DNA of 64,000 nt from Methanobrevibacter sp. V74 (GTDB lineage: Archaea > Methanobacteriota > Methanobacteria > Methanobacteriales > Methanobacteriaceae), in contig NZ_CAUJAN010000003.1 in NCBI RefSeq assembly GCF_963082495.1, forward strand, positions 336,055 through 400,054, in the 5' to 3' direction. The position numbers were made by a program, and so were the translations under genes. Shown here piece after piece: positions 1 through 64,000 of the stretch; position 1 is the stretch's first letter, and each line of letters starts with the position of its first letter. Below the pieces are notes generated by a model, which ran no database searches, had not been told where the DNA came from, and saw only the letters and a list, made by a program, of their open reading frames with translations.

Positions 1-2
1 TA

Positions 3-2222
3 ACTGAAGGTATTGTCCAAGGAGTGGGATTTAGACCATATGTATATAGGCTAGCGGCTGACTTAAATCTAAAAGGATATGTTAGAAACCTTGGAAATGT
101 GGTTGAAATCACAGTTGAGGGTGAAAATGCCCTTGATTTTGCAAAGAGACTTCCACTTGAATTACCCCCAATTGCAAAAATTGATTCAATGAAAGTTAGT
201 GAAGTTGAAGTGGAAAATTATTCTGATTTTGAAATAATTGAAAGTGAAGATTCCTATTCAGGAGTTAGTGTAATACCTCCAGACATTGCAATATGTGACA
301 GATGTCTGGAAGAAATTAGAGATCCTAATGATAGGCGCTATAAATATCCATTTAATGCATGTACCGATTGCGGACCCAGATTTACAGTTATTGAAAGTGT
401 GCCTTATGATAGAATTAGAACCTCCATGGAGGAATTTCCATTATGTGAAAATTGCCTAAGTGAATACGGGCAACCCTTAGATAGACGGTATCATGGTGAA
501 GCTATTTGTTGTGGTGATTGCGGACCTCAAATGGCCATTTATAAAGGAAATGAAAAACTAAATGTTGAAAATCCTATTAAAAAAGGTGCAGAAATCTTAA
601 GTGATGGAGAAATACTTGCAATTAAAGGTATTGGAGGAACACATCTAGCAGTTGATGCTTATAACGATGAAGCAATAAATGAATTGAGAAAACGTCTGAA
701 CCGGCCAAGTCAAGCGTTTGCAGTAATGTGTAAAGATTTAGAAAGCTTGAAAAAATATGCCCAACTATCCAAACGAGAAATCGAAACATTAACCTCCAAT
801 AAAAGACCTATTGTTATTTTAAAGAAAAATGAAAATTATAACTTCCCTGAAAGCTTATCACCCGGTCTGCACAATATTGGAGTGATGCTTCCCTACTCAC
901 CAATGCATTACTTATTATTTGATGAAAGCAATATTGACACATTAGTTATGACATCAGCCAATATTCCAGGTGAACCAATGGTGATTGATAACGCTGAGAT
1001 AATTACAGGCGTTAATGAATATTCCCTCATCCATAATCGTAAAATCCTAAACAGATGTGATGACTCTGTAATCAGATTTAGAAATGACGAGTTATCCTTT
1101 ATTAGACGATCACGCGGATACACTCCAGAACCCTATACAATCAGTTATGAAACTAATGATTTGGATGTGCTTGCATTGGGCCCTGAACTTGATGTGACAT
1201 TTTCAATAGCTAAAGGAAATAAAGCATATCCTTCACAGCACATTGGAAATGCAAACAAATCAAAAACATTAGAATTTTTAAAAACCGCAATTAGCAATAT
1301 GGAAAGAATTCTAAAAATCAATGAATTTGATGTGATTGCCTGTGATATGCATCCTCATTTTTTTACTACACGTTTAGCACATGAATTATCTCAAAAGTAT
1401 GGTGCAGAAGTCCTGCCAGTGCAACACCATCATGCACATTCAGCAGCACTTGCCAATGACCATGGAATTGATGAGCTGATTAGCATTGCTGCTGATGGAG
1501 TGGGATATGGAAGCGATTCAACTAGCTGGGGAGGAGAAATACTTTACACAGATATTAACTCGTTTGAAAGAATGGGCAATTTAGAGCCTCAGCTAATGCC
1601 CGGTGGAGATGCTGCAACAAAATATCCTGTAAGAATGCTTGCAGGTATCTTAAAAGATGATGAGCTAATAAAAAAGTATGCTGATTATTTCAGATATGGC
1701 GAAATTGAGATTAAAAACATTAAAAAACAAATTGAAGCTGGAATCAATGTAGGAGTAAGCACAAGTACAGGCAGAGTGCTTGATTCAATGGCTGTGGCCT
1801 TGGAAATTTGTCATGAGCGTACCTATGAAGGAGAATGCTCAATGAAACTTGAATCGGCTGCATATTACTCAACCAAAAAGCTAGAAATCCCTGTGATAAT
1901 CGAAAATAATCAATTGAACACAACTGAAATTTTACGTGAAGTTGTAAGATTATACCAAAGTGGAGAAAAAAAGGCTGATGTTGCATCTGCAGGTCAAATT
2001 GCTGTGGCAAATGGCTTAAGCGAACTTGCAATTCAAGCATCCGATAAAAAGAATATCGCCGATATTGGAGCCACCGGAGGAGTATTTTATAATGAAGCCA
2101 TTACCGATCAAGTTAAAAATTGCATTGAAAAAAATGGTTTTAATTTCATTCAACACACGAATACCTGTGCCGGAGATGGATCTGTATCTTTAGGTCAAAG
2201 TATTGTGGCTAAAAAAATGTAA
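3..2222 (+). CDS. hypF: Carbamoyltransferase HypF, 5'-truncated by window edge
   Basis: HypF makes the thiocarboxamide on HypE that becomes the cyanide ligand of [NiFe] hydrogenases; it acts in the cytoplasm. The reading frame is open from base 3 and enters inside the acylphosphatase domain (VQGVGFRP), so the true start lies before the window. Next come paired zinc-finger motifs (CDRCLEE, CTDCGPRF, CENCLSEYG, CCGDCGPQ), a YrdC-like domain (around KGIGGTHLAVDA), and a Kae1-like domain with the metal motif VQHHHAH. All catalytic regions look intact. A hydrogenase it could serve, frhADGB, lies about 25 kb away. The gene converges with the HTH regulator across a short terminator. Family assignment is firm. 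Confidence 0.95.
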   Translation, partial: TEGIVQGVGFRPYVYRLAADLNLKGYVRNLGNVVEITVEGENALDFAKRLPLELPPIAKIDSMKVSEVEVENYSDFEIIESEDSYSGVSVIPPDIAICDRCLEEIRDPNDRRYKYPFNACTDCGPRFTVIESVPYDRIRTSMEEFPLCENCLSEYGQPLDRRYHGEAICCGDCGPQMAIYKGNEKLNVENPIKKGAEILSDGEILAIKGIGGTHLAVDAYNDEAINELRKRLNRPSQAFAVMCKDLESLKKYAQLSKREIETLTSNKRPIVILKKNENYNFPESLSPGLHNIGVMLPYSPMHYLLFDESNIDTLVMTSANIPGEPMVIDNAEIITGVNEYSLIHNRKILNRCDDSVIRFRNDELSFIRRSRGYTPEPYTISYETNDLDVLALGPELDVTFSIAKGNKAYPSQHIGNANKSKTLEFLKTAISNMERILKINEFDVIACDMHPHFFTTRLAHELSQKYGAEVLPVQHHHAHSAALANDHGIDELISIAADGVGYGSDSTSWGGEILYTDINSFERMGNLEPQLMPGGDAATKYPVRMLAGILKDDELIKKYADYFRYGEIEIKNIKKQIEAGINVGVSTSTGRVLDSMAVALEICHERTYEGECSMKLESAAYYSTKKLEIPVIIENNQLNTTEILREVVRLYQSGEKKADVASAGQIAVANGLSELAIQASDKKNIADIGATGGVFYNEAITDQVKNCIEKNGFNFIQHTNTCAGDGSVSLGQSIVAKKM

Positions 2223-2226
2223 AAAA

Positions 2227-2246
2227 GTTTGAAAATTAATTCAAAC
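2227..2246. terminator. Short hairpin between convergent genes
   Basis: A 7-bp perfect stem (GTTTGAA / TTCAAAC) with a 6-nt loop sits between the stop of hypF and the stop of the convergent HTH gene. The flanks are A/T-rich on both strands, so it could end transcripts from both sides. This is a structural inference. Confidence 0.45.
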
Positions 2247-2250
2247 AATA

Positions 2251-2826
2251 TTATTTAGTTTTCATGGTTCTCTCAAGAATATATTCCGCTCTTTCTAAAA
2301 GATTGCCATATAATCTGATTTGATTTTTCAACTCGTCAATTGCTTCGAGTTGACCGTCATCGATTCTTTTTTCAATGTCTAATAATTTAGACCATTCGTC
2401 CCCAGATGGTAGTTGTAATGTATTGAGCATGTCATCTGTAAGTTGTACATCGAAGTTGTTTCTATTAATCGTAATATGTATGTTAACTTCATTTTGTAAA
2501 TCGTAGTATTTACGTGGACGACCTCTTAAAATCTTTCTATAAGAAGAATTTAAGATACCTATATCTTCCATTGCACGAAGGTGCGCAATAATAGCTTTTT
2601 GACCAATGTCCAGTTCATTGGAAATTTCACTTACAAACATAGGTTCTTCTCTTAAAAGATTTATAATATCTCTTCTAGTTTTACAACCCATTACATCAAG
2701 GATATCTTCCACATCCATGTCTTCAGCAGGGCCATTGTAGTTAGTTCTTAATTCTATGTGACCTTTAGGCATTTCGACATTTCTGCGAGTTCTTTCATTT
2801 TTCTCAATGTCGTTTGTATTATTCAT
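2251..2826 (-). CDS. ArsR-type winged-helix regulator divergent from grpE-dnaK-dnaJ
   Basis: A 191-aa cytoplasmic DNA-binding protein. Residues about 45-105 form a winged helix-turn-helix (ILDVMGCKTRRDIINLL, then SEISNELDIGQKAIIAHLR, then a wing GRPRKYYDL). The C-terminal half is predicted helical and may dimerise. A TATA-like element on its own strand lies about 25 bp before the ATG, so its mRNA is nearly leaderless. It is transcribed away from grpE across a 245-bp spacer rich in direct and inverted repeats. By analogy with the Pyrococcus heat-shock repressor Phr (also ArsR-like), it may regulate the chaperone genes and itself. That role is inferred from position only. Confidence 0.8.
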   Translation of the reverse strand: MNNTNDIEKNERTRRNVEMPKGHIELRTNYNGPAEDMDVEDILDVMGCKTRRDIINLLREEPMFVSEISNELDIGQKAIIAHLRAMEDIGILNSSYRKILRGRPRKYYDLQNEVNIHITINRNNFDVQLTDDMLNTLQLPSGDEWSKLLDIEKRIDDGQLEAIDELKNQIRLYGNLLERAEYILERTMKTK

Positions 2827-2849
2827 GATTATACTTTCTGTATCGAAAC

Positions 2850-2858
2850 CTTTATATA
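2850..2858 (-). promoter_or_regulatory. TATA box of the HTH regulator gene
   Basis: On the minus strand the sequence reads GTTATATAAAGG, centred about 28 bp upstream of the regulator ATG. It fits an archaeal TATA element giving a leaderless or very short-leader transcript. It touches the first of two direct repeats (2856-2910), so a protein bound there would block it. Confidence 0.55.
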
Positions 2859-2911
2859 ACTTTTTGTTACTATAATAATGTAAGAGAAAGATAACTTTTG
2901 GTTACTTTAAT
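2856..2911. promoter_or_regulatory. Pair of direct repeats, candidate operators
   Basis: ATAACTTTTTGTTACTATAA at 2856-2875 and ATAACTTTTGGTTACTTTAA at 2891-2910 match at nearly every base, with starts 35 bp apart. They overlap or lie just upstream of the regulator's TATA box. Autoregulation by the divergent HTH protein is an inference. Confidence 0.45.
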
Positions 2912-2920
2912 ATTTGGTTC

Positions 2921-3048
2921 AGAAAAACTTAAGGTAATAACTCTTATTTGATGAACCATTTTCCTATATGTCCATAAATTCCCAAAAACCAATATTAAAG
3001 AATCATAAGAATAACTTCTCGGTTAAGAGTTATTACATTGGTTTTTCT
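2921..3048. promoter_or_regulatory. Long two-part inverted repeat in the grpE control region
   Basis: The left arm (2921-2946) carries AGAAAAAC, a 5-nt gap, then GTAATAACTCTTA. The right arm (3024-3048) carries the exact complement of both blocks, with a 4-nt gap. That is 8/8 plus 13/13 matching bases around a 77-bp centre. The right arm ends 23 bp before the grpE ATG, where the grpE transcript should start. This suggests looping by two bound dimers or overlapping regulator sites. Confidence 0.5.
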
Positions 3049-3071
3049 AAAAACCTAAATAAGGTGTCAAG

Positions 3072-3623
3072 ATGACTGACGAAAATAAAGGCAAAACTGA
3101 AGTTAAAGACGAAGATATTCAGGAAAAATATGAAGAACTTCTTGAAAAGTTAACTTCAAAAGATGAAGAAATTGAAAAGCTCGAAAAAAATCTTGAAAAA
3201 TCCGAAAATGAAACTCAAGAATATATCTCGCTATCACAAAGACTTCAAGCGGATTTTGAAAATTTCAAAAAAATTACTGACAAAAGAAATCAAGATTTAA
3301 TAAAATTCGCAAATGAAAATGTTATAAAATCATTTCTTGATTGCTATGAAGACTTTGGAAGAGCTTTAGAAACTGAAAAAGATGAAGATTTAAGAAATGG
3401 TGTAGAACTCATATATAATAAATTCAGTGATGTTTTGAAAAAAGAAGGAGTTAATGAAATTCCCACAAATGGTGAAAAATTCGACTTAAACAAACATGAA
3501 GCATTGATAGTGCAAGAATCCGACGATGTTGAAAATGGATACATTATTGAAGAGTTGATGAAAGGATATATGTATAAAGACAAGGTTCTTAAATATTCAA
3601 AAGTTATAGTTTGTAAAAAATAA
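3072..3623 (+). CDS. grpE: Nucleotide exchange factor GrpE
   Basis: A 183-aa cytoplasmic co-chaperone that releases ADP from DnaK. The first ~60 residues are highly charged (Lys/Glu) and should form the long dimeric helix. The C-terminal half has typical GrpE features (LQADFENFKK, then VNEIPTNGEKFDLNKHEAL for the beta-wing, ending in KVLKYSKVIV). GGTG precedes the ATG. It is the first gene of a grpE-dnaK-dnaJ run, a bacterial-type set that mesophilic methanogens acquired and kept in this order. Expression is probably controlled by the repeat-rich spacer upstream. Confidence 0.93.
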   Translation: MTDENKGKTEVKDEDIQEKYEELLEKLTSKDEEIEKLEKNLEKSENETQEYISLSQRLQADFENFKKITDKRNQDLIKFANENVIKSFLDCYEDFGRALETEKDEDLRNGVELIYNKFSDVLKKEGVNEIPTNGEKFDLNKHEALIVQESDDVENGYIIEELMKGYMYKDKVLKYSKVIVCKK

Positions 3624-3665
3624 TGTTTATTAAATAATATATTGAAAAAAAATAAGGTGATAATT

Positions 3666-5540
3666 ATGTCTGATACTAAAAAAGAAAAAATTATTGGAAT
3701 TGATCTCGGTACAAGTAACTCTGCAGCATCTGTGCTCGTAGGTGGTAAACCTACTACAATCCCATCTGCAGAAGGTGCAAGTCAATATGGTAAATCATTC
3801 CCAAGTTATGTTGCATTTACCGAAGAAGGTCAAATGTTAGTTGGTGAACCAGCAAGAAGACAAGCAGTAACAAATCCTGAAAATACAATCAGTGCAATTA
3901 AAAGAAGTATGGGTACTGATTACAAAGTTACTGTAAACGGAAAACAATATTCCCCACAAGAAATTTCCGCATTTATTTTACAAAAAATTAAAAAAGATGC
4001 AGAAACCTTCCTCGGAGAACCTATAGAAAAAGCTGTAATTACAGTACCTGCTTACTTTGACGACAACCAAAGAACCGCAACAAAAGACGCAGGAACTATT
4101 GCTGGACTTGATGTTGTAAGACTCGTAAACGAACCAACCGCAGCAAGCCTTGCATATGGTCTTGATAAATCCGAAGACGATGACATGAATATTATGGTAT
4201 ACGACTTAGGCGGAGGTACCTTAGACGTGACTATTATGGAGTTCGGTGGAGGAGTATTTGAAGTAAAATCCACTAGCGGAGACACCCAACTCGGTGGTAC
4301 CGATATGGATAACGTATTAATCAAATACTTAGCTGATGAATTTAAAGCAAAAGAAGGTATTGACTTAATGGATAATGACCAATCCGTGCAAAGATTAAGA
4401 GAAGCTGCTGAAAAAGCGAAAATAGAATTATCCACTACCACAACCACTGAAGTAAACTTGCCATTCATTGCAATGGGAAGTGATGGAGCTCCTAAAAACT
4501 TAATTATCTCACTTACAAGAGCAAAATTAGAAGAGCTCGTTGATTCAATTGTCGAAAAATCAGGTAAACCAATGCAACAAGCATTAGATGATGCAAAAAT
4601 GACCAAATCCGAAATTGATAAAATCATCTTAGTTGGTGGACCTACAAGAATGCCAATTGTACAAAAATTCGTCGAAAAATTCATAGGAAAAACAGTTGAA
4701 CGTGGTATTGACCCAATGGAATGTGTATCTATGGGTGCAGCTATTCAAGGAGGAGTATTAGCTGGTGAAATTAAAGATATCGTATTATTGGACGTGACTC
4801 CATTATCCTTAGGTATTGAAACCTTAGGTGGAGTATCCACTACTTTAATTGAAAGAAACACTACTATTCCTACCAAAAAAAGCCAAGTATTCTCCACTGC
4901 TGCAGATAACCAGCCTTCAGTAGATATTAATGTATTGCAAGGGGAAAGAAAAATGGCGGCTGACAATACCTCTCTCGGACGTTTCCAACTTATAGGCATC
5001 CCACCTGCACCAAGAGGCGTTCCGCAAATTGAAGTAACCTTTGATATTGACGCAAATGGTATTATTAATGTAACTGCTAAAGATAAAGGAACCGGTAAAG
5101 AGCAAGCTATTACCATTACCTCCTCCACCAAATTGTCCGATGAAGAAATCGAACAGAAAATCAAAGAAGCAGAAATGAATGCTGAAGCAGACAAGAAAAG
5201 ACAAGAAGAAATAGAAATCAGAAATAATGCAGACTCATTAATTTACACTTCAGAAAAAACTTTAGATGAACTCAAAGATCAAGTATCTGAAGATGAAAAA
5301 ACTAAAGTCGAAGGACTTGTAGCTGAATTAAGAGAACTTATAGCTGGCGATGATGTTGATGCCATTAAAGCAAAGTCTGATGAATTATCTAATCTAATTC
5401 AAGAGATTGGTGCTAAAATTTACCAACAAGCACAAGCAGAAGCACAAGCTCAACAACAAGCAGGAGCTGACCCTAATGCTGGTGCTAACAATGGTGATGA
5501 TGACACAATTGATGCAGACTATGAAGTAAAAGACGATTAG
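3666..5540 (+). CDS. dnaK: Chaperone DnaK (Hsp70)
   Basis: A 624-aa ATP-dependent chaperone. The ATPase domain carries [12 protein letters not shown], the second phosphate motif [12 protein letters not shown] and the adenosine motif [11 protein letters not shown] substrate-binding domain and helical lid follow, then a Gln/Ala-rich stretch and an acidic tail (DADYEVKDD). I start it at ATG 3666 because AAGGTGAT sits 5-6 nt upstream; an in-frame TTG at 3642 lies before that site and would add eight poorly conserved residues. It works with GrpE upstream and DnaJ downstream. Confidence 0.97.
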
Positions 5541-5676
5541 AATAAATAATACGGTTTTATTGAGATTGTTAGGTTATAAACAAAATCAGAATCAATCAGT
5601 AATAAACTAACATTTAGATAAAACTATTATTTCTTCTAACTTATTATTTTTTATAATTATTTTTTAAGGTGAATAA

Positions 5677-6819
5677 ATGGCAGACAAGCGTGACTATTAT
5701 GAAGTTCTCGGAGTAGATAAAAATGCTGATGAAAAAACAATAAAAAAAGCTTATCGTAACTTAGCAAGAAAATACCATCCAGACGTTTGTGACGAGGAAG
5801 GAGCTGAAGATAAATTTAAAGAGGTAAGTGAAGCTTATGCTGTCTTGTCCGATGATGAAAAACGTCAAAGATATGATCAATTTGGTCATGCTGGAATGGA
5901 TGGATTTACCGCTGAAGACTTCTATCAAAACGTGAACTTCGAAGACATATTCCAAGGATTTGATATTGGAAACATATTTGATATGTTTGGATTTGGTGGA
6001 GGATCCCGCTCAAGAGGAAGAACAGGCCCTCAAAGAGGTTCAGACATTTACACTGAAGTTCCAATCACTCTTGAAGAAGCATTTAATGGATGCGAAAAAG
6101 AAATTAAAATTACAAGAAGTGAATTATGTCCAACATGTCATGGTTCTAAATCAAAACCCGGATCTGATCCCGTAACTTGTAGCGTATGCGGAGGAACAGG
6201 TCAAATTAAAGAAGTTAGCAATACATTCTTAGGTCAAATGGTTAATGTTAAACCATGCAGAAAATGTGGCGGAACCGGTAAGATAATTACCGATCCATGT
6301 GAAGACTGTCACGGTAAAGGAAGTAAAAGAAAAACAAAAACTATTAAAATCGAAATTCCAAATGGTGTTGATGAAGGAAACCACTTAAGAGTATCCGGTG
6401 AGGGTAACTGTGGTGAAGCCGCTGGTCTTGAAGGTGATTTAATAGTAACTATACATGTTAAAAAACATGAAAAATTCATCCGTGAAGGAGATCACTTATA
6501 CCTAGAACAACAAGTAAGTTTCCCACAAGCAGCATTAGGTGATGTTATAAGCATTCCGACTATTGAGGGAAAAGAAGTTGAATTCAAAATTACACCTGGA
6601 ACACAAAGCGAAACGGTTTACAAATTAAGAGGACAAGGTATGAACTCTGTTAGACATTCCAGTAGAGGAAATATGTATGTAACTGTTAAGGTCGTTGTTC
6701 CTAAAAAACTGAACTCAAAACAAAAAGAATTACTTGAAGAATTCGCTGAAGTCAGCGGAGAAGAGATTAAACATATTGAAAAAGGACTCTTTGATAGAGT
6801 TAAAGATGCTATGAAGTAA
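5677..6819 (+). CDS. dnaJ: Chaperone DnaJ (Hsp40)
   Basis: A 380-aa type I J-protein. Residues 1-70 form the J domain with the HPD motif (KYHPDVCDE). A Gly/Phe-rich linker follows (FGFGGGSRSRGR), then four zinc-binding repeats (CPTCHGSK, CSVCGGTG, CRKCGGTG, CEDCHGKG), of which the first departs from CxxCxGxG in its last position. The C-terminal substrate-binding domains complete it. It delivers clients to DnaK and stimulates its ATPase. AAGGTG precedes the ATG. A 136-bp A/T-rich gap separates it from dnaK and may hold its own promoter. Confidence 0.97.
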   Translation: MADKRDYYEVLGVDKNADEKTIKKAYRNLARKYHPDVCDEEGAEDKFKEVSEAYAVLSDDEKRQRYDQFGHAGMDGFTAEDFYQNVNFEDIFQGFDIGNIFDMFGFGGGSRSRGRTGPQRGSDIYTEVPITLEEAFNGCEKEIKITRSELCPTCHGSKSKPGSDPVTCSVCGGTGQIKEVSNTFLGQMVNVKPCRKCGGTGKIITDPCEDCHGKGSKRKTKTIKIEIPNGVDEGNHLRVSGEGNCGEAAGLEGDLIVTIHVKKHEKFIREGDHLYLEQQVSFPQAALGDVISIPTIEGKEVEFKITPGTQSETVYKLRGQGMNSVRHSSRGNMYVTVKVVVPKKLNSKQKELLEEFAEVSGEEIKHIEKGLFDRVKDAMK

Positions 6820-7124
6820 GTTAGTTTTTACTAATTTACTCCACCTATTTTTATTGAAACTATAGTTAATTAAACTATACCTAACTTATTTTTACATTGA
6901 AATTATTTATTGATAATTTAATAATTTGATAGGATGCTTTTTAAAATATGCATTGCATTTCCTGTGATATACATAACCTAATTAATTTTAGAGGATGTGT
7001 AGAATTAAGGAGTTTTTAGACAATGTTAGTCTTAAAATAATCAAGAAAACGACTGGTTAAATCAATACAACCAATGAAAAGAAATATGATTTCTTAATGA
7101 ACCTTGACAACAATGAATCAAGTG
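6820..7124. other. Intergenic region with possible coding relic
   Basis: No intact gene is seen. Around 6990-7130 the plus strand reads as short broken peptides (RIKEFLDNVSLKIIKKTTG, a stop, then NEKKYDFLMNLDNN). This looks like the remains of a gene that I cannot identify. The rest is A/T-rich spacer between convergent dnaJ and the adhesin-like gene. Confidence 0.3.
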
Positions 7125-7127
7125 ATA

Positions 7128-7170
7128 CTTGAAAAAATAAAAAAAACAATAGAGATTGAAAAATCTCTAT
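7128..7170 (-). terminator. Terminator of adhesin-like gene 1
   Basis: A 9-bp stem ATAGAGATT / AATCTCTAT with a GAAA loop spans the stop codon. On the minus strand it is followed by an eight-T run and further T-rich sequence. This is a clear hairpin-plus-T signal. Confidence 0.7.
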
Positions 7171-10100
7171 TTGATAGTAATTTTAACTTTTTTACTTGCT
7201 GCTTTGTAATAAGAGTTACCTGCAAATTTAACTTTAGCTGTGTATGTGCCTTTTTTAGTTAATTTAATCTTAAAGACTGCATTACCTTTGGAATTAGTTT
7301 TTGCATTGTAGATTTTGTCTTTGATTTTTAAGGTAACTTTAACTTTGTTAATGCCTTTTTTCTTACTGTCTTTTAGAACAATATTGTATTTTTTGGTTTT
7401 CTTAGCCTTGAAAGCTTTCTTATTAGCAGTTAATTTAGTTGCTTCTTTGGTGATTTTAACTGTAGCAGTAAGTGTAGAAGCTACATAATTACTATCACTG
7501 TTAAATTTAACAACTAACTTTTGAGTTCCTGTTTTAGTTGCAGCCAGTCTAAATTTAACGACTCCTGCAGAATTGGTAATTCCAGTTTGAGTTTTACCAT
7601 TGAATGTGATAGTCACTTCTTTATTAGCTAAAGGATTGCCCATATCATCTTTTAATGTTATGTCGTAATAAGATCCAGATTTAATTGCAGTCAATAAAAC
7701 AGTTTTGGAACTAACTCCTGCAATTTCAGATAATCTTTTTTCAATATTAATGTGACCTTTAACAGATTTAGGGCCGTAGGTTTCATTACCAAAATAGGTG
7801 ACATATACATTGTATTTGCCAACATCCCAAGCAGATACTTCAAATGCTGCAACACCTGAATTATCGGTTGTTGTATTTATCTTGTTTAACCCAGCAGATA
7901 AGAAAACAGTTGCATTTTTAATAGGATCTCCATTTTCATCTGATAAAATCGCATAATAGATAAGACCACTATTATAAACAGTATTATAATCCATAACTGA
8001 AATAATTACTTTATATTTAGGACTTGAATCAGTAATGACAGTTGAAGGTCCCGCATTAGCAACAGAATTAGAACCTACACCTTTTTTACCAGTTAAGTAA
8101 TTATTTGAAATGGTTGCATTATTGCCGTTTAAGTTAACTGCATAATCCCCTGAAGTTTGAATGGTGTTGTTTGCAATTGTGGCATTTCCAGCAGCAATTT
8201 TAACACCTACAGTATCAGTTCCCATGGAATCCCAAATTGATAAATTACCTTCATTTGAAGCTTCGGAAGTAATGTTATTGTTTGTTATATTTATCTTATC
8301 AACCTTAGATCCAATACCAATAGTGTGATTTCCAGTTACATAAATAATATTGTTATCAATAAGTGCTTCATCTCCACCTACTTCAATACCTACAACATAA
8401 TAAGCATTGCCATGAATTTTATTATGGGTAATGTTAACAGAAACGCTTTTACCACTCATACCAGAGTAAATACCATAAGTAGAATTATTAGCATTGACAG
8501 TGATTACGTTGGATTCAACATTACCATAACCGCCTTCAATATCAATACCATCAGCATAATAATTAGCAGAAGAGGTTATATTATTAAAGCTAATAGTAAA
8601 ATTATCTGCCTCAATAATAATGCCATAAATGTAAGTATTTCCCAAAGAATTAATATTATTATTCTTAATTATCGCATTACCCGTATCAGTGAAATCTAAA
8701 ACATAAATAGTATCTGAATTACCAACAACATCAACAAAAGTTGTAGTAACATTATTAGAAGCAAAAATAACATCTTCAGAATTTACGACAACAATTCCAC
8801 TAGACTTAGCATGACGTACATAATTCCAAGAGCCTGGAGGCTCTTCAATCCAAGGAACGAAAGCAGAAACTAAATTTAAATTTAATTCGTTGTCAAAAAT
8901 GTGAACCCCATTACTACTAAAGACATATATTCCATTGCTGGTGATGTTTTCATTTACATTCCCTACAAAATTCACAATATTGCCGCTCATGGTCAATTCA
9001 TCCATGCCTTTAGCATATACTGCATAATTATCAGTTTCGCCTTTAGCAATGACATTAATTACATTGTCTTCCAAATCAATGTCGCCACCTAGAATTAAAT
9101 TAACACCAATAGAAGTAGAATTTATAGAGTTATCAGAAATATCCCAATCTCCTTTAACACTAATCCCTGCACTTTCCATATGTATCATGGAATCTCCAGT
9201 ACTTTGATTACCAATATTGGAACCTAAGCTATTGATTTGGTTTCCAGAGATAGTTCCTTCATCTAAAGAATTTGCAACAATAGCAACAGTGTGATTACCA
9301 TTTAAAGTAATTTTATTGTCAGATATTACAGGATTCTTCATGACAATTTCAAACCCACAAGCAGCATAAGCATTACCGGTGATTATATTATCTGAATAAG
9401 TAACATTTTCAATAGGTCCCATCAGTTGATAGGCATAAATACCATACACTACGTTAGGTGCAGTTATTTCAATTACATTTCCAGAAACTTTCCCATTAGA
9501 AGAAGGTCCTCCGACAGCAATAGCATTTGCATAATTTGCTTCAGCAGTAATATCGAAATTATTATTAGTTAATTCAAATTCATCTGCAACTATTGACATA
9601 CTATAAATATACCCATGACCGTTAGCAGTGATGTTATTATCACTAACTACAACATTTTTACAAACATTCGGAAAAGTAAAATCAGTATAATTCATATTAG
9701 CATTGCCAATAGTTACCACATAAATAGTATCCGAAGATCCAGAAATTCCACTATAATTGAGTTTTATATTATTTCTGGTCAAAGTTACATTTTCACATGT
9801 AAGAAATACGATACCCTCACTAAAAGCTTCAAGATTATAATTCAAATCATATTTTACATCAACTGAAGGCATGATAATATTATAAACATTATCCGACATA
9901 GTGACATTTCTTCCGCCTTCAACACGGACAGCATTGTTTATATTAGCTCCTTCAGTAGTTCCAACATAAGTGATAGTATTTTTTAAAAGATTTAATGTAG
10001 TTATATTCTTTGCCAATATTGCAAAACTATCCATAGATTTTAATGATAGAAAATTAATTACATTATTAGAAATTGTAACATCATCTACATTTTTTACATT

Positions 10101-10565
10101 AACTAAATACATATTACTATTCATATTCAAATTAAAGCCATCAATTACAACATTGTTTTCTTTAATGATGAATGCTATGTTATTAAATGTGGCATTACGT
10201 CCAGTGAAGGTAACAGATTTTGCAATAGTGATGCAATATACACCAATATTACTAAAATCACCTTCAAAAATTAATTCAGTAGCATTAGAAGTTAATACCC
10301 CATCTTCATCAAAGTAATTATAAAATGTATCATTAGTTACCACATTACTATCAGAGATACTACCATTATCTTGAAGAATGCCACCATTATCACTTTCAAG
10401 TTCACAACTACCTTCATCAATAGTTAGAACTTCATTATCTGTAGATATTTCATCATTTACTTGGCTAGCAGTAATATTCCCATCATCGGCAGCAAAAGCC
10501 ACACTAGCAGAGAATAATACGATAGAAAGCAAAATTAATGAAATAAATATGTTTTTTCCTTTAAT
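7167..10565 (-). CDS. Adhesin-like surface protein 1 (beta-helix plus Ig-like repeats)
   Basis: About 1,132 aa, exported. The likely start is an ATT codon at 10565, 5 nt behind GAGGTG on the minus strand. It gives a normal signal peptide (MKGKNIFISLILLSIVLFSA, cleavage near AFA/AD). The first in-frame canonical codon, TTG at 10532, lies inside the hydrophobic core and would remove the positive n-region. Residues ~80-880 are Asn/Ile/Val-rich parallel beta-helix repeats (ISNNxI, GNxI patterns). The last ~250 residues hold three Ig-like domains (DENGDPIKNATVF, DDMGNPLANKEVT, DSKKKGINKVKVT), the last very Lys-rich, which may bind the pseudomurein wall. Such proteins are typical of host-associated Methanobrevibacter; the ligand is unknown. 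Confidence 0.85.
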   Translation of the reverse strand: MKGKNIFISLILLSIVLFSASVAFAADDGNITASQVNDEISTDNEVLTIDEGSCELESDNGGILQDNGSISDSNVVTNDTFYNYFDEDGVLTSNATELIFEGDFSNIGVYCITIAKSVTFTGRNATFNNIAFIIKENNVVIDGFNLNMNSNMYLVNVKNVDDVTISNNVINFLSLKSMDSFAILAKNITTLNLLKNTITYVGTTEGANINNAVRVEGGRNVTMSDNVYNIIMPSVDVKYDLNYNLEAFSEGIVFLTCENVTLTRNNIKLNYSGISGSSDTIYVVTIGNANMNYTDFTFPNVCKNVVVSDNNITANGHGYIYSMSIVADEFELTNNNFDITAEANYANAIAVGGPSSNGKVSGNVIEITAPNVVYGIYAYQLMGPIENVTYSDNIITGNAYAACGFEIVMKNPVISDNKITLNGNHTVAIVANSLDEGTISGNQINSLGSNIGNQSTGDSMIHMESAGISVKGDWDISDNSINSTSIGVNLILGGDIDLEDNVINVIAKGETDNYAVYAKGMDELTMSGNIVNFVGNVNENITSNGIYVFSSNGVHIFDNELNLNLVSAFVPWIEEPPGSWNYVRHAKSSGIVVVNSEDVIFASNNVTTTFVDVVGNSDTIYVLDFTDTGNAIIKNNNINSLGNTYIYGIIIEADNFTISFNNITSSANYYADGIDIEGGYGNVESNVITVNANNSTYGIYSGMSGKSVSVNITHNKIHGNAYYVVGIEVGGDEALIDNNIIYVTGNHTIGIGSKVDKINITNNNITSEASNEGNLSIWDSMGTDTVGVKIAAGNATIANNTIQTSGDYAVNLNGNNATISNNYLTGKKGVGSNSVANAGPSTVITDSSPKYKVIISVMDYNTVYNSGLIYYAILSDENGDPIKNATVFLSAGLNKINTTTDNSGVAAFEVSAWDVGKYNVYVTYFGNETYGPKSVKGHINIEKRLSEIAGVSSKTVLLTAIKSGSYYDITLKDDMGNPLANKEVTITFNGKTQTGITNSAGVVKFRLAATKTGTQKLVVKFNSDSNYVASTLTATVKITKEATKLTANKKAFKAKKTKKYNIVLKDSKKKGINKVKVTLKIKDKIYNAKTNSKGNAVFKIKLTKKGTYTAKVKFAGNSYYKAASKKVKITIK

Positions 10566-10716
10566 AATTACACCTCTTATAAATTAATTAATTCAAATGT
10601 TCAATAGTCAACTAAATTTAATAAATTAACGACTACACTTAAGATTAAGTTTAATAACATATTTAAATTTTATTAAATAAAAATTGAAAAAAAAGTAAAA
10701 TAAATGTTAAATACCT

Positions 10717-13700
10717 TTATCTTTTAATAGTAATCGTATTAGATATTTTACATTTACCATATTTTGAAATAATTTTATATTTACCCACTTTTAATTTTTT
10801 AAGGGACAACATAACAATACCCTTTTTATTGGTTTTCACTTTGTATGTTTTTCCTTTAAATTTGATGGTGATTTTTTTATTTTTTAATGCCTTGCCATTC
10901 TTATTGACCAATTTAACTGAAAATTTAATTTTTTTAGCTTTTTTCGTAACTATGTTTTTAGTGATTAATGTTGGTTTGATTTTTAATTCATTGGAAACTT
11001 TATCACCATGATACTCGGCAGTTATTTTATAAGATCCTGCGTTCAGTTTTAAAGATTTGGAAACATATCCCCTTTTATCAGTTTTAAGATTGTATGTTAT
11101 ACCATTAACTTTAACTTTTACAATATGACCTGCTCCAACATATTTGCCTTTAGAATCCATAATGCGAAGCTTATAAGTAATAGTATTGCCATAGTAAACA
11201 GCATAATTTTTATTTCCAGTAATTGCAGGCATTACAGTAACATCTGCTGTGCTTTTAGATCCATAATAAGCATCATCCCCAGCATAAGACACGTGAACTC
11301 TATAATTTCCTCTTGAAATTGGAGGTAAACTAATTTGACCGGCAGAATTAGTAGTTAAAGGGTAAGTAGTACCAGCCACCATGACAATGACTTTTTTATT
11401 AGACATGACACTACCGTTTTGATCTTTTAATGTGGCTAAAATACCCCCCGGATAAACTTTTGAATTAATTGTAATGCTTGTTGAAATAAGCCTATATGCA
11501 GTTAAATTAGCATTAGCAGTAACTGTTTCAAAATAATCGGGATTTTTAATTTCTACAAGTATTTTAGGATTATCACTGTAAATTTGAGGAATTTCAGCAG
11601 TTAAAATAGCTTTACCGTTAACATCACTAACAACTTTTCCTAAATAACTATAAAACCCATCATCCACAACATTAAATTCAACTGTTATTCCGCTAACAGG
11701 ATTTCCCAAAATATCTACAAGAGTTGCTACAAATATTGCATTTCTTGCAATAGCTCCGGTAACATTATCAACATGTACAGTTAAATCACCTTTTCTTATT
11801 TCTAAGGTTGATTCGAATTCAGTGTATTTATAATTTTCTTTAAATACGTTAGCATGAATCAAATATGTAGCCGGAGTATAATCGATGAAGGTATAATTAA
11901 GTGTTGCAGTGCCATTTTTGATTACAACTTGTTGAATTTCACCATTCATAGAACTAAATGTAACATTAGCTCCCTCTAAACCAACATCAGTAGTTGTAAA
12001 TACAAATGTTCCCTTCTCCAAATATTTTATAACTATATCCGAGAGGGTTCCAGTTACTAAATACTTATAATTTTTATCAACAGTATTATTAACTGTAGTA
12101 TTTACTGCATAATTTCCAATACCATTTTCACTGTCAAGATAATTAGAATAAATTACATTATCAATGGCAATATCATCAATAATAACTGCATAACCAAATT
12201 TGGAAGTGATATTATTTTCAGAAATATTATTATAAGATGAATTTAATTTAAGATAGACTCCTGCAGTTCCAGTCCCTGTTGGATCAAAGTTTATAAAATT
12301 GATTTCATCACCAGTTGCATTAACAAAAATAATATTTGAGGTTAATTTATTATTTTGTGCTTTAACAATTCTTGAACCATATGATTGTTTGGCGTTAATT
12401 TCAAAGGTATTATTATTAATTATGTTATAATTAGAAGAATAAACATCTATCCCATAAACCATTTGTGAATTTAATGTTAAAATGTTTTTTTTGATAGTGG
12501 ATCCTTGAGACATTTCTAAATTAATACCATATATAACACAATCTGCTCGGGCATTTACAATATTGCCTATTATAGTAGTGTTTTTAGATTTATCACCAAT
12601 TATTATTCCTTCAACACAATAAGTACCATTTAAACGAATATTGTTATTAATGAATTGGTTATTTGATGCATCTTGGCCAATTGGAGCCTCAGCTCCAGTT
12701 TGAGAACCTAAAACCCCAACACCATAAATGTAATTATCATATCCATAGATATAGATATTATTATTTGAAACAGTATTATTGTGGGTGTTGTAATATAAAT
12801 CAATACCTACAAGTGAATTTGTAGAATTAGTTTTGTTATATGTTTGGTTTAATTTTGAAGTAACAGTTACATTATTTCCAGAAATGATATTATTTGATGA
12901 AAAAGCCGTTAAGATACCATAAGTCCTGTAAACTTCAGCTAAAACATAAGTTCCATTTAAAGTGTTTCCACTGGTGCAGACTTCATTACCAGAAGTACAA
13001 GAACTATTACCAGAACCTGGAATCTCACCACCAGAAGTGCAGGTTTCATTTCCGGAAGTACATACTCCCCCACCACTAATGTAGACTTCGGAAGTTCCAT
13101 TGGTAAAGATAGTATTATTTATAAATCTACAATCTTCCGCAGTATAAGCAAGTAGAGTATAAGTTAAATAATTACCTGAAGATGAAAGTTTATTTCCAAT
13201 TATATCAACATAAATAGATTCAATTACATAAATAGCATAAGCTGCATTTTTATCATAAACATCAATGCTACAGTTAGTGATTGTAGCACCAACGGCCCGG
13301 TAAACTAAAACTCCCCAACCATTTGAAACTTTATCGTTTCGGATAGTTAAATTTTCCATCCAAACACCATTCGAGTAAATTTTAAATTTGACATTGTGAA
13401 AAATTGGGTTTTTACCGGTTATTTTAACTGCGGAATTAATGAAAATAGTTTTATTTGAAAAAGTACCCTCAAAGTGTAAAGTATCCCCATCTTTAATAGT
13501 AGCAGACAAATAACCATTAGCACTAATGTATTCATCATAATTAGAATTATTAATTATATAGTGAGTCCCATTAAATTTGTATTGGGGTTTTGATGGATCA
13601 TATGATCCTTCTGGTGTTGCAACAATACCTGTGCCTTTAGGACCGCTATTATCTTCAATCCTATAATATTCAGATGCATCTGCATCTCTTGCATCAATTG

Positions 13701-15015
13701 AATAAGTATTATTAGTTGAAACATAATTATTTATAATTGTAATATTTCCAGGCATTTTATGAACACTCATTTTTTGAATTAAAACACATACACCATAGTG
13801 ACTATATATAGTATTATTATCTACTGTTAAATTAAAAGAATGAGTATTGAATAATACTCCTGCACCAGAAATAGTTGAAATGAAATTATCTTCAATGTTA
13901 ATATAAGATCCGCAAGGATAAATACCAGTTCCTTGAAATATTACCTCCACGGTATTATTTTTAATAATAGAATAATCTAAAGCTGAAATACCTGAACCTG
14001 TTGGGATGATCTTTGCATTTTTAATTGTATTGTTAATAACAGTGGAATAAAGAGCAGCTACAATACCATATTCTCCCCCAATTTCAACTGAAGGATTATT
14101 GAAATCAGCCCCTGTGAGGTTAATAATTTTATTATTTATAATTATATTTCCAGTTCCTGAAGTTGAAATTCCCCTATATGCTCCAATAACCCTATTAGAG
14201 TTTATTGTATTATTAGAACCCATAATTTGAATACCGTAACTCCAAGAAGTAGGCAATACGTTGTATTTTATAGAATTATTATAAATTATATTAAAATTAG
14301 AATGACCTCCATTAAAATATCCTCCAGGATAACTAGATAGATAAATTCCATTTGCATCATCACAAATTATCTTATTATTTGCTATATAATTATAATGAGA
14401 TCCACTTATGACCAGTGGAGGTGCAGACCTTGTTCCATGACCATAAGTAATTCCGAAGGTTGTTAATTTATTATCCGTAACATTATTATGATTTGCATTA
14501 TTTCCAATACCAATAGCATAAGAAGACATACCATTATTTTTAATTGTACATCCACTTATAACACAATTACTTGCACCATTTAAAAACACACCACACTTGT
14601 AATCCTCAGAATTATTAATATTTAAATTAGAAATTGTACTTCCAGATGCTCCGTTATAGAACATGAAAATACAATTTTTAAGAACATTTGTGCTTGATCC
14701 TACAACATTTACTTGTTTTTTAAAGGAAAATGTCTTATTTGAAAAAACACCGTCAATATTGAGAGTATCACCTTCATTAACAGAAGTTGAAATTAATACC
14801 CCATTCTCAAAATAATTCTTATACGTAGTAGGAGTAACCGTGTGAGAATTTGAAGTTAAAACTTCTTCACTAACTACATCACTATTATCTGATGTAGACA
14901 ATTCAATAGATTCATCACTACTTACAGTATCATTTAAATCATCGCTAGCACTAACAGCAGTGATAGATACCAATAATAGTAATAAAATCAATATCATATT
15001 AATTTTTTTAAACAT
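10717..15015 (-). CDS. Adhesin-like surface protein 2 (double beta-helix plus Ig-like repeats)
   Basis: A 1,432-aa exported protein. The signal peptide is clear (MFKKINMILILLLLLVSI, cleavage near VSA/SD), with GAGGCA before the ATG. Two beta-helix blocks are each introduced by a similar unit (NYFENGVLISTSVNEGDTL; later NGYLSATIKDGDTLHF), which suggests internal duplication. Four Ig-like domains follow (ILGNPVSGITVEF, DQNGSVMSNKKV, DSKGKYVGAG, NKNGKALKNKKITIKFKG), ending in a Lys-rich stretch. A Cys-containing 7-residue repeat interrupts the second helix. It lies in the same orientation between adhesin 1 and the CobN-like protein; each gene is separated by more than 100 bp and probably has its own promoter. 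Confidence 0.87.
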   Translation of the reverse strand: MFKKINMILILLLLLVSITAVSASDDLNDTVSSDESIELSTSDNSDVVSEEVLTSNSHTVTPTTYKNYFENGVLISTSVNEGDTLNIDGVFSNKTFSFKKQVNVVGSSTNVLKNCIFMFYNGASGSTISNLNINNSEDYKCGVFLNGASNCVISGCTIKNNGMSSYAIGIGNNANHNNVTDNKLTTFGITYGHGTRSAPPLVISGSHYNYIANNKIICDDANGIYLSSYPGGYFNGGHSNFNIIYNNSIKYNVLPTSWSYGIQIMGSNNTINSNRVIGAYRGISTSGTGNIIINNKIINLTGADFNNPSVEIGGEYGIVAALYSTVINNTIKNAKIIPTGSGISALDYSIIKNNTVEVIFQGTGIYPCGSYINIEDNFISTISGAGVLFNTHSFNLTVDNNTIYSHYGVCVLIQKMSVHKMPGNITIINNYVSTNNTYSIDARDADASEYYRIEDNSGPKGTGIVATPEGSYDPSKPQYKFNGTHYIINNSNYDEYISANGYLSATIKDGDTLHFEGTFSNKTIFINSAVKITGKNPIFHNVKFKIYSNGVWMENLTIRNDKVSNGWGVLVYRAVGATITNCSIDVYDKNAAYAIYVIESIYVDIIGNKLSSSGNYLTYTLLAYTAEDCRFINNTIFTNGTSEVYISGGGVCTSGNETCTSGGEIPGSGNSSCTSGNEVCTSGNTLNGTYVLAEVYRTYGILTAFSSNNIISGNNVTVTSKLNQTYNKTNSTNSLVGIDLYYNTHNNTVSNNNIYIYGYDNYIYGVGVLGSQTGAEAPIGQDASNNQFINNNIRLNGTYCVEGIIIGDKSKNTTIIGNIVNARADCVIYGINLEMSQGSTIKKNILTLNSQMVYGIDVYSSNYNIINNNTFEINAKQSYGSRIVKAQNNKLTSNIIFVNATGDEINFINFDPTGTGTAGVYLKLNSSYNNISENNITSKFGYAVIIDDIAIDNVIYSNYLDSENGIGNYAVNTTVNNTVDKNYKYLVTGTLSDIVIKYLEKGTFVFTTTDVGLEGANVTFSSMNGEIQQVVIKNGTATLNYTFIDYTPATYLIHANVFKENYKYTEFESTLEIRKGDLTVHVDNVTGAIARNAIFVATLVDILGNPVSGITVEFNVVDDGFYSYLGKVVSDVNGKAILTAEIPQIYSDNPKILVEIKNPDYFETVTANANLTAYRLISTSITINSKVYPGGILATLKDQNGSVMSNKKVIVMVAGTTYPLTTNSAGQISLPPISRGNYRVHVSYAGDDAYYGSKSTADVTVMPAITGNKNYAVYYGNTITYKLRIMDSKGKYVGAGHIVKVKVNGITYNLKTDKRGYVSKSLKLNAGSYKITAEYHGDKVSNELKIKPTLITKNIVTKKAKKIKFSVKLVNKNGKALKNKKITIKFKGKTYKVKTNKKGIVMLSLKKLKVGKYKIISKYGKCKISNTITIKR
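12968..13093. repeat. 21-bp tandem repeat inside adhesin-like gene 2
   Basis: Six consecutive 21-bp units begin CCACTGG, CCAGAAG, CCAGAAC, CCAGAAG, CCGGAAG and CCACTAA. On the coding strand they give a 7-residue period (CTSGNET, CTSGNEV and similar). The number of units could change by strand slippage without a frame change. Confidence 0.8.
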
Positions 15016-15112
15016 ATTCTGCCTCGCTACATTGAATTCAAGATTATTTTAAAAATAATCTAGCATATTATTATGTTTGGAAATAAAATATATTTAAAAA
15101 TTTCTAAAATTT

Positions 15113-15149
15113 AAAAAAATAAAAAAAAGTTGATGATTAGTAATCATCA
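15113..15149 (-). terminator. Terminator of the CobN-like gene
   Basis: The palindrome GATGATTA-G-TAATCATC overlaps the stop codon. On the minus strand it is followed by AAC and a run of T residues. It forms a compact hairpin with a U tail. Confidence 0.6.
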
Positions 15150-18100
15150 TCTTCATCTTCATCATTTCTCCAATATCCAACTAAGAATATTGCAATTAAA
15201 ATGATTACAGCAACAATGACAAATATTGGCATACTAGATTCAACTGCACTAGCTGATTTAGCTGCAGATTTTTCAGATACCTCATATGCATTAGCACCAG
15301 AGTCTCCAGAACTAGCATCAGAGGAGGAAGACTGTGAACTTTGAGATTCGGCAGTGGTTTTTGCATCACCAGATTGTGAAGCATCTATACCAAAAGCGGT
15401 CTTTCCACCATTCCTGTTACTTGATGCATCATCAGAAGTTTTGTTAACTAATTTTTTTGCATTAGAATCATCTTTACCAGTTTTACCATTATTTGAACCT
15501 TTATGATCTGAATTTGCACCATTGCTCTTTTCATCAACCATTTGATATAATGGATCAGTATTTGTTGCATGAGCCAATATTTCTGCAAATTTTTGTTTTT
15601 GAGCTGAAGTTAATGAACTTTGTTGAATAATCTTAGAATTAAATGCAAGGTTTTTACATGTGTGGTGACAACATGCTACACCATACTTGATTACTTGTCG
15701 CATATATTCATCAGCTAATTTTTGAACAGTGCTTTTGTCAGCAGCCCAAGTTCCTTGATTTGCAAGATAAACCATCCATGCAAGAGAAGTTTGATAACCT
15801 GCAGAAGTTGTTGCTCCATTAATACTTCCCTTCATACCTAACAAAGTGCCGGCTAATTGATTACCCAATTCTTTTTCAAGTTTACCATTGCTTATTGTTA
15901 AACCTCCAAACATATTCTGGATTCTTGATGCATAAGAGTTCATTCCAGTACCCCCACCATTAATAAGAGGGGCGTAATATTTAGGGTTTAAAAGCATTGA
16001 TCGAATTTCGAACTCAACTTCATCTTCATAGGTTCTTGCAACATACTTATTTTTATTTCTTATATCGACAAATGCAGTATCCGGTCTTGACTGACCTGAT
16101 TGTAGTCTCAATATAGTAGCTGCATTGTATAATCCTCCAAACCAATCATAGTAATCATCTGAATCTAATAATCTCCAAGTACTGTCAAAATTCTGTGTAA
16201 TTAACTCAGTCTTATTAAGCAAATAAATGAAGTTTGCTTTTTGATTGGTAATTACAATATTACCCTTTTCATCAAGAGTCCATGAATAAGAAACTCTTGA
16301 AAGATAAACATCCATTGCAAATTGATTAAGAGTACTTTTATTCCAGTCAGCAGTGTTTGGAATAAGAGTAGACATACCAGTTCCTTCCAATACATTACCC
16401 GGAAGACCAAATAATCTATCAAGTGAAGGATTTTCTGCATAGTGTTTTTTAACAAAATTGTTTGCTTCGTTTTCACCTTCTGCAAAAGCAGCGAGTTTTA
16501 CCGCTTGTAACATCCATGAAAGCCAATCTTTATTGCTTGTAACTATACTTGCAAATACGTCAATTCTAGGTCTGTTTACAACTGTCCCATTAGATAATTT
16601 AACAGTAAGTGAACTTAACGGAAGTTTTTCAACACCTGTAACTTTACCATTACTTTCCCATACTGGTTTACAACCAAGGAAATATAAGAATTCCGCAATT
16701 CCAATACCTTCTGTTCTTGAAATTTCTGTACCCCATAAGATTAATGAAGTTAATTCCGGCCAGCGGCCATGTTTTTCATAGTATTGGGAAAGTAACAAAT
16801 CAACGATTTTGACAGCTGATTGATATGCTGACTCTGAAGGCATTCTTGTTGGATCAGATGCATATCCATCATGACCTGTTGGAATTGAATCACCATAAGA
16901 TGGGTCTGCAAATAACCCTGATGAAACATATCCTCCTCGAAGAGCGGTTAAAATAGCGTTCCATTCATTGTTGTTTTGGATTTTAATAATAACTTGCTCA
17001 GCATATAATGTTGAGTTGTATAATGCAGAATTTTTTACAATATTATATTTAACAGTTAAATCCTCAATTGAAGAACCGTTAACTAAATCGGTTATGAAAT
17101 TTCTCAAGAATTGTTTTATCACATTAGCTTGAACTAAATAATTTAAACTACCTGAAATGTCCTCATTGAAATTCAATCCTTTAAATTCAGGATATAGGAA
17201 TTCCATGATTTGATTATAAATCTTAGTTTGAGAAGTTGTAATTGTAATAACCTCTTCAATGAGTTCATTGCCGGTTAATATTTTACCTAAAGAATGTAAA
17301 CCGTAAGTGATGAAATCATCTTCCATATCTTCAAGATATAAATGCAAATCATCCATCCATTTTTGGAATGTTTCATTAGACTCTATAAATTTTCTAAAAC
17401 CTAGAGAAGGAGCCAGTTTAATGATTTTTTGTTTATACTCTTCTGCATTAGAACTTACATTAAGATTTACTTGATCTTTATAGTATGTAATATAATTATT
17501 TAATACTGTATAATTGCCATATAAACCTGATGAAACCATAGCAGGAGTCATGTGAGTAATCAACAATGCTGCAATCCTATCACGTGCAACCATAGCTTCT
17601 CCAGGGTTAGATACAATATAAGGATACAATGTAGGGTTTAAAGTTAACTCAAAAGTCCAATCCCCTGCAACAGCACCTAAATTAGTACCCGGCAACCATT
17701 CCAGAGTTCCATGAGTCCCCATATTGACAATTGCATTTACTTTAGCTATCTTATCTAACCATTTATAGAAAGATACATAGTATTGTGTTGGTGGCAAAGT
17801 TAAATCATGGTAATTCTCTATTGTTTTCAATTCTTCCCAGCCTCTACTTGGTTGGAATGTGATAAATACCTTACCGAACCATATTCCTGGAACAACCATA
17901 TATTGTTCATTAGCACCATTATAAACCATTGACGGACCTAAACCTGAACCCCAGTAGTCTGTCATGTTTTTAATTAAGTTAGTTGGAATATCTTTAATCA
18001 AATTACGGAAAACTTTTGTTGAAATTAACTGATTATGTTCAACTAGTGACCCATAATTGTTTTCAACATAATCTTTAAGAAGACCGTATGCCCATGAACC

Positions 18101-19993
18101 TTTATTACCCATTGAAAAGATAATTTCTTCAAGTTGACTGGCATTTAGTTTTTTCCTAATGTCCCCTCCAGTATCATAGCCTGCCTCATATAATTTGACA
18201 ATTAAATCATATGTGGACTGAGTTACATTCAAGTAGGATGCACCAATTTCTGCTTTACCAGGAGGATAATTATACAATACAATAGCTATAGTTTTATCAG
18301 AGTTATTTAAATCTTTTAAATCCGCCCAACCACAGCTTAATTTTACCATTTTATCTACACCGGATTGAATAACATGAGTTTTTCCGGCGCCATCTACATA
18401 TGATAAGATTACAGGACCAAAAACCCCTTCAAAACTTGGATAGGTAACGGCATAAGTCCATTCAACTTGAGGACCCAATTCAGAGTTATAACTGTATTCA
18501 GATATTTCATTAACACCTTTTAAAACTGATAAATCGATTTCGGATAAATCTGATTCCGCTGAACCATTTGCATAACTTAAAGACCAACTATATAATGAAG
18601 TTACTGATGAGATGCCAATTTTAGAACACTTTACAATTCTATTTAGAATTGAAGAAGCAGAAGGATTTGTACTTGTTTTAAATAAATTAAAAGCAGGCCT
18701 ACCGCTTTCCTGATAACCTCTAATTAGAGCATCAACAACATCTCCACCACAATAGTAAGTGACAATAGCTATAAATTTTTGATTATAAGATATATTATTC
18801 TTAAAATCTTTTTCGAATTTACTGAATAACTCTTTTGGATCCAAAGTAGTTTCAACCCAGTTTTCATAGTTTTCTTTCATCCAATTCAAACTACCATCTG
18901 AAGTTTTAGTATAACCAGGATTTGTTGTAATCCACTTATTAATTAAGCTTGGTTCCGGTACAAGTGTATACCTTCCTAAATCAGGATGATAAAAACCGCA
19001 TTCCGGACTCATTAAAGGAAGTCCATTATCATTTAAAGTAGGATTAGAATATTTTGATGGTTCGATTAAATGACGAACATACTTGAAATAATTATCCATA
19101 TTACTTATTAAAACTTCAGAATCCTTTATATCCTCTGATTGGAAATATGACCCAATATATGTATTTTCAATAGTATCATAAGTATTATTAGATTCACTTG
19201 CTCCAATTATATGCAAACCAGTTGCATTTAGGATTTCTTGTGAATAAACACCAAATGTATAAGCAACCCTATAATTTTTATTCGCAGGAGAATTAGCTAA
19301 TAACTGTTTAAGATAGGATGCTGTAAATTTATTATATGCGGAATTTTCAGCAAACATATCAATATGAATATAATTAGCATATCCAGCTAACCATGCCCTT
19401 GATTCATCAAAATTAGTAGTACTAATATATGCAATACGCCTGGACATATTCATCAACAGGTCCACTTTCTCATTATGAGAGGAATAATCTACCAATAACA
19501 ATATGTCGGGAACAAACATTACATCATCCATATCAAGAGTTCCACTATACTTAGTAAAATCAACATTAAATATCTTAAAAGATTTATAAGTTGAATAAGA
19601 AAATTCTAAATTATACTTTAATGAACCTAATCCAGTAAATGATACAATACCATCTTTATTTGTAGTTTTAGTAGAAATCAAGTTATTTGAAGAATCAAAT
19701 AATTTAACCGTTGCTCCACCTAACTTAATACCATCCTCCGTCCATGTTTTGCCAGTTTCATTATAAGAATCATAAACGTGAACATTAATTGTATTACTTG
19801 CCCCCAATATTTCCGCACCTGATTGAGAAGCCTGGACATCGCCAACATTCGAATACAATGTTGTTTCTTCTAACTCACATGGAGTACTCACCACATCAGA
19901 TATTGTTTCATTATCTCCTGCAAAAACACTGCCTACAGAAAATACAAGCAATATTGAAATAATTAATGCGAATAACAATCTATTATCTATAAT
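15137..19993 (-). CDS. Exported, membrane-anchored CobN-like (cobaltochelatase large-subunit family) protein
   Basis: About 1,618 aa. The preferred start is ATT at 19993, 5-6 nt behind GGGGGTGA on the minus strand. GTG 20002 and TTG 20017 are also in frame but overlap or precede that site. A signal peptide follows (NRLLFALIISILLVFSVGSVFA/GD), then a CNA-B-like beta domain (residues ~60-130). The remaining ~1,300 residues are CobN/BchH/ChlH-like, with HGTLEWLPG near residue 762, RPRIDVFAS, and a Cys/His cluster CCHHTC near 1443. A Ser/Asp-rich stalk, YEVSEKS, one membrane helix (FVIVAVIILIAIFLVGYW) and an acidic tail end it. Cytoplasmic CobN inserts cobalt into a corrin ring using ATP-driven partners, none of which is in the window. 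Here the core would face outside, where ATP is absent, so binding or transfer of a tetrapyrrole or metal is more likely than classical chelation. Confidence 0.85.
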   Translation of the reverse strand: MIDNRLLFALIISILLVFSVGSVFAGDNETISDVVSTPCELEETTLYSNVGDVQASQSGAEILGASNTINVHVYDSYNETGKTWTEDGIKLGGATVKLFDSSNNLISTKTTNKDGIVSFTGLGSLKYNLEFSYSTYKSFKIFNVDFTKYSGTLDMDDVMFVPDILLLVDYSSHNEKVDLLMNMSRRIAYISTTNFDESRAWLAGYANYIHIDMFAENSAYNKFTASYLKQLLANSPANKNYRVAYTFGVYSQEILNATGLHIIGASESNNTYDTIENTYIGSYFQSEDIKDSEVLISNMDNYFKYVRHLIEPSKYSNPTLNDNGLPLMSPECGFYHPDLGRYTLVPEPSLINKWITTNPGYTKTSDGSLNWMKENYENWVETTLDPKELFSKFEKDFKNNISYNQKFIAIVTYYCGGDVVDALIRGYQESGRPAFNLFKTSTNPSASSILNRIVKCSKIGISSVTSLYSWSLSYANGSAESDLSEIDLSVLKGVNEISEYSYNSELGPQVEWTYAVTYPSFEGVFGPVILSYVDGAGKTHVIQSGVDKMVKLSCGWADLKDLNNSDKTIAIVLYNYPPGKAEIGASYLNVTQSTYDLIVKLYEAGYDTGGDIRKKLNASQLEEIIFSMGNKGSWAYGLLKDYVENNYGSLVEHNQLISTKVFRNLIKDIPTNLIKNMTDYWGSGLGPSMVYNGANEQYMVVPGIWFGKVFITFQPSRGWEELKTIENYHDLTLPPTQYYVSFYKWLDKIAKVNAIVNMGTHGTLEWLPGTNLGAVAGDWTFELTLNPTLYPYIVSNPGEAMVARDRIAALLITHMTPAMVSSGLYGNYTVLNNYITYYKDQVNLNVSSNAEEYKQKIIKLAPSLGFRKFIESNETFQKWMDDLHLYLEDMEDDFITYGLHSLGKILTGNELIEEVITITTSQTKIYNQIMEFLYPEFKGLNFNEDISGSLNYLVQANVIKQFLRNFITDLVNGSSIEDLTVKYNIVKNSALYNSTLYAEQVIIKIQNNNEWNAILTALRGGYVSSGLFADPSYGDSIPTGHDGYASDPTRMPSESAYQSAVKIVDLLLSQYYEKHGRWPELTSLILWGTEISRTEGIGIAEFLYFLGCKPVWESNGKVTGVEKLPLSSLTVKLSNGTVVNRPRIDVFASIVTSNKDWLSWMLQAVKLAAFAEGENEANNFVKKHYAENPSLDRLFGLPGNVLEGTGMSTLIPNTADWNKSTLNQFAMDVYLSRVSYSWTLDEKGNIVITNQKANFIYLLNKTELITQNFDSTWRLLDSDDYYDWFGGLYNAATILRLQSGQSRPDTAFVDIRNKNKYVARTYEDEVEFEIRSMLLNPKYYAPLINGGGTGMNSYASRIQNMFGGLTISNGKLEKELGNQLAGTLLGMKGSINGATTSAGYQTSLAWMVYLANQGTWAADKSTVQKLADEYMRQVIKYGVACCHHTCKNLAFNSKIIQQSSLTSAQKQKFAEILAHATNTDPLYQMVDEKSNGANSDHKGSNNGKTGKDDSNAKKLVNKTSDDASSNRNGGKTAFGIDASQSGDAKTTAESQSSQSSSSDASSGDSGANAYEVSEKSAAKSASAVESSMPIFVIVAVIILIAIFLVGYWRNDEDEDDDY

Positions 19994-20192
19994 CGTTTTC
20001 ACCCCCTTTATGCCCAATTAGAAACATAGCAAAAAAAATTTACTATAATCTTAAGTTTAATTTGAAAATATATAAAACTAACTAAAATCAAAACAATATA
20101 TGGAAAAATAAAACGAATTGTACACAAATAAGATACATTTAAATATTACATTGACCTAATAAGAAACACTAACATTATATGAGGTGACATTA

Positions 20193-21026
20193 ATGCGCAA
20201 AATAATGATTTTACTAGCTATAATCATTGTTGGAATGCTCATTCCAGCAGGATTTTCAACAAGCGATACGCAAGCAGTAATAACCTATGGGGAAACAACC
20301 CACCACAATGCCGGCTATAAAAATATTGTTGATACTTTCTTTGTAAAACAGTCCGGTGTGGATTTACACGGTGTTGATTCCAAAATAATCACTGCAAATA
20401 ATGTAAATAAGATTTCACGTGACATTACAGGTAAAACTTATTCATCTAACCAAATATATTCTTCAGCACTGGTGGATTTAAACGAAAATGATGATTTAGA
20501 AGTTAGTGTAGACAAATCAAAAATTACTACAATAACAGGCAATATGTATCTTTCTGCACTTAAATCAGCAGGAATTAGAGCAGGACACGTATATGTAACC
20601 AGTCCAGTAACTGCAACTGGAGAATCTGCTCTTGCAGGAATTATGAATTCCTATGAAGCGGCAACTGATACTAAAATTCCTGACAATATAAAAGAAGCAG
20701 CCAATAATGAGATTTATACCCAGGCAGAAATCGTTGAAAACTCGGATGTTAATGCTGATGAGTTATCCAAATTGGTTGATGATGTAAAAGAAGAAGTGGT
20801 GGAAAACAATATTACCGACCACCAAACTATTGTAAACATTATCAATAATTACACTGTTATAAACAACATCAACATTACAAACAGTGATATTGAAAACCTT
20901 GCAGAAAGTATTGAACAAATACAAAACGTTCAAGGGGATGTAAACACCTATCAAACTGAAGTATCAAATGTCTTAAACAACACTACTGATAGTACAGCAG
21001 GCGGATTATTTGGATTATTCAATTAA
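20193..21026 (+). CDS. DUF1002-family exported protein
   Basis: A 277-aa protein starting at ATG 20193, with GAGGTGA 5 nt upstream; an in-frame GTG at 20184 lies inside that site. The N-terminus is a signal peptide or anchor (MRKIMILLAIIIVGMLIPAG). The body matches the DUF1002 pattern I know from Firmicutes (VITYGETTHHN, NVNKISRDITGKTYSS, and AGHVYVTSPVTATGESALAG). The C-terminal part is rich in Asn/Ile (INNYTVINNINIT) and may be coiled. Function is unknown. It lies divergent from the CobN-like gene and its stop overlaps the convergent 112-aa gene. The family's usual distribution suggests transfer from Firmicutes sharing the gut habitat. Confidence 0.75.
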   Translation: MRKIMILLAIIIVGMLIPAGFSTSDTQAVITYGETTHHNAGYKNIVDTFFVKQSGVDLHGVDSKIITANNVNKISRDITGKTYSSNQIYSSALVDLNENDDLEVSVDKSKITTITGNMYLSALKSAGIRAGHVYVTSPVTATGESALAGIMNSYEAATDTKIPDNIKEAANNEIYTQAEIVENSDVNADELSKLVDDVKEEVVENNITDHQTIVNIINNYTVINNINITNSDIENLAESIEQIQNVQGDVNTYQTEVSNVLNNTTDSTAGGLFGLFN

Positions 21027-21361
21027 TCCGAATCTCTTTTTAATTTTTCTATTTCTCCAAGATTCAAGATAATGAAATTTTTATATTTTGGATTGGCCAA
21101 TATCTTATATTGCTTTTTCCCAGATTTAGCATATGCTTCATTCATTAAATCTTGTAGGACATCAACATCAGAAGTTAATATAAGATCTAATTTTATCATT
21201 TCTTCATCACTTAATGACTCTAAAAATGATCGGATAGTTGATTTAAATTTTAATACAATGTTTGAATTTTTACGTGCCATCATTTCCAATACAAATGAAG
21301 GTGCAATTGTGAATAAATGTCCGTATTCTTTTATATCTTCATATGAAAGTTCCTCAGCCAT
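21023..21361 (-). CDS. Conserved hypothetical protein, 112 aa
   Basis: A small soluble, probably all-helical protein (MAEELSYEDIKEYGHLF..., SFLESLSDEEMIKLDLIL, ending EIEKLKRDSD). There is no signal peptide, membrane segment or metal motif, and I do not recognise the family. Its stop overlaps that of the convergent DUF1002 gene by 4 bp, so the 3' ends are tightly packed. The frame is clean with ordinary codon use, which supports a real gene. Confidence 0.6.
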   Translation of the reverse strand: MAEELSYEDIKEYGHLFTIAPSFVLEMMARKNSNIVLKFKSTIRSFLESLSDEEMIKLDLILTSDVDVLQDLMNEAYAKSGKKQYKILANPKYKNFIILNLGEIEKLKRDSD

Positions 21362-21531
21362 AATATCGCCATTACTTATAATATATTTCTAACATTATTA
21401 AATTTTATGAGTATGTAAGATTTTATAGGACTCCTACATGATTATTTTTAAAGTTGAAATTACATTTCAGTGAAAATTCATTTAATTTAAAAAATATTGG
21501 TTTAAATAGTAAATTACTTAAACACGCCAGA

Positions 21532-21718
21532 TTATTTATCAATATAAGGATGCTGCTTTCTTTTAGCAATACAAACAACATCTATCGAAGCAATATCTCA
21601 TATTCACATATTTCTAAAACCGAGTATAATTTTTTATAGCATTTGAAGATAAACCTCTTAGTTTAACTAACTTTCTTAACCGAACATCATCTTTTGAAAA
21701 TTTGGTTTTAGTCGTCAT
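21532..21718 (-). pseudogene. Degenerate integrase N-terminus (copy 1)
   Basis: From the ATG at 21718 the minus strand reads MTTKTKFSKDDVRLRKLV, KLRGLSSNAIKNY, then a stop. After a frame change it continues IDVVCIAKRKQHPYIDK, also followed by a stop. Both parts match the integrase fragment at 22955-23173 (MTTKTKFSEEDIRLNRMV, DIVRIGKREQKPFL). It is the start of a tyrosine-recombinase-type integrase (SAM-like core-binding domain) with frameshifts and no catalytic domain. It sits next to a 33-bp repeat in the same arrangement as copy 2 next to rnpB. Confidence 0.65.
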
Positions 21719-21744
21719 GATTAATAATATGCAAATTACCACCA

Positions 21745-21777
21745 TTTGGTAACCCACATAATTACATGGCATGTTAA
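21745..21777. repeat. Distal 33-bp attachment-type direct repeat
   Basis: This is identical over 33 bp to 23204-23236. On the minus strand it begins TTAACATGCC, the same sequence that forms the 3' strand of helix P1 of RNase P RNA, and ends GTGGGTTACCAAA. A duplicated 3' end of an RNA gene flanking an integrase and cargo is the normal signature of att sites. Confidence 0.7.
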
Positions 21778-21807
21778 GAATAAGCTACATAAAATTATGT
21801 GGGTTAC
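21749..21807. repeat. Inverted repeat beside the distal attachment site
   Basis: GTAACCCACATAATT at 21749-21763 is exactly complementary to AATTATGTGGGTTAC at 21793-21807, separated by 29 bp. The repeated GTGGGTTAC word also ends CR-V of RNase P RNA. These may be arm-type sites for the recombinase. Confidence 0.6.
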
Positions 21808-21855
21808 TAACTAAAAATAGAGCAAAACTACAACGAATTTCAACAAAAAACATAC

Positions 21856-22230
21856 TCATATAAATCTATTTGTTTCTTTTAAAAATTCTTCAGCTTCAAC
21901 TATTCTTTTTTTAGCTAACTTTTGACCAATATCATCAATAGCATCATAATCAGCATTTTCCCTATCTGATTGGGCATTAGCCAGATATTTGTAAACATTA
22001 TACTTAAAATCATCTTCTTTAACATATTTTAAACTAAATAATTGAATTAAACCCTGATGAGATTTTGGAATTTTACAATTCTTTTTAAGTAACAATGCCT
22101 TAGCACATAAAAACATACAGTAATAAGATAATGAAACAGAATCAGCATAACCTTCAATTTCAAATAAAGCTTTGCTATGTTTTAATTTAGTTTCAGCTTT
22201 AGTAATAAACGCAATAATTTCTTCATCCAA
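21856..22230 (-). CDS. HEPN-domain protein of a HEPN/MNT pair
   Basis: A 124-aa all-helical HEPN protein (LKHSKALFEIEGYADSVS, YYCMFLCAKALLLK, and the C-terminal QSDRENADYDAIDD). In HEPN/MNT toxin-antitoxin pairs the HEPN partner is usually an RNase toxin restrained by the nucleotidyltransferase. I do not see a clear R-x4-6-H catalytic motif; the usual site reads RENADYDAIDD. It starts at TTG 22230, six bases behind AAGGTG, and overlaps the MNT stop by 8 bp, so the two are translationally coupled. It is cargo of the rnpB-associated island. Confidence 0.8.
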   Translation of the reverse strand: MDEEIIAFITKAETKLKHSKALFEIEGYADSVSLSYYCMFLCAKALLLKKNCKIPKSHQGLIQLFSLKYVKEDDFKYNVYKYLANAQSDRENADYDAIDDIGQKLAKKRIVEAEEFLKETNRFI

Positions 22231-22528
22231 TTACAACACCTTCTCTTAAAACATTAGTTAAAAATGAATAAGATTTAGTTTTATTAAAGTGTTCTTCGCT
22301 CATTACATGAGCTGAAATAAGTTCTCCTTTATCATACATAATCCATGCAACAGCATCTGCTATTTTATCATCAATCTCCATATGATGATTGGATATGATT
22401 AAAATATCTATATCTGACTCCTCAGTATCATCACCACGAGCAACAGAACCAAACAACATAATTGATTTAACATAATCTGATTTGATAGTATTTGCAAATT
22501 CTTTAGCTATTTCAATTCTATCATTCAT
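22223..22528 (-). CDS. MNT minimal nucleotidyltransferase (antitoxin-type)
   Basis: A 101-aa protein with the polymerase-beta nucleotidyltransferase signature (LFGSVARGD, then SDIDILI), so the active-site Gly-Ser and Asp residues are present. MNT proteins can inactivate their HEPN partner by adding nucleotides to a tyrosine; a Tyr lies in the partner's RENADYD region. I start it at ATG 22528, with AGGTGA 5 nt upstream, rather than the GTG inside that site. It is the first gene of the pair. Confidence 0.85.
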   Translation of the reverse strand: MNDRIEIAKEFANTIKSDYVKSIMLFGSVARGDDTEESDIDILIISNHHMEIDDKIADAVAWIMYDKGELISAHVMSEEHFNKTKSYSFLTNVLREGVVIG

Positions 22529-22760
22529 AATAATCACCTAAGATAAGTAATATAATATTTAATATCAAACTTCCCCATAATAAATATTTGCAAAATAATG
22601 ATATTATCTACAATTATTACAACTACCACAAGATAATTAATACAAACATGAATAATTTTATCAATACTCATCACTACTTCTTAAACCAGTTGTCACGAAA
22701 AAGGAAATGATATCTTTATCCCTAATACTTTTACAAAATGACATTGCCATCTACTTCTCT

Positions 22761-23173
22761 CTATGAAATTATATATTCATCACGAATTCTATCTCTTTGA
22801 ATAACAATATCAATAGGTTTTGGTTTTTCTATATCATACTCTCCCAATAAAGCTCTAAAAGTATCCAATTTAAGTTTTAATGTAGTGTTGGATAAATTTT
22901 TACTTTCTAAATAATCATGGTATTTGAATTGATATTCAGTAACAGACCTATCTTCTAGCTCCAATATTTTATATTACCCAGTTTCCTTACTAAAAATGGT
23001 TTCTGTTCCCTTTTACCAATACGAACAATATCAGATGGATTTACTTCAAATAAATTAAATATTTCATTAAAAACAGTGTCATAATTCTTTATAGCATTTT
23101 TAGTTAAACCTCTTCGTTTAACCATCCTATTTAATCTAATATCTTCTTCAGAAAATTTGGTTTTGGTTGTCAT
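22761..23173 (-). pseudogene. Frameshifted, truncated integrase (copy 2)
   Basis: Two overlapping frames form one broken gene. The first (23173-22955) reads MTTKTKFSEEDIRLNRMV to FLVRKLGNIK; the second (22964-22761) continues LELEDRSVTEYQFKYHDYLE to RIRDEYIIS. The frame changes by one base near 22960. The content matches the N-terminal helical domain of tyrosine recombinases (YDTVFNEIFNLF, SNTTLKLKLDTFRALL). The R-H-R-Y catalytic domain is absent, so the element cannot move by itself. It lies 31 bp from the proximal 33-bp repeat. Confidence 0.65.
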
Positions 23174-23203
23174 TTAATAATATGCAGATTACCATCATAA
23201 ATG

Positions 23204-23236
23204 TTTGGTAACCCACATAATTACATGGCATGTTAA
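23204..23236. repeat. Proximal 33-bp attachment-type direct repeat at the rnpB 3' end
   Basis: This is identical to 21745-21777. It overlaps the last ten bases of rnpB (the P1 3' strand, 23227-23236). It contains the near-palindrome ACATGGCATGT and a GTAACCCACAT word; a further GTAACCCACAT lies 16 bp inside rnpB (23239-23249). Confidence 0.7.
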
Positions 23237-23511
23237 TAGTAACCCACATTCTGTTTTTACAGCATTCATCTTAGCGAACTACCTTGCCTACACAAACGAT
23301 TATCGGCAACTTTGTTCTTGCATCCTATGGAATGGCCGTTTCACCGCTTCTTTTAATGTCCTCAAGCAATATCATAGTCAACCATTAAAAGTCGTGTCGT
23401 TTCTGCTCCAGAGTCATACTTCTCAGTATACGTTTTTCAACGCCATAGATTTTGTTTGATGTGCGGAGTTTCCTTAGTTTACGAAAAACCAGTAGCTGTC
23501 TTTAACTTGCC
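23227..23511 (-). ncRNA. rnpB: RNase P RNA
   Basis: This is the catalytic RNA of tRNA 5' processing. On the minus strand, 5' GGCAAGTTAA (23511-23502) pairs with 3' TTAACATGCC (23236-23227) at 9 of 10 positions, giving helix P1 and a 285-nt length. CR-I reads AAGGAAACTCCGC and CR-V reads ACAGAATGTGGGTTAC. They pair as P4 (AACUCC with GGGUU), leaving the universal bulged U. GGTGAAACGG and CAGAAACG blocks are also present. The stretch is visibly richer in G+C than its surroundings. It starts 22 nt after initiator tRNA-Met and probably shares its promoter. The assignment rests on motifs and helices read by eye. Confidence 0.85.
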
Positions 23512-23533
23512 AGAAAAAATTTTGATTAAAAAG

Positions 23534-23608
23534 TAGCAGGGCCTAGATTTGAACTAGGGATCTCGGGGTTATGAGCCCCGCGGGTTCACCAGACTACCCC
23601 ACCCTGCT
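23534..23608 (-). tRNA. Initiator tRNA-Met (CAT)
   Basis: A 75-nt cloverleaf: acceptor AGCAGGG / CCCTGCT with discriminator A, anticodon loop CTCATAA, T-arm CCTAG TTCAAAT CTAGG. The A1-U72 pair and three G-C pairs closing the anticodon loop (GGG/CCC) mark the archaeal initiator. CCA is not encoded. rnpB follows directly downstream. Confidence 0.95.
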
Positions 23609-23653
23609 ATATACAGAAATAGTCTAATAACTATAATTAATTATGTAATAGGT

Positions 23654-23670
23654 ATTATATAAAGCTTTCG
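23654..23670 (-). promoter_or_regulatory. Strong BRE/TATA promoter for tRNA-Met and rnpB
   Basis: On the minus strand CGAAAGCTTTATATAAT is a near-ideal archaeal BRE plus TATA box, centred about 50 bp upstream of the mature tRNA 5' end. No other such promoter is visible before rnpB. Confidence 0.7.
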
Positions 23671-23699
23671 TAAAAATGGAAAAAATCAAAGAAAATATA

Positions 23700-24212
23700 T
23701 TAATTATTTTCTAATGATTCAATTCTTTTATCTAAATCATCCAACTTTTCTTCAGTGATTTTTTTGAATTCCTCAGATGATTTTTTAAATTCCTTATAAT
23801 CCTTATCCAAATCATCTACACTATCAGCAGTTTCATTGAATTTCTTCTCCAAATCCACTAAATCATCAGTAGTTGCTAAAGACCAATCTTTAATTAATTC
23901 ATCACTTTTAGCATCAAGAAATGCATCAAGTTTATTAGAAAATCCATCAGTGTTTAATCCGGACATGTCAATGTCACTTAATTTGACTTTGATTCTTTTA
24001 GTCATGGATTCTTCTTTATCTGGAGAAACTGCATTTTCAGATAAATCAGCAGGATTGCCTCCTAAAACTTCCTCCATATGTGCATCTGCACTTGATGGCA
24101 CATAATCCCTCAATTTATTCAAGGCAGAAGGATTATTTAATAAATAATAGTAAACTAAAATTGCAATAGCAAGTATTAAAATTATAACCGCAATCGCTTC
24201 AGTAACATCCAT
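23700..24212 (-). CDS. Membrane-anchored coiled-coil protein, 170 aa
   Basis: One N-terminal membrane helix (IAVIILILAIAILVYYYLL) is followed by a soluble, charged region. The last ~70 residues form a likely coiled coil (VDLEKKFNETADSVDDLDKD, EEKLDDLDKRIESLENN). I do not recognise a family. It lies 8 bp downstream of another small protein of the same design (24221-24628), so the two are probably co-transcribed and may interact through their coils. The topology suggests a cytoplasmic coil tethered to the membrane. Confidence 0.65.
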   Translation of the reverse strand: MDVTEAIAVIILILAIAILVYYYLLNNPSALNKLRDYVPSSADAHMEEVLGGNPADLSENAVSPDKEESMTKRIKVKLSDIDMSGLNTDGFSNKLDAFLDAKSDELIKDWSLATTDDLVDLEKKFNETADSVDDLDKDYKEFKKSSEEFKKITEEKLDDLDKRIESLENN

Positions 24213-24220
24213 ATTTACAC

Positions 24221-24628
24221 CTATTTATTCATTTTTTTAAGTTTAGCTTCTTTTTGCTCGATTTCTTTAAGCATTTTTTCCAATTTTCTTTGTTCAGTTT
24301 CAGCTTCGAGTCTAGCTAATCTTTCATTAATTTCAGAATGAAGATAACCAACACGACTTCTAGCTTCAGTGGTTGATTGTCTAATAGCTGAAAGACTGTC
24401 CTGTTGCTCTTGCGGTAATGGAATAGGATTATCCATTAATCTTTTAGATTCAATATCTTTTTCCACCATGGACATTTTTTTAAGTTCAATTTCTTTTTCA
24501 AGCATTAAAATTGAATTTTTAGATTGTGAAATACTTTTCCATTGGAAAACGATGATAATTAATACAATAGCAACAATAACCAAAATTATTAATAAAAAAA
24601 TTTGGTCTGGAATTGTAGGAATATCCAT
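24221..24628 (-). CDS. Membrane-anchored coiled-coil protein, 135 aa
   Basis: An N-terminal membrane helix (IFLLIILVIVAIVLIIIVF) is followed by a long Lys/Glu-rich helix with heptad character (MLEKEIELKKMSMVEKDIES; ERLARLEAETEQRKLEKM) that should form a coiled coil. GGAGGTTT precedes the ATG. It is first of a two-gene unit with the 170-aa protein and divergent from methionine aminopeptidase. No family is recognised; a scaffolding or envelope role is a guess. Confidence 0.65.
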   Translation of the reverse strand: MDIPTIPDQIFLLIILVIVAIVLIIIVFQWKSISQSKNSILMLEKEIELKKMSMVEKDIESKRLMDNPIPLPQEQQDSLSAIRQSTTEARSRVGYLHSEINERLARLEAETEQRKLEKMLKEIEQKEAKLKKMNK

Positions 24629-24725
24629 TTTTTAAACCTCCAATTTATATATAAATTGTAATACAAAATATTATATAAACTTTATCAATTAAATATTTAA
24701 TTGATTAAACAGAAGGTAAAAATTT

Positions 24726-25643
24726 ATGATAGAATCCTATATTGAATCTGGAAAACTAGCTTCTAAAATTCGTGGCGAAGCCTCTAAAATGATTAAAGAT
24801 GGCACTCTAGTTATTGATTTGGTTGAATATGTAGAAAGTGAAATTTTAAAAGCAGGTGCGAAAATTGCTTTTCCATGTAATGTATCTCTAAATGAAGTTG
24901 CTGCACATTATACATCTCCTGCAGGAGATAAAACTGTAATTCATGCTGGAGATATGGTGAAATTAGATTTGGGTGCTATGATTGATGGGTATATTGCTGA
25001 TACTGCAATTACTATAATCGCAGATGGAAATATTGATGAAAACTACACTCAAGATGAAATAAACCTGCATGAAGAAATAGTAGAAGCATCAGCAGCAGGC
25101 CTTGAAGCTGCAATATCGACTGTAAGAGCAGGTGTTGAAGTGTCCAAAATAGGACAAGCGGTTCATGAAGCAATATCAGAATATAAACTAAATCCAATTT
25201 TCAACCTAACCGGACATAGCTTAGAACAAAATAATTTACATGCAGGAATCTCAATACCGAATTATGACAACCACGACAAATATGTTTTAGAAGAAGGTCA
25301 GGCAATAGCTATTGAACCGTTTGCAACAAATGGAGAAGGAATTGTCAATGATGCTCCGGGACATTATATTTACTCATATATGTCAAATAAGCCATTTAGA
25401 ATGAAAAGCACACAAAGAATTTTGAAATACATTCAGCATAAACACAGATTTGTTCCATTTTCAGGCAGATGGATAACAACTGAATTTGGTGAGAGAAAAG
25501 GAGCAATAGCACTAAAACAGTTATCTGAAGCTATGGCAATTTATCCTTATGCACCATTACGTGAAAAGCAAGATTGTTTTGTAAGCCAAAAAGAACATAC
25601 AATAATTGTTGAAAAAGAAGGTTGTACTGTAACAACCATTTAA
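24726..25643 (+). CDS. map: Methionine aminopeptidase, type II
   Basis: A 305-aa cytoplasmic metalloprotease that removes initiator Met from new proteins. The ligand set is visible: Asp in VKLDLGAM, Asp in IADTAITI, His in TGHSLEQN, Glu in AIEPFATNG and the C-terminal Glu in KEHTIIVE. The insertion before the last ligand (about residues 205-270, with GERKGAIAL) makes it the archaeal/eukaryotic type II form. GAAGGTAAA lies before the ATG. It converges with frhB. Length and motifs are normal. Confidence 0.95.
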   Translation: MIESYIESGKLASKIRGEASKMIKDGTLVIDLVEYVESEILKAGAKIAFPCNVSLNEVAAHYTSPAGDKTVIHAGDMVKLDLGAMIDGYIADTAITIIADGNIDENYTQDEINLHEEIVEASAAGLEAAISTVRAGVEVSKIGQAVHEAISEYKLNPIFNLTGHSLEQNNLHAGISIPNYDNHDKYVLEEGQAIAIEPFATNGEGIVNDAPGHYIYSYMSNKPFRMKSTQRILKYIQHKHRFVPFSGRWITTEFGERKGAIALKQLSEAMAIYPYAPLREKQDCFVSQKEHTIIVEKEGCTVTTI

Positions 25644-25671
25644 TTTGGATTTACCCGCAATATCTTAATTT

Positions 25672-25711
25672 TAAAAAAATAAAAAGAAAAGAAGTAGAAT
25701 TAGTATTCTAC
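25672..25711 (-). terminator. Terminator of the frhADGB operon
   Basis: GTAGAAT / ATTCTAC forms a 7-bp stem with a 4-nt loop over the frhB stop codon. On the minus strand it is followed by a long T-rich tract. Confidence 0.65.
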
Positions 25712-26551
25712 CGGAAGAGGTAAACCTAATTTAGCTCTTCTTTCAATTTCTTTTCCGTTTTTCTCTTTTTTTTCAGCAGCTAATTTTTCAAGTAAACCAA
25801 GACCAGGTTTTACTTCGTCCATTGGTTTTGTTTCGATTAAACCAGCATCAACAGCTGCTTTAAAGATGGATTCACCATCATCTGTTCTGGTTAAAACAGT
25901 AGACCATCCGTTAGGAGATCCTACTGAACCTGTAGATACATCAGCCCATTCAGCAACATAATCCCTACAAATGTTACATCCAGCTTGTTCATATCCGTGT
26001 GTTTCTTTAATAGCTAAACCTGAGTCTTCACCATCTTTAGTTAACCAGAATTTTCCCTTACCAATGTCCATTTTAGTAGCATCAGTTAATTTGTCAAATC
26101 CCAATTTTGCAGTTGCAAAAGTATCAAGAGAAGCCATAGGGAAGTTTTCCATACAGTAAATACCAATGATCAATTTAATTTTATCAGCGACAAATCTAGT
26201 AAATGGATACGCTTGTGCTTTTCTTAAACCTTGGGTTTGGCATGGAGTTGTAACAATACCTACTTTTTCTAAACCGTATTGGCGAGTAGCATCTTTTAAA
26301 GCTGACAACATTGGAGATATTGAGTATTTAGTACCTGCATTTGCGATAACTTCCTCAGAAGAAGTTGCTACAATAGGACTAGGTCTCCAATCATCATCAG
26401 GAGTTCCAGCTACAACTGCACCTTCAATGATTCCCTCATCAAGCGCATAACAAAGTAATGCTGAAACAATTCCTCCATCTTGTGATACATCTAAAATTTT
26501 ACTATTAGTTGATCTAGCAGATAATGCTTCTTTATAAGTACCTAATGGCAT
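25700..26551 (-). CDS. frhB: F420-reducing hydrogenase, beta subunit FrhB
   Basis: A 283-aa iron-sulfur flavoprotein that passes electrons from the hydrogenase core to coenzyme F420. The N-terminus ([20 protein letters not shown]) and [16 protein letters not shown] are typical of the FrhB family. [20 protein letters not shown] carries Cys residues for the [4Fe-4S] cluster. It is last in the operon frhA-frhD-frhG-frhB, 11 bp after frhG. The length matches family norms. Confidence 0.95.
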
Positions 26552-26562
26552 GTCAAATCCTC

Positions 26563-27387
26563 CTATAATCCTGTTTCCTCTTTAATTCTATTTATAGGTA
26601 ACCATGCTCTCGGACACATTGTATAACAAGATCCGCATTTAATACATCTGTCCCTATCACAGCTAGGTCTTCCTTCAGAAAATCCCATAGCTCTTGTAGG
26701 GCATGCAAGAGCACAAGTTCCGCATCCAGTACATAATCCGTTAACTATTATATTAGTCAATACATCACAGCCGCATCCGGCGTTACAAGCAGCTTTATCG
26801 ATTGCAGGTTGCAAGTATTCCATGTCACCATTGCATAATGCCACAACAACTTTTGCAATCATTTCAGGAGCTACAGGACATCCCGGAAGTGCGCAGTCAA
26901 CATTAACTAAAGAACTGATTGGTGCAAAAGATTCGTGTTTAGGTTGTGCTTGTTGACCTCCACGTGCAAATGTTGTAAAGCAACCAGTCATAGCACAAGA
27001 ACCGAATGCGCAAATTAAACCGGATTTTTCTCTTGCCATTAACAGTTCCTGAACACTGTGTTCATCTTGTAAACAGACAGACCCTTCTATTAAACATGAG
27101 TCCATTTCAGGCATTTCTTCAGCATAAGTACCATGAACCCATTTATCGACTAAAGTTTGCCCATATACAATGTCAACCATATCAGTTAAGACTGTAGATA
27201 AAATGTCATAATTTTCAGTTAAAGACATTGCATCACCAGTACATCCACTTAAGTGTATGTAACCAATACGCGGTTTTGATGAAGCAGCTTCAACTTCTTC
27301 TACAGGAGCAGCTTCAACCCTCTCTTCTACATCAGATGTGATTTCTTCTTGAGAACCACCAAAAACTTTTTTTAACTTTTCGAACAT
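26563..27387 (-). CDS. frhG: F420-reducing hydrogenase, gamma (small) subunit FrhG
   Basis: A 274-aa small subunit carrying the electron-relay clusters. The proximal-cluster region holds [18 protein letters not shown] and LPGCPVAP. The C-terminus has two ferredoxin-type motifs ([24 protein letters not shown]), plus extra Cys residues in CNAGCGCD. The first ~40 residues are a charged extension ([16 protein letters not shown]) that is probably flexible. The start overlaps the end of frhD by 16 bp, indicating coupled translation. Confidence 0.95.
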
Positions 27388-27956
27388 TTTTTAACCCCGA
27401 TTTCATTGAAAATAAGATCAATAGTTTTAGGAATTGCCTTAACTACAGGTTCTGTTAAACCCATATCAACGTCCGGAGTTGGAATTTCAGCTGGTTTGCA
27501 ACCAACAACAACAACCTCACATTTTTCTGAAATTTTTTGAAGAGGTTCTTCAACAGTCATTCCGTGAGGATTATCGTATTTTCCTACTTTCATTATATTA
27601 GGATCAAATACTTGCACATAACCAGGCTCTGCATCAAATTCGACTACATCAACAACAATTAGTTTTTTCCAATCATATTCTTCATAAAGTGGGAAGAAGT
27701 TGGTTGGGGCTGCAGTTCCACCATCAATGAATTGAATACCATCAGGCAATTCAATACCTTCAAATTTCTCTTTGATTTGATTTAGAACATCTTTATCAAA
27801 TTCATTTTCCACATATGCAGTTATGGCAGGGTCATAATAATCATTTTTATCATTAGAGTATTTTTGTAGAATGTTTATAAGTATTGGACCATATCCGTCA
27901 TCTTTAAATAAAACATTTCCGCATCCTATTACAATAATTTCCGAATCGTAAGGCAT
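27372..27956 (-). CDS. frhD: F420 hydrogenase maturation protease FrhD
   Basis: A 194-aa protease of the HyaD/HycI family. It clips the C-terminus of the FrhA large subunit after nickel insertion. The N-terminal [14 protein letters not shown] supplies the first acidic Ni-sensing residue; [17 protein letters not shown] and NPHGM supply the others. It lies between frhA and frhG, 15 bp after frhA. Confidence 0.93.
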
Positions 27957-27971
27957 TTATTTTCCTCCAAA

Positions 27972-29198
27972 TTAAATTTTCACCATTTCATTTTTGATTA
28001 TAGATTTATCTTCATCATCAACTACCATCACGTGAGTAGCGCAAGATAAACATGGATCGTATGCCCTAATTACATGTGGACCTAATTCATGATGGAAACC
28101 TTCTATAGCCGGACCCATTGTTGGAATATTCCATGTAGTAGGTACAATTGCAGAATAGAATTGAGTTTTACCATCTTTAACTTGTGCCATGTGTGCATTG
28201 GTTCCTCTAGGACCTTCAATAATACCGAAACCTAATTCCCCAGTGCCTCTTTTATCATAGCTTACATTAGCTGGAGCAGAAGTGTCAATTGCATCTAATG
28301 CATCCATACAGGATTGATAGTTTTTCATCATTTCATCAGCACGAGCTACGTGTTGAGCTATAACTCCTTTTCCTTTAAATCCTTCGAATTTTTCCATTCT
28401 TGCTCTAGGACCTGTTTCCACATTGGTGCCGTTGATTAATGGAATTACTGAACATGCTTTTTTACCAATTTCAGGGTCATCATACCATGCTTCAGGCAAT
28501 ACTTCTGAAAATGCATCCATATCAAACTCGTTTACACCATAAGTCGGGTGCACTGCGAGTAACGGTTGGTTTACTACACCTAAATCTTCAGGAATACCTA
28601 TTTTCTCTGCACTTTCAGAAACACATGTTTTAATAAATTCAATATGTTCTTCGAGTTTAGGTTTAAGTGCAGTCATTCTTTCTATTAATCTTTCTTTTGC
28701 AAATGGAGTAAGGTTTCTTGCCATTCCACCTACTCTCACATCAGATGGATGGATACCTTCACCAGCAACCATGTCAACAACATATTGAACATTTTTTCTT
28801 ACTTCACTCACACTATCAACTGCAGCGGCAAATTTATCAGCCGGGACAAAATCTGTTGCAATTAAAAAATGATGAATGGCGGCACTGTTAATATTGTGTG
28901 CTGCTAAGGTAGCTTCTCTTAACAATCGAGCTGCTTTAGGAATTTCAATACCTAATGCCTGATCTATAGCTTCAGCAGATGCTAAAGTATGAGGAATTGG
29001 ACAAACCCCACAAATCCTTTGGCATAAAACTGGAGCTGTTTCTGGTGCTTTGTTAAGAACCATCTTCTCCAAACCCCTTACTGGAGTTATACTTAAATAC
29101 ATACCTTTTGTAACAATCCCTTCATCGTCCACTTCCATGACTAGCTCGGCATGGCCCTCCTGACGAGTTGTAGGGGATATAACTACTCTATCTTTCAA
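27972..29198 (-). CDS. frhA: F420-reducing hydrogenase, alpha (large) subunit FrhA
   Basis: A 408-aa large subunit with the [NiFe] active site. It oxidises H2 to supply reduced F420 for methanogenesis. The nickel ligands are in [10 protein letters not shown] and in the C-terminal DPCLSCATH; both C-terminal positions are Cys, so this is not the selenocysteine form. I start at TTG 29198, five bases behind GAGGTGA, giving the usual N-terminus [18 protein letters not shown]; the frame is open further upstream but has no site. The last residues ([18 protein letters not shown]) include the tail that FrhD removes. First gene of the operon. Confidence 0.95.
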
Positions 29199-29357
29199 AT
29201 ATGTCACCTCAATTATATTAGAAACTAACAATATTATTATATATTCCTTATTATTAATAAGTGACTTCAAATGAGATTAATCGAAATATATATAATAGAT
29301 AAAGAACTAAGATTATTTATTATAAAAATTAATAATACTTGACAGGAGGGAAATAAA

Positions 29358-29879
29358 TTGGATAAAGCAAATATAATTATTTCAGTAATTATTGTGTTAT
29401 GTATTGCAGCGGCTGTTGCAGCATATGGAATAACCAATAGTGGGAACCCAATATTCTCTGATTTATCCAGTATGAGTGCAAAAGATGATAATGCTGGACA
29501 TGGTGTTGGAAATAATTCCAACATTGGAAATAATTCAGGTTCATCTGTAGCAACTACAACAGGAAGTTCAAGTTCAACTGGATCAAGTGGATCTGGTAGT
29601 TCATCAGGAAGTTCAAGTTCCGGAGGATCATCCTCTGGAGGAAGTTCAAACTCCAGAGGCAGTGGCAGCGGTAGTAATGGAGGTGGCAGTTCAAACACCC
29701 ATTTATCTTACTCATCAGCAAAAGCAATTGCAAATGATGCAATTTTAGAAGAAGGTTGCTATGCTGGAAGCGGTTACTATTCTGGAGGATACTGGTACTT
29801 TAATGTATATGATGCAAAGGGCAATGTAGTTGACACAATTGCAGTAAATGATAAAACTGGATTTACTGAAAGAGCCTAA
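29358..29879 (+). CDS. Small exported Ser/Gly-rich protein with PepSY-like C-terminus
   Basis: A 173-aa protein starting at TTG 29358, seven bases behind GGAGGG. Residues 1-25 are a membrane or signal segment (IIISVIIVLCIAAAVAAYG). Residues ~45-112 are almost wholly Ser, Gly, Asn and Thr, a flexible stalk. The C-terminal ~55 residues form a small domain (SAKAIANDAILEEGCYAG, GGYWYFNVYDAKGNVVDTIA) resembling PepSY-type domains, with one Cys. It is probably anchored by the N-terminus with the domain outside. Divergent from frhA, with its own strong terminator. The function is unknown. Confidence 0.7.
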   Translation: MDKANIIISVIIVLCIAAAVAAYGITNSGNPIFSDLSSMSAKDDNAGHGVGNNSNIGNNSGSSVATTTGSSSSTGSSGSGSSSGSSSSGGSSSGGSSNSRGSGSGSNGGGSSNTHLSYSSAKAIANDAILEEGCYAGSGYYSGGYWYFNVYDAKGNVVDTIAVNDKTGFTERA

Positions 29880-29911
29880 GGATTAAATTTAATCCTTTCT
29901 TTTATTTTTTT
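29879..29911 (+). terminator. Terminator of the small Ser/Gly-rich protein gene
   Basis: A perfect 18-bp palindrome (AGGATTAAA / TTTAATCCT) starts in the stop codon and runs into TTCTTTTATTTTTTT. It is one of the clearest terminators in the window. Confidence 0.8.
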
Positions 29912-30085
29912 GGCACTTTCAAAAACTTGTGTGATAACTAATTTTTTCGATTAATCTATTCATTTAAATTTTTCAAAATAACGGATTAATTAGCTTTAAA
30001 TTATAAAAATAACTCCAAATATTAAGAAAAAGTTTTTAATAAAAAACTTGAAGATATTTAAATCACACAAGTTTTTGAAAGAGCC
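29912..30085. mobile_element. MITE-like element with 24-bp terminal inverted repeats
   Basis: The ends are inverted copies of each other: GGCACTTTCAAAAACTTG on the left and its complement on the right, 23 of 24 bases matching out to TGTGAT. The element is 174 bp with no coding capacity. Parts of its ends and interior recur at 36381-36460 and 36959-36981, around an IS1182-like transposase fragment. It is therefore probably a non-autonomous derivative of that IS. Confidence 0.65.
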
Positions 30086-30099
30086 GAATGATTTATAAC

Positions 30100-31853
30100 C
30101 ATTCCTAGAAACTTAAGATTTTTCATGTGAAATTTTTTATTAATTCTGTTTATTTGATAACGTTGTTATATTATTTTGGGATTAGGATTTGATTTTCGTA
30201 AGTTTTTTATATGATTTGTGAACAGAACTATTAAACAAGATGTGAAAACTCACTAATTTTTGGTGAAATTATTTGATTAGTGTGTTTTTTTCTTGTTTCC
30301 TGGATGTTTATTATAAACATCCGGGGTTTTTCGTTCTTTATTATTGTATTGATTTTCTTTATATTGTATTAGTTCTTTAGATGCTTCTTTTACTATAAAA
30401 TCGATTATTTGCTCTCTTTTCGTTTGCGTTTCAAATATTAGGTCAAATAAGAATAAATAGATGTTTCCCGTTATTTTTGCGAAATTCGACTGATAAATTA
30501 TTTTTTCATCTTTATTTCTGGGTATTCTTGTTATATTGTTTTCTGCATGATTTTTAATTGTCATTGCTAGGTTATAAACGAATATGTGGGCGTGAAAATC
30601 TTGTTCGATTATTGTTCTTCGAATTCCGCTGAAATCTTCGATTTCGATTAAATTTTTTAATCTGTCAAATCCAGTTTCAACTGACCATCTTTTACCATAT
30701 AATTCTTTTAAATCTTCTGTTGAGAATTCTTCAGATGTTAAATTTGTTGCAAGTATTTCAGGTTCGTTCTTACCAATATCTACTAATGCTATGCGAATTT
30801 CTAATCGCCCCATCTTTCTTGCTTTTTCTTTTAAATTTTCATCATCAAAATGACTTAATCTATTATTTGTTAAATTTATTTTTATAATTTCATCATTAGT
30901 CTTCATTTGTTTGATTAAATGTCTAAATACATTTTTTGGTAGTCTTATTAAAAATTTAGAGTTTAAATCAATGGTTTTTGCCATGAGTTCGATTGATGGA
31001 TATCCTCGATCGTAAATGGTAATTAATTTTGTAATGTTTAATCTTTGTTTTAAGTTCTCTAAATGTTCAATTGCTAAATCTACTTCATTTATTGTTGTTT
31101 CAACAATTTTTGCTGTTAAAATATGTTTAGAATGAACGTCTAAAAGACATGAAACTCTTGCACGAATTCTTTTTTCTTTTAACAGGTTTTCATCACCAAC
31201 AGGGAATTCTTCACGTGTTAAAGTAACATTGGGAAGATCAATAATACTTCCATCACAAGCACTAACAATATATCCTTTAAATTTTGAAAATCCAGAATAT
31301 TTGCCATATAATTGGTCAATAAAAGATTCATTCATATCAATAAAAACTTTTGGGTCAATGAACATTCTTTGTTTTCCAATTCCTTGGCTAGAAATTGTTT
31401 TAAACTTCTTATTCAATCCTATTGTGAAAAATCTAATCGTTTCAATATAAGATGTACAGCTTCTTTGAGAAAGAATAAATGTTGTATACTCTTTTTGAGT
31501 CATTTTTCTATCTCTAATAAACTTATTATCTTCAGTTACATATTTTTCAGATATAAAAACATCAAATAAACTGAAAAAATCTTTGACAAATCTATCATAA
31601 GAATACATCAATCCAACCCCCAATCAAATAAATTCATGATTAAAAAACTTTAATTACTTATATAAATATATATAATTAATAATATTTAAAATAAACTATT
31701 AATAATTATTAAAATTAGATATAAATAAATTAAAATTAATTAATAAAGTATTAAAATAAATAATAACGGATTAAAGCAAAATAAATCAAAATTAGCAATT
31801 TCAATGAATAAACAATGATAAAAAAAATAAAAAATCTTAAGTTTCTAGGAATG
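30100..31853 (-). mobile_element. Complete IS4-family insertion sequence
   Basis: The ends are perfect 24-bp inverted repeats: CATTCCTAGAAACTTAAG then ATTTTT at 30100-30123, and the complement at 31830-31853. They enclose one full-length transposase. The element is 1,754 bp. I see no clear target-site duplication. The right end lies 58 bp upstream of tRNA-Arg(TCT). With an intact transposase and intact ends it may still be active. Confidence 0.85.
30277..31608 (-). CDS. IS4-family transposase
   Basis: A 443-aa DDE transposase. D1 is in CDGSIIDLPN, D2 in ITIYDRGYPS, and E in the IS4 signature YGKRWSVETGFDRLKN, which fits Y-x2-R-x3-E-x6-K exactly. The C-terminus is basic. I start at ATG 31608, behind a GGGGG-containing site on the minus strand, rather than the TTG five codons upstream. 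An A/T-rich TATA-like element (31650-31665) lies inside the right end of the IS. No frameshift or stop is seen. Confidence 0.9.
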   Translation of the reverse strand: MYSYDRFVKDFFSLFDVFISEKYVTEDNKFIRDRKMTQKEYTTFILSQRSCTSYIETIRFFTIGLNKKFKTISSQGIGKQRMFIDPKVFIDMNESFIDQLYGKYSGFSKFKGYIVSACDGSIIDLPNVTLTREEFPVGDENLLKEKRIRARVSCLLDVHSKHILTAKIVETTINEVDLAIEHLENLKQRLNITKLITIYDRGYPSIELMAKTIDLNSKFLIRLPKNVFRHLIKQMKTNDEIIKINLTNNRLSHFDDENLKEKARKMGRLEIRIALVDIGKNEPEILATNLTSEEFSTEDLKELYGKRWSVETGFDRLKNLIEIEDFSGIRRTIIEQDFHAHIFVYNLAMTIKNHAENNITRIPRNKDEKIIYQSNFAKITGNIYLFLFDLIFETQTKREQIIDFIVKEASKELIQYKENQYNNKERKTPDVYNKHPGNKKKTH

Positions 31854-31866
31854 TTTAAAAATAGAT

Positions 31867-31880
31867 AAATATATATAATA
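31867..31880 (+). promoter_or_regulatory. TATA region for tRNA-Arg(TCT)
   Basis: AAATATATATAAT lies about 35-45 bp upstream of the mature tRNA 5' end, between the IS right end and the tRNA. The IS insertion left this promoter intact. Confidence 0.5.
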
Positions 31881-31911
31881 AAAATTACAAAATTATTATT
31901 GCTGTTAGTGA

Positions 31912-31987
<76 letters not shown>

Positions 31988-32035
31988 CTTACTAAAATCT
32001 TTTTTTAAAATATTTTTTATAATTAATTTAATTTT

Positions 32036-32109
32036 GGGCTTGTAGCCTAGTCTGGAAGGGCGTAAGACTCCTAATCTTAAGATCGAGGGTTCAAATCCCT
32101 CCAAGTCCG
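32036..32109 (+). tRNA. tRNA-Arg (CCT)
   Basis: A 74-nt cloverleaf: acceptor GGGCTTG / CAAGTCC with discriminator G, anticodon stem TAAGA/TCTTA, loop CTCCTAA (anticodon CCT, reads AGG). T-arm is GAGGG TTCAAAT CCCTC. It is in tandem with tRNA-Arg(TCT), and the two together read both AGR codons. Confidence 0.93.
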
Positions 32110-32113
32110 TTTT

Positions 32114-33292
32114 TTAAAAATTATCTAAAGTAATCATTTTAGGTTTTTTAACTTCTTTTTTAAAACAGATTTTACCGTATTGGCCTCCACCTCCAGGCAT
32201 AATGTCAATTGTGTTATTTCTGAAAGATTCAATAGCTAAAGAAACATCTGCATCTATTTTTTTAATATCATTAACATCCTCATTTATTAAAACATCGATT
32301 TCAGTTTTAAAATTATCAATTAATTTCCGCCATATCCCCTGGACAGTTTTTGTAGTAACTCCTTTATTGTAAACTGATGAGATTATTTCGGCTAATGGCA
32401 TTAAATGAACATATTTTGGCCTAAAAGAAGGATGGTGAGGTTTGTTAAAATCGGCAATTTCAGATATTCTATAGTCCACTCCTTTTTTAATTGTACCTCC
32501 GCAGCTGCATTTCATTTTATTCTCACGAGCAGTTGCAGGATCAATTAATCTGTAGCATTTTGTACATGCAGTCATGTGATATTTCCCCAAATTTGGCACC
32601 AAACCATAATTTGCTTTAATATCCTTGTGTTTAATGGCTTTTTTTATTGAAGAAAATGAAATATCCTCAAGCTCCATCTGATTAAATTCACGACCTAACC
32701 TATGTGGCCAAGGGGAATGTGCATCTGAATTTGTTAAAAATGGAAAGTCCTTAAGTTCAGATATCGTATCTGCCATATCTGTATCTGCTGAAAGACCTAA
32801 TTCAACAAAATCCGGCTTTTTTTCATAACAATCATAAATGCTGTCATAAGATTTATACATTCCAGTCCAGGGAGTAAATGCATGTGCCGGACCAATCAAA
32901 CAACCATAATCATGAGCCAATTCCAATAGCTCCGCACCTCCAAGATGTGTTTTGGGCCTTCCATCAGTAGCTTTGTTTTTCGAAGGCAACTTATTAGATA
33001 ATTCACGGGCAATATCCAAATCAGGGATGATTATTACATGATGAATTCTATGTTTTGCTTCAACTTCTGTTGTTAAAACAAAATCCATAGAATTGGCAGT
33101 ATAAATTCCATCACCTGAATAAGTAGTGCTTTCTTGAACAATATCTAGCCACTTTGGATGAAATGCATCCCCAGTTCCTAATAATTGCAGACCTTTTAAT
33201 TTGGATTTAGGAGCCATATTATTAATTAGCATATCCTTAGACGATGCCATTGAAAAACAACTGTGAATGTGAAAATCAGCATTTACTAACAT
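32114..33292 (-). CDS. Endonuclease Q (EndoQ), PHP-family DNA repair enzyme
   Basis: A 392-aa enzyme of the EndoQ family, which nicks DNA 5' of deaminated bases such as uracil and hypoxanthine. The PHP metal site starts with DFHIHSCFSMAS and includes TNSDAHSPWPHRLGREF. A zinc-binding segment is present (CTKCYRLIDP, CSCGG), followed by a helical region typical of the family (HLMPLAEIISSVYNKGV). It is the last gene of the L44e-to-EndoQ cluster and ends 5 bp from the convergent tRNA-Arg. EndoQ of other archaea interacts with PCNA, whose gene lies about 5 kb upstream. Confidence 0.88.
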   Translation of the reverse strand: MLVNADFHIHSCFSMASSKDMLINNMAPKSKLKGLQLLGTGDAFHPKWLDIVQESTTYSGDGIYTANSMDFVLTTEVEAKHRIHHVIIIPDLDIARELSNKLPSKNKATDGRPKTHLGGAELLELAHDYGCLIGPAHAFTPWTGMYKSYDSIYDCYEKKPDFVELGLSADTDMADTISELKDFPFLTNSDAHSPWPHRLGREFNQMELEDISFSSIKKAIKHKDIKANYGLVPNLGKYHMTACTKCYRLIDPATARENKMKCSCGGTIKKGVDYRISEIADFNKPHHPSFRPKYVHLMPLAEIISSVYNKGVTTKTVQGIWRKLIDNFKTEIDVLINEDVNDIKKIDADVSLAIESFRNNTIDIMPGGGGQYGKICFKKEVKKPKMITLDNF

Positions 33293-33301
33293 GATTAAAT
33301 G

Positions 33302-33847
33302 TTAGAACGTATTATTATTTAATATTTTTTTAACTTCATGAAGTGAGCATTTCTGGTTATTATCTGTTAAATCAGTGTTAATTTCACTATTTGATTTGAA
33401 ATCTTTTAAAAAAGCGTTTGTTTTATGCATTAACTCAATGATTTCTTTTTGAGTAGTGGGATATTGAAGTTTTAATGTTGGAATGTCTAAATCATTAACA
33501 ATTTTAACCAGCAAACTATGAGCGTTATTACATGAATTGCCTCCGAACAATATTAACTCATTTAAAGAATCGTACATTCTTTTATAGTTTTTCGGACGCT
33601 TTCCAATAATTATGGCTGCATCAGCATCATCAATAATTTTAGAAAATAAAAACAGTCTTGATTTTACACCAGATGGAAGTTCACTAGACGAATATTTGGT
33701 AATTAAGCTATTAAAGGTTAAATTTCCATCACAAATATCCATGTTATCATATTTGGAAAAATTAGATGGAGATAAATAAGTGTGTCCATTTTTTTCGATT
33801 AATGGAATGACAATCATTGAAGCATCAGGTATGACAATAACATTCAT
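33302..33847 (-). CDS. Conserved methanogen protein, possibly methanogenesis marker 5 (DUF2112)
   Basis: About 181 aa. I start at ATG 33847 (MNVIVIPDASMIVIPLIE); a TTG at 33883 that overlaps the PAC2 gene by 8 bp is possible and would add 12 residues. The pattern of an N-terminal VIPDASMIVIPLIEKNGH, a central DDADAAIIIGKRPKNY and a Cys-containing FGGNSCNNAH recalls the DUF2112 / marker 5 family. I am only moderately sure. It sits between PAC2 and EndoQ, overlapping or abutting both. No signal peptide or membrane segment. Biochemical role unknown. Confidence 0.6.
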   Translation of the reverse strand: MNVIVIPDASMIVIPLIEKNGHTYLSPSNFSKYDNMDICDGNLTFNSLITKYSSSELPSGVKSRLFLFSKIIDDADAAIIIGKRPKNYKRMYDSLNELILFGGNSCNNAHSLLVKIVNDLDIPTLKLQYPTTQKEIIELMHKTNAFLKDFKSNSEINTDLTDNNQKCSLHEVKKILNNNTF

Positions 33848-33875
33848 AAAAAAAGTAAATGAATATTGGATTGAA

Positions 33876-34649
33876 CTATCCAATATATCTTAAATCATCA
33901 GCATTTCCAGCATTGGCTTTGTTGATCAAATCCTGTTCCATTTGCTGAGCCTTAGCAATCATTTCTCTGGTTTTTTCAGCTCTTTCTTCTAATTTATTAG
34001 TATTGATTTCAAAATTGAGCAATAATGATAATTTATTCAATAAAGCTTCAGCAGCTTCAGCATCAATAAAGTAACCTGGAGTTTCCCCCATGAGACAGCA
34101 TCCTTCGATTCCTTTACGAGTTCCCAAACCTAAGAATAATCCGGAAGCCCCAACAATGCCACCGTCATTAGATCTTACTTCAATCTCAGCTTCTTTTAAT
34201 AATTCAACATTAGCTTCACAAGTAGCCGCTCCAAAGACTTTGGGATTTTCAATAGGTTGTGGGGAAGTAACCATGCCGCCTAAAGTGAAAATTCCATTAA
34301 TATTGTAATTTGAAACAAATTCTAAGACTTCTTTACATACCAAATATTGTCCTTCAGGAGATAAAGCCTGAGTGTTGCCTACAAGAATAATTAAATCTAA
34401 GTTATCTTCACCAACATCTTTTAAGTAATACAACTCATTTAACATGTTCTCGATTATGCCCTCTTCTTTTACAAAAACTTGCGGAGGAAATGATGGAGAA
34501 TAAATTTCAGCAAATTTAGTAGCTCCCAATTCATCAATAATATAATCTGCAGCTAATTTGCCAACATGTCCAAGACCAGGCAACGCTTCTATAAAAATAG
34601 GATTATCCAATTCGATTTCTTCTAAAACACTTATTTCAGTAGTATTCAT
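33876..34649 (-). CDS. PAC2-family protein (proteasome assembly chaperone-like)
   Basis: A 257-aa cytoplasmic protein of the PAC2 family (COG1938/COG2047 type), related to eukaryotic proteasome assembly chaperone 2. The family pattern is clear: [51 protein letters not shown], then [20 protein letters not shown]. The C-terminus is a charged helix ([19 protein letters not shown]). It follows Nop10 by 7 bp in a translation-gene cluster, as in many archaea. The precise role in archaea is not known to me. Confidence 0.88.
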
Positions 34650-34656
34650 ACAATAA

Positions 34657-34821
34657 CTACTCCTTATTCATTGCTTCTTTTTTTAAAATACGGCGGTATT
34701 TACCATATTTATCCTCAACTGAAAATTTAGGAGGATAAATTACTTTAAGTTGCCCGCCACATTTTGGGCAAGCATCTTTCAAAGTATAAATTCCACATTC
34801 AGGACATTTATTCATTTTCAT
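34657..34821 (-). CDS. nop10: H/ACA ribonucleoprotein subunit Nop10
   Basis: A small 54-aa protein, [20 protein letters not shown], then [20 protein letters not shown] and a basic tail [14 protein letters not shown]. Two Cys-x2-Cys pairs bind one zinc. Nop10 joins Cbf5, Gar1 and L7Ae in guide-directed pseudouridylation of rRNA. It sits 12 bp after aIF2-alpha, the usual archaeal order. ATG codons at 34827, 34821 and 34815 are all in frame; I prefer 34821 by comparison with the family N-terminus MKMKKC. Confidence 0.93.
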
Positions 34822-34833
34822 ATTCATAAGAAT

Positions 34834-35634
34834 CTAATTATTATCTAACTCTCTTAAAAATGAACCGTTGCCTCCAGATCCTTCAACAACTGCAATACAT
34901 CTTTCAGCAGCTGTTTTAAGAGTTTTTTCCGCCAATATATAATCAGTAGATTTTACGGTAATCCTATATCTTGGAGCACCAACACATTGGACTTTAATCT
35001 CTTCTTCCTCATTGTCATGTTCTTCAGCAGCCCTTAGTGCAGCAATGATAACATCAACACCATCAGGTACAAAAGTTTCAATATCTACATAACCACTAAT
35101 GTGAACTTCAGGAGGAGTAATGTTTTTTACAGCTACTTCAGCAATAGCATCAGCCCAATCCTGAGGGATTCCTTCTTCAGTTAAAGATTCTGCTCCTTCA
35201 TCAGCAGCAGTTTCAAAAGCGCCATAAACATCCCCAAAGATGTCCATGAGCTCATAACCTACTTCATCATAAGCTTCATTTAAAGTCTTATCTAAAGATT
35301 TAGCAGATAATTCTAAGAATTTTTCAGCTTTTTGTTCAATTTTCCAATGTTGGATTTTTTTAGTTCTTTGGTCTTCACGGATTCTTTTTAAAGAAGCATC
35401 AACATGCCCCTTTTTAGGGTTTACTCTTAAAACACGACAGACAATCTTTTGATTTTCTCTTACATGATCTCTAATATTTTTAACCCATCCAGAAGATACC
35501 TCAGAAATGTGAATGAAAGCTTCTTTGCCCTGATATTCTTCTAATTTAGCAAAAGCCCCATAATTAAGAACTTTATATACTGTACCGACAATAAGTTCCC
35601 CTTCATCAGGCCATTCTTGATTTTTTCTTACCAT
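34834..35634 (-). CDS. Translation initiation factor aIF2, alpha subunit
   Basis: A 266-aa subunit of the archaeal aIF2 heterotrimer that brings initiator tRNA-Met to the ribosome. The N-terminal S1 domain is clear ([40 protein letters not shown]). A helical middle domain follows, then an alpha-beta domain ([20 protein letters not shown]) that binds the gamma subunit. It is cotranscribed with S27e and L44e upstream and Nop10 downstream. Confidence 0.95.
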
Positions 35635-35696
35635 ACTCTCACCAACATTTAATAGAAATTATAAAAAATAGTAAAAAATAAGTTTAAAACTAAAAT

Positions 35697-35876
35697 TTAG
35701 TTTAAAACTTTTTCAATGTGTGCAGTGATTTTAGCTTTAGCACCGCGAGATTTGACAAGGGTTTTGCCACAAATAATACATTTTACATCAGATGCTGCAC
35801 GATCAAAGATTACTTGTTCATTGTCACAATCCAAACATTTAACTTTTAAAAAGTTTCCTCTACCTTTACTAACCAT
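35697..35876 (-). CDS. rps27e: 30S ribosomal protein S27e
   Basis: A 59-aa zinc-ribbon ribosomal protein: CLDCDNEQVIFDRAASDVKC then CGKTLVKSRGAKA. I start at ATG 35876 because AAGGTGG lies 5-6 nt upstream on the minus strand; a start codon three codons earlier overlaps that site. It is 10 bp after L44e. L44e-S27e-aIF2-alpha-Nop10 is a conserved archaeal operon. Confidence 0.95.
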   Translation of the reverse strand: MVSKGRGNFLKVKCLDCDNEQVIFDRAASDVKCIICGKTLVKSRGAKAKITAHIEKVLN

Positions 35877-35886
35877 GTTAACCACC

Positions 35887-36165
35887 TTATTTAGCTACGA
35901 ATTCAGGTTTACCTGTTCTGAAAGATTGTTTAATGTGAGATTTTCCACATTCCTTACATTTAAGTCTTAAATCTAATTTTTTAACTGGTTTGTTTCCAGC
36001 AGGTAAAGGCCTTGGGTAACCTCTGTAACCAGCAGTTACACGTCTGAATTGTCTTTGTCCCCAGGTTAATTCACTAGCTTTTCTTTTCTTTGCAGTGTGA
36101 ACTTCATGTACTGTGTGTCTTTTACAATGAGGACAATATGTTCTTTTTTCCTTTGGTATTTTCAT
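35887..36165 (-). CDS. rpl44e: 50S ribosomal protein L44e
   Basis: A 92-aa very basic ribosomal protein with a four-Cys zinc site split between [20 protein letters not shown] and [18 protein letters not shown]. The [15 protein letters not shown] motif in the middle is typical. It is the first gene of the operon. A TATA-like element (36293-36306, minus strand ATTTTATATAATTTGG) lies about 130 bp upstream. Confidence 0.95.
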
Positions 36166-36292
36166 TTTTTCACCGTTAATTAATAAGTTATGATAAATCT
36201 AGTTGTGAATTTATCTAAATTCAATTTCTATCAAAAAAGTAGAGATAAAAACTGCATTGTAACGCATCAAGTCTACATACAGCAGAAATCCA

Positions 36293-36308
36293 AATTATAT
36301 AAAATACA
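36293..36308 (-). promoter_or_regulatory. Candidate TATA box of the L44e operon
   Basis: On the minus strand GTATTTTATATAATTTGG is a good TATA-box match. It would give a leader of roughly 100 nt ahead of L44e. The rest of 36166-36371 holds no gene that I can see. Confidence 0.4.
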
Positions 36309-36380
36309 ATTTTTTATTATCACAAATAGATACAATTAATATGTCTATAAATTAAGTTATTTAAAGGTAATGGAAAACTT

Positions 36381-36981
36381 GCACTTTCAAACTTTAGTGA
36401 TAGATTATTTTTTTAATTATAAAGATGCCTCCAAATATCAGAAAACAGTTTTTAGGAGGTTTGTCATTAAATCCATAATTTCTTAATTTTTCTTAGTTTT
36501 CTAATTTTTATAGTCTTGAAAGGTGATTATGGCATTTTGAAATTAATCGGAACTACAAAAAATGCAGTTGACAACGAAAATCAACTAATAAATACCATTT
36601 ACAACCTTACAGGACAAGTTAATCTAATTGATACAACATATTTAACATTAAACACTACTAAAAATGTTAACTGTTTATCATTAAGATAGACAGTACGCCG
36701 TATCTGAAACAAGCAATTTTAATTAAAGTTTATGAATTTTAAGAAATTGCTGTTCAAACCTATTGAAATTTAAATTTAATAAAAATTTGCATTTTCTCAG
36801 ATTGAAAAAACGTAAAAATTCATAACTCAAAAAATTGATGAAAGCATTTAAATTTAAAAACAAATGAAAATTAATAGTGAAAATGACAAAAATGGGGAAA
36901 AATATTAAAAAACAAAATTAATGACAATCCCCTTAGTGAAAAATTTGTTTAAAATGAAACACACAAGTTTTTGAAATATCC
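36381..36981 (+). mobile_element. Decayed IS1182-like element (about 600 bp)
   Basis: The left edge (GCACTTTCAAACTTTAGTGA) and right edge (CACACAAGTTTTTGAAATATCC) are imperfect inverted copies matching the ends of the MITE at 29912-30085. Between them, 36520-36690 reads LKGDYGILKLIGTTKNAVDN and TIYNLTGQVNLIDTTY, the C-terminus of the transposase also found at 61296-62107. The following 3' flank (ATCATTAAGATAGACAGTACGCC) is also shared. Most of the transposase is gone, so the element is dead. It occupies most of the gap between L44e and GINS. Confidence 0.7.
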
Positions 36982-37071
36982 AGAAAACTAAGTGAGTGTC
37001 AAAACTAATATTTTTTCGATGCATAATGATTTAGCATTTAACAATTTGGCGGGGATATTGTAAAAACATTA

Positions 37072-37941
37072 TTAAATTTTAACCTTGCGACCTTTTCTAT
37101 TTTTGAAAAATATTTTTGCATTAATTAATGGCAATGTTACTATATCTTGTGATCTGAAAGGTCCATAAACTTTCTCATCAACACATACAATAGCGCCTAT
37201 TTCATCAAAAACAAGCATTGTAACAAGTTCTGTTTCTCTTGCCACACTTTGCGATTCAAAATCATAAACCTCATTTTGACTATCAAAAGCGTTTGGGTTA
37301 TCTTCAATATTTCCAGCAGATTTTGATTGAACTTTTTTGATTGGTTTAGGGTTAACTTCAGAAACCTTAGGCTCAATAACCTCACTAACAGGTTTGGGAC
37401 TAACTTCAGAAACTTTAGGCTCAATAACCTCACTAACAGGTTCTGAATTGGATTTTTTAATAGTTTTTCCAATTCCGGAGGTTAATGTATTTTTCTGAGG
37501 TTCTTTAGGTTTTATAATATGTTTTTTACTAAATTCTTTGTCATCGGAATATTCTGCAATGGAAATATTATTTCTATGGTTTTTTAAAACATCAATTAAA
37601 GAATAATAAAATTTTTCTTCCTCTGGAGTTAAATTTAAAGGGGTTGTATCCACTAAATCAAACTTTTGCTCATCAGTGAATAAATGATAAGATCTTTGTA
37701 TATTTACAACAGCCGCTTCTGAAATTTTCTTCTCGCGTCTTCCGCAAATTTCATTTGCAATAATTTGAGATTGTTTAAGTAATGATAAAGCTTTAGAAAA
37801 TGGATCGCTCATTGCCTGTTGTTTTAAAGCATCTATATACTCATGCATATCACTGTAAAAAGTCTCATCTACACGAGCTAATGTGCCATTGTTGCGCTCT
37901 TTTTTCTGAATTTTTCGCAATACTTGAAAATATTGATCCAC
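37072..37941 (-). CDS. Archaeal GINS subunit (Gins51/Gins15-type)
   Basis: A 289-aa replication factor that joins MCM and RecJ-like proteins in the archaeal CMG helicase. The N-terminal ~130 residues are the helical A domain (FYSDMHEYIDALKQQAM, LTPEEEKFYYSLIDVLKNHR). The C-terminal ~50 residues form the small beta-rich B domain (VTMLVFDEIGAIVCVDEKVY, GPFRSQDIVTLP). The A-then-B order marks the Gins51 type. The ~100-residue linker contains a duplicated Pro/Val/Glu-rich 16-mer. It is 51 bp downstream of PCNA on the same strand, a conserved archaeal pairing. Confidence 0.85.
   Translation of the reverse strand: MDQYFQVLRKIQKKERNNGTLARVDETFYSDMHEYIDALKQQAMSDPFSKALSLLKQSQIIANEICGRREKKISEAAVVNIQRSYHLFTDEQKFDLVDTTPLNLTPEEEKFYYSLIDVLKNHRNNISIAEYSDDKEFSKKHIIKPKEPQKNTLTSGIGKTIKKSNSEPVSEVIEPKVSEVSPKPVSEVIEPKVSEVNPKPIKKVQSKSAGNIEDNPNAFDSQNEVYDFESQSVARETELVTMLVFDEIGAIVCVDEKVYGPFRSQDIVTLPLINAKIFFKNRKGRKVKI
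37343..37438. repeat. 48-bp tandem duplication in the GINS linker
   Basis: Two consecutive 48-bp units (starting 37343 and 37391) differ at only a few positions. On the coding strand each encodes PVSEVIEPKVSEV(S/N)PK. The unit is in frame, so copy number can change without harm to the protein. Confidence 0.85.
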
Positions 37942-37992
37942 TTAATACCATCTCGAACTATTAAAATAAAAAAAAAAGATGAACCGATGAAC

Positions 37993-38727
37993 TTAATCAT
38001 CTTGTTCTAATCTAGGAGCAAGTAAAAAACTAAGTTTGCCATCGCCAGTTACCATATTAAGGGTTAAACTTAATGGCATATCAGTACCTAATCTAATTTC
38101 TGCTTCTTCCGAAAATTTATCTGCTTTAAGCATTTCTCTAATCTTGTCTAAAGAGAACAAAGATTTTACATGTTCTTGAATATTTTCCCCATGAAGATAC
38201 TTAATACTAGCATCACCAAATTCACCATCAGCTGATGCCATGAAGTAGTCTTCATCGACTTGCAAAATGACTTTGTCCGAAAAGATATCCATATCGTTAA
38301 TACAGTCTTTTAAGATTGAGAAACGTACTTTGAATTTAGTTGGGTGATCAATCACAGGAGGATTAGGATTATCATACTCAATGTCAATCAATCTAATTTT
38401 GAAAGTTCTTGTAGCATCTCCTTCAAAAGTAATGATAAAATTACCTTCATCTACAGACATTAATACCCTGTCTTGTGATTTAGCTCTTTTAAGAATTTTC
38501 ATAAATTCGTCAGTATCAATATTAATCTTTTCAGGTACATCACAAATATATTCATCGAACAAACTAGCTTTAAGTTCTAAATGTACGAAAGTTATATGAC
38601 TACGGTCTAAGGCATCTAATCTCATGCCTTCACTATCAGTTTGAATTTGTACTTCATCAACAATAGATGAAATAGCATCAAAACTGGTTTTTAATATACT
38701 AGAATCACTTAATTCTGCTTTAAACAT
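37993..38727 (-). CDS. pcn: DNA polymerase sliding clamp PCNA
   Basis: A 244-aa protein forming the trimeric ring that tethers replication and repair enzymes to DNA. The N-terminal domain includes [20 protein letters not shown], the interdomain connector region is around [12 protein letters not shown], and the C-terminal part ends [16 protein letters not shown], with the AP(R/K) turn that binds PIP-box partners. Length and acidic character are normal. It is upstream of GINS. Confidence 0.96.
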
Positions 38728-38814
38728 AAATAATCCTCTTATAAATAATGTTAATATATTTATATTTTATATATTATAAGTTTAACTTTTTTTATTAATA
38801 CGATCAATTATTAA

Positions 38815-39237
38815 TCATTTCAACTCACAAACCAGAGCATTCTTACCATCACTTTTAATCAAAATCACCCATTATTAAAATGCATCAACATTATTTTCTT
38901 TTAATCTGATGACATCTTCTTTTGTTTTAATGCCATTTTCTGAAATAAAAATAACATCCCCACCAACACATCTATAGTAGACCAATACTATTTTCAATGT
39001 AGGCTAAATTTATCAATATTTCATTATTTCAACATATGATTTCAGCACCAACTGCAAGGATACATCTTGTTTCATCCCCATCATGTTCAACAATCCATCC
39101 ATTTGAAGGTGATGGCCTTTTGACCTCAATTATGGAAATTCATTAGCTATACTCATTAAGGAAACTTCGTTTTTTAAATTTCCTAAAGATATTGTGCCGT
39201 CTAAAGTTTCAAGTCTTTGTTTAATTTTTTCATTCAT
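38815..39237 (-). pseudogene. trpC: Decayed trpC (indole-3-glycerol-phosphate synthase) relic
   Basis: From ATG 39237 the minus strand reads MNEKIKQRLETLDGTISLGN and VSLMSIANEFP, then a stop. In a shifted frame comes the TrpC motif EVKRPSPSNG, and then fragments such as CILAVGAEI. The 3' part reads VGGDVIFISENGIKTKEDVI then RLKENNVDAF, two stops, and LIKSDGKNALVCEL. The last two blocks match the TrpC C-terminus (AESGIKTxEDV, GADAxLxG, LMKSD). The middle is deleted or scrambled. No functional protein is possible. No other trp gene is in the window. Confidence 0.6.
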
Positions 39238-39302
39238 CCAACATGACAAAAACCTTAAATACGTTATAAGAGAAATTTCATGAGACATTACGGTCATGGA
39301 AA

Positions 39303-39701
39303 TTACATCTTGTCTTGTTCTTGACTGAACTGAATAACAATCTTTTTAATTTCTCTACTTTCCAAATAAGGTAGTTTTTCTCTTATTTCACATTTTAAAT
39401 CTCTATTTAACTCTAATCGTTTTTGATTATAGCTTTCACCTTCAAATTCTGCCTTATACTGCTTATTCAAATTTGAGTATTTGGTGATTAAAGGTTGGAG
39501 AACATTCCCAATATCCTCATCTAACCTATCATTGATTGTCTTTCTTTTTTTGACTTCACTAATGAAACCTACAAGAGTAATAAAAAAACCCAAAATAGTT
39601 ATTGTTAAAGCCGGGACAAATATTTGCTGAATGTCAATAAAGACTATAGTGACAACTATTCCGGCGAAAATCAACACAATTCCAATTTTTCGCAAATCCA
39701 T
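39303..39701 (-). CDS. Small membrane protein, 132 aa
   Basis: Two N-terminal membrane helices (IGIVLIFAGIVVTIVFID; FVPALTITILGFFITLVGFI) are followed by a charged, helical cytoplasmic domain (LNKQYKAEFEGESYNQKRLE, YLESREIKKIVIQFSQEQ). I do not recognise the family. It starts 11 bp after the CPBP-protease gene and is probably in one operon with it and the XRE regulator. Confidence 0.6.
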   Translation of the reverse strand: MDLRKIGIVLIFAGIVVTIVFIDIQQIFVPALTITILGFFITLVGFISEVKKRKTINDRLDEDIGNVLQPLITKYSNLNKQYKAEFEGESYNQKRLELNRDLKCEIREKLPYLESREIKKIVIQFSQEQDKM

Positions 39702-39712
39702 AATATGAGGTT

Positions 39713-40468
39713 TTATAAGTCCTTATTATTAATATTTTTCAATTCGGGAATTATTGACATGACAATTAATGCAAATGAAATAACAGCTAAAATAGACATT
39801 ACAATAATAACTAAAGTGTTATTGAATAAAACATTACTTGAATCCAGAACAATAATAATCTCGGCAAATAAATTATTTAAAAAATGAGCAAATATCGGAA
39901 CAACAATATTATCAGTTTTTAAGTACAAAATAGATACGCAAATAGCAAAAATAAATGCCGAAAAAATAGATCCGAAGCTATGAAGCGATGCAAAAAATAC
40001 TGAGGAAACTAATACAGAAAACATTAAAGGAATAAATAATTTTAACCTATTTAGAAAAACTCCCCTAAATATTAACTCTTCAGAAATTGGTGCAACTACA
40101 ACAATAGTTAGTAAACTACTGGACAATATTGAATAGGATGCCATGCTAAAATTAACTGTGAAAATATTTAAAATAAAATCGGCTAAATACAACATTCCAT
40201 ATGATAAAAATATGTTTAAAATAACTACTAAAAAAATTGTTTTGAGTAAATTCAGTTTGAACAGTTGTGAAATATCCTCTCCGAGTGATGGAATTTCATT
40301 TCTTAGTTTGAAAACAAAGTAAAAAATTACAAATACATAAATCCATATTGCATCTATATTAACTATGTTAAACTTAATAATAAAATAGTGAATTACGTAT
40401 AATCCAACAATTAAAGACAATACTTCTTCTAAAGTGATTTTTTTAAGTTTATCATTAAATAAAGACAT
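39713..40468 (-). CDS. CPBP-family intramembrane metalloprotease
   Basis: A 251-aa protein with about seven membrane helices. The CPBP (CAAX protease / bacteriocin-processing) motifs are present: SEELIFRGVF, FASLHSFGS and HFLNNLFAE, which supply the catalytic Glu pair and His residues. Members cleave prenylated or peptide substrates inside the membrane, and some give bacteriocin immunity. Here the substrate is unknown. It lies between an XRE-type regulator and a small membrane protein, a common arrangement for regulated membrane-stress modules. Confidence 0.8.
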   Translation of the reverse strand: MSLFNDKLKKITLEEVLSLIVGLYVIHYFIIKFNIVNIDAIWIYVFVIFYFVFKLRNEIPSLGEDISQLFKLNLLKTIFLVVILNIFLSYGMLYLADFILNIFTVNFSMASYSILSSSLLTIVVVAPISEELIFRGVFLNRLKLFIPLMFSVLVSSVFFASLHSFGSIFSAFIFAICVSILYLKTDNIVVPIFAHFLNNLFAEIIIVLDSSNVLFNNTLVIIVMSILAVISFALIVMSIIPELKNINNKDL

Positions 40469-40558
40469 ATAATCAAAAAGAAATTTGTTTAAAAAAAATT
40501 ATATACACAAATCTGAAAAATTAACCAGTTACCTATATCCTCCGAAAGTACTTAACAC

Positions 40559-40762
40559 TTAAAATGCATCATCAAGTATAAATACATCTTCGATTGCATT
40601 TTTACCCAAAATTTTAGTAATTTTATATGCCAATACTAATGAAGGATTATAGCGAGCATTTTCTAAAGCATTGATAGTTTGACGAGTTACATCAGCCAGA
40701 TTAGCTAACTCTTGTTGAGTCATACCTTTTTCTTGGCGAAACTGTCTTATTTTTGTTTCCAA
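40559..40762 (-). CDS. Small XRE-type HTH regulator
   Basis: A 67-aa helix-turn-helix protein: [20 protein letters not shown] then [19 protein letters not shown]. It belongs to the compact YozG-like group often coupled to membrane-protein genes. I start at TTG 40762, four bases behind GGTGG; the frame is open for 16 more codons upstream but without a good site. It probably controls itself and the downstream CPBP gene. Divergent from purB. Confidence 0.85.
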
Positions 40763-40894
40763 GTTACCACCTATCATAAAACCTAAGGACAATAATATAT
40801 TTTTATACAAAATAATATAAATGTTTGCTAAAATATAAAACTTTAAACAACTAAACTAATATTATTAAATAATAATTTTGTGAGTTGATAAAAA

Positions 40895-42244
40895 ATGGCT
40901 ATACACCCAATAGAATTTAGGTATGGTACTCCTGAAATGAAAAGTATTTGGGAAGAAGAAAATAAATTACAAAGAATGCTAGATGTAGAAGCTGCACTAG
41001 CACTTGCTGAAGGAAAACTAGGGATTATTCCCCAAGAAGTTGCTGATGAAATTGCAAAAAAAGCCAATATTGATTATGTTAAATTAGAAAGAATGAAAGA
41101 AATTGAAGCTGAAACCAATCATGACATTGCTGCATTATCAAAATCAATTACTGAAGTATGTGAAAATGGTGCAGGAGAATATGTGCACTTTGGAGCTACA
41201 TCTAACGATATTGTAGACAGTTCAAATTCATTACTTATTCGTGACTCTATTAATGTGTTAGAAGATAAATTAGAAAGATTAACTAAAATAATGCTCAAAC
41301 TTACTAGTGAAAACAAAATGAAGGTGTGCATTGGCCGTACACACGGCCAACATGCGCTTCCAACTACATATGGTATGAAATTTGGTATTTGGGCAGATGA
41401 ATTGCACAGGCAATATGTAAGATTAGAAAATGCAAAATCAAATGTTTGTATTGGAATGATGGATGGGGCGGTTGGTACAACTGCAGCTTTAGGCGAGCAA
41501 GGTTGGGAAATCCATAAAACAGTTGCAGAAATTTTAGGATTACCTGCAGCTACAATTACAAACCAGGTTGTACAAAGGGACAACCATGTTGAGTTCATAA
41601 GTGTTTTAGCTAACATTGCAAGTACATTAGATAAAATTGCACTTGAAATCAGAAGCTTGCAGCGAACTGAACTTATGGAAGTCGGAGAATACTTTGACCC
41701 TGAAAAACAGGTTGGAAGCAGTACCATGCCGCATAAAATGAATCCTATTACTGCTGAACGGATTTGTGGTGTTGCAAGAATTGTAAAATCCTATGTTAAT
41801 GCGGCTCTTGACAATAATCCACTTTGGCATGAAAGAGACTTGACCAATTCATCTTGTGAAAGAATAATGTTTCCGGAAAGCTGTATTTTAACCGATTACA
41901 TCCTAAACTTAACTATCAAATTAATGAATAATTTAGTATTCTATGATGAAAACATTGAAAGAAACTTAAACTTGACTAACGGTTTAATCATGGCTGAAAG
42001 ATTAATGGCTGAGCTAACACGTGCAGGAATGGGAAAACAAACCGCATATGGAATTGTTAGGAAAAACACTATTAAAGCAAATAAAGAAAAATTATTACTT
42101 GGAGAGTTAATCTTAAAAGACATCGAAGTTCAAAAATATCTAACAGAAGATGATGTTGAAAAAATAATGGATCCTCACACATACATTGGATCTATTCCAA
42201 CAATTATCGATGAATTACTTAAAAAATCTGAAAGGTGGTTTTAA
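40895..42244 (+). CDS. purB: Adenylosuccinate lyase
   Basis: A 449-aa purine biosynthesis enzyme that cleaves SAICAR and adenylosuccinate, releasing fumarate. The fumarase/aspartase superfamily signature is GSSTMPHKMNP, and the catalytic His region GRTHGQHALPTTYG is intact. GAGTTGAT precedes the ATG. The stop codon is directly followed by the ATG of the next gene. Confidence 0.96.
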   Translation: MAIHPIEFRYGTPEMKSIWEEENKLQRMLDVEAALALAEGKLGIIPQEVADEIAKKANIDYVKLERMKEIEAETNHDIAALSKSITEVCENGAGEYVHFGATSNDIVDSSNSLLIRDSINVLEDKLERLTKIMLKLTSENKMKVCIGRTHGQHALPTTYGMKFGIWADELHRQYVRLENAKSNVCIGMMDGAVGTTAALGEQGWEIHKTVAEILGLPAATITNQVVQRDNHVEFISVLANIASTLDKIALEIRSLQRTELMEVGEYFDPEKQVGSSTMPHKMNPITAERICGVARIVKSYVNAALDNNPLWHERDLTNSSCERIMFPESCILTDYILNLTIKLMNNLVFYDENIERNLNLTNGLIMAERLMAELTRAGMGKQTAYGIVRKNTIKANKEKLLLGELILKDIEVQKYLTEDDVEKIMDPHTYIGSIPTIIDELLKKSERWF

Positions 42245-43093
42245 ATGACAAATGCAAAAGAATTACGTTCAATTGAACTGGCTTCCTTTACTACAATAAC
42301 AACAGGAATCTCAGTTGTATTTTCAATAATTATTGCTATAATCATAGCAATTGTAATAAGTTTGACTGCACCAAAAGGTGCAAGTGTTGCAATCTACTTA
42401 ATTCCAACAATTATCGTTGGAACATTTATGTTTACAATATACAATACCTTCTGTGAAGGTTTATTATACAATCTCCTCGCTAAAAGATTTAAAACAATCT
42501 TTATAGAAATTAAAGATGATAAAGAAATTGTTAAAATTTCTACAACTGAAACTGCAATGATGCTTTCAATTATTGCAACAATAGAAGCGATTTTATTTTA
42601 TTTAGTTTCAGTTTTAATCCTGCCTTTGTTTTTAAGCACAATGATGCAAACTTTAATGTATTCAGGTCAGCAAATCCTAGCATATCAGGTTTATAAATTA
42701 TTGCTTGTAATCAGCCAACCGGCAACAATTGCAATTTTAATTTTTGGTACTTTGATTATAACTTTTGTATTTGTTTTACTTGGAACCCTAATCTACAATT
42801 ATTTATCAGGCAGAGGCAGAGGAATTGTTTTGAATTTAGTTAAGGAAAATGATTATACTGCTATTGAATCAGTTGATGGTTTAAAATTAGCTATTGTATT
42901 TGCAATTATTAGCGGTGTTTTGAATTTGCTTTTTGCAATAATAATGGCTATAAGTGGAACACCAATCACCAACTCCATCGGTATTGTCCTGATTGGTTTT
43001 ATTGGCGGATTTGTTGAAGCTTATCTCATTGCAATATTCTACAACTATTTATCCCCAAAACTAGGAAAATTAAAAATAGAATTAATTGATTAA
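42245..43093 (+). CDS. Polytopic membrane protein of unknown function
   Basis: A 282-aa protein with five or so membrane helices (VVFSIIIAIIIAIVISL; IYLIPTIIVGTFMFTIY; AILFYLVSVLILPLFLS; IAILIFGTLIITFVFVLL; FIGGFVEAYLIAIFYNYL). A soluble segment after the second helix (FKTIFIEIKDDKEIVKI) may be cytoplasmic. I do not recognise the family. It starts at the base after the purB stop, with AAAGGTGG inside purB as its ribosome binding site, so it is translationally coupled. A good terminator follows. Confidence 0.7.
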   Translation: MTNAKELRSIELASFTTITTGISVVFSIIIAIIIAIVISLTAPKGASVAIYLIPTIIVGTFMFTIYNTFCEGLLYNLLAKRFKTIFIEIKDDKEIVKISTTETAMMLSIIATIEAILFYLVSVLILPLFLSTMMQTLMYSGQQILAYQVYKLLLVISQPATIAILIFGTLIITFVFVLLGTLIYNYLSGRGRGIVLNLVKENDYTAIESVDGLKLAIVFAIISGVLNLLFAIIMAISGTPITNSIGIVLIGFIGGFVEAYLIAIFYNYLSPKLGKLKIELID

Positions 43094-43122
43094 AAAATCA
43101 ATTAATTTTTACTTCTTTTTAT
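43081..43122 (+). terminator. Terminator between purB operon and copA
   Basis: TTAATTGATT / AATCAATTAA with an AAAA loop spans the stop of the membrane-protein gene and is followed by TTTTTACTTCTTTTT. It overlaps the 3' end of convergent copA. Confidence 0.65.
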
Positions 43123-45591
43123 TTCAGGAACATATCTCTTAAGCATCAGTGAAAGAGATATGACTGTTACAGAACTCATTGCCATTGCAAGACCTGCAAG
43201 AGCAGGTTCGAATGTTATTCCGAATGCCGGATATAAAACTCCCGCTGCAATTGGGATTAAAAGTGAATTATATGCAAATGCCCAGAAAATGTTTTCCTTA
43301 ATTCTGCGCATTACTTTTTTAGAGAATTGCACAGCTGCAACAACATTTTCTAAGTCCCCTTCCATTATGACAATATCTCCACTTTCCATAGCTATATCAG
43401 TACCATTACCCATGGCAACACCAATATCAGCTTGTGTAAGCGCCGGTGCATCATTAATACCATCTCCAACAAATAAAACTTTCTTAGTGTTATTCGCCTG
43501 AGTCTTTTTAACAATGTCTAACTTATCTTCTGGAAGAACACCTGCCTCAATATTATCAATTCCAACTTCCCTAGCAACATTTAAAGCAGTAGATTCATTA
43601 TCCCCTGTAAGCATATATGTCTTAACACCCATGTTATGCAATTCATCAATTGTTTTTTTAGAATTAGCTTTGATTTTGTCAGACAAACTTAAAAGGCCTT
43701 TTACAGATTTATCCCTAGCTAAAAAGATAATAGTTTTACTTAAACTTTCAAGCTCATGATATTTATCAACAAGCTCATCTGAAATTTCAACATCATAATC
43801 ATCCATTAAAGCCATATTACCTGCAAGAACCATTTCCCCATTTAATTCGGCTTTGAGGCCTTTACCTGCAACATTTTCAAAGCCGGTGATTGGATAAAGT
43901 TCCAAATCTAGCTCTTTTGATTTATTTACAATAGCTTTAGCAATTGGGTGAGTTGAATTTTGCTCAATACTTGCTGCAAGTTTAATCAAATCATCCTCAG
44001 ACCCATCATATGCCATAACATCATCTACTTCCGGTTTACCTTCAGTAATTGTTCCAGTTTTATCAAAAGCAGCTACATCAATTTGACCTGCGTTTTCCAA
44101 GGTATCCCCATTTTTAATTAAGATACCATATTCAGCGGCTCTTCCAACACCTACTGTAACCGCTGTTGGAGTAGCTAGCCCTAATGCACACGGACATGCA
44201 ACTACCAGAATGGATATCAAACATGTAAGTGAGAACAATAAAGTTCCTCCCAACACAAAATACCATATTGCGAATACCATAATAGCTATTGATAAAATAA
44301 CCGGAATGAAGTATGATACAATTGTATTTGCGAATTTTTGAACTGGAGGCCTTGAGGATTGTGCCTTTTCAACTAAACGGATAATATTTGATAAAACTGT
44401 TTCTTTACCAATTTTTTTAGCTTTAATATGCAAAACACCATCCTGATTAATAGTTCCGGCAAAGACCTCTTCACCGTCTTTTTTGACTTTAGGAATTGGT
44501 TCACCATTAATCATTGATTCATCAACATAAGATTCCCCACCAACAACATCCCCATCTACAGGTATTTTGTCACCGGGTTTTACTAAAAGTAAATCATCAA
44601 TTACAATATCAACAATGGAAACTTCTTTTTGAGAGGCAATCTCGCCATTTTCATCTAATTCAATTGATGTTGCAACAGTTGGTTGAAGACCAATTAATTC
44701 ACGAATTGAATCAGAGGTACGTTTTTTAGCTCTAGCTTCAAGATATCTTCCAATCATTAAGAATGAAGGAAGCATTACAGCTGAATCATAAAACATGAAA
44801 GTGTGGTCTAAAACAATACCAAAAGTTCCAAAAATACTTGATACATATGCAACTAAAATACCCATGGAATACATTACATCCATATTCAAGTTTTTATGCA
44901 TTAAACCGTTGATTCCTGCTTTGAGGATCGGTAAGGAAATGTAGAAAAATGGTCCTATACTTACAATCAATGATAACAATCCCATAGAGGATATGTGAAT
45001 TCCAGTAGCTTCATGAATGTTATGGGTCAAACCCATTAAAGGATCCCATCCACTAAACATTAAAATCATTAAAATTACGGAAAATATCAAACCAACAATG
45101 ATTCTATTCATTTTCTCTTTTAAATCTTGCTGGTATATAGCTTCTTCATCAATTTCTGTTTGACCTTCAACACCTAAAAGTTCAAAGCCTAAAGAAACAA
45201 TCACCTCTTCAATTTCATCTAATGTTACTTTAGAAGAGTCATAACGTATTTTTGCTGTTTGTGAAGTCAAATCAGCTTTAACATCAAAAATACCATCTAA
45301 CCTTATTAGGTAATTCTCAACATTCATTGTACATGACGCACAATGCATACCTTGGATTCTTATAGTCATTTCATCTGTATGAAGTTCAAAGCCAAGGTTT
45401 TTAACCAACCTTTCCATGTCTTCATAAGAAATTTTTTTAGTGTCTATTGTAATATGTAGTTTATTAGCTGACAAATCCGCATCAACTTCTTCTACACCAT
45501 CAATTTTTCCAAAAGTTTTATTAACACTTAAAACGCATGAAGCACAGTGCATTCCTTCAATTGGCAAATCCATACGTTTATGTTTTACCAT
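43102..45591 (-). CDS. Copper-type P1B ATPase (CopA-like)
   Basis: An 829-aa heavy-metal exporting ATPase. Two N-terminal metal-binding domains each carry GMHCASC (near residues 14 and 85). Eight membrane helices follow, with the intramembrane metal site CPCALG. The catalytic domain holds DKTGT (phosphorylated Asp), the HP locus (STHPIAKAI) and GDGINDAP. A GEPIPK-type actuator motif is also present. CPC with GMxCxxC domains indicates Cu(I) export, though Ag(I) is equally possible. It stands alone; no CsoR or CopZ gene is adjacent. Convergent with the purB unit. Confidence 0.93.
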   Translation of the reverse strand: MVKHKRMDLPIEGMHCASCVLSVNKTFGKIDGVEEVDADLSANKLHITIDTKKISYEDMERLVKNLGFELHTDEMTIRIQGMHCASCTMNVENYLIRLDGIFDVKADLTSQTAKIRYDSSKVTLDEIEEVIVSLGFELLGVEGQTEIDEEAIYQQDLKEKMNRIIVGLIFSVILMILMFSGWDPLMGLTHNIHEATGIHISSMGLLSLIVSIGPFFYISLPILKAGINGLMHKNLNMDVMYSMGILVAYVSSIFGTFGIVLDHTFMFYDSAVMLPSFLMIGRYLEARAKKRTSDSIRELIGLQPTVATSIELDENGEIASQKEVSIVDIVIDDLLLVKPGDKIPVDGDVVGGESYVDESMINGEPIPKVKKDGEEVFAGTINQDGVLHIKAKKIGKETVLSNIIRLVEKAQSSRPPVQKFANTIVSYFIPVILSIAIMVFAIWYFVLGGTLLFSLTCLISILVVACPCALGLATPTAVTVGVGRAAEYGILIKNGDTLENAGQIDVAAFDKTGTITEGKPEVDDVMAYDGSEDDLIKLAASIEQNSTHPIAKAIVNKSKELDLELYPITGFENVAGKGLKAELNGEMVLAGNMALMDDYDVEISDELVDKYHELESLSKTIIFLARDKSVKGLLSLSDKIKANSKKTIDELHNMGVKTYMLTGDNESTALNVAREVGIDNIEAGVLPEDKLDIVKKTQANNTKKVLFVGDGINDAPALTQADIGVAMGNGTDIAMESGDIVIMEGDLENVVAAVQFSKKVMRRIKENIFWAFAYNSLLIPIAAGVLYPAFGITFEPALAGLAMAMSSVTVISLSLMLKRYVPEIKRSKN

Positions 45592-45774
45592 TCCATCACA
45601 ACCGTTTCTATTATATAAAACATAATATTGCTTTTAACCATTATAAAAGTTTAGGTTAAACAAAACCTGCAACAGTGCCAGATAAAAAAAAATAAACTGT
45701 TAGATTAAAAAAGAGTAAAATTAAATATAAATCAGCTAGTCAAAAATGAAGCATTAATAATAAGATTTACGTGC

Positions 45775-45870
45775 AATTACGCATACTTTACATATTTCCC
45801 TGCACTATCAACTTCAACTGCAAAGTATTGAAACAATCATACTGATACAATATGGATATTGATTGCAACC
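45775..45870 (-). pseudogene. Possible relic of a small PepSY-like secreted protein
   Basis: In the 283-bp gap after copA the minus strand reads IDAGCNQYPYCIS and, in the next frame, YFAVEVDSAGKYVKYA before a stop. This resembles the C-terminal domain of the protein at 29358-29879 (EEGCYAG...WYFNVYDAKGNVV). Only a fragment remains and it is frameshifted. The rest of 45592-45874 is A/T-rich with nothing I can name. Confidence 0.3.
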
Positions 45871-45874
45871 AGCA

Positions 45875-47086
45875 TCAATTTTTAACTTCCAAACCATCCT
45901 GAATAACTCTCAAAATATTATCATTATTACTTAAAACGCTAATGTCCTCTAAAGGATTTGAATTAACTAAAATTAAATCTGCAGCATAATTTTCTTTAAC
46001 TAATCCCAAGTTGTCAAATCCTAAAAATTCAGCAGATCTGACTGTGCCACTAGCTATTGCTTCATCTTCACTCATTCCAATATCAGTTAAATGAACTAAT
46101 TCCTCTAAATTATGTCCATGAGGAATAACACCACTGTCAGTTCCCATTAATATATTAACCCCTTCCCCATAGGCAAGCGATATGTTTTCTTTGTGAACTT
46201 TAACTATCTCTTTTAGTTTAGATGTTTTTTCATTCGCATAGCTGTCCCATACTGGAAAACCGTTTTTATATAAGAAATTATGAACAAGCAATGTCGGAAC
46301 AAGACTGACATTTTTTTCAACCATTCTTTTAGAAGTTTTTCTATCAATGAATGTTCCATGTTCAATTGAGCTAAATCCTGCATCTATACAATTATTAATG
46401 CCTTTTAAACTATGGCAATGAGCTGAAACTTTCATGTTGGTGGATTTAGCTTCATATGCTATTGTTTTTAACTCACTTTTGTTAAATTCAGCAAATTCCG
46501 GTGAAGTATTTGCCGTCAATACTCCTCCACTTGCCATTACTTTAATAAAATCAGCACCTGCCCTTTTAACTTCACGAGTCTTTTTTAAGACTTCTTCAAC
46601 ACCATCGCATCTCCCTTTAGGAAAACCAGGATACCTTATTTCCATATCCCAACCAGAAGGCAGGAATAAATCAAAATGTCCCCCAGTTATGACTAATGGA
46701 GTTATTGACAAATGTACTTTTGGAGCTATGAATAATTTTTGTTTTTGAGCTAATTTAAAACTTAAATCAGCAGATCCGCAATCTCTAATTGTTGTAACGC
46801 CTGCATTAATTGTTTGCAAAGAATGAGGCACCGCATTGTAAAAATGAATTCCTAATGGATTTGCCATATTTTCTTGCTTGTGAAAACCCTTTGCAAAAAT
46901 ATGAGCATGGCAATCAATAAATCCTGAGAGCAAATAATTATCTTCTCCATCAATAACTTTTCCATCTGCTTTTATTTTACTTGATGAGATTTCTTTAATT
47001 ATTTTATCTTCGATTAAAATACTTTGATTTGTTTTAATCTCTTCAAATGGATTTACAATATTTACATTTTCAATTAGGGTTTGCAT
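45875..47086 (-). CDS. Metal-dependent amidohydrolase
   Basis: A 403-aa amidohydrolase-superfamily enzyme of the imidazolonepropionase / Xaa-Pro dipeptidase-like group. Metal ligands appear in FIDCHAHIFAKG, the Lys in ADFIKVMASGG, His in SAHCHSLKG and IEHGTFID, and Asp in MGTDSGVIPHGHN. The substrate cannot be told from sequence. It starts 7 bp after the DUF126 gene and is last in the truD-zinc ribbon-DUF126-amidohydrolase run. Confidence 0.85.
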   Translation of the reverse strand: MQTLIENVNIVNPFEEIKTNQSILIEDKIIKEISSSKIKADGKVIDGEDNYLLSGFIDCHAHIFAKGFHKQENMANPLGIHFYNAVPHSLQTINAGVTTIRDCGSADLSFKLAQKQKLFIAPKVHLSITPLVITGGHFDLFLPSGWDMEIRYPGFPKGRCDGVEEVLKKTREVKRAGADFIKVMASGGVLTANTSPEFAEFNKSELKTIAYEAKSTNMKVSAHCHSLKGINNCIDAGFSSIEHGTFIDRKTSKRMVEKNVSLVPTLLVHNFLYKNGFPVWDSYANEKTSKLKEIVKVHKENISLAYGEGVNILMGTDSGVIPHGHNLEELVHLTDIGMSEDEAIASGTVRSAEFLGFDNLGLVKENYAADLILVNSNPLEDISVLSNNDNILRVIQDGLEVKN

Positions 47087-47093
47087 AATTTCA

Positions 47094-47483
47094 CTATAAT
47101 ATCTCTATCGTTCCATTATCCCCATCAACTTCCACTAATGTTCCTGTTGTTAAATTTCTAACATCAGATGGAGAGTCAACCATTGGGATATCAGACATTA
47201 TGGCGCCAGTTGCTATTATTGGTTCTGCATTTAAGCAAATAATTGCTTTAGGAGCCGTATTGTTTTTCATCATTTGAAAAATTACATAAGATCCAACAGT
47301 AGAACCTTTTCCGCCCGGAATAAATAATACCTTATCTTTAATGATTTTTCCTTTCAATTCATGATTTGGATCGATTATCTCACCATTTTCAGGATTTACT
47401 CCTCCTAAAAAACTAATCGGCTCTGATGAAACAATTAATTTGCCTTTTCCTTTTCCTTTTGATATATTTCTACATTTAATCAT
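47094..47483 (-). CDS. DUF126 protein (phosphomevalonate dehydratase small-subunit family)
   Basis: A 129-aa protein of the aconitase-X small-subunit type. In archaea this family is the small subunit of phosphomevalonate dehydratase in the modified mevalonate pathway for isoprenoid lipids. Family motifs are [35 protein letters not shown] and [16 protein letters not shown] start at ATG 47483 ([14 protein letters not shown]), with GAGTGAT just upstream; a TTG four codons earlier overlaps the previous gene. The large subunit (DUF521) is not in this window. Confidence 0.85.
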
Positions 47484-47491
47484 AAAATCAC

Positions 47492-47998
47492 TCAAAATAG
47501 TTTATCTACAACCTCTTCACCACGATTTAAAGCATTAATTGATATTATAGTGTCAATTAATGCCCAAACCCAAATAATAATTACAAATAAAATACCTATT
47601 AAACATAAAATCAAGAATACCGATACAATATAAGCTATTAAAAATATTGCTCCCTTATTATCAAGCCCTAAATAAATTTGACCTAATCCCGGTATGAAAA
47701 CACTTAAAATAACAGCTAAAAGTGTGTTTTTATCACCGCCATCCTTTTTAGAGTTAATTTTTTGAGATGTTAAATCCTGACCACAATTTGGACAAAAATG
47801 AAAATCACAGGACAACTCATGACCACAATTAAAACAGGACGCGGATTTATCTTGATTTTCTGCATTTAAAGCATTGCCTTCCACAATAGGTTTAGATTCT
47901 ATTTTAACTGGTTCATCAATATTTGAAATGTAAGCTCCACAATTTTTGCAAAATTTATTTTTTGGAACTTCTTTTCCACAATCTAGACAAATTACCAT
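47492..47998 (-). CDS. Double zinc-ribbon membrane protein
   Basis: A 168-aa protein with two N-terminal zinc ribbons ([18 protein letters not shown] and [19 protein letters not shown]), a short linker, then two membrane helices ([39 protein letters not shown]) of a TM2-like domain ending NALNRG. Such proteins are common in archaea but uncharacterised. It follows truD by 8 bp. Confidence 0.75.
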
Positions 47999-48006
47999 TA
48001 TTTCAC

Positions 48007-49263
48007 CTAGATTACCTCAACTTTCATGATTTCTCTTAAAACTGCAGTAGCATAAGAACCTTTATTGATTGAAAATTCGCACAAAACACCATCATCTGTT
48101 GGTGTTGCACTAGCATCCCAAACTTGGAATCTCATGAATCTTCTAAGACCATGACTTCCTAAACGCGGCATTTTTGGAACTTCAAAATCTTCTTTAGTAA
48201 GATTATAACCTTTCAATACATTTCTTTCCATCTCTCCAACTACTCCCCCTGCGTATGGAACTTTAGTACCATATAATGGACAGGTCGGATTTGCTTCAAA
48301 ATTATCAATTAGTTTCTGATACTCCTCAGGAGTTTTATCATAGACAATGTGTTCTTCTCTGTCAATGACAATGTCCCCTTCAATGTATTTATCAATTCCC
48401 ATAGCTACACGATTACTTACAGCTTCATTAAATAAATAAGATTGATAAGCATGGACAAACATTCTTTGTAAAGGTTTCGGGAGCGCATGTAAAGCATTTT
48501 TATATGATTTATCAGTTAATTCGCCTTTTTTAGAATCTTTAATTAACTCACGAATCATCATTTTTTCATATCTCATTCCCTTACCCATTAAATTTAGAGA
48601 TTCTTCAAGGTTTCCATCATCATAAGCTTGTCTCGCCATTTGATTTTCTTCATGTTTCTCTTCAGATGGCCCGCCAATATATCTGTCTACAGCCTTTTTT
48701 AAGTCATTTTCGATTAAAGCTTCACCAACCAAATGAGTATTTGTTCTAGGTTTCCCGAATCTCTGCCAGCCAAAGTAATTAGGAACGCCGGTAGTTTGTA
48801 ACTCATTTAGGACATCATTAGCAATCCCTGCGGATTTCTCTATATCATCTAAATCTTTAATTAAGATTTTGAATTTATTTCCTTTAAGCTGACCCATTCT
48901 GAGTTTTTTACGACCACGAACAACTTTTAAAAAATCAGTTTTGTAAATATCTAAATTTTGAACTTGCTTCATTTGTTCTTCCGAATCCATATTTGCAATA
49001 CAAATCCATTGACGGGTTAAAGCTTTTTTATCTTTCATTCCGGCGAATCCCAATCTTTTTCTTGAGATATGTAAGTCTCTTGAAATATCTAGAGCAATAT
49101 CTAATGTAGTTCTTCCTAATTTCTCAATCCAGATATAAATATTTGGACCTTCGCCAGACGGAACAATTTCTGGAATTTCCTCTACATAAAAATCTTCATA
49201 TCTATTTCTAATAGTTCCCTCAATTCCTTTTTGAGGAGTAACATAAGTATCAGCATTTAACAT
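48007..49263 (-). CDS. truD: tRNA pseudouridine synthase TruD
   Basis: A 418-aa enzyme that makes pseudouridine 13 in tRNA (and related sites). The catalytic Asp lies in GMKDKKALTRQW. Other family motifs are GVPNYFGWQRFG, a long inserted TRUD domain, and FVHAYQSYLFNEAVS. I start at ATG 49263 (MLNADTYVTPQKG); the open frame upstream runs through the tRNA-Arg gene on the same strand and is not real. First gene of the run leading to the amidohydrolase. Confidence 0.93.
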   Translation of the reverse strand: MLNADTYVTPQKGIEGTIRNRYEDFYVEEIPEIVPSGEGPNIYIWIEKLGRTTLDIALDISRDLHISRKRLGFAGMKDKKALTRQWICIANMDSEEQMKQVQNLDIYKTDFLKVVRGRKKLRMGQLKGNKFKILIKDLDDIEKSAGIANDVLNELQTTGVPNYFGWQRFGKPRTNTHLVGEALIENDLKKAVDRYIGGPSEEKHEENQMARQAYDDGNLEESLNLMGKGMRYEKMMIRELIKDSKKGELTDKSYKNALHALPKPLQRMFVHAYQSYLFNEAVSNRVAMGIDKYIEGDIVIDREEHIVYDKTPEEYQKLIDNFEANPTCPLYGTKVPYAGGVVGEMERNVLKGYNLTKEDFEVPKMPRLGSHGLRRFMRFQVWDASATPTDDGVLCEFSINKGSYATAVLREIMKVEVI

Positions 49264-49282
49264 AATAATCACGGAATTATAA

Positions 49283-49356
49283 TGCCCTGGCCGGGATTTG
49301 AACCCGGGGAATGGGATCCGCAGTCCCATGTGTTATCCAAACTACACCACCAGGGC
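49283..49356 (-). tRNA. tRNA-Arg (GCG)
   Basis: A 74-nt cloverleaf: acceptor GCCCTGG / CCAGGGC with discriminator A, anticodon stem TGGGA/TCCCA, loop CTGCGGA (anticodon GCG, reads CGC/CGT). T-arm is CCGGG TTCAAAT CCCGG. A TATA element (minus strand CGTTTATATGTT, 49372-49383) lies just upstream. truD starts 19 bp downstream. Confidence 0.93.
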
Positions 49357-49421
49357 TAAACAAAATAAGATAACATATAAACGTAAGGTTTTTATAGTAT
49401 TTAATGTTTATGAAATAATTT

Positions 49422-49440
49422 CATTCCTAGAAACTTAAGG
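49422..49440. repeat. Solo terminal repeat of the IS4-family element
   Basis: CATTCCTAGAAACTTAAGG matches the first 18 bases of the terminal inverted repeat of the IS at 30100-31853. No partner end or transposase remains. Its outer end faces tRNA-Arg(GCG), 65 bp away, as the complete IS faces tRNA-Arg(TCT). Confidence 0.65.
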
Positions 49441-49622
49441 GTTTTCTTCTTTTTTATTTTTAATTTTTTTATTCCAGATTGACGATGCAGCACAACCATA
49501 AAATTAGATTTTTGTCTAATTAATATTAATTTATATATTTTTAAAATTCAAACTTTAAATTTAAATGTTTTTTATTATTTGATGTTCTTATTGAACATAA
49601 AATGATTGTGTCACCTCTCAAA

Positions 49623-50066
49623 TTAATTCTCCCACACAGATAACGTGTAAGAATAATCCCCATAATTTCTTGTTGCTACATCAACATCGGCAGCTTTTTT
49701 AAAATTCCCTCGAGAAGCCAGAATTTTCCCATCAAAAACATTATTCTCACATAACTTATAATTTTTAAGATTATATGAATTTAATTTATCCCTAGACATT
49801 TTAGAAACTTCTTTAATACTTTCTTTTGAATTATCCTCATCTTTTAAAATAGTTGAAATTTTACCAATGAATGTTTGGTCTGTAAAATCTATTTTTCCAC
49901 TTAATGACTCCATAACATCTTGAGCAATCCTTATGTCTCTGCTTTCATAAGAATAATCATATGTTGGCATGGTTATTGCTGTGTTGACTACTAAAAATAC
50001 GATTAAAAGTAAAAATACTGCAAGAAGTGCATCAATAATGTAAAATGACCCTTTAATATCTAACAT
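49623..50066 (-). CDS. Pilin-like or small secreted membrane protein, 147 aa
   Basis: The N-terminus is MLDIKGSFYIIDALLAVFLL followed by more hydrophobic residues (LIVFLVVNTAI), then a soluble outside domain (SRDIRIAQDVMESLSGKIDF; YGDYSYTLSVWEN). The short basic leader followed directly by a long hydrophobic helix resembles archaeal class III / type IV prepilin-like proteins (often annotated MLDxKG...DALLA). I cannot confirm a peptidase site. Alone between the AIR-synthase-like gene and tRNA-Arg. Confidence 0.55.
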   Translation of the reverse strand: MLDIKGSFYIIDALLAVFLLLIVFLVVNTAITMPTYDYSYESRDIRIAQDVMESLSGKIDFTDQTFIGKISTILKDEDNSKESIKEVSKMSRDKLNSYNLKNYKLCENNVFDGKILASRGNFKKAADVDVATRNYGDYSYTLSVWEN

Positions 50067-50085
50067 GCTAAATAATTGGGATTTT

Positions 50086-50132
50086 AAATTTATAAAAAAT
50101 TGCCAAGTGCGATTTTGTGCCTAGTCGCACTT
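50086..50132 (-). terminator. Terminator of the cfbD-hisH-AIR synthase-like operon
   Basis: An 8-bp perfect stem AAGTGCGA / TCGCACTT with a 12-nt loop is followed on the minus strand by GGCAATTTTTT. Confidence 0.6.
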
Positions 50133-50157
50133 CAGAAAAAAATAGGGAGGAAATTAT

Positions 50158-51522
50158 TTAATTTCCTTTAATGTATTCAATGACTTTATCTTTTTTGGCG
50201 ATAGCTTCATCTGAAGCTTTTTGAACCTTTTGCTTCATAAGTTCAAAGTCTTCAGGAGTAGTATCCCCAACCAATTTTTTAATTTTTGTATATGCTGCTT
50301 CCCTAAATAATGGAACTAACTTATCAATAGAACCATCTTCTTTGACTAAAATCGGTTCACCAGAGTTATTAACTTGCCCAATTTCAGATATAGCAACATC
50401 GTATTTGCTAACAGCTTTTTTAACATCATTTGAAATTTCAGGAGGTACGATTAACATCAATGAATCTGTTGAAACCCCTAATGGATCAATATTTAAAGTT
50501 TCAAGCATGTTCAATACATTCGGAGCCACCATTTCACGAATTTCTTTTTCGTAAAACTCCAATCCAACACCTGTAGTGTTTGATATTTCATGAGCATCTC
50601 CACGCAATCCCCCATTAGTTACATCAGTCATTGCATGAATGTCTTTGACTAAATCAGCTTCGAATAATGCATGTGACGCTTGAACAAAGTTAACATTCAT
50701 TGTATCCCACACCACATCGAAAAATCCATTGTATAATGCAGTAGTTGTTATTGTTCCGCCGCCAGATCCTTCAGTTAAAAGAATTACATCTCCTTCAGTT
50801 GCCCCTTTTCTTGCTGTTGGAGGATAAGGCGAAACACCAACACTACCAACAGCTGAAACAAACCTATCGCCTAAAACCATGTCCCCACCAACACGCAATG
50901 TACTTCCAGCAACTATTGGAACGTCAACTAGTTCAGACACCGCTGCAACACCTGCCGTAAAGTCGAATATTTTAGCAACGTCTCCATCATCCGCTAGATG
51001 GACATCACTTAGAATAGCTACCGGGTCTGCTCCCATTACACAAACGTCACGAAGTGTTGCTCTTGTAACATGAAAACCGCCTAAAAACGGGTATTCACTT
51101 AATCTTGAATGTATCCCATCAACAGCTGTTGTAATATAAACTTCATCATCACTAACAGATGATTTAACAACACCCCCATCATCTTGTTCTGAAGGGTTAA
51201 CTAATGATGCGGTGTTAGTTGAAGCTACAATTTCTGCTATTTTTCTGTGAACAAAAAAGTCTCCGGCTCCACGGGAACCTACACCCATTTCACCCATCAA
51301 GACCTCGGATTTATTAACATTAACTATTTCTTTTAAAAATTCGTCATCACTTTCTTGTAATTTTAAAGTTGTTGAAACCTCATCAATTACAGCTTTTGCC
51401 ATTTCAACTGAATTATCTTGTGAAATGTTTTTATACTCTCTAATACGTAAGGAGAGAATTTCAGCTAAATCATCATATGAATAATCCTCAATTCTTGCCC
51501 TTACAAATCCTTCAATATCCAT
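50158..51522 (-). CDS. AIR synthase / HypE-like ATP-binding protein
   Basis: A 454-aa protein of the PurM/HypE/SelD superfamily, with an ATP-binding N-terminal half (DDGGVVKSSVSDDEVYITTA; GGFHVTRATLRDVCVMGADP; AGSTLRVGGDMVLGD) and a Gly-rich C-terminal half (LLTEGSGGGTITTTA; AMTDVTNGGLRGDAHEISN; LGVSTDSLMLIVPPE). Methanogens carry several such paralogues of unknown substrate, including marker proteins. An extra helical N-terminus (~90 residues) and a Lys-rich C-terminus set it apart from HypE. GGAGATA precedes the ATG. Downstream of hisH and cfbD in an apparent operon. Confidence 0.75.
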   Translation of the reverse strand: MDIEGFVRARIEDYSYDDLAEILSLRIREYKNISQDNSVEMAKAVIDEVSTTLKLQESDDEFLKEIVNVNKSEVLMGEMGVGSRGAGDFFVHRKIAEIVASTNTASLVNPSEQDDGGVVKSSVSDDEVYITTAVDGIHSRLSEYPFLGGFHVTRATLRDVCVMGADPVAILSDVHLADDGDVAKIFDFTAGVAAVSELVDVPIVAGSTLRVGGDMVLGDRFVSAVGSVGVSPYPPTARKGATEGDVILLTEGSGGGTITTTALYNGFFDVVWDTMNVNFVQASHALFEADLVKDIHAMTDVTNGGLRGDAHEISNTTGVGLEFYEKEIREMVAPNVLNMLETLNIDPLGVSTDSLMLIVPPEISNDVKKAVSKYDVAISEIGQVNNSGEPILVKEDGSIDKLVPLFREAAYTKIKKLVGDTTPEDFELMKQKVQKASDEAIAKKDKVIEYIKGN

Positions 51523-51525
51523 TAA

Positions 51526-52122
51526 TTATATCTCCAAATTAGTGAAGTTTTTAATAATTTTTAATCCTGCTTTTCCGCTTTTTTCCGGATGGAATTGCGT
51601 TGAAAATAAATTGTTTTGAGATAAACTTGCTACAATTTCTCCACCGTAATCACATACTCCGGCAATTATTTCATCATCATCAGGAACTACATGATATGAG
51701 TGAACAAAATAAAAGAATTCTTTGTCAATGCCTTCTAAAATTGGAGAATCATTGACTACTTTTAGTTGATTCCACCCCATATGAGGTATTTTTACATTCC
51801 CAGACAACAATTCCACATGTCCTTTAAACAAGTTTAAACCTTTAATTTCTGGAGATTCCTCACTTGACCCCATTAATACTTGTTGACCCAGACAAATTCC
51901 AAGAAATGGCTTGTTATCATTTACATGTTCATTTATTACATCTTCAAATGGTTTTAAATTCTCCATCGCACTACCAAATGCTCCAACACCAGGCAGTACC
52001 AAGTAATCGCTATCTGCAATAATTTCTTTATCATCAGTGATTTGATAATCAGCACCAATTTTTCTAAATCCATTGGAAATACTTTTTAAATTTCCACTTT
52101 TATAATCAATTATTGTTATCAT
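51526..52122 (-). CDS. hisH: Imidazole glycerol phosphate synthase, glutaminase subunit
   Basis: A 198-aa class I glutamine amidotransferase that supplies ammonia to HisF in histidine synthesis. The nucleophile motif is [19 protein letters not shown], the His-Glu pair lies in [14 protein letters not shown], and the oxyanion motif is [12 protein letters not shown]. The ATG overlaps the cfbD stop (ATGA). No other his gene is present here, so the coupling to cfbD is not by pathway. Confidence 0.94.
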
Positions 52123-53192
52123 TCATTTAACCATCCGCTAGTTGACCTAATCATTTCGCCAAAGTCAGAAAATACGATTTTATCAGTTCCAAGTGTTTTT
52201 GAATGTGCATCAAGTTCTGCAACAACATGAGTATAACCTAAATCCTTTAAAGGTTCTACTAAACGTGGTCCATCGGTTACAGCTACTGATTCAATGTCAA
52301 ATTCTTCGATTGGAAATGCATGAGGAACACCAAATACAACAATTAAATCTAAATCTTTATCTTTTAAATATTTGGCTGCAACATCTGCAGTTACAGGATA
52401 TTCATCTAATCCTCCAGTAATAAAGTCAATATCCATTGGCAATTCTTCTTTGATATTCCTTGCATGACCTCTGATTCGTTCTAAACCTATATTTTCATCT
52501 AAATTGGCAACAACAATAGGTTTATTATCTTGATTAATTTCCGTGTAATCAAAATTAATAATATCTGCAAATAAATATGCAGTCTCTTTTTTGGCGTTGT
52601 GAACAAAAGCTACATTTTTGCCCTCTTTAATGGCTTGAACAACGACTTTTGCAACACGTTCTTTAGAATCTCCAAAGTTTGGTTTGATATATCTGCCTTG
52701 AGCCATTCCACGAGTTTTTTCTACTTCCGTTGCTTTTTCAAGCATTTCAATTTGCCTGTCAGCTTCTTCACGAGGGATTACTCCACATTCAACAGCTGAT
52801 TCTAAAACCATAATAGCTCCAATAGTATTATCCCCTTCACCTGATCCTCCATGAGATTCGACAGGGATAACTGTACAAGGCAAATCAGCATTAGCTATTG
52901 CTTCTTTTAAGTCTTCTCCAATAATCATGCTTGCACATGTTCCAACAACCCCCATTAATTTAGGTTCAAACATGTCATAAGCCTTAATTAAAGTTTCTTC
53001 CAGTTTTTCACCAGCGCCTAAAATAAAATCGTTTTCGGCCATTGCAGTTGTTAGAACTCTTACTCCATCACTTTCCAATAGTCTTCCAGTTCTAAAACAA
53101 CAACCATTTGGCCCATGCATAATAATAACATCGACATTCATATCTCTTAGAGTATAAAGAGAAGCCGCAATTGGACTTGGTCTTGGATGCAT
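52119..53192 (-). CDS. cfbD: Ni-sirohydrochlorin a,c-diamide reductive cyclase subunit CfbD
   Basis: A 357-aa nitrogenase-like (NifD/BchN-related) subunit for coenzyme F430 biosynthesis. With CfbC it reduces and cyclises Ni-sirohydrochlorin a,c-diamide. Typical features are the N-terminal [20 protein letters not shown], Cys residues in [14 protein letters not shown] and [13 protein letters not shown] that hold the [4Fe-4S] cluster, and VPVESHGG-type sequence ([15 protein letters not shown]). The gene is diagnostic of methanogens or methanotrophic archaea. Its partner cfbC is not in this window. It leads the cfbD-hisH-AIR synthase-like unit. Confidence 0.93.
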
Positions 53193-53280
53193 TTTCTTAT
53201 CAACTCACTATTTTCACTAAATAACTATTTAATATTCATTGTTAATATAATTTATATAATAATATGTGGGAGATTGTAGT

Positions 53281-53682
53281 ATGAAACTTGATAAAAAAAT
53301 TTTAGAAGAAAAAATTAGGGAATATAGAACATTTAAAAGCTGTTCCGAATCAACTTTAATGGGTCTTTGTGAAACTGCTGAGGCGGACATAACTCCTCAA
53401 GAAATGACAAAATTATCTTGTGGATTTGCAGGAGGAATGGGCGGAACATTTGATGAAGGAACCTGTGGCGCAGTAACTGGTGCATTAATGGCCAACGGTA
53501 TTTTAAATGAAGCTCCTCCAATCATTAAAGAAAATGCAAAAGAAATTTTTAATGCTTTTAAAGATGAATATGGCACTGTTAGATGCGATAAAATAACTAA
53601 TCATGGGAAGGATAAATCACCCTGTGTTGACTGTTGCGTATTTATTGCAAATAAAGTAGTGGATTTATTAGATAAACAATAA
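53281..53682 (+). CDS. C_GCAxxG_C_C family protein
   Basis: A 133-aa Cys-rich protein. The family motif appears around FKSCSESTLMGLCE, LSCGFAGGMGGTFDEGTCGA, and the C-terminal CVDCC. Members are thought to be redox or metal-cofactor proteins and often lie near electron-transport or transport genes; biochemistry is unknown. I start at ATG 53281 (MKLDKKILEEKIREY), behind GGGAG; a GTG just upstream overlaps that site. Divergent from cfbD. Confidence 0.85.
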   Translation: MKLDKKILEEKIREYRTFKSCSESTLMGLCETAEADITPQEMTKLSCGFAGGMGGTFDEGTCGAVTGALMANGILNEAPPIIKENAKEIFNAFKDEYGTVRCDKITNHGKDKSPCVDCCVFIANKVVDLLDKQ

Positions 53683-53775
53683 TTCCTCACCATATTATAT
53701 TTTATCATGATTTTAAGCATCACTTTAATTAAAATATAACATGCCCTAAAAAGTTTAAGGTTTATTTTAATATAA

Positions 53776-54114
53776 TTAACCTTCAACCATGATCAATTTG
53801 CCCGTTTCAGAATCTTTATAAACTTTACCCATTTCAGTATAACCACTACCTGATGATTTACTTAAATCAGGAGTGTCTTCTAATTCTTCACCCTGATCTA
53901 CTTGTGAAACTTCGTTTATAGCATCTTTAACTTTTTGTCTTTGTTGTTCATCCATATTTTCATTAAAGACAATATTTTGCATATTCCATGAAATTACTAA
54001 AAATATTAACAACCCTACAGCAATTACTAACATTGCATCAACAAGATTAGTTGTCCCTGCCATTGGATCTTCTTCACCATGGCTTAGAAATTTTCCTTTT
54101 CTTCTACGAATCAT
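53776..54114 (-). CDS. DUF2149 protein, ExbD-like partner
   Basis: A 112-aa protein with a basic N-terminus (MIRRRKGKFLSHGEEDPMAG), one membrane helix (LVDAMLVIAVGLLIFLVISW) and a soluble, acidic outside domain (EELEDTPDLSKSSGSGYTEM; GKVYKDSETGKLIMVEG). An NLVDAMLV-type helix carrying an Asp, placed directly after an ExbB-like gene, is the layout of ExbD/TolR, where that Asp conducts protons. DUF2149 is the family I recognise. Last of the four-gene run and 8 bp after the ExbB-like gene. Confidence 0.8.
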   Translation of the reverse strand: MIRRRKGKFLSHGEEDPMAGTTNLVDAMLVIAVGLLIFLVISWNMQNIVFNENMDEQQRQKVKDAINEVSQVDQGEELEDTPDLSKSSGSGYTEMGKVYKDSETGKLIMVEG

Positions 54115-54122
54115 GAAATCAT

Positions 54123-54764
54123 CTAATCCTTTAAATTTTCTAAAACCGCATTGACAAATAGTTGCAAATTAGAAGAATATTCTTCATACCATCTACGTCT
54201 AATTTTAGCAACAACATAAGCAACCGCACCAGCTCCAATACCCACAACAGTTGTATCAAATGCTACAATGATTGCATTAGCTAATGTAGATACGTCTCCA
54301 CTACCCAACGCTGCAAGACCCGGACCCATTGGTATTAAAGTTCCCATTAATCCTAAAGTCGGGCCGATACGTGTAACAATATCAAGTCTTTCAAGAGATT
54401 TTGCCATGACTACCTCTTCATCTTCAATCAAATTTAAAGCCCATGATTCTCTTGATTCAATTGAAAGAGAATGTGCATTAACTACTTTCAATAATACTTC
54501 CTTTTGATTATCATAAATTTCAGAATTGCTGACAATGCTTTTAAGTTCGTCTATAGAACTGGCATTGACCAATGAAAAAATTAATTTCTCCTTATATTCT
54601 CTATTCAATTTAATACGACAATTATAATCTGAAATTAACCCTCCAAATGCAAATATTGCAAAAACAGCAAATATTAATAAGAAAATAATTACCGGAATCT
54701 GTAAACTCTGAGATACAACATTTAATGCTGCGATTAACAATTCACTTCCTGGAATACTTACCAC
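54123..54764 (-). CDS. MotA/TolQ/ExbB-family proton channel
   Basis: A 213-aa protein with three membrane helices: one near the N-terminus (VIIFLLIFAVFAIFAFGGLI) and two in the C-terminal channel domain. The channel domain is typical: RIGPTLGLMGTLIPMGPGLA and AIIVAFDTTVVGIGAGAVAY. Such channels use the proton or sodium gradient to move a partner. I start at GTG 54764 (MVSIPGSELLIAALN), six bases behind GGTG; a GTG four codons earlier lacks a site. It follows DUF2162 and precedes DUF2149. Confidence 0.9.
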   Translation of the reverse strand: MVSIPGSELLIAALNVVSQSLQIPVIIFLLIFAVFAIFAFGGLISDYNCRIKLNREYKEKLIFSLVNASSIDELKSIVSNSEIYDNQKEVLLKVVNAHSLSIESRESWALNLIEDEEVVMAKSLERLDIVTRIGPTLGLMGTLIPMGPGLAALGSGDVSTLANAIIVAFDTTVVGIGAGAVAYVVAKIRRRWYEEYSSNLQLFVNAVLENLKD

Positions 54765-54781
54765 ATAAAACACCACATAAA

Positions 54782-55447
54782 TTATTTAAATAAAGTATTT
54801 TTTTTATTATATAATAAACCTAAACTAACCACTACAGCCAATAACACAATAGTAAGAATGATTGATTCTATAGAAACAATATTTATCGGTTTCATAGTAT
54901 TAACATCCAAAGCAACGAGGTTTGGAATGAATAAAGAAACTACCAAAAAATAAATTCCAAAAATAAAATAGAATTTACCCAAATATTCATAAGAATTACT
55001 TAAAATTTTCAATTTTTTAATAGCGAATACCGCAATTACCAATGAATTAAATAAGCATGTTGCCAATAACGTTATTTGAATATCTCCCCAACCATTTAAA
55101 ACATTTTTAGATAAAATACATGTGAATGCGATTAATACAAAGGATAAATAAGACAATGAAATAACTTTATTTACATCCTTACTTTTATTAATCAAATATC
55201 CAATGAAAATTAAAATAGATGAAATTACAAACAGCAATAAATAATTATACGAACCAATAGCCAAATTTAACTGATCATTATATAAATTCATTAAATAAAT
55301 TAATATTAACATGACCATTATTGAAACGATAGAAAATTTAACCATATATTTTTTAGAAACATTTAAACCTAAAATCAACCCAATAACAATAGAAAAAATT
55401 ATTATAGAACCTATAAAAGCTATAGACCATAATGAACTAAAAACCAT
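54782..55447 (-). CDS. DUF2162-family polytopic membrane protein
   Basis: A 221-aa protein with about seven membrane helices spread over its whole length (LWSIAFIGSIIIFSIVIGLI; YNYLLLFVISSILIFIGYLI; FIFGIYFLVVSLFIPNLVAL; SIILTIVLLAVVVSLGLLY) and few charged loops. DUF2162 proteins are predicted transporters found with ExbB-like and DUF2149 genes in methanogens. The substrate is unknown. GGAGATATT precedes the ATG; it is 13 bp after the Ser-rich gene. Confidence 0.8.
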   Translation of the reverse strand: MVFSSLWSIAFIGSIIIFSIVIGLILGLNVSKKYMVKFSIVSIMVMLILIYLMNLYNDQLNLAIGSYNYLLLFVISSILIFIGYLINKSKDVNKVISLSYLSFVLIAFTCILSKNVLNGWGDIQITLLATCLFNSLVIAVFAIKKLKILSNSYEYLGKFYFIFGIYFLVVSLFIPNLVALDVNTMKPINIVSIESIILTIVLLAVVVSLGLLYNKKNTLFK

Positions 55448-55460
55448 AATATCTCCATAA

Positions 55461-56003
55461 TTATTCCTTAGTGAAAAATTTTGACATCACAACCGCTATG
55501 AAAAATCCACACATCAATACGATTACAAATAAAATTATATTGTTTATATTGAACAAATCATTATTTTCATCATCATTATCAGAAATATTTGTATCATTGC
55601 TTGCTTTATCAGTACTGTTTTTTTCAATTGTTGAATTATCTTTCACTTCCAAAACACCAGATGAAGACTCGTCAGAACTTAATTGATTTGGATTGCTAGA
55701 AGAATAACTAGAACCACCTGAATGAGAATTTCCAGAACTGCCAGAAGATGCAGAACCTCCAGAAGAAGCAGAATTACCAGATGAGCTAGAACTTGAACTA
55801 CTTGAAGAACTATGGCCACTAGATGAGCTAGAACTAGAACTTCCAGAAGAACCAGACCCTGAATCAGAAGGATGAGAAGGAGTTTCTACAGTTACCTCCT
55901 CAGCATACTCAGAACCATGTCCTGGATGAGCACATACACTAGTTGAAACAAATGATATGATAAAAATTATTGTTATCAACAATGCCAGTCTTTTATATTT
56001 CAT
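55461..56003 (-). CDS. Exported Ser-rich stalk protein with His motif and C-terminal anchor
   Basis: A 180-aa protein. A signal peptide (RLALLITIIFIISFVSTSVCA) is followed directly by HPGHGSEYAEEV, a His motif that could bind Ni, Co or Cu. Residues ~45-115 are nearly all Ser/Gly. One C-terminal membrane helix (NIILFVIVLMCGFFIAVVM) and a short basic tail end it. The short metal-binding-like head on a flexible stalk, at the head of an ExbB/DUF2149/DUF2162 run, suggests a coupling or metal-capture part. GGTGAT precedes the ATG. It is the first gene after the FmdE-protein terminator. Confidence 0.75.
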   Translation of the reverse strand: MKYKRLALLITIIFIISFVSTSVCAHPGHGSEYAEEVTVETPSHPSDSGSGSSGSSSSSSSSGHSSSSSSSSSSSGNSASSGGSASSGSSGNSHSGGSSYSSSNPNQLSSDESSSGVLEVKDNSTIEKNSTDKASNDTNISDNDDENNDLFNINNIILFVIVLMCGFFIAVVMSKFFTKE

Positions 56004-56084
56004 TAAATCACCATTTTATAATTAAATTTAATTAAACAAACCCATAATAAAAATTTATTTAATTAAATTCAACCAAATTATTAA

Positions 56085-56122
56085 AATAAAAAAATAATAA
56101 CTCAATTGAATGAGTTATTAAT
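56085..56122 (-). terminator. Terminator of the FmdE-domain protein gene
   Basis: AATAACTCA / TGAGTTATT with a 6-nt loop is followed on the minus strand by ATTTTTTTATTTT. It separates the FmdE-domain gene from the downstream four-gene run. Confidence 0.7.
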
Positions 56123-56136
56123 TAATATGTTTAGTT

Positions 56137-59100
56137 TTATTTACGTCTCATGTAACCTAAACCTAATACAATTCCAATTGCTAAAATACCTATTAAAGCA
56201 TATAAAAGATTATTGGAATCTGCAGATTGTGTTTCAATAGATTTTGAAACTTCATAAGATTTTGACTTACTGTCTGAACTTTGATCAGCTTCAGAATCTT
56301 CTAAAGGTTGTGAACTGTCTCCAACATTTACAGGTTCTTTACTTGTAGCTGCATTTGCATGACCATAATATCTACTTTGAGATGGATTAGATGACCTAGC
56401 ATCAGTGGACTTAGAATGACCATTTGAATTAGATCTGGAGCCATCAGATTTTGCATTAGATGTAGTGTTAGATTTTTTAGTATTGTCTTTGGTATTGTTT
56501 TTTGTCTTATCTTTATTATTATCTGCAATAGACTTTAATAAATCTTCTTTAGTAACATTGTTAAGACCTTTAACATATCTAATAACGGAATCATCAGCAC
56601 CTTGCTTTAATTTATTAAATTGTTCTTCATTAATCCATTTCTCACAGTCTGTAGAAACAATAGGGCGTGATTTAATATTTGGATTATTTACCCCATTATA
56701 CAAATCAATGTAAGCCTCGATTTGAGCAGCACGTTTAGCTTCAGAGGTACTGTACATACTTGTATCAATGTCACCCCATTTGAAACTTAAAATAGAAACC
56801 TTACCAACTTTAAGATTATTATCCCATACCACAAGAACACCCTGGTAAGTTCCGCCAGCAATATATTCAGATACAGTTTCATTATTAGGTAATTTTTTAA
56901 CTAAAAAAGTACCCATACCTGGAGAAATACCTAATAAATAAGTCATACTGTCATCCTTACAGAAAGTAGTTGAAGCAATGTAAGTATATGATTCATTTTC
57001 ACCTAAAGGATATTTCTTTTGAATGTGGTCAGTTATAAAGAATCCCGGTTGTACACCCGGACATACATGATTGTGGTATAAGAAAGACAATATTTGATCA
57101 AATGCTGGGTGAGATCTCCATGCATTTGCAATAGTCTGAATACTGAACCAATTTCCATCTGGCATGAAAGATTTTGGAATAGCTTTTACTTTTGCAGAGT
57201 TATTTAAAGTATCAATGCCTATGTTTATTACTTTATCACCATCAAGTTCCCCTACAAAGAATGATCCATTAACATTGTATCTAAGATATGCTGCATGAAT
57301 TTCTTTTGTGTCCGGATGACGTAAGATAAATGCAAACCATAATGGCTTCCAAAGTGCTTGGTGGTATTGTAACATGTTTTTACTGTATAAACTAGTGCCT
57401 AATACTTCATGAAGACCATCACGAACTAAAACTGTTTCTTGACCTTTCAAGTAAACATAACCTGCTGAAGTAAATACTGCAAAGTCAACATTATCTCTGT
57501 CAATATCAATACCTAATTCATTTTTGAATAACTCTTTTCCTTTTTTAGCTGCATCAATACCAATTTGTTTCATTTGAGCATCAGTTAATGTGCCTTTAAT
57601 AGTATCAGCATTTGTTCTTGTTGCTTTTGGTAAATTTAAAGATAAAATATATTTCATATCTAAACCATGAGCATCAATAGCTTGAATAGCATGACCATCT
57701 GCACTAACATCGGCATTTGTACCCATTAAATAATAATACTGTTCTGCAGTTAAATTAGTAAATTCATATAAAAAGTCAACTAAACATCCAGGATTTGTAT
57801 TAATTTTTTTAATCCACCATGAACAGTATTTTAATTCTTCCAAACTTCCGGAATCTGGATTAATACCAGTTTCTTTTATGAAAGTATTTTTAACATTAGT
57901 GGAATTTAATGACATGATGATTAAATCACCAGTATTGGAACTAGCATACCATCTGATAAAGCCAATCATATTCTCAGTTGCACCAGTTGCTGTGGTATCA
58001 ACACCTACATAACCAGTTTTACCAATAGTTGCATCTAAGAAAAACATTGCTGCATCATCATCAGATCCCCCTGGAACACCAAGAATCTTGTATGAAGTTA
58101 TATCGCCTGGAGAACCTGCACCTTCAGATTGGGTTTCTTTTACAGGAGGGTAATATTTTAATAAAGCTTGCACAATACTAAATCCGCCTAATGTTCCTTC
58201 ACAAATATGTCCATGGAATGCACCTTCCTGAAGCACTTCTCTTGAAACACCTGCAACCCAACCATTTGCTAAACTTGCAAATGCCCATGCGTTCTTACCT
58301 TTAATAGACTTAAAGTAAGTATTCCATTGCTTTTTGGTCATGTTTTCAGAAATAGTACCCAAGTAAGAGTGTTTTGTTGACCCGTTCTCAAATATTGCTG
58401 CTTTTAATTGATTTCCTTTTTTAGTTATAAAAGCAAAGTCAATCGGATCTACAGCAGATTGGCGTAGCATTAAAACATCGGTATAAGCTATATGGTTACC
58501 ATAATTTATAATACCCTCTATTGCCTCTTCACTGCATTTGCCATATAATTTAGCTACACCAGCTGAAGTGACAATAAGAATATCATCGGCATTTTTGAAA
58601 TCTAATAATTTATCTGCTGATTCAGTAACTGTTTTTCCTAATTCATAAGCTTTTGTAGCTTTTAAATCAAAGGAAACAAGGTTAGTTAAATCTGCACCAC
58701 TAATTATTTTAGATTGACTAACATATCCAGATGTCATTGCAGTAATATTATAACTGCCTGCCAAAGCATCTTTAATATTTAGAACATAATTTTTATCATT
58801 CACATTATAATTTTTTGTAAAATTAAGGTATTTTCCATTAGAAACTACATAAAAATCAGGAACTAATTTATTTGCATCATCAGAATATTGATAATTAACT
58901 TTTACCTCAACAGAAGTAGTATTGCCGGATCCAGAATCTTTCAAAATATTTGAAGATTGAGAATCAGAAACTTGTTCGTTAATATCATCATTAGAACTTG
59001 ATATTGCATCCGAATAAGATGCTGAATCAATACCTAAAGCGGCATTATCAAATGCATCTGCATCACCTGCACAAACTGCACCTGTTACAAACATTAAGAA

Positions 59101-59139
59101 TGTAATAAGAGTAATGAATAAAAGTAGTTGTTTTCTAAT
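56137..59139 (-). CDS. Giant exported double FmdE-domain protein, membrane-anchored
   Basis: About 1,000 aa. The likely start is ATT 59139, six bases behind GGAGGT. It gives a normal signal peptide (RKQLLLFITLITFLMFVTGA, cleavage near VCA/GD). The first canonical codon, ATG 59094, lies inside the hydrophobic core. An N-terminal beta domain (~residues 75-150) precedes two related modules, each with a VTSAGxxxLxG-type strand and an FmdE signature: FHGHICEG near 310 and YHNHVCPG near 690, plus FCKDDSM. FmdE is a metal-associated domain first named from a formylmethanofuran dehydrogenase operon. A Ser/Asn-rich stalk, SYEVSKS, a membrane helix (LLYALIGILAIGIVLGLGY) and MRRK end it. The architecture copies the CobN-like protein at 15137-19993. 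Confidence 0.85.
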   Translation of the reverse strand: MRKQLLLFITLITFLMFVTGAVCAGDADAFDNAALGIDSASYSDAISSSNDDINEQVSDSQSSNILKDSGSGNTTSVEVKVNYQYSDDANKLVPDFYVVSNGKYLNFTKNYNVNDKNYVLNIKDALAGSYNITAMTSGYVSQSKIISGADLTNLVSFDLKATKAYELGKTVTESADKLLDFKNADDILIVTSAGVAKLYGKCSEEAIEGIINYGNHIAYTDVLMLRQSAVDPIDFAFITKKGNQLKAAIFENGSTKHSYLGTISENMTKKQWNTYFKSIKGKNAWAFASLANGWVAGVSREVLQEGAFHGHICEGTLGGFSIVQALLKYYPPVKETQSEGAGSPGDITSYKILGVPGGSDDDAAMFFLDATIGKTGYVGVDTTATGATENMIGFIRWYASSNTGDLIIMSLNSTNVKNTFIKETGINPDSGSLEELKYCSWWIKKINTNPGCLVDFLYEFTNLTAEQYYYLMGTNADVSADGHAIQAIDAHGLDMKYILSLNLPKATRTNADTIKGTLTDAQMKQIGIDAAKKGKELFKNELGIDIDRDNVDFAVFTSAGYVYLKGQETVLVRDGLHEVLGTSLYSKNMLQYHQALWKPLWFAFILRHPDTKEIHAAYLRYNVNGSFFVGELDGDKVINIGIDTLNNSAKVKAIPKSFMPDGNWFSIQTIANAWRSHPAFDQILSFLYHNHVCPGVQPGFFITDHIQKKYPLGENESYTYIASTTFCKDDSMTYLLGISPGMGTFLVKKLPNNETVSEYIAGGTYQGVLVVWDNNLKVGKVSILSFKWGDIDTSMYSTSEAKRAAQIEAYIDLYNGVNNPNIKSRPIVSTDCEKWINEEQFNKLKQGADDSVIRYVKGLNNVTKEDLLKSIADNNKDKTKNNTKDNTKKSNTTSNAKSDGSRSNSNGHSKSTDARSSNPSQSRYYGHANAATSKEPVNVGDSSQPLEDSEADQSSDSKSKSYEVSKSIETQSADSNNLLYALIGILAIGIVLGLGYMRRK

Positions 59140-59621
59140 ATTTTGACCTCCAATTAATTTTTAACATATTCCCAACAATCGAAATTTTATCAAGAATATA
59201 AGAATTGGTTTGAAATAATACATATATAAAGTTATTTAATACAATTCTATTATTTTTTATATAAAAAGTAATAACAACACCTATCAAACTTTTAAAAAAA
59301 ATACCTATTAACAAAAAAACAATAATTTAAATAAATTTAAAAAGAGATTAATGAACTATAAAATGATTATTATAAATTCAACCCATGATTAACAAAAATA
59401 TCACGGATTAGAGAAAATTTAAAAAATAATACTTAACAATGACATATTAAAAATTAATATTACTTCCAGAATGATAAAAATAAAATGATTTAAATGGTGT
59501 TTTAAACTGATAAAAGACTAAAACAATATGAAATTTGGAAAAAAATAAATACAAATACCCCTACTGCCTAGTAGAAAGATTTAAATTATTTATTTTTAAA
59601 ACAAATCTCTGTTCTCAATGA
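59140..59621. other. Intergenic region, promoter of the FmdE-domain gene
   Basis: No gene is seen in 480 bp of very A/T-rich sequence. On the minus strand TTTATATAT at about 59222-59231 is a good TATA box for the FmdE-domain gene, giving a leader of about 60 nt; a second candidate (TTTTATATAAAAA) is at 59256-59270. Confidence 0.4.
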
Positions 59622-60995
59622 TTAAATAACTGCATCATTTAAAGTTGTTTTTAACTTGCGAATGGTATATCTGGCATAAGCATAATTGAAAATAGATGCT
59701 ATGATTCTACCAACTGCCAAACCTGTCCAAATACCAATTAACCCCCAACCAAATACAATTCCAAATAGATAAGTAAAACTTACAGTACAAATTAATTCTC
59801 TTATGATTGTCCACATAAGAGAAGTTGTTCCCCTACCAATTCCCTGATAGAAAAAGCTTGAAGGCATGCCAAAACCAACTAAAAGTAAACCAAAGGAAGC
59901 TATTCTTAAGAAATTTGTTATTTCAGGAGTTAAAGGAGCTGTATCTGGAGTATATGCAAAAATCAATGATAATTGCGGTGCAAATATTACTAAAATAAGC
60001 ATGATTAGGACTGCAAATAGCATGGCGAATTTTGTACCATAACTATGGGTTCTTGACAAATAATCCCAATTTTTAGCGCCGAAAGCACTTCCACTAACAG
60101 CTGCAACTGCACTACCAATAGCTGTTAAAGGCATTATTCCAAACAAATACAATCTTTGACCAGATGTAAATGCTGCAATACCATATTCACCACCAACAGA
60201 TGAAATAAATATCAAATAAAAACTCATTGCAAGTGACATCATAAACATGTCCAATGAAGATGGAATACCTACTTTTAAGATGTCTCGAGTTATTTCTAAG
60301 TCAAATCTAAATCCTTTAAAAGTAACATCAACATAAGTATCATTTTTAATTAAAATCCAATACATTATCACAATTGCAGCACCAATAGAACTCACTATTG
60401 TTGCAAGTGAAGCTCCAGTTGAACCTAAGTTTAAAACATAGATAAAAACAGGATCTAAAATAAAATTTAAAACAACAGAGACTATCATTGCATACATTGC
60501 CCTTTTCATATCACCTTCCCCACGGAGAATCCCACTTCCCCCATTAGCAAAAATAAAAGCAAATAAACCTGCAAATAATGGTGTTGCATATTTAATTGCT
60601 TCAACTAATGATTGACCACTAGCACCGAATGCTTTAAGCAAAGGTTCCTGAATTATAAGCAAAATTATAGTCAAAATTATCGAAGCCATTAGTAAAATTA
60701 CAATTGAATGTGTTGCTGACTTACTAGCTCTTTTATGATTTTTTGCTCCAACAGCACGACTAATACTGCTTGTCGCCCCATTACCTAACCCTACACTAAC
60801 ACCATTTAAAATCATGAATATTGGTGTTACAAAACCTATTCCTGCAATAGCAGTTTGACCTAATCCTGCAATCCAAATACCATCAACAATATTATATGAT
60901 GCTGTTAAAAGCATGGATATCATTATTGGAATCGCTAGTTTTCTAACAGCAATTTCTGGCTTTCCTCTCATTAATTCAACATTTTTATTTGCAAT
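59622..60995 (-). CDS. MATE-family efflux transporter
   Basis: A 457-aa, 12-helix transporter that exports drugs or metabolites against a Na+ or H+ gradient. The conserved N-terminus is NKNVELMRGKPEIAVRKLAI then PIMISMLLTASYNIVDGIWI. Two homologous halves of six helices follow. The best start is ATT 60995 (ATT GCA AAT AAA AAT), five bases behind GGGAGGAG; the TTG codons upstream (61037 and 61010) precede that site, and the first downstream ATG (60971) would cut the conserved NKNVELMRG. The substrate is unknown. Confidence 0.9.
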   Translation of the reverse strand: MANKNVELMRGKPEIAVRKLAIPIMISMLLTASYNIVDGIWIAGLGQTAIAGIGFVTPIFMILNGVSVGLGNGATSSISRAVGAKNHKRASKSATHSIVILLMASIILTIILLIIQEPLLKAFGASGQSLVEAIKYATPLFAGLFAFIFANGGSGILRGEGDMKRAMYAMIVSVVLNFILDPVFIYVLNLGSTGASLATIVSSIGAAIVIMYWILIKNDTYVDVTFKGFRFDLEITRDILKVGIPSSLDMFMMSLAMSFYLIFISSVGGEYGIAAFTSGQRLYLFGIMPLTAIGSAVAAVSGSAFGAKNWDYLSRTHSYGTKFAMLFAVLIMLILVIFAPQLSLIFAYTPDTAPLTPEITNFLRIASFGLLLVGFGMPSSFFYQGIGRGTTSLMWTIIRELICTVSFTYLFGIVFGWGLIGIWTGLAVGRIIASIFNYAYARYTIRKLKTTLNDAVI

Positions 60996-61295
60996 AATAA
61001 CTCCTCCCAATTCACTAATTACTATGAGTTTTATCAAGTCGTCAACCTTATTTTTTCTAAAAACTCTTAGTTTCTATTTTATTAGCATATTACTTTATTA
61101 ATAATTTGCTGTTTGTTGTTCTTTCTTTAAATAGTTATTTTTTGTCTTTTGTTATTTTACAAGTGTTAAAGTTGTAAACTAATTTAATTGATGCTTTCTT
61201 TATTTTACTTAAATTTGGTTAAATTTCATTGATTTTAAATGGTTTTTATTGACTATTCAATATTATGATAGTTTAAAATGGAAGATGAATGTAAG
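60996..61295. other. Intergenic region before the IS fragment
   Basis: A/T-rich sequence without a gene that I can support. It must contain the MATE promoter and the broken left edge of the IS1182-like fragment. I cannot find a terminal repeat here, so the IS was probably cut on this side. Confidence 0.35.
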
Positions 61296-62107
61296 AAAAA
61301 TCGTTTTCTTTTAATCTGCAAGAAATCATGACAGAAAATCACATAATATTAATTGGAATGCTCTTATCAGAATCAAATGACCGGAAAACAATGAAATATG
61401 TTTTAAAAGACATTAAAGAAACCGTTAAACTATTTATTGAAATGCAGAAAGAATTTAGAGAAAGATGGAACTATAAAGAAATACGACGAAGGCTCCGAGA
61501 ACATATTTTAATCGCAGATTCAGGTTATTTCAGTACGGAAAACCTCCATTACTTATTTAAAAATAAAATAAATGCATTAGTAATGCCTAAAAAGTTATCT
61601 GAAGAACATAACAATAAATTAAGACGAGAGAATAATCTTAAGGAAAAAAGAAATTATTCTTCTAAAAAGGATTTTGAAAGAGTTAAAAACGGACATATCT
61701 ATCCAGATGAACGTTTTATGAGGTTAATAAAAGTCAAAACTATGAAACATCGGAAACCACATAAGGATGATGGTCTTCCGGACAATTGTAAGACAAAAAG
61801 GTATTTCTTTGAAACATATTCCTGTAATGGATGCTCAAATATCGAAAACTGCAAACATAAAACCTTTGTAATCCAATCTACAGACCTTAATTTTGAAATG
61901 ACTGAAAAATTCTTGAATAAAAGATATAATACTCATTATCAAGCTCGTTTTTCAAGAAGTGAAGGTATAAATGGTTTTTTGAAAGGTGATAATGGAGTTT
62001 TGAAATTAATCGGAACTACAGATAATGCAGTAAACAACGAGATCCAACTAAGAAACACCATTTACAACCTTACAAGACTAATTAATCTTAAAGACACAGC
62101 GTATTAA
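61296..62107 (+). pseudogene. 5'-truncated IS1182-like transposase
   Basis: The frame is open from 61295 (after a stop at 61292) and reads SFSFNLQEIMTENHIILIGM, then matches the C-terminal half of IS1182-type transposases: HILIADSGYFSTENLHYLF (second catalytic Asp), a Cys-rich segment (CNGCSNIENCKHKTF) and ARFSRSEGINGFLKG (catalytic Glu region). The N-terminal third with the first Asp is missing, so it is not functional. A fragment of a close relative is at 36520-36690. The 3' flank to about 62410 is shared with that relic as well. Confidence 0.8.
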
Positions 62108-62638
62108 GCATCTCCATCATTAGATGTGTTAATAGTTTATCATTAAGATAGACTGTACGCCATATCCTAAACAACCATTTTTTGAGAAGAAACACCATTA
62201 ATTCAAAAATGGAAGTTCAAATTTAATTTTTGAACTCAAATTAAATAAAAATTACGATTGAAAACATCTAAAAACAATGAAAAAATAAAAGCTCTCAACA
62301 CTCAAAAATGAAAACAAAAGCCAAATTACTCTAAAATAGATAAAATAAGAAAAAATATCAAAAAATTAAATTATTGACAAAATCCTTAAAAATAATAAAA
62401 AAAGAAATTATAAGAGTTCGTCCAATAATTCAATTTTTTTAATTGAATTTAAATAAAAAGGTTTTATTCTTAGATTGAGGTTAGTGGAGTTTCAGGTGTT
62501 ATTTTACACTTGAAATTGCACTTCGTTACTTTTTTTTAGAATTTTGGGTTATTTTTGTAGTTGTTTTGCTTAATTTTAAGTTTGTTTATATTTGTGTTTT
62601 TTGTTTGGAAGTGTATTTTTAATTGTTTGTTTTTTTGT
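62108..62638. other. Junction of two IS remnants
   Basis: 62108-62400 continues the 3' flank of the IS1182-like fragment (the segment around TTATCATTAAGATAGAC recurs near 36680). From about 62415 (GAGTTCGTCCAATAATTC) a second IS begins; its terminal repeat is followed by the hairpin AATTCAATT / AATTGAATT, which may end the minus-strand transposase transcript. No intact gene. Confidence 0.4.
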
Positions 62639-64000
62639 TTAAATTAGTGTTGCGTTTAGGTTTTTGTGTATTTTTTGTATGTTGTGGGCTATTGAGAGTA
62701 TTGTTAGTTCTTTTTCTGCATTTATCATGCCTATTCTATTTAATTTTTGGAAATGGTGTACATTTCGGAGTAATCCGAAATGTGCTTCGTTTAGATTTGC
62801 TCTTTTTTTATAGTATATTTTTCCTTCAGGAGATTTGAAATCTGCTTTCATTTTCCATCTTAAATCATCGACAGGTTCGAAAATTTCTTTTACTCTGCTT
62901 TGAGTACATTGATTTTTAACAGAGCAAGTTTTACACTTGTTTGTTGAGTATACTCTCATCCATTCGCCGTTTAGTTTTCTATCGTTTTTGTAATGTAGAT
63001 GTTCATCCATTGGGCAGATAAATGAGTCTGTTTTCCATTCATAAACGAAATTTGCTTTGGCAAATGGTTTTTCTTTATTTTTAGGTTTGGATTTACTGCT
63101 TTCTGCTCGATCTGGCATCAATAATCCTATGTTATTTTTATAAGCGTATTTTATTACATTGTCGTTCATATATCCGTTGTTTGCAATTAATACTTTAGGA
63201 TTGATTCCCATTTGTATTTTTAGTTCATGCAACATTTCAAATAGTTCATTAGCGTCCGTAGCATTCTGTGTTAGATATTGACCTACAACCATTCCATTTT
63301 TACTGTCTACAGCAACTTGATAATTGTAATTTAAACCCATATTTCCTTTTTTATCCATCATCCATCTTGATTCAGGGTCTGTTAAACTGATAGTATGTTT
63401 TTCATTATAATTTGCTTTTAAAACACTCAATAAATCAAGAACATAATACATATTATCCATACTAATTAAAGCAGTTTTAAGAAGAATTAACGCATTTTTA
63501 TTCAAATTATCATTTATTTCACTTATTAAATTACTTATTTCCTCATTTTTTTTATTTTGGTTGTAGTATTGGTGTATTTTGTACCAAATACTATTTTTAC
63601 TCCAGTTTCCACCATAATCTAAAATCAAACTTTGTAAAAATTCAATTTCTTCAATTTTGATCAAATGAAAATTGTTGGCATGGGCTTTTACAATGCTACC
63701 ATCAACTGCAACGCACTCTCCATCAATTAAACCCAAAATTAATCCCCAAAATTACAGTGTAATGAAAAAATACATTATTAATCAACAAAGTGTTTTCCTG
63801 TAAAAACAAATGAATAACCGATTTCTTAGCTTTCTTATCATTCAAGATATAATTAACTGATTCATCATTTATTATTTATCCAATCAACCAAACTTCTACA
63901 ACTAAATCTATTATTATAAACTCCATAGACAACAAAACCCAATAATTCATCCAAATAATATTCTTTAGGCCTTCCATGACTCTTAAAATCACTTTCAAAT
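62639..64000 (-). pseudogene. IS1182-family transposase, frameshifted and running off the window
   Basis: The main frame (62639-63736) holds most of an IS1182-type DDE transposase: first Asp in VAVDGSIVKA, Gln-type YQVAVDSKNGMVVG, a Cys segment (CKTCSVKNQC) and Glu in NLNEAHFGLLRN. The second catalytic Asp position reads LIANNGYMND where relatives have ADxGY, so Asp is replaced by Asn. Upstream, frames broken by stops continue the N-terminus (NDESVNYILNDKKAKKSVIH; KEYYLDELLGFVVYGVYNN) to the window edge. Frameshift, stops and the Asp loss indicate a dead copy. Confidence 0.75.

Follow-up and report, generated by a model that had tools for sequence, protein, structure and literature searches.

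ExbB-type proton motors power bacterial nutrient uptake through the outer membrane, and archaea that carry such a motor should lack this membrane. What, then, might an ExbB-like motor work on in Methanobrevibacter sp. V74? The question was raised by a 64,000-nucleotide stretch of its genome (contig NZ_CAUJAN010000003.1, positions 336,055 to 400,054; hereafter the window). A preliminary description of this DNA, made from its letters, suggested that an ExbB/ExbD-like motor pulls on FmdE- or CobN-like surface proteins to release or import a metal or a tetrapyrrole.

Results

An ExbB-type motor operon in the window

Four genes within positions 53776-56003, all on the minus strand and separated by gaps of 13, 5 and 8 bases, form a single run with the gene of an FmdE-domain protein (56137-59094), which lies upstream at a distance of 133 bases and has the same orientation. 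Both the tight Ser-rich/DUF2162/ExbB/DUF2149 array given in the preliminary description and the giant FmdE protein adjoining it were borne out, with Pfam matches for three of the four genes.

53776..54114, minus strand: DUF2149 protein of HmuV type (112 aa) with a single membrane helix, the putative ExbD-like partner of the channel
54037-54039, minus strand: invariant Asp26 of DUF2149
54123..54776, minus strand: ExbB/TolQ/MotA-type channel (HmuU-type), 217 aa, MotA_ExbB PF01618
54782..55447, minus strand: DUF2162 protein (221 aa) occupying the HmuT position, with about seven membrane helices, PF09930 E 1.2e-14
55461..56003, minus strand: Ser-rich exported protein, 180 aa, C-terminal membrane helix, AHPGHG after the signal

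The channel scored 42.4 bits against MotA_ExbB (cut-off 22.9; E 7.2e-11), and a profile of its relatives matched the solved ExbB structure 5sv0 (E 5e-5); it belongs to the ExbB/TolQ/MotA family. DUF2149 (PF09919, E 1.1e-21) consists, as first described, of one helix with an Asp, and this Asp26 is invariant across an alignment of 30 sequences. Profile comparison did not show homology of DUF2149 to ExbD: the Asp region aligns, the hhalign probability is 2% (with only three ExbD sequences), and the DUF2149 profile has no significant match in the PDB. The predicted DUF2149 model was poor (pLDDT 61); that of DUF2162 was good (pLDDT 86) and had no PDB match at E<=0.001. CobN-linked DUF2162 copies carry a PCPVC motif that is lost in the window copy, where it is replaced by FTCILS. 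For the Ser-rich protein no Pfam family scored above cut-off.

The genome holding the window has four DUF2149 copies. Its gene content is compatible with a member of the Methanobacteriales that has no outer membrane. A chance gene run could be rejected, as a DUF2162 match was present near 84 and absent near 17 of 101 DUF2149 genes fetched from the phylum, and ExbB adjoins DUF2149 in nearly every fetched locus. The cfbD gene of F430 biosynthesis beside the operon was dropped as a functional link, the CFBD profile having no match in the 101 loci other than the window. According to the available text of the Hmu papers, the DUF2162/ExbB/DUF2149 trio has been described before as HmuTUV, part of the Bacteroidota heme operon that also encodes HmuS, a dechelatase of the CobN type; the preliminary description, supported in part, had missed this identity as well as the usual partner of the motor.

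CobN-type and FmdE-domain proteins accompany the motor

That partner, in the other phyla seen, is the chelatase and not FmdE. Among 83 loci from many phyla, CobN adjoins the motor in 46 of 51 non-planctomycete bacterial, 5 of 6 planctomycete and 12 of 26 archaeal loci. Co-occurrence, which the preliminary description put forward as a check, was found across 151 genomes: 114 carry both DUF2149 and CobN, 21 DUF2149 only, four CobN only and 12 neither, in counts uncorrected for kinship. Near the 101 DUF2149 genes of the phylum, CobN was found in 29 cases (one with FmdE too), FmdE in nine and another exported C-terminal-helix protein in 19. Motor action on FmdE- or CobN-like surface proteins, as first suggested, is thus supported at the level of linkage (CobN or FmdE near 38 of the 101 motors), and the two may be directly coupled; 44 of the 101 motors had no client in view, which counts against it. 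FmdE motors of the window type seem to derive from CobN-type ones, and in the ExbB tree the FmdE label was gained or lost at least four times.

The window encodes one candidate client of each kind.

56137..59094, minus strand: exported FmdE-domain client, 985 aa from ATG, C-terminal helix
58201..58215, minus strand: first FmdE metal motif H-x-H-x-C, residues 294-298, the motif of PF02663 structures
57061..57075, minus strand: second FmdE metal motif H-x-H-x-C, residues 674-678, completed by Cys712
15137..20017, minus strand: exported client of the CobN chelatase type (1626 aa) with a C-terminal helix, PF02514 E 8.4e-173

The FmdE client, probably slightly longer than 985 residues, matches Pfam FmdE (PF02663, E 4.8e-18) in two stretches and has the metal site of that family, H-x-H-x-C plus a distal Cys. 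H674, H676 and C678 are each conserved in 11 of 12 exported FmdE proteins, and C712 in all 12. A crystal structure from the family binds a Zn/Ni mix at FHGHxC plus Cys, as stated in the accessible part of the report. An exported CobN-like protein does exist in the window, as claimed earlier, but lies 35 kb from the operon and not close to it; a second CobN of the same genome directly adjoins a further DUF2162/ExbB/DUF2149 copy (locus L036). In an alignment of 64 proteins, H769 of the window CobN aligns with H538 of the Bacteroides finegoldii HmuS frame. HmuS His538 is described as essential, in B. theta numbering, in the available text, and its equivalence with the B. finegoldii frame is assumed. 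Several residues that are nearly invariant elsewhere are missing from the window CobN.

A C-terminal box tracks the motor across genomes

Many motor-adjacent exported proteins, among them CobN, FmdE and further surface proteins, have a C-terminal box in common. In Methanobacteria-like genomes it reads K[AS]YE[VIL]..., and it is located about 11-21 residues before the final membrane helix in those CobN tails where the box matrix finds it.

56242..56262, minus strand: box K-S-Y-E-V-S-K of the FmdE client, residues 945-951; helix from about residue 963
15269..15289, minus strand: box A-Y-E-V-S-E-K of the CobN client, residues 1577-1583

Tyr-Glu is invariant across 27 aligned tails of clients whose ectodomains differ, rows that were picked for having the box. 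E948 is kept in all 12 exported FmdE proteins, while the linker shows 24% agreement with the window. The box is absent from 181 of 231 C-terminal-helix proteins in the fetched loci. Its presence close to the membrane in CobN, FmdE and further clients suggests a physical link between motor and client. This box, common to exported motor-adjacent proteins and tracking the motor, is new here; no description of it was found in the available text of open-licence papers.

At E<=1e-5, a cut-off picked after the rows had been seen, the box was present in 119 of 135 DUF2149-bearing genomes versus 1 of 16 DUF2149-free ones, the profile being trained only on tails near or with the motor, so that other variants in DUF2149-free genomes could escape it. 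Within the genus of the window, all 63 DUF2149-bearing genomes contain the box and none of the four DUF2149-free genomes does. Seven of the 16 DUF2149-bearing genomes without a box at this cut belong to genus g12. The sole DUF2149-free exception, G009, looks like an assembly gap: the stop of its CobN is about 165 bases from the contig end, and the genome has no MotA_ExbB match whatsoever. At E<=0.01 some box match was found in nine of the 16 DUF2149-free genomes, with G009 the clear one upon individual inspection. The others comprise a box-like tail, KLFEINK, in G126 (72% complete; 3.6e-5, just above the cut), a look-alike tail, NVYSLNT, in G120 (93% complete), two weak matches in G065 (one a helix tail without Tyr-Glu, the other polytopic), polytopic proteins in G067, G106 and G013, and frames of 71 and 52 aa in G135 and G136. 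Given the incompleteness of G126, its box-like tail did not change the assessment. G146, which has a single DUF2149, carries 12 boxes, on three exported FmdE proteins and on nine of ten CobN frames, a count that leaves out a stop-containing CobN fragment of 301 aa next to the 1002-aa frame; its box-free CobN has no signal and no C-terminal helix and is not exported.

A related box, [VIL]xG[YF]xM, is found on many CobN proteins of other phyla. A matrix trained on Desulfo/Delta boxes reaches score 5, by construction, in the training taxa (17 of 17). In other taxa it does so for 21 of 40 CobN, and among the remaining proteins for two of 110 with a C-terminal helix and none of 49 from the motor. 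Nine Bacteroidota HmuS tails fell below the matrix cut; all nine share a motif of their own, defined after inspection.

Indications of nickel

CbiM, a subunit of Ni/Co transporters, accompanies the FmdE version in several loci (by Pfam in L087, and alike in others). Ni-limitation proteomics of Methanothermobacter marburgensis reports, in its accessible text, raised levels of 'CobN1' and of 'Transporter MTBMA_c10530'; CobN-like c10550-10570 is two tags from MTBMA_c10530. Judging from the gene order of a relative (L040), this 'transporter' probably belongs to a DUF2162/ExbB/DUF2149 triad. These data point to a metal, in agreement with that part of the original suggestion, and the cargo itself may be nickel.

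No exact inverted repeats were shared upstream of eight genes of the window's own genome. TATTAC/GTAATA, noticed there, was followed into relatives in a post hoc test with many spacings tried and related regions, and it is not taken as proof. Its four best arrangements occurred upstream of CobN/FmdE in 18 of 36 cases, against 10 of 113 for triad genes and 25 of 533 for controls. The motif resembles delta-proteobacterial NikR sites as given in the available portion of the source. At the window FmdE, the match overlaps the coding start.

Discussion

We favor, as a probable though far from certain reading, that the operon encodes an ExbB/ExbD-type proton motor acting directly on exported, membrane-anchored clients without TonB or an outer membrane, by way of the clients' helix and box. 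The ExbB-like channel and DUF2149 would form the motor, the C-terminal helix of the client would pack against the ExbB ring in the manner of the TonB helix, and the extracellular part of DUF2149 would capture the box, much as ExbD captures the TonB D-box. The main client would be an exported CobN-type (HmuS-like) dechelatase, and the window operon would derive from such a system, an FmdE-domain metal binder having replaced the original client. Force exerted by the motor may pull or reshape the client and thereby help it strip a metal, most likely nickel, or hand it on at the cell surface. The purpose of the motor is probably to obtain nickel.

In the published view of the Bacteroidota system, given in the available text of two Hmu papers, HmuU/HmuV are an ExbB/ExbD pair energising the TonB-dependent receptor HmuR, under which the archaeal copies would be either relics or an altered energiser of transport. 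TonB-dependent receptors do lie near the motor in 32 of the 51 non-planctomycete bacterial loci, but the receptor profile has no match in the 26 archaeal or six planctomycete loci. Moreover, canonical ExbD is additionally present in four loci (L180, L198, L200 and L215), with exbB, exbD and tonB all annotated in the L180 record, and it is CobN that is the commonest neighbor and bears the box; we consider the receptor explanation quite unlikely. The box and helix could instead be an anchoring or sorting signal of the archaeosortase or sortase type that is linked to the motor only indirectly. Signal, box, helix and short charged tail indeed resemble a sorting tail, and the LPXTG-anchor model matches the end of the window FmdE below its cut-off (E 0.069). 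However, no NCBIfam sorting model scored above cut-off in nine proteins scanned, five of them box-bearing, and the box is missing from the majority of C-terminal-helix proteins in the fetched loci. G106, without DUF2149 or box, nevertheless has a frame resembling by eye the sortase-like one of L038, and the related box resides on bacterial CobN. A sorting signal appears just as improbable.

The motor could also be real yet serve generic adhesin turnover or wall remodelling, with CobN and FmdE two among many clients and the metal incidental. Several box proteins of the window genome belong to neither the CobN nor the FmdE group, and in relatives beta-helix, Ig, propeller and DUF11 proteins are among the clients. 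An M. ruminantium ExbB gene and adhesin genes with neighboring numbers rise together with lauric acid, according to the accessible text of that study. All 12 boxes of G146, however, are on CobN or FmdE, and the main neighbor in other phyla is CobN, making this explanation unlikely, if less so than the other two.

Beyond the window, we tentatively propose, at somewhat below an even chance, a TonB-free branch of ExbB motors that spans bacteria and archaea and serves large exported metallochelatases and metal binders, each equipped with its own TonB-like C-terminal helix and a motif resembling the D-box, so that the proton gradient would power extracellular removal of metal from tetrapyrroles or other chelates. 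The machine would be modular, since clients were repeatedly exchanged (the FmdE label being gained or lost at least four times) and the CPxC of DUF2162 was lost, and HmuU/V of gut Bacteroidota would drive HmuS, not the receptor. If true, this would assign a function to the archaeal exported CobN, whose use is called unclear in the available text of the HmuS paper, and to DUF2149 and DUF2162; the range of ExbB motors that generate force would widen to cells lacking an outer membrane, and a direct prediction would follow for heme-iron use by gut bacteria. The box would provide a handle, one short motif to mutate together with a predicted client list for each genome.

Comparison with known systems

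Like the Ton motor, the system has an ExbB-family channel and a one-helix, Asp-bearing partner. According to the available source text, the TonB D-box begins 13 residues after the TonB helix and binds ExbD by strand addition (PMC10907165); the clients likewise have a helix and a short motif outside the membrane, and the gap of 11-21 residues spans the D-box spacing of about 13 residues on the outer face. In contrast to the Ton motor, the client itself bears the helix, at its C-terminus, and DUF2149 has no recognisable ExbD domain; TonB and TonB-dependent receptors were found neither in the window operon nor, by profile, in the 26 archaeal loci. The same archaea contain a canonical ExbB (about 280 aa)-ExbD pair that is similarly built, but it occupies a separate locus, has an ExbD-like partner and is retained in a DUF2149-free genome (L190). 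Sortase and archaeosortase C-terminal signals share the arrangement of signal peptide, motif, helix and charged tail, and differ in that the presence of the box follows the motor and the box has no NCBIfam match above cut-off.

There is also a close likeness to the Hmu system. DUF2162, ExbB and DUF2149 occupy the places of HmuT, HmuU and HmuV, and the same ExbB and DUF2149 families occur in Prevotella and Bacteroides hmu operons, although the Bacteroidota HmuT does not match the DUF2162 profile used here. The order CobN-DUF2162-ExbB-DUF2149, with a membrane-anchored CobN-type protein, is also found in the window's genome, where L036 combines HmuU and HmuV with a CobN-type HmuS. The window operon differs in having neither an HmuY hemophore nor an HmuR receptor and in carrying an FmdE client in place of CobN, with nickel suspected instead of heme iron.

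The motor operon of the window

On the minus strand the window operon runs FmdE-domain exported protein, Ser-rich exported protein, DUF2162, ExbB-like channel and DUF2149, with 133, 13, 5 and 8 bases between successive genes. The preliminary description is confirmed, and the ExbB-like/DUF2149 run beside the FmdE protein is a real and unusual system. Its logic, an ExbB/ExbD-like motor without an outer membrane that may pull surface proteins (FmdE/CobN-like) for a metal or tetrapyrrole, was well guessed, but the trio of DUF2162, ExbB and DUF2149 is not new, being already known as Hmu genes. The new points are a box in the client proteins, its motor dependence, the TonB-free setting and a likely role in nickel.

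Features of the window
15137-20017: exported CobN, 35 kb from the operon
53266-53682, plus strand: C_GCAxxG_C_C redox-type protein, on the opposite strand between DUF2149 and a nitrogenase-like gene
53776-59094, minus strand: the operon
53776-53830, minus strand: DUF2149 tail
59092-59139, minus strand: in-frame upstream extension of the FmdE signal peptide

The extension reaches an ATT at 59139, directly after GGAGGT, and the FmdE gene may start there instead of at the ATG at 59094. The nitrogenase-like gene (Pfam Oxidored_nitro) resembles, by eye, cfbD of F430 biosynthesis. In an alignment, the DUF2149 tail reads G-T-A-Y-x-L in bacteria and G-K-V-Y in Methanobacteria-like genomes. It is similar to the client box and is perhaps a self-strand, as has been reported for ExbD. 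DUF2149 has four copies in this genome; only the triad of contig C2 has a CobN attached, of 1658 aa, and the other three show none next to them.

Distribution of the motor and its neighbours

Among 151 searched genomes of the phylum, DUF2149 occurs in 135, CobN in 118 and MotA_ExbB in 145. DUF2149 and CobN occur together in 114, DUF2149 only in 21, CobN only in 4 and neither in 12 (counted from the matches listed, with 13 further CobN-free genomes found by elimination). These counts, uncorrected for kinship, support the suggested co-occurrence for CobN. Neighbours were examined in a hand-picked, non-random sample (the window and 100 fetched stretches, 99 around DUF2149 and 1 around a canonical ExbB). 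For its 101 DUF2149 genes, the same-strand neighbours include CobN at 28, CobN plus FmdE at 1, FmdE at 9, another exported C-terminal-helix protein at 19 and none of these at 44.

Frequent members of FmdE loci are the Ser-rich protein, a CbiM-type Ni/Co transporter subunit (PF01891, 1.9e-40 in locus L087; alike by sequence in L044, L046, L051, L111, L119 and L191) and a small exported protein starting AHG after its signal. The same CbiM/AHG pair stands far from FmdE in the window's own genome (L275, C4:126.9 kb), where a CbiM (MHIPDG) adjoins a signal-bearing AHGAD protein. Within the genus, motors without an adjoining client are common; beside them lies instead a divergent, conserved pair encoding about 437 and 143 aa (L035 and kin, C1:357-376 kb). 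Motors of genus g12 (L063-L066, L074, L076) adjoin very large exported proteins in which neither a box nor a final helix is visible. Another ExbB-ExbD pair, of canonical type (279 aa and 137-138 aa), lies at L038 8406-9667 (C3:208-210 kb) and L190 10567-11824, in the latter among MreB/actin-like, rnhB, purO and sortase-like frames named by eye; it is retained in genome G106, which lacks DUF2149. By best E-value most of the 151 genomes have a high-scoring ExbB (not counted exactly).

A C-terminal box that depends on the motor

Clients have in common a C-terminal K[AS]YE[VIL], after which come a helix and GYxR. In the fetched loci, the simple box pattern occurs in 50 of 231 C-terminal-helix proteins other than the motor versus 2 of 786 other proteins. 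Among such helix proteins of at least 130 aa it is found in 33 of the 108 that lie no more than two genes from the motor versus 17 of 115 farther away, and 10 of these 17 are FmdE genes from the same cluster.

All 151 genomes were searched with a 27-row profile made from tails of this kind. At E<=0.01 it matched 140, and nine of these are among the 16 that lack DUF2149. With the cut set at E<=1e-5 once the rows had been seen, the box is present in 119 of 135 genomes with DUF2149 versus 1 of 16 without (Fisher 2e-11, ignoring kinship), and in the window's genus in 63 of 63 versus 0 of 4 (p 1.3e-6). Across genomes, the presence of the box depends on the motor. The sole DUF2149-free genome at this cut, G009, has a box on both FmdE and CobN, and about 165 bases separate the end of its CobN from the edge of the contig, at the expected place of the triad. 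Among the other matches in DUF2149-free genomes, that of G126 (72% complete) has a box-like tail; G120 shows a look-alike and G065 a helix tail, both lacking Y-E; those of G067, G106 and G013 and a further one in G065 are polytopic proteins; and G135 and G136 contribute very short frames.

The window's own genome gives 14 matches at E<=0.05: ten have a YE[VIL] tail, one of them in a frame that the contig start truncates, two are variants and two lack it. They belong to three exported FmdE proteins, two CobN and further surface proteins. G146, with one DUF2149, has 12 boxes, on three exported FmdE and 9 of 10 CobN frames; the tenth CobN (1187 aa), box-free, has neither signal nor C-terminal helix.

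Client switching and a likely role in nickel

In a tree built from 97 ExbB sequences, eight CobN-type motors group with that of the window and two further FmdE-type ones (100/99). The FmdE label requires five changes (gains or losses) on this tree, at least four when judged by well-supported branches. All 28 CobN loci and the single CobN plus FmdE locus keep the CPxC motif of DUF2162, and so do 36 of the 44 with no visible client. Of the nine FmdE loci one keeps it, seven have lost it and one has no DUF2162; none of the 19 with other clients has it, and 14 of these have no DUF2162. The motor is therefore constant, while CPxC-bearing DUF2162 accompanies the chelatase.

A role in nickel is likely. 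HxHxC is kept in both FmdE domains (11 of 12), and the second domain also has Cys712 (12 of 12); in a solved relative, such an HxHxC + Cys site is reported to bind a Zn/Ni mix. A nickel-limitation study of M. marburgensis lists 'Transporter' (MTBMA_c10530) and 'CobN1' as going up, and an earlier paper gives MTBMA_c10550-10570 as CobN-like genes. Since L039 and L040 have the order CobN (three pieces in L040), DUF2162, ExbB, DUF2149, MTBMA_c10530 is expected to encode either ExbB or DUF2162 of the triad; 'CobN1' may be another CobN than c10550-10570. As a side observation, NikR-site-like TATTAC/GTAATA inverted repeats, 13 or 16 bases apart, lie upstream of CobN/FmdE genes (e.g. L036, L087, L117), in 18 of 36 such regions versus 25 of 533 controls in a post hoc count.

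Beyond the phylum

A wider scan covered the 80 top-ranked of at least 479 confirmed DUF2149 loci, with the ranking made relative to a Trichlorobacter query and so biased to its kin, plus three plasmids; several loci are short, so its counts are lower bounds. The 26 archaeal loci have ExbB in at least 24, DUF2162 in at least 20 and CobN in at least 12; the six of Planctomycetota have ExbB in 6 and CobN in at least 5. A TonB receptor was seen in 0 of 26 archaeal and 0 of 6 Planctomycetota loci. The 51 loci of other bacteria have ExbB in at least 48, CobN in at least 46, a TonB receptor in at least 32, canonical ExbD in at least 4 and TonB in at least 7.

CobN tails of other phyla read VEGFEMQE, IEGYEMVE, LEGYEMEE and similar ahead of the last helix. 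A box matrix trained on 15 Desulfo/Delta boxes (9 different) was tested on 60 tails. Among helix-anchored proteins it reached score 5 in all 17 CobN from the training taxa, as follows by construction, and in 21 of 40 CobN from other taxa; none of 49 motor proteins and 2 of 110 remaining C-terminal-helix proteins did so. None of nine Bacteroidota HmuS tails passes this matrix; all nine carry [MTV]V[ML][KED], a pattern defined post hoc (shuffle mean 0.09).

Comparison with the Hmu and TonB systems

According to the Hmu literature, HmuV and HmuU are the annotated names of DUF2149 and the ExbB-like protein in the hmu operon of Bacteroidota, where they accompany the membrane protein HmuT and the CobN-type HmuS, which takes iron out of heme. 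The HmuS authors have HmuV/HmuU act together with the receptor HmuR; they describe archaea as containing numerous homologues whose use is unclear, and as lacking a complete hmu operon. Two hmu operons with the same families lie on plasmids of Prevotella and Bacteroides. A Trichlorobacter plasmid (L180, 1-19144) has TBDR-DUF2162-ExbB-DUF2149-CobN, then annotated exbB, exbD and tonB; cobamide genes (cobT, bzaF, cobyric acid synthase) lie close to the motor-CobN module, and its TonB set is separate.

The sequence does not allow DUF2149 to be called ExbD. In the TonB literature, the D-box (residues 45-51) follows a helix at 10-32 and adds to an ExbD dimer as a strand. The client box lies at a similar distance from its helix and on the same side, with the helix at the opposite end of the protein. 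We therefore propose that each client is its own TonB, a reading in which the sequence pattern, the gene linkage and the dependence on the motor are observed, and the binding of the box, the force and the cargo are inferred.
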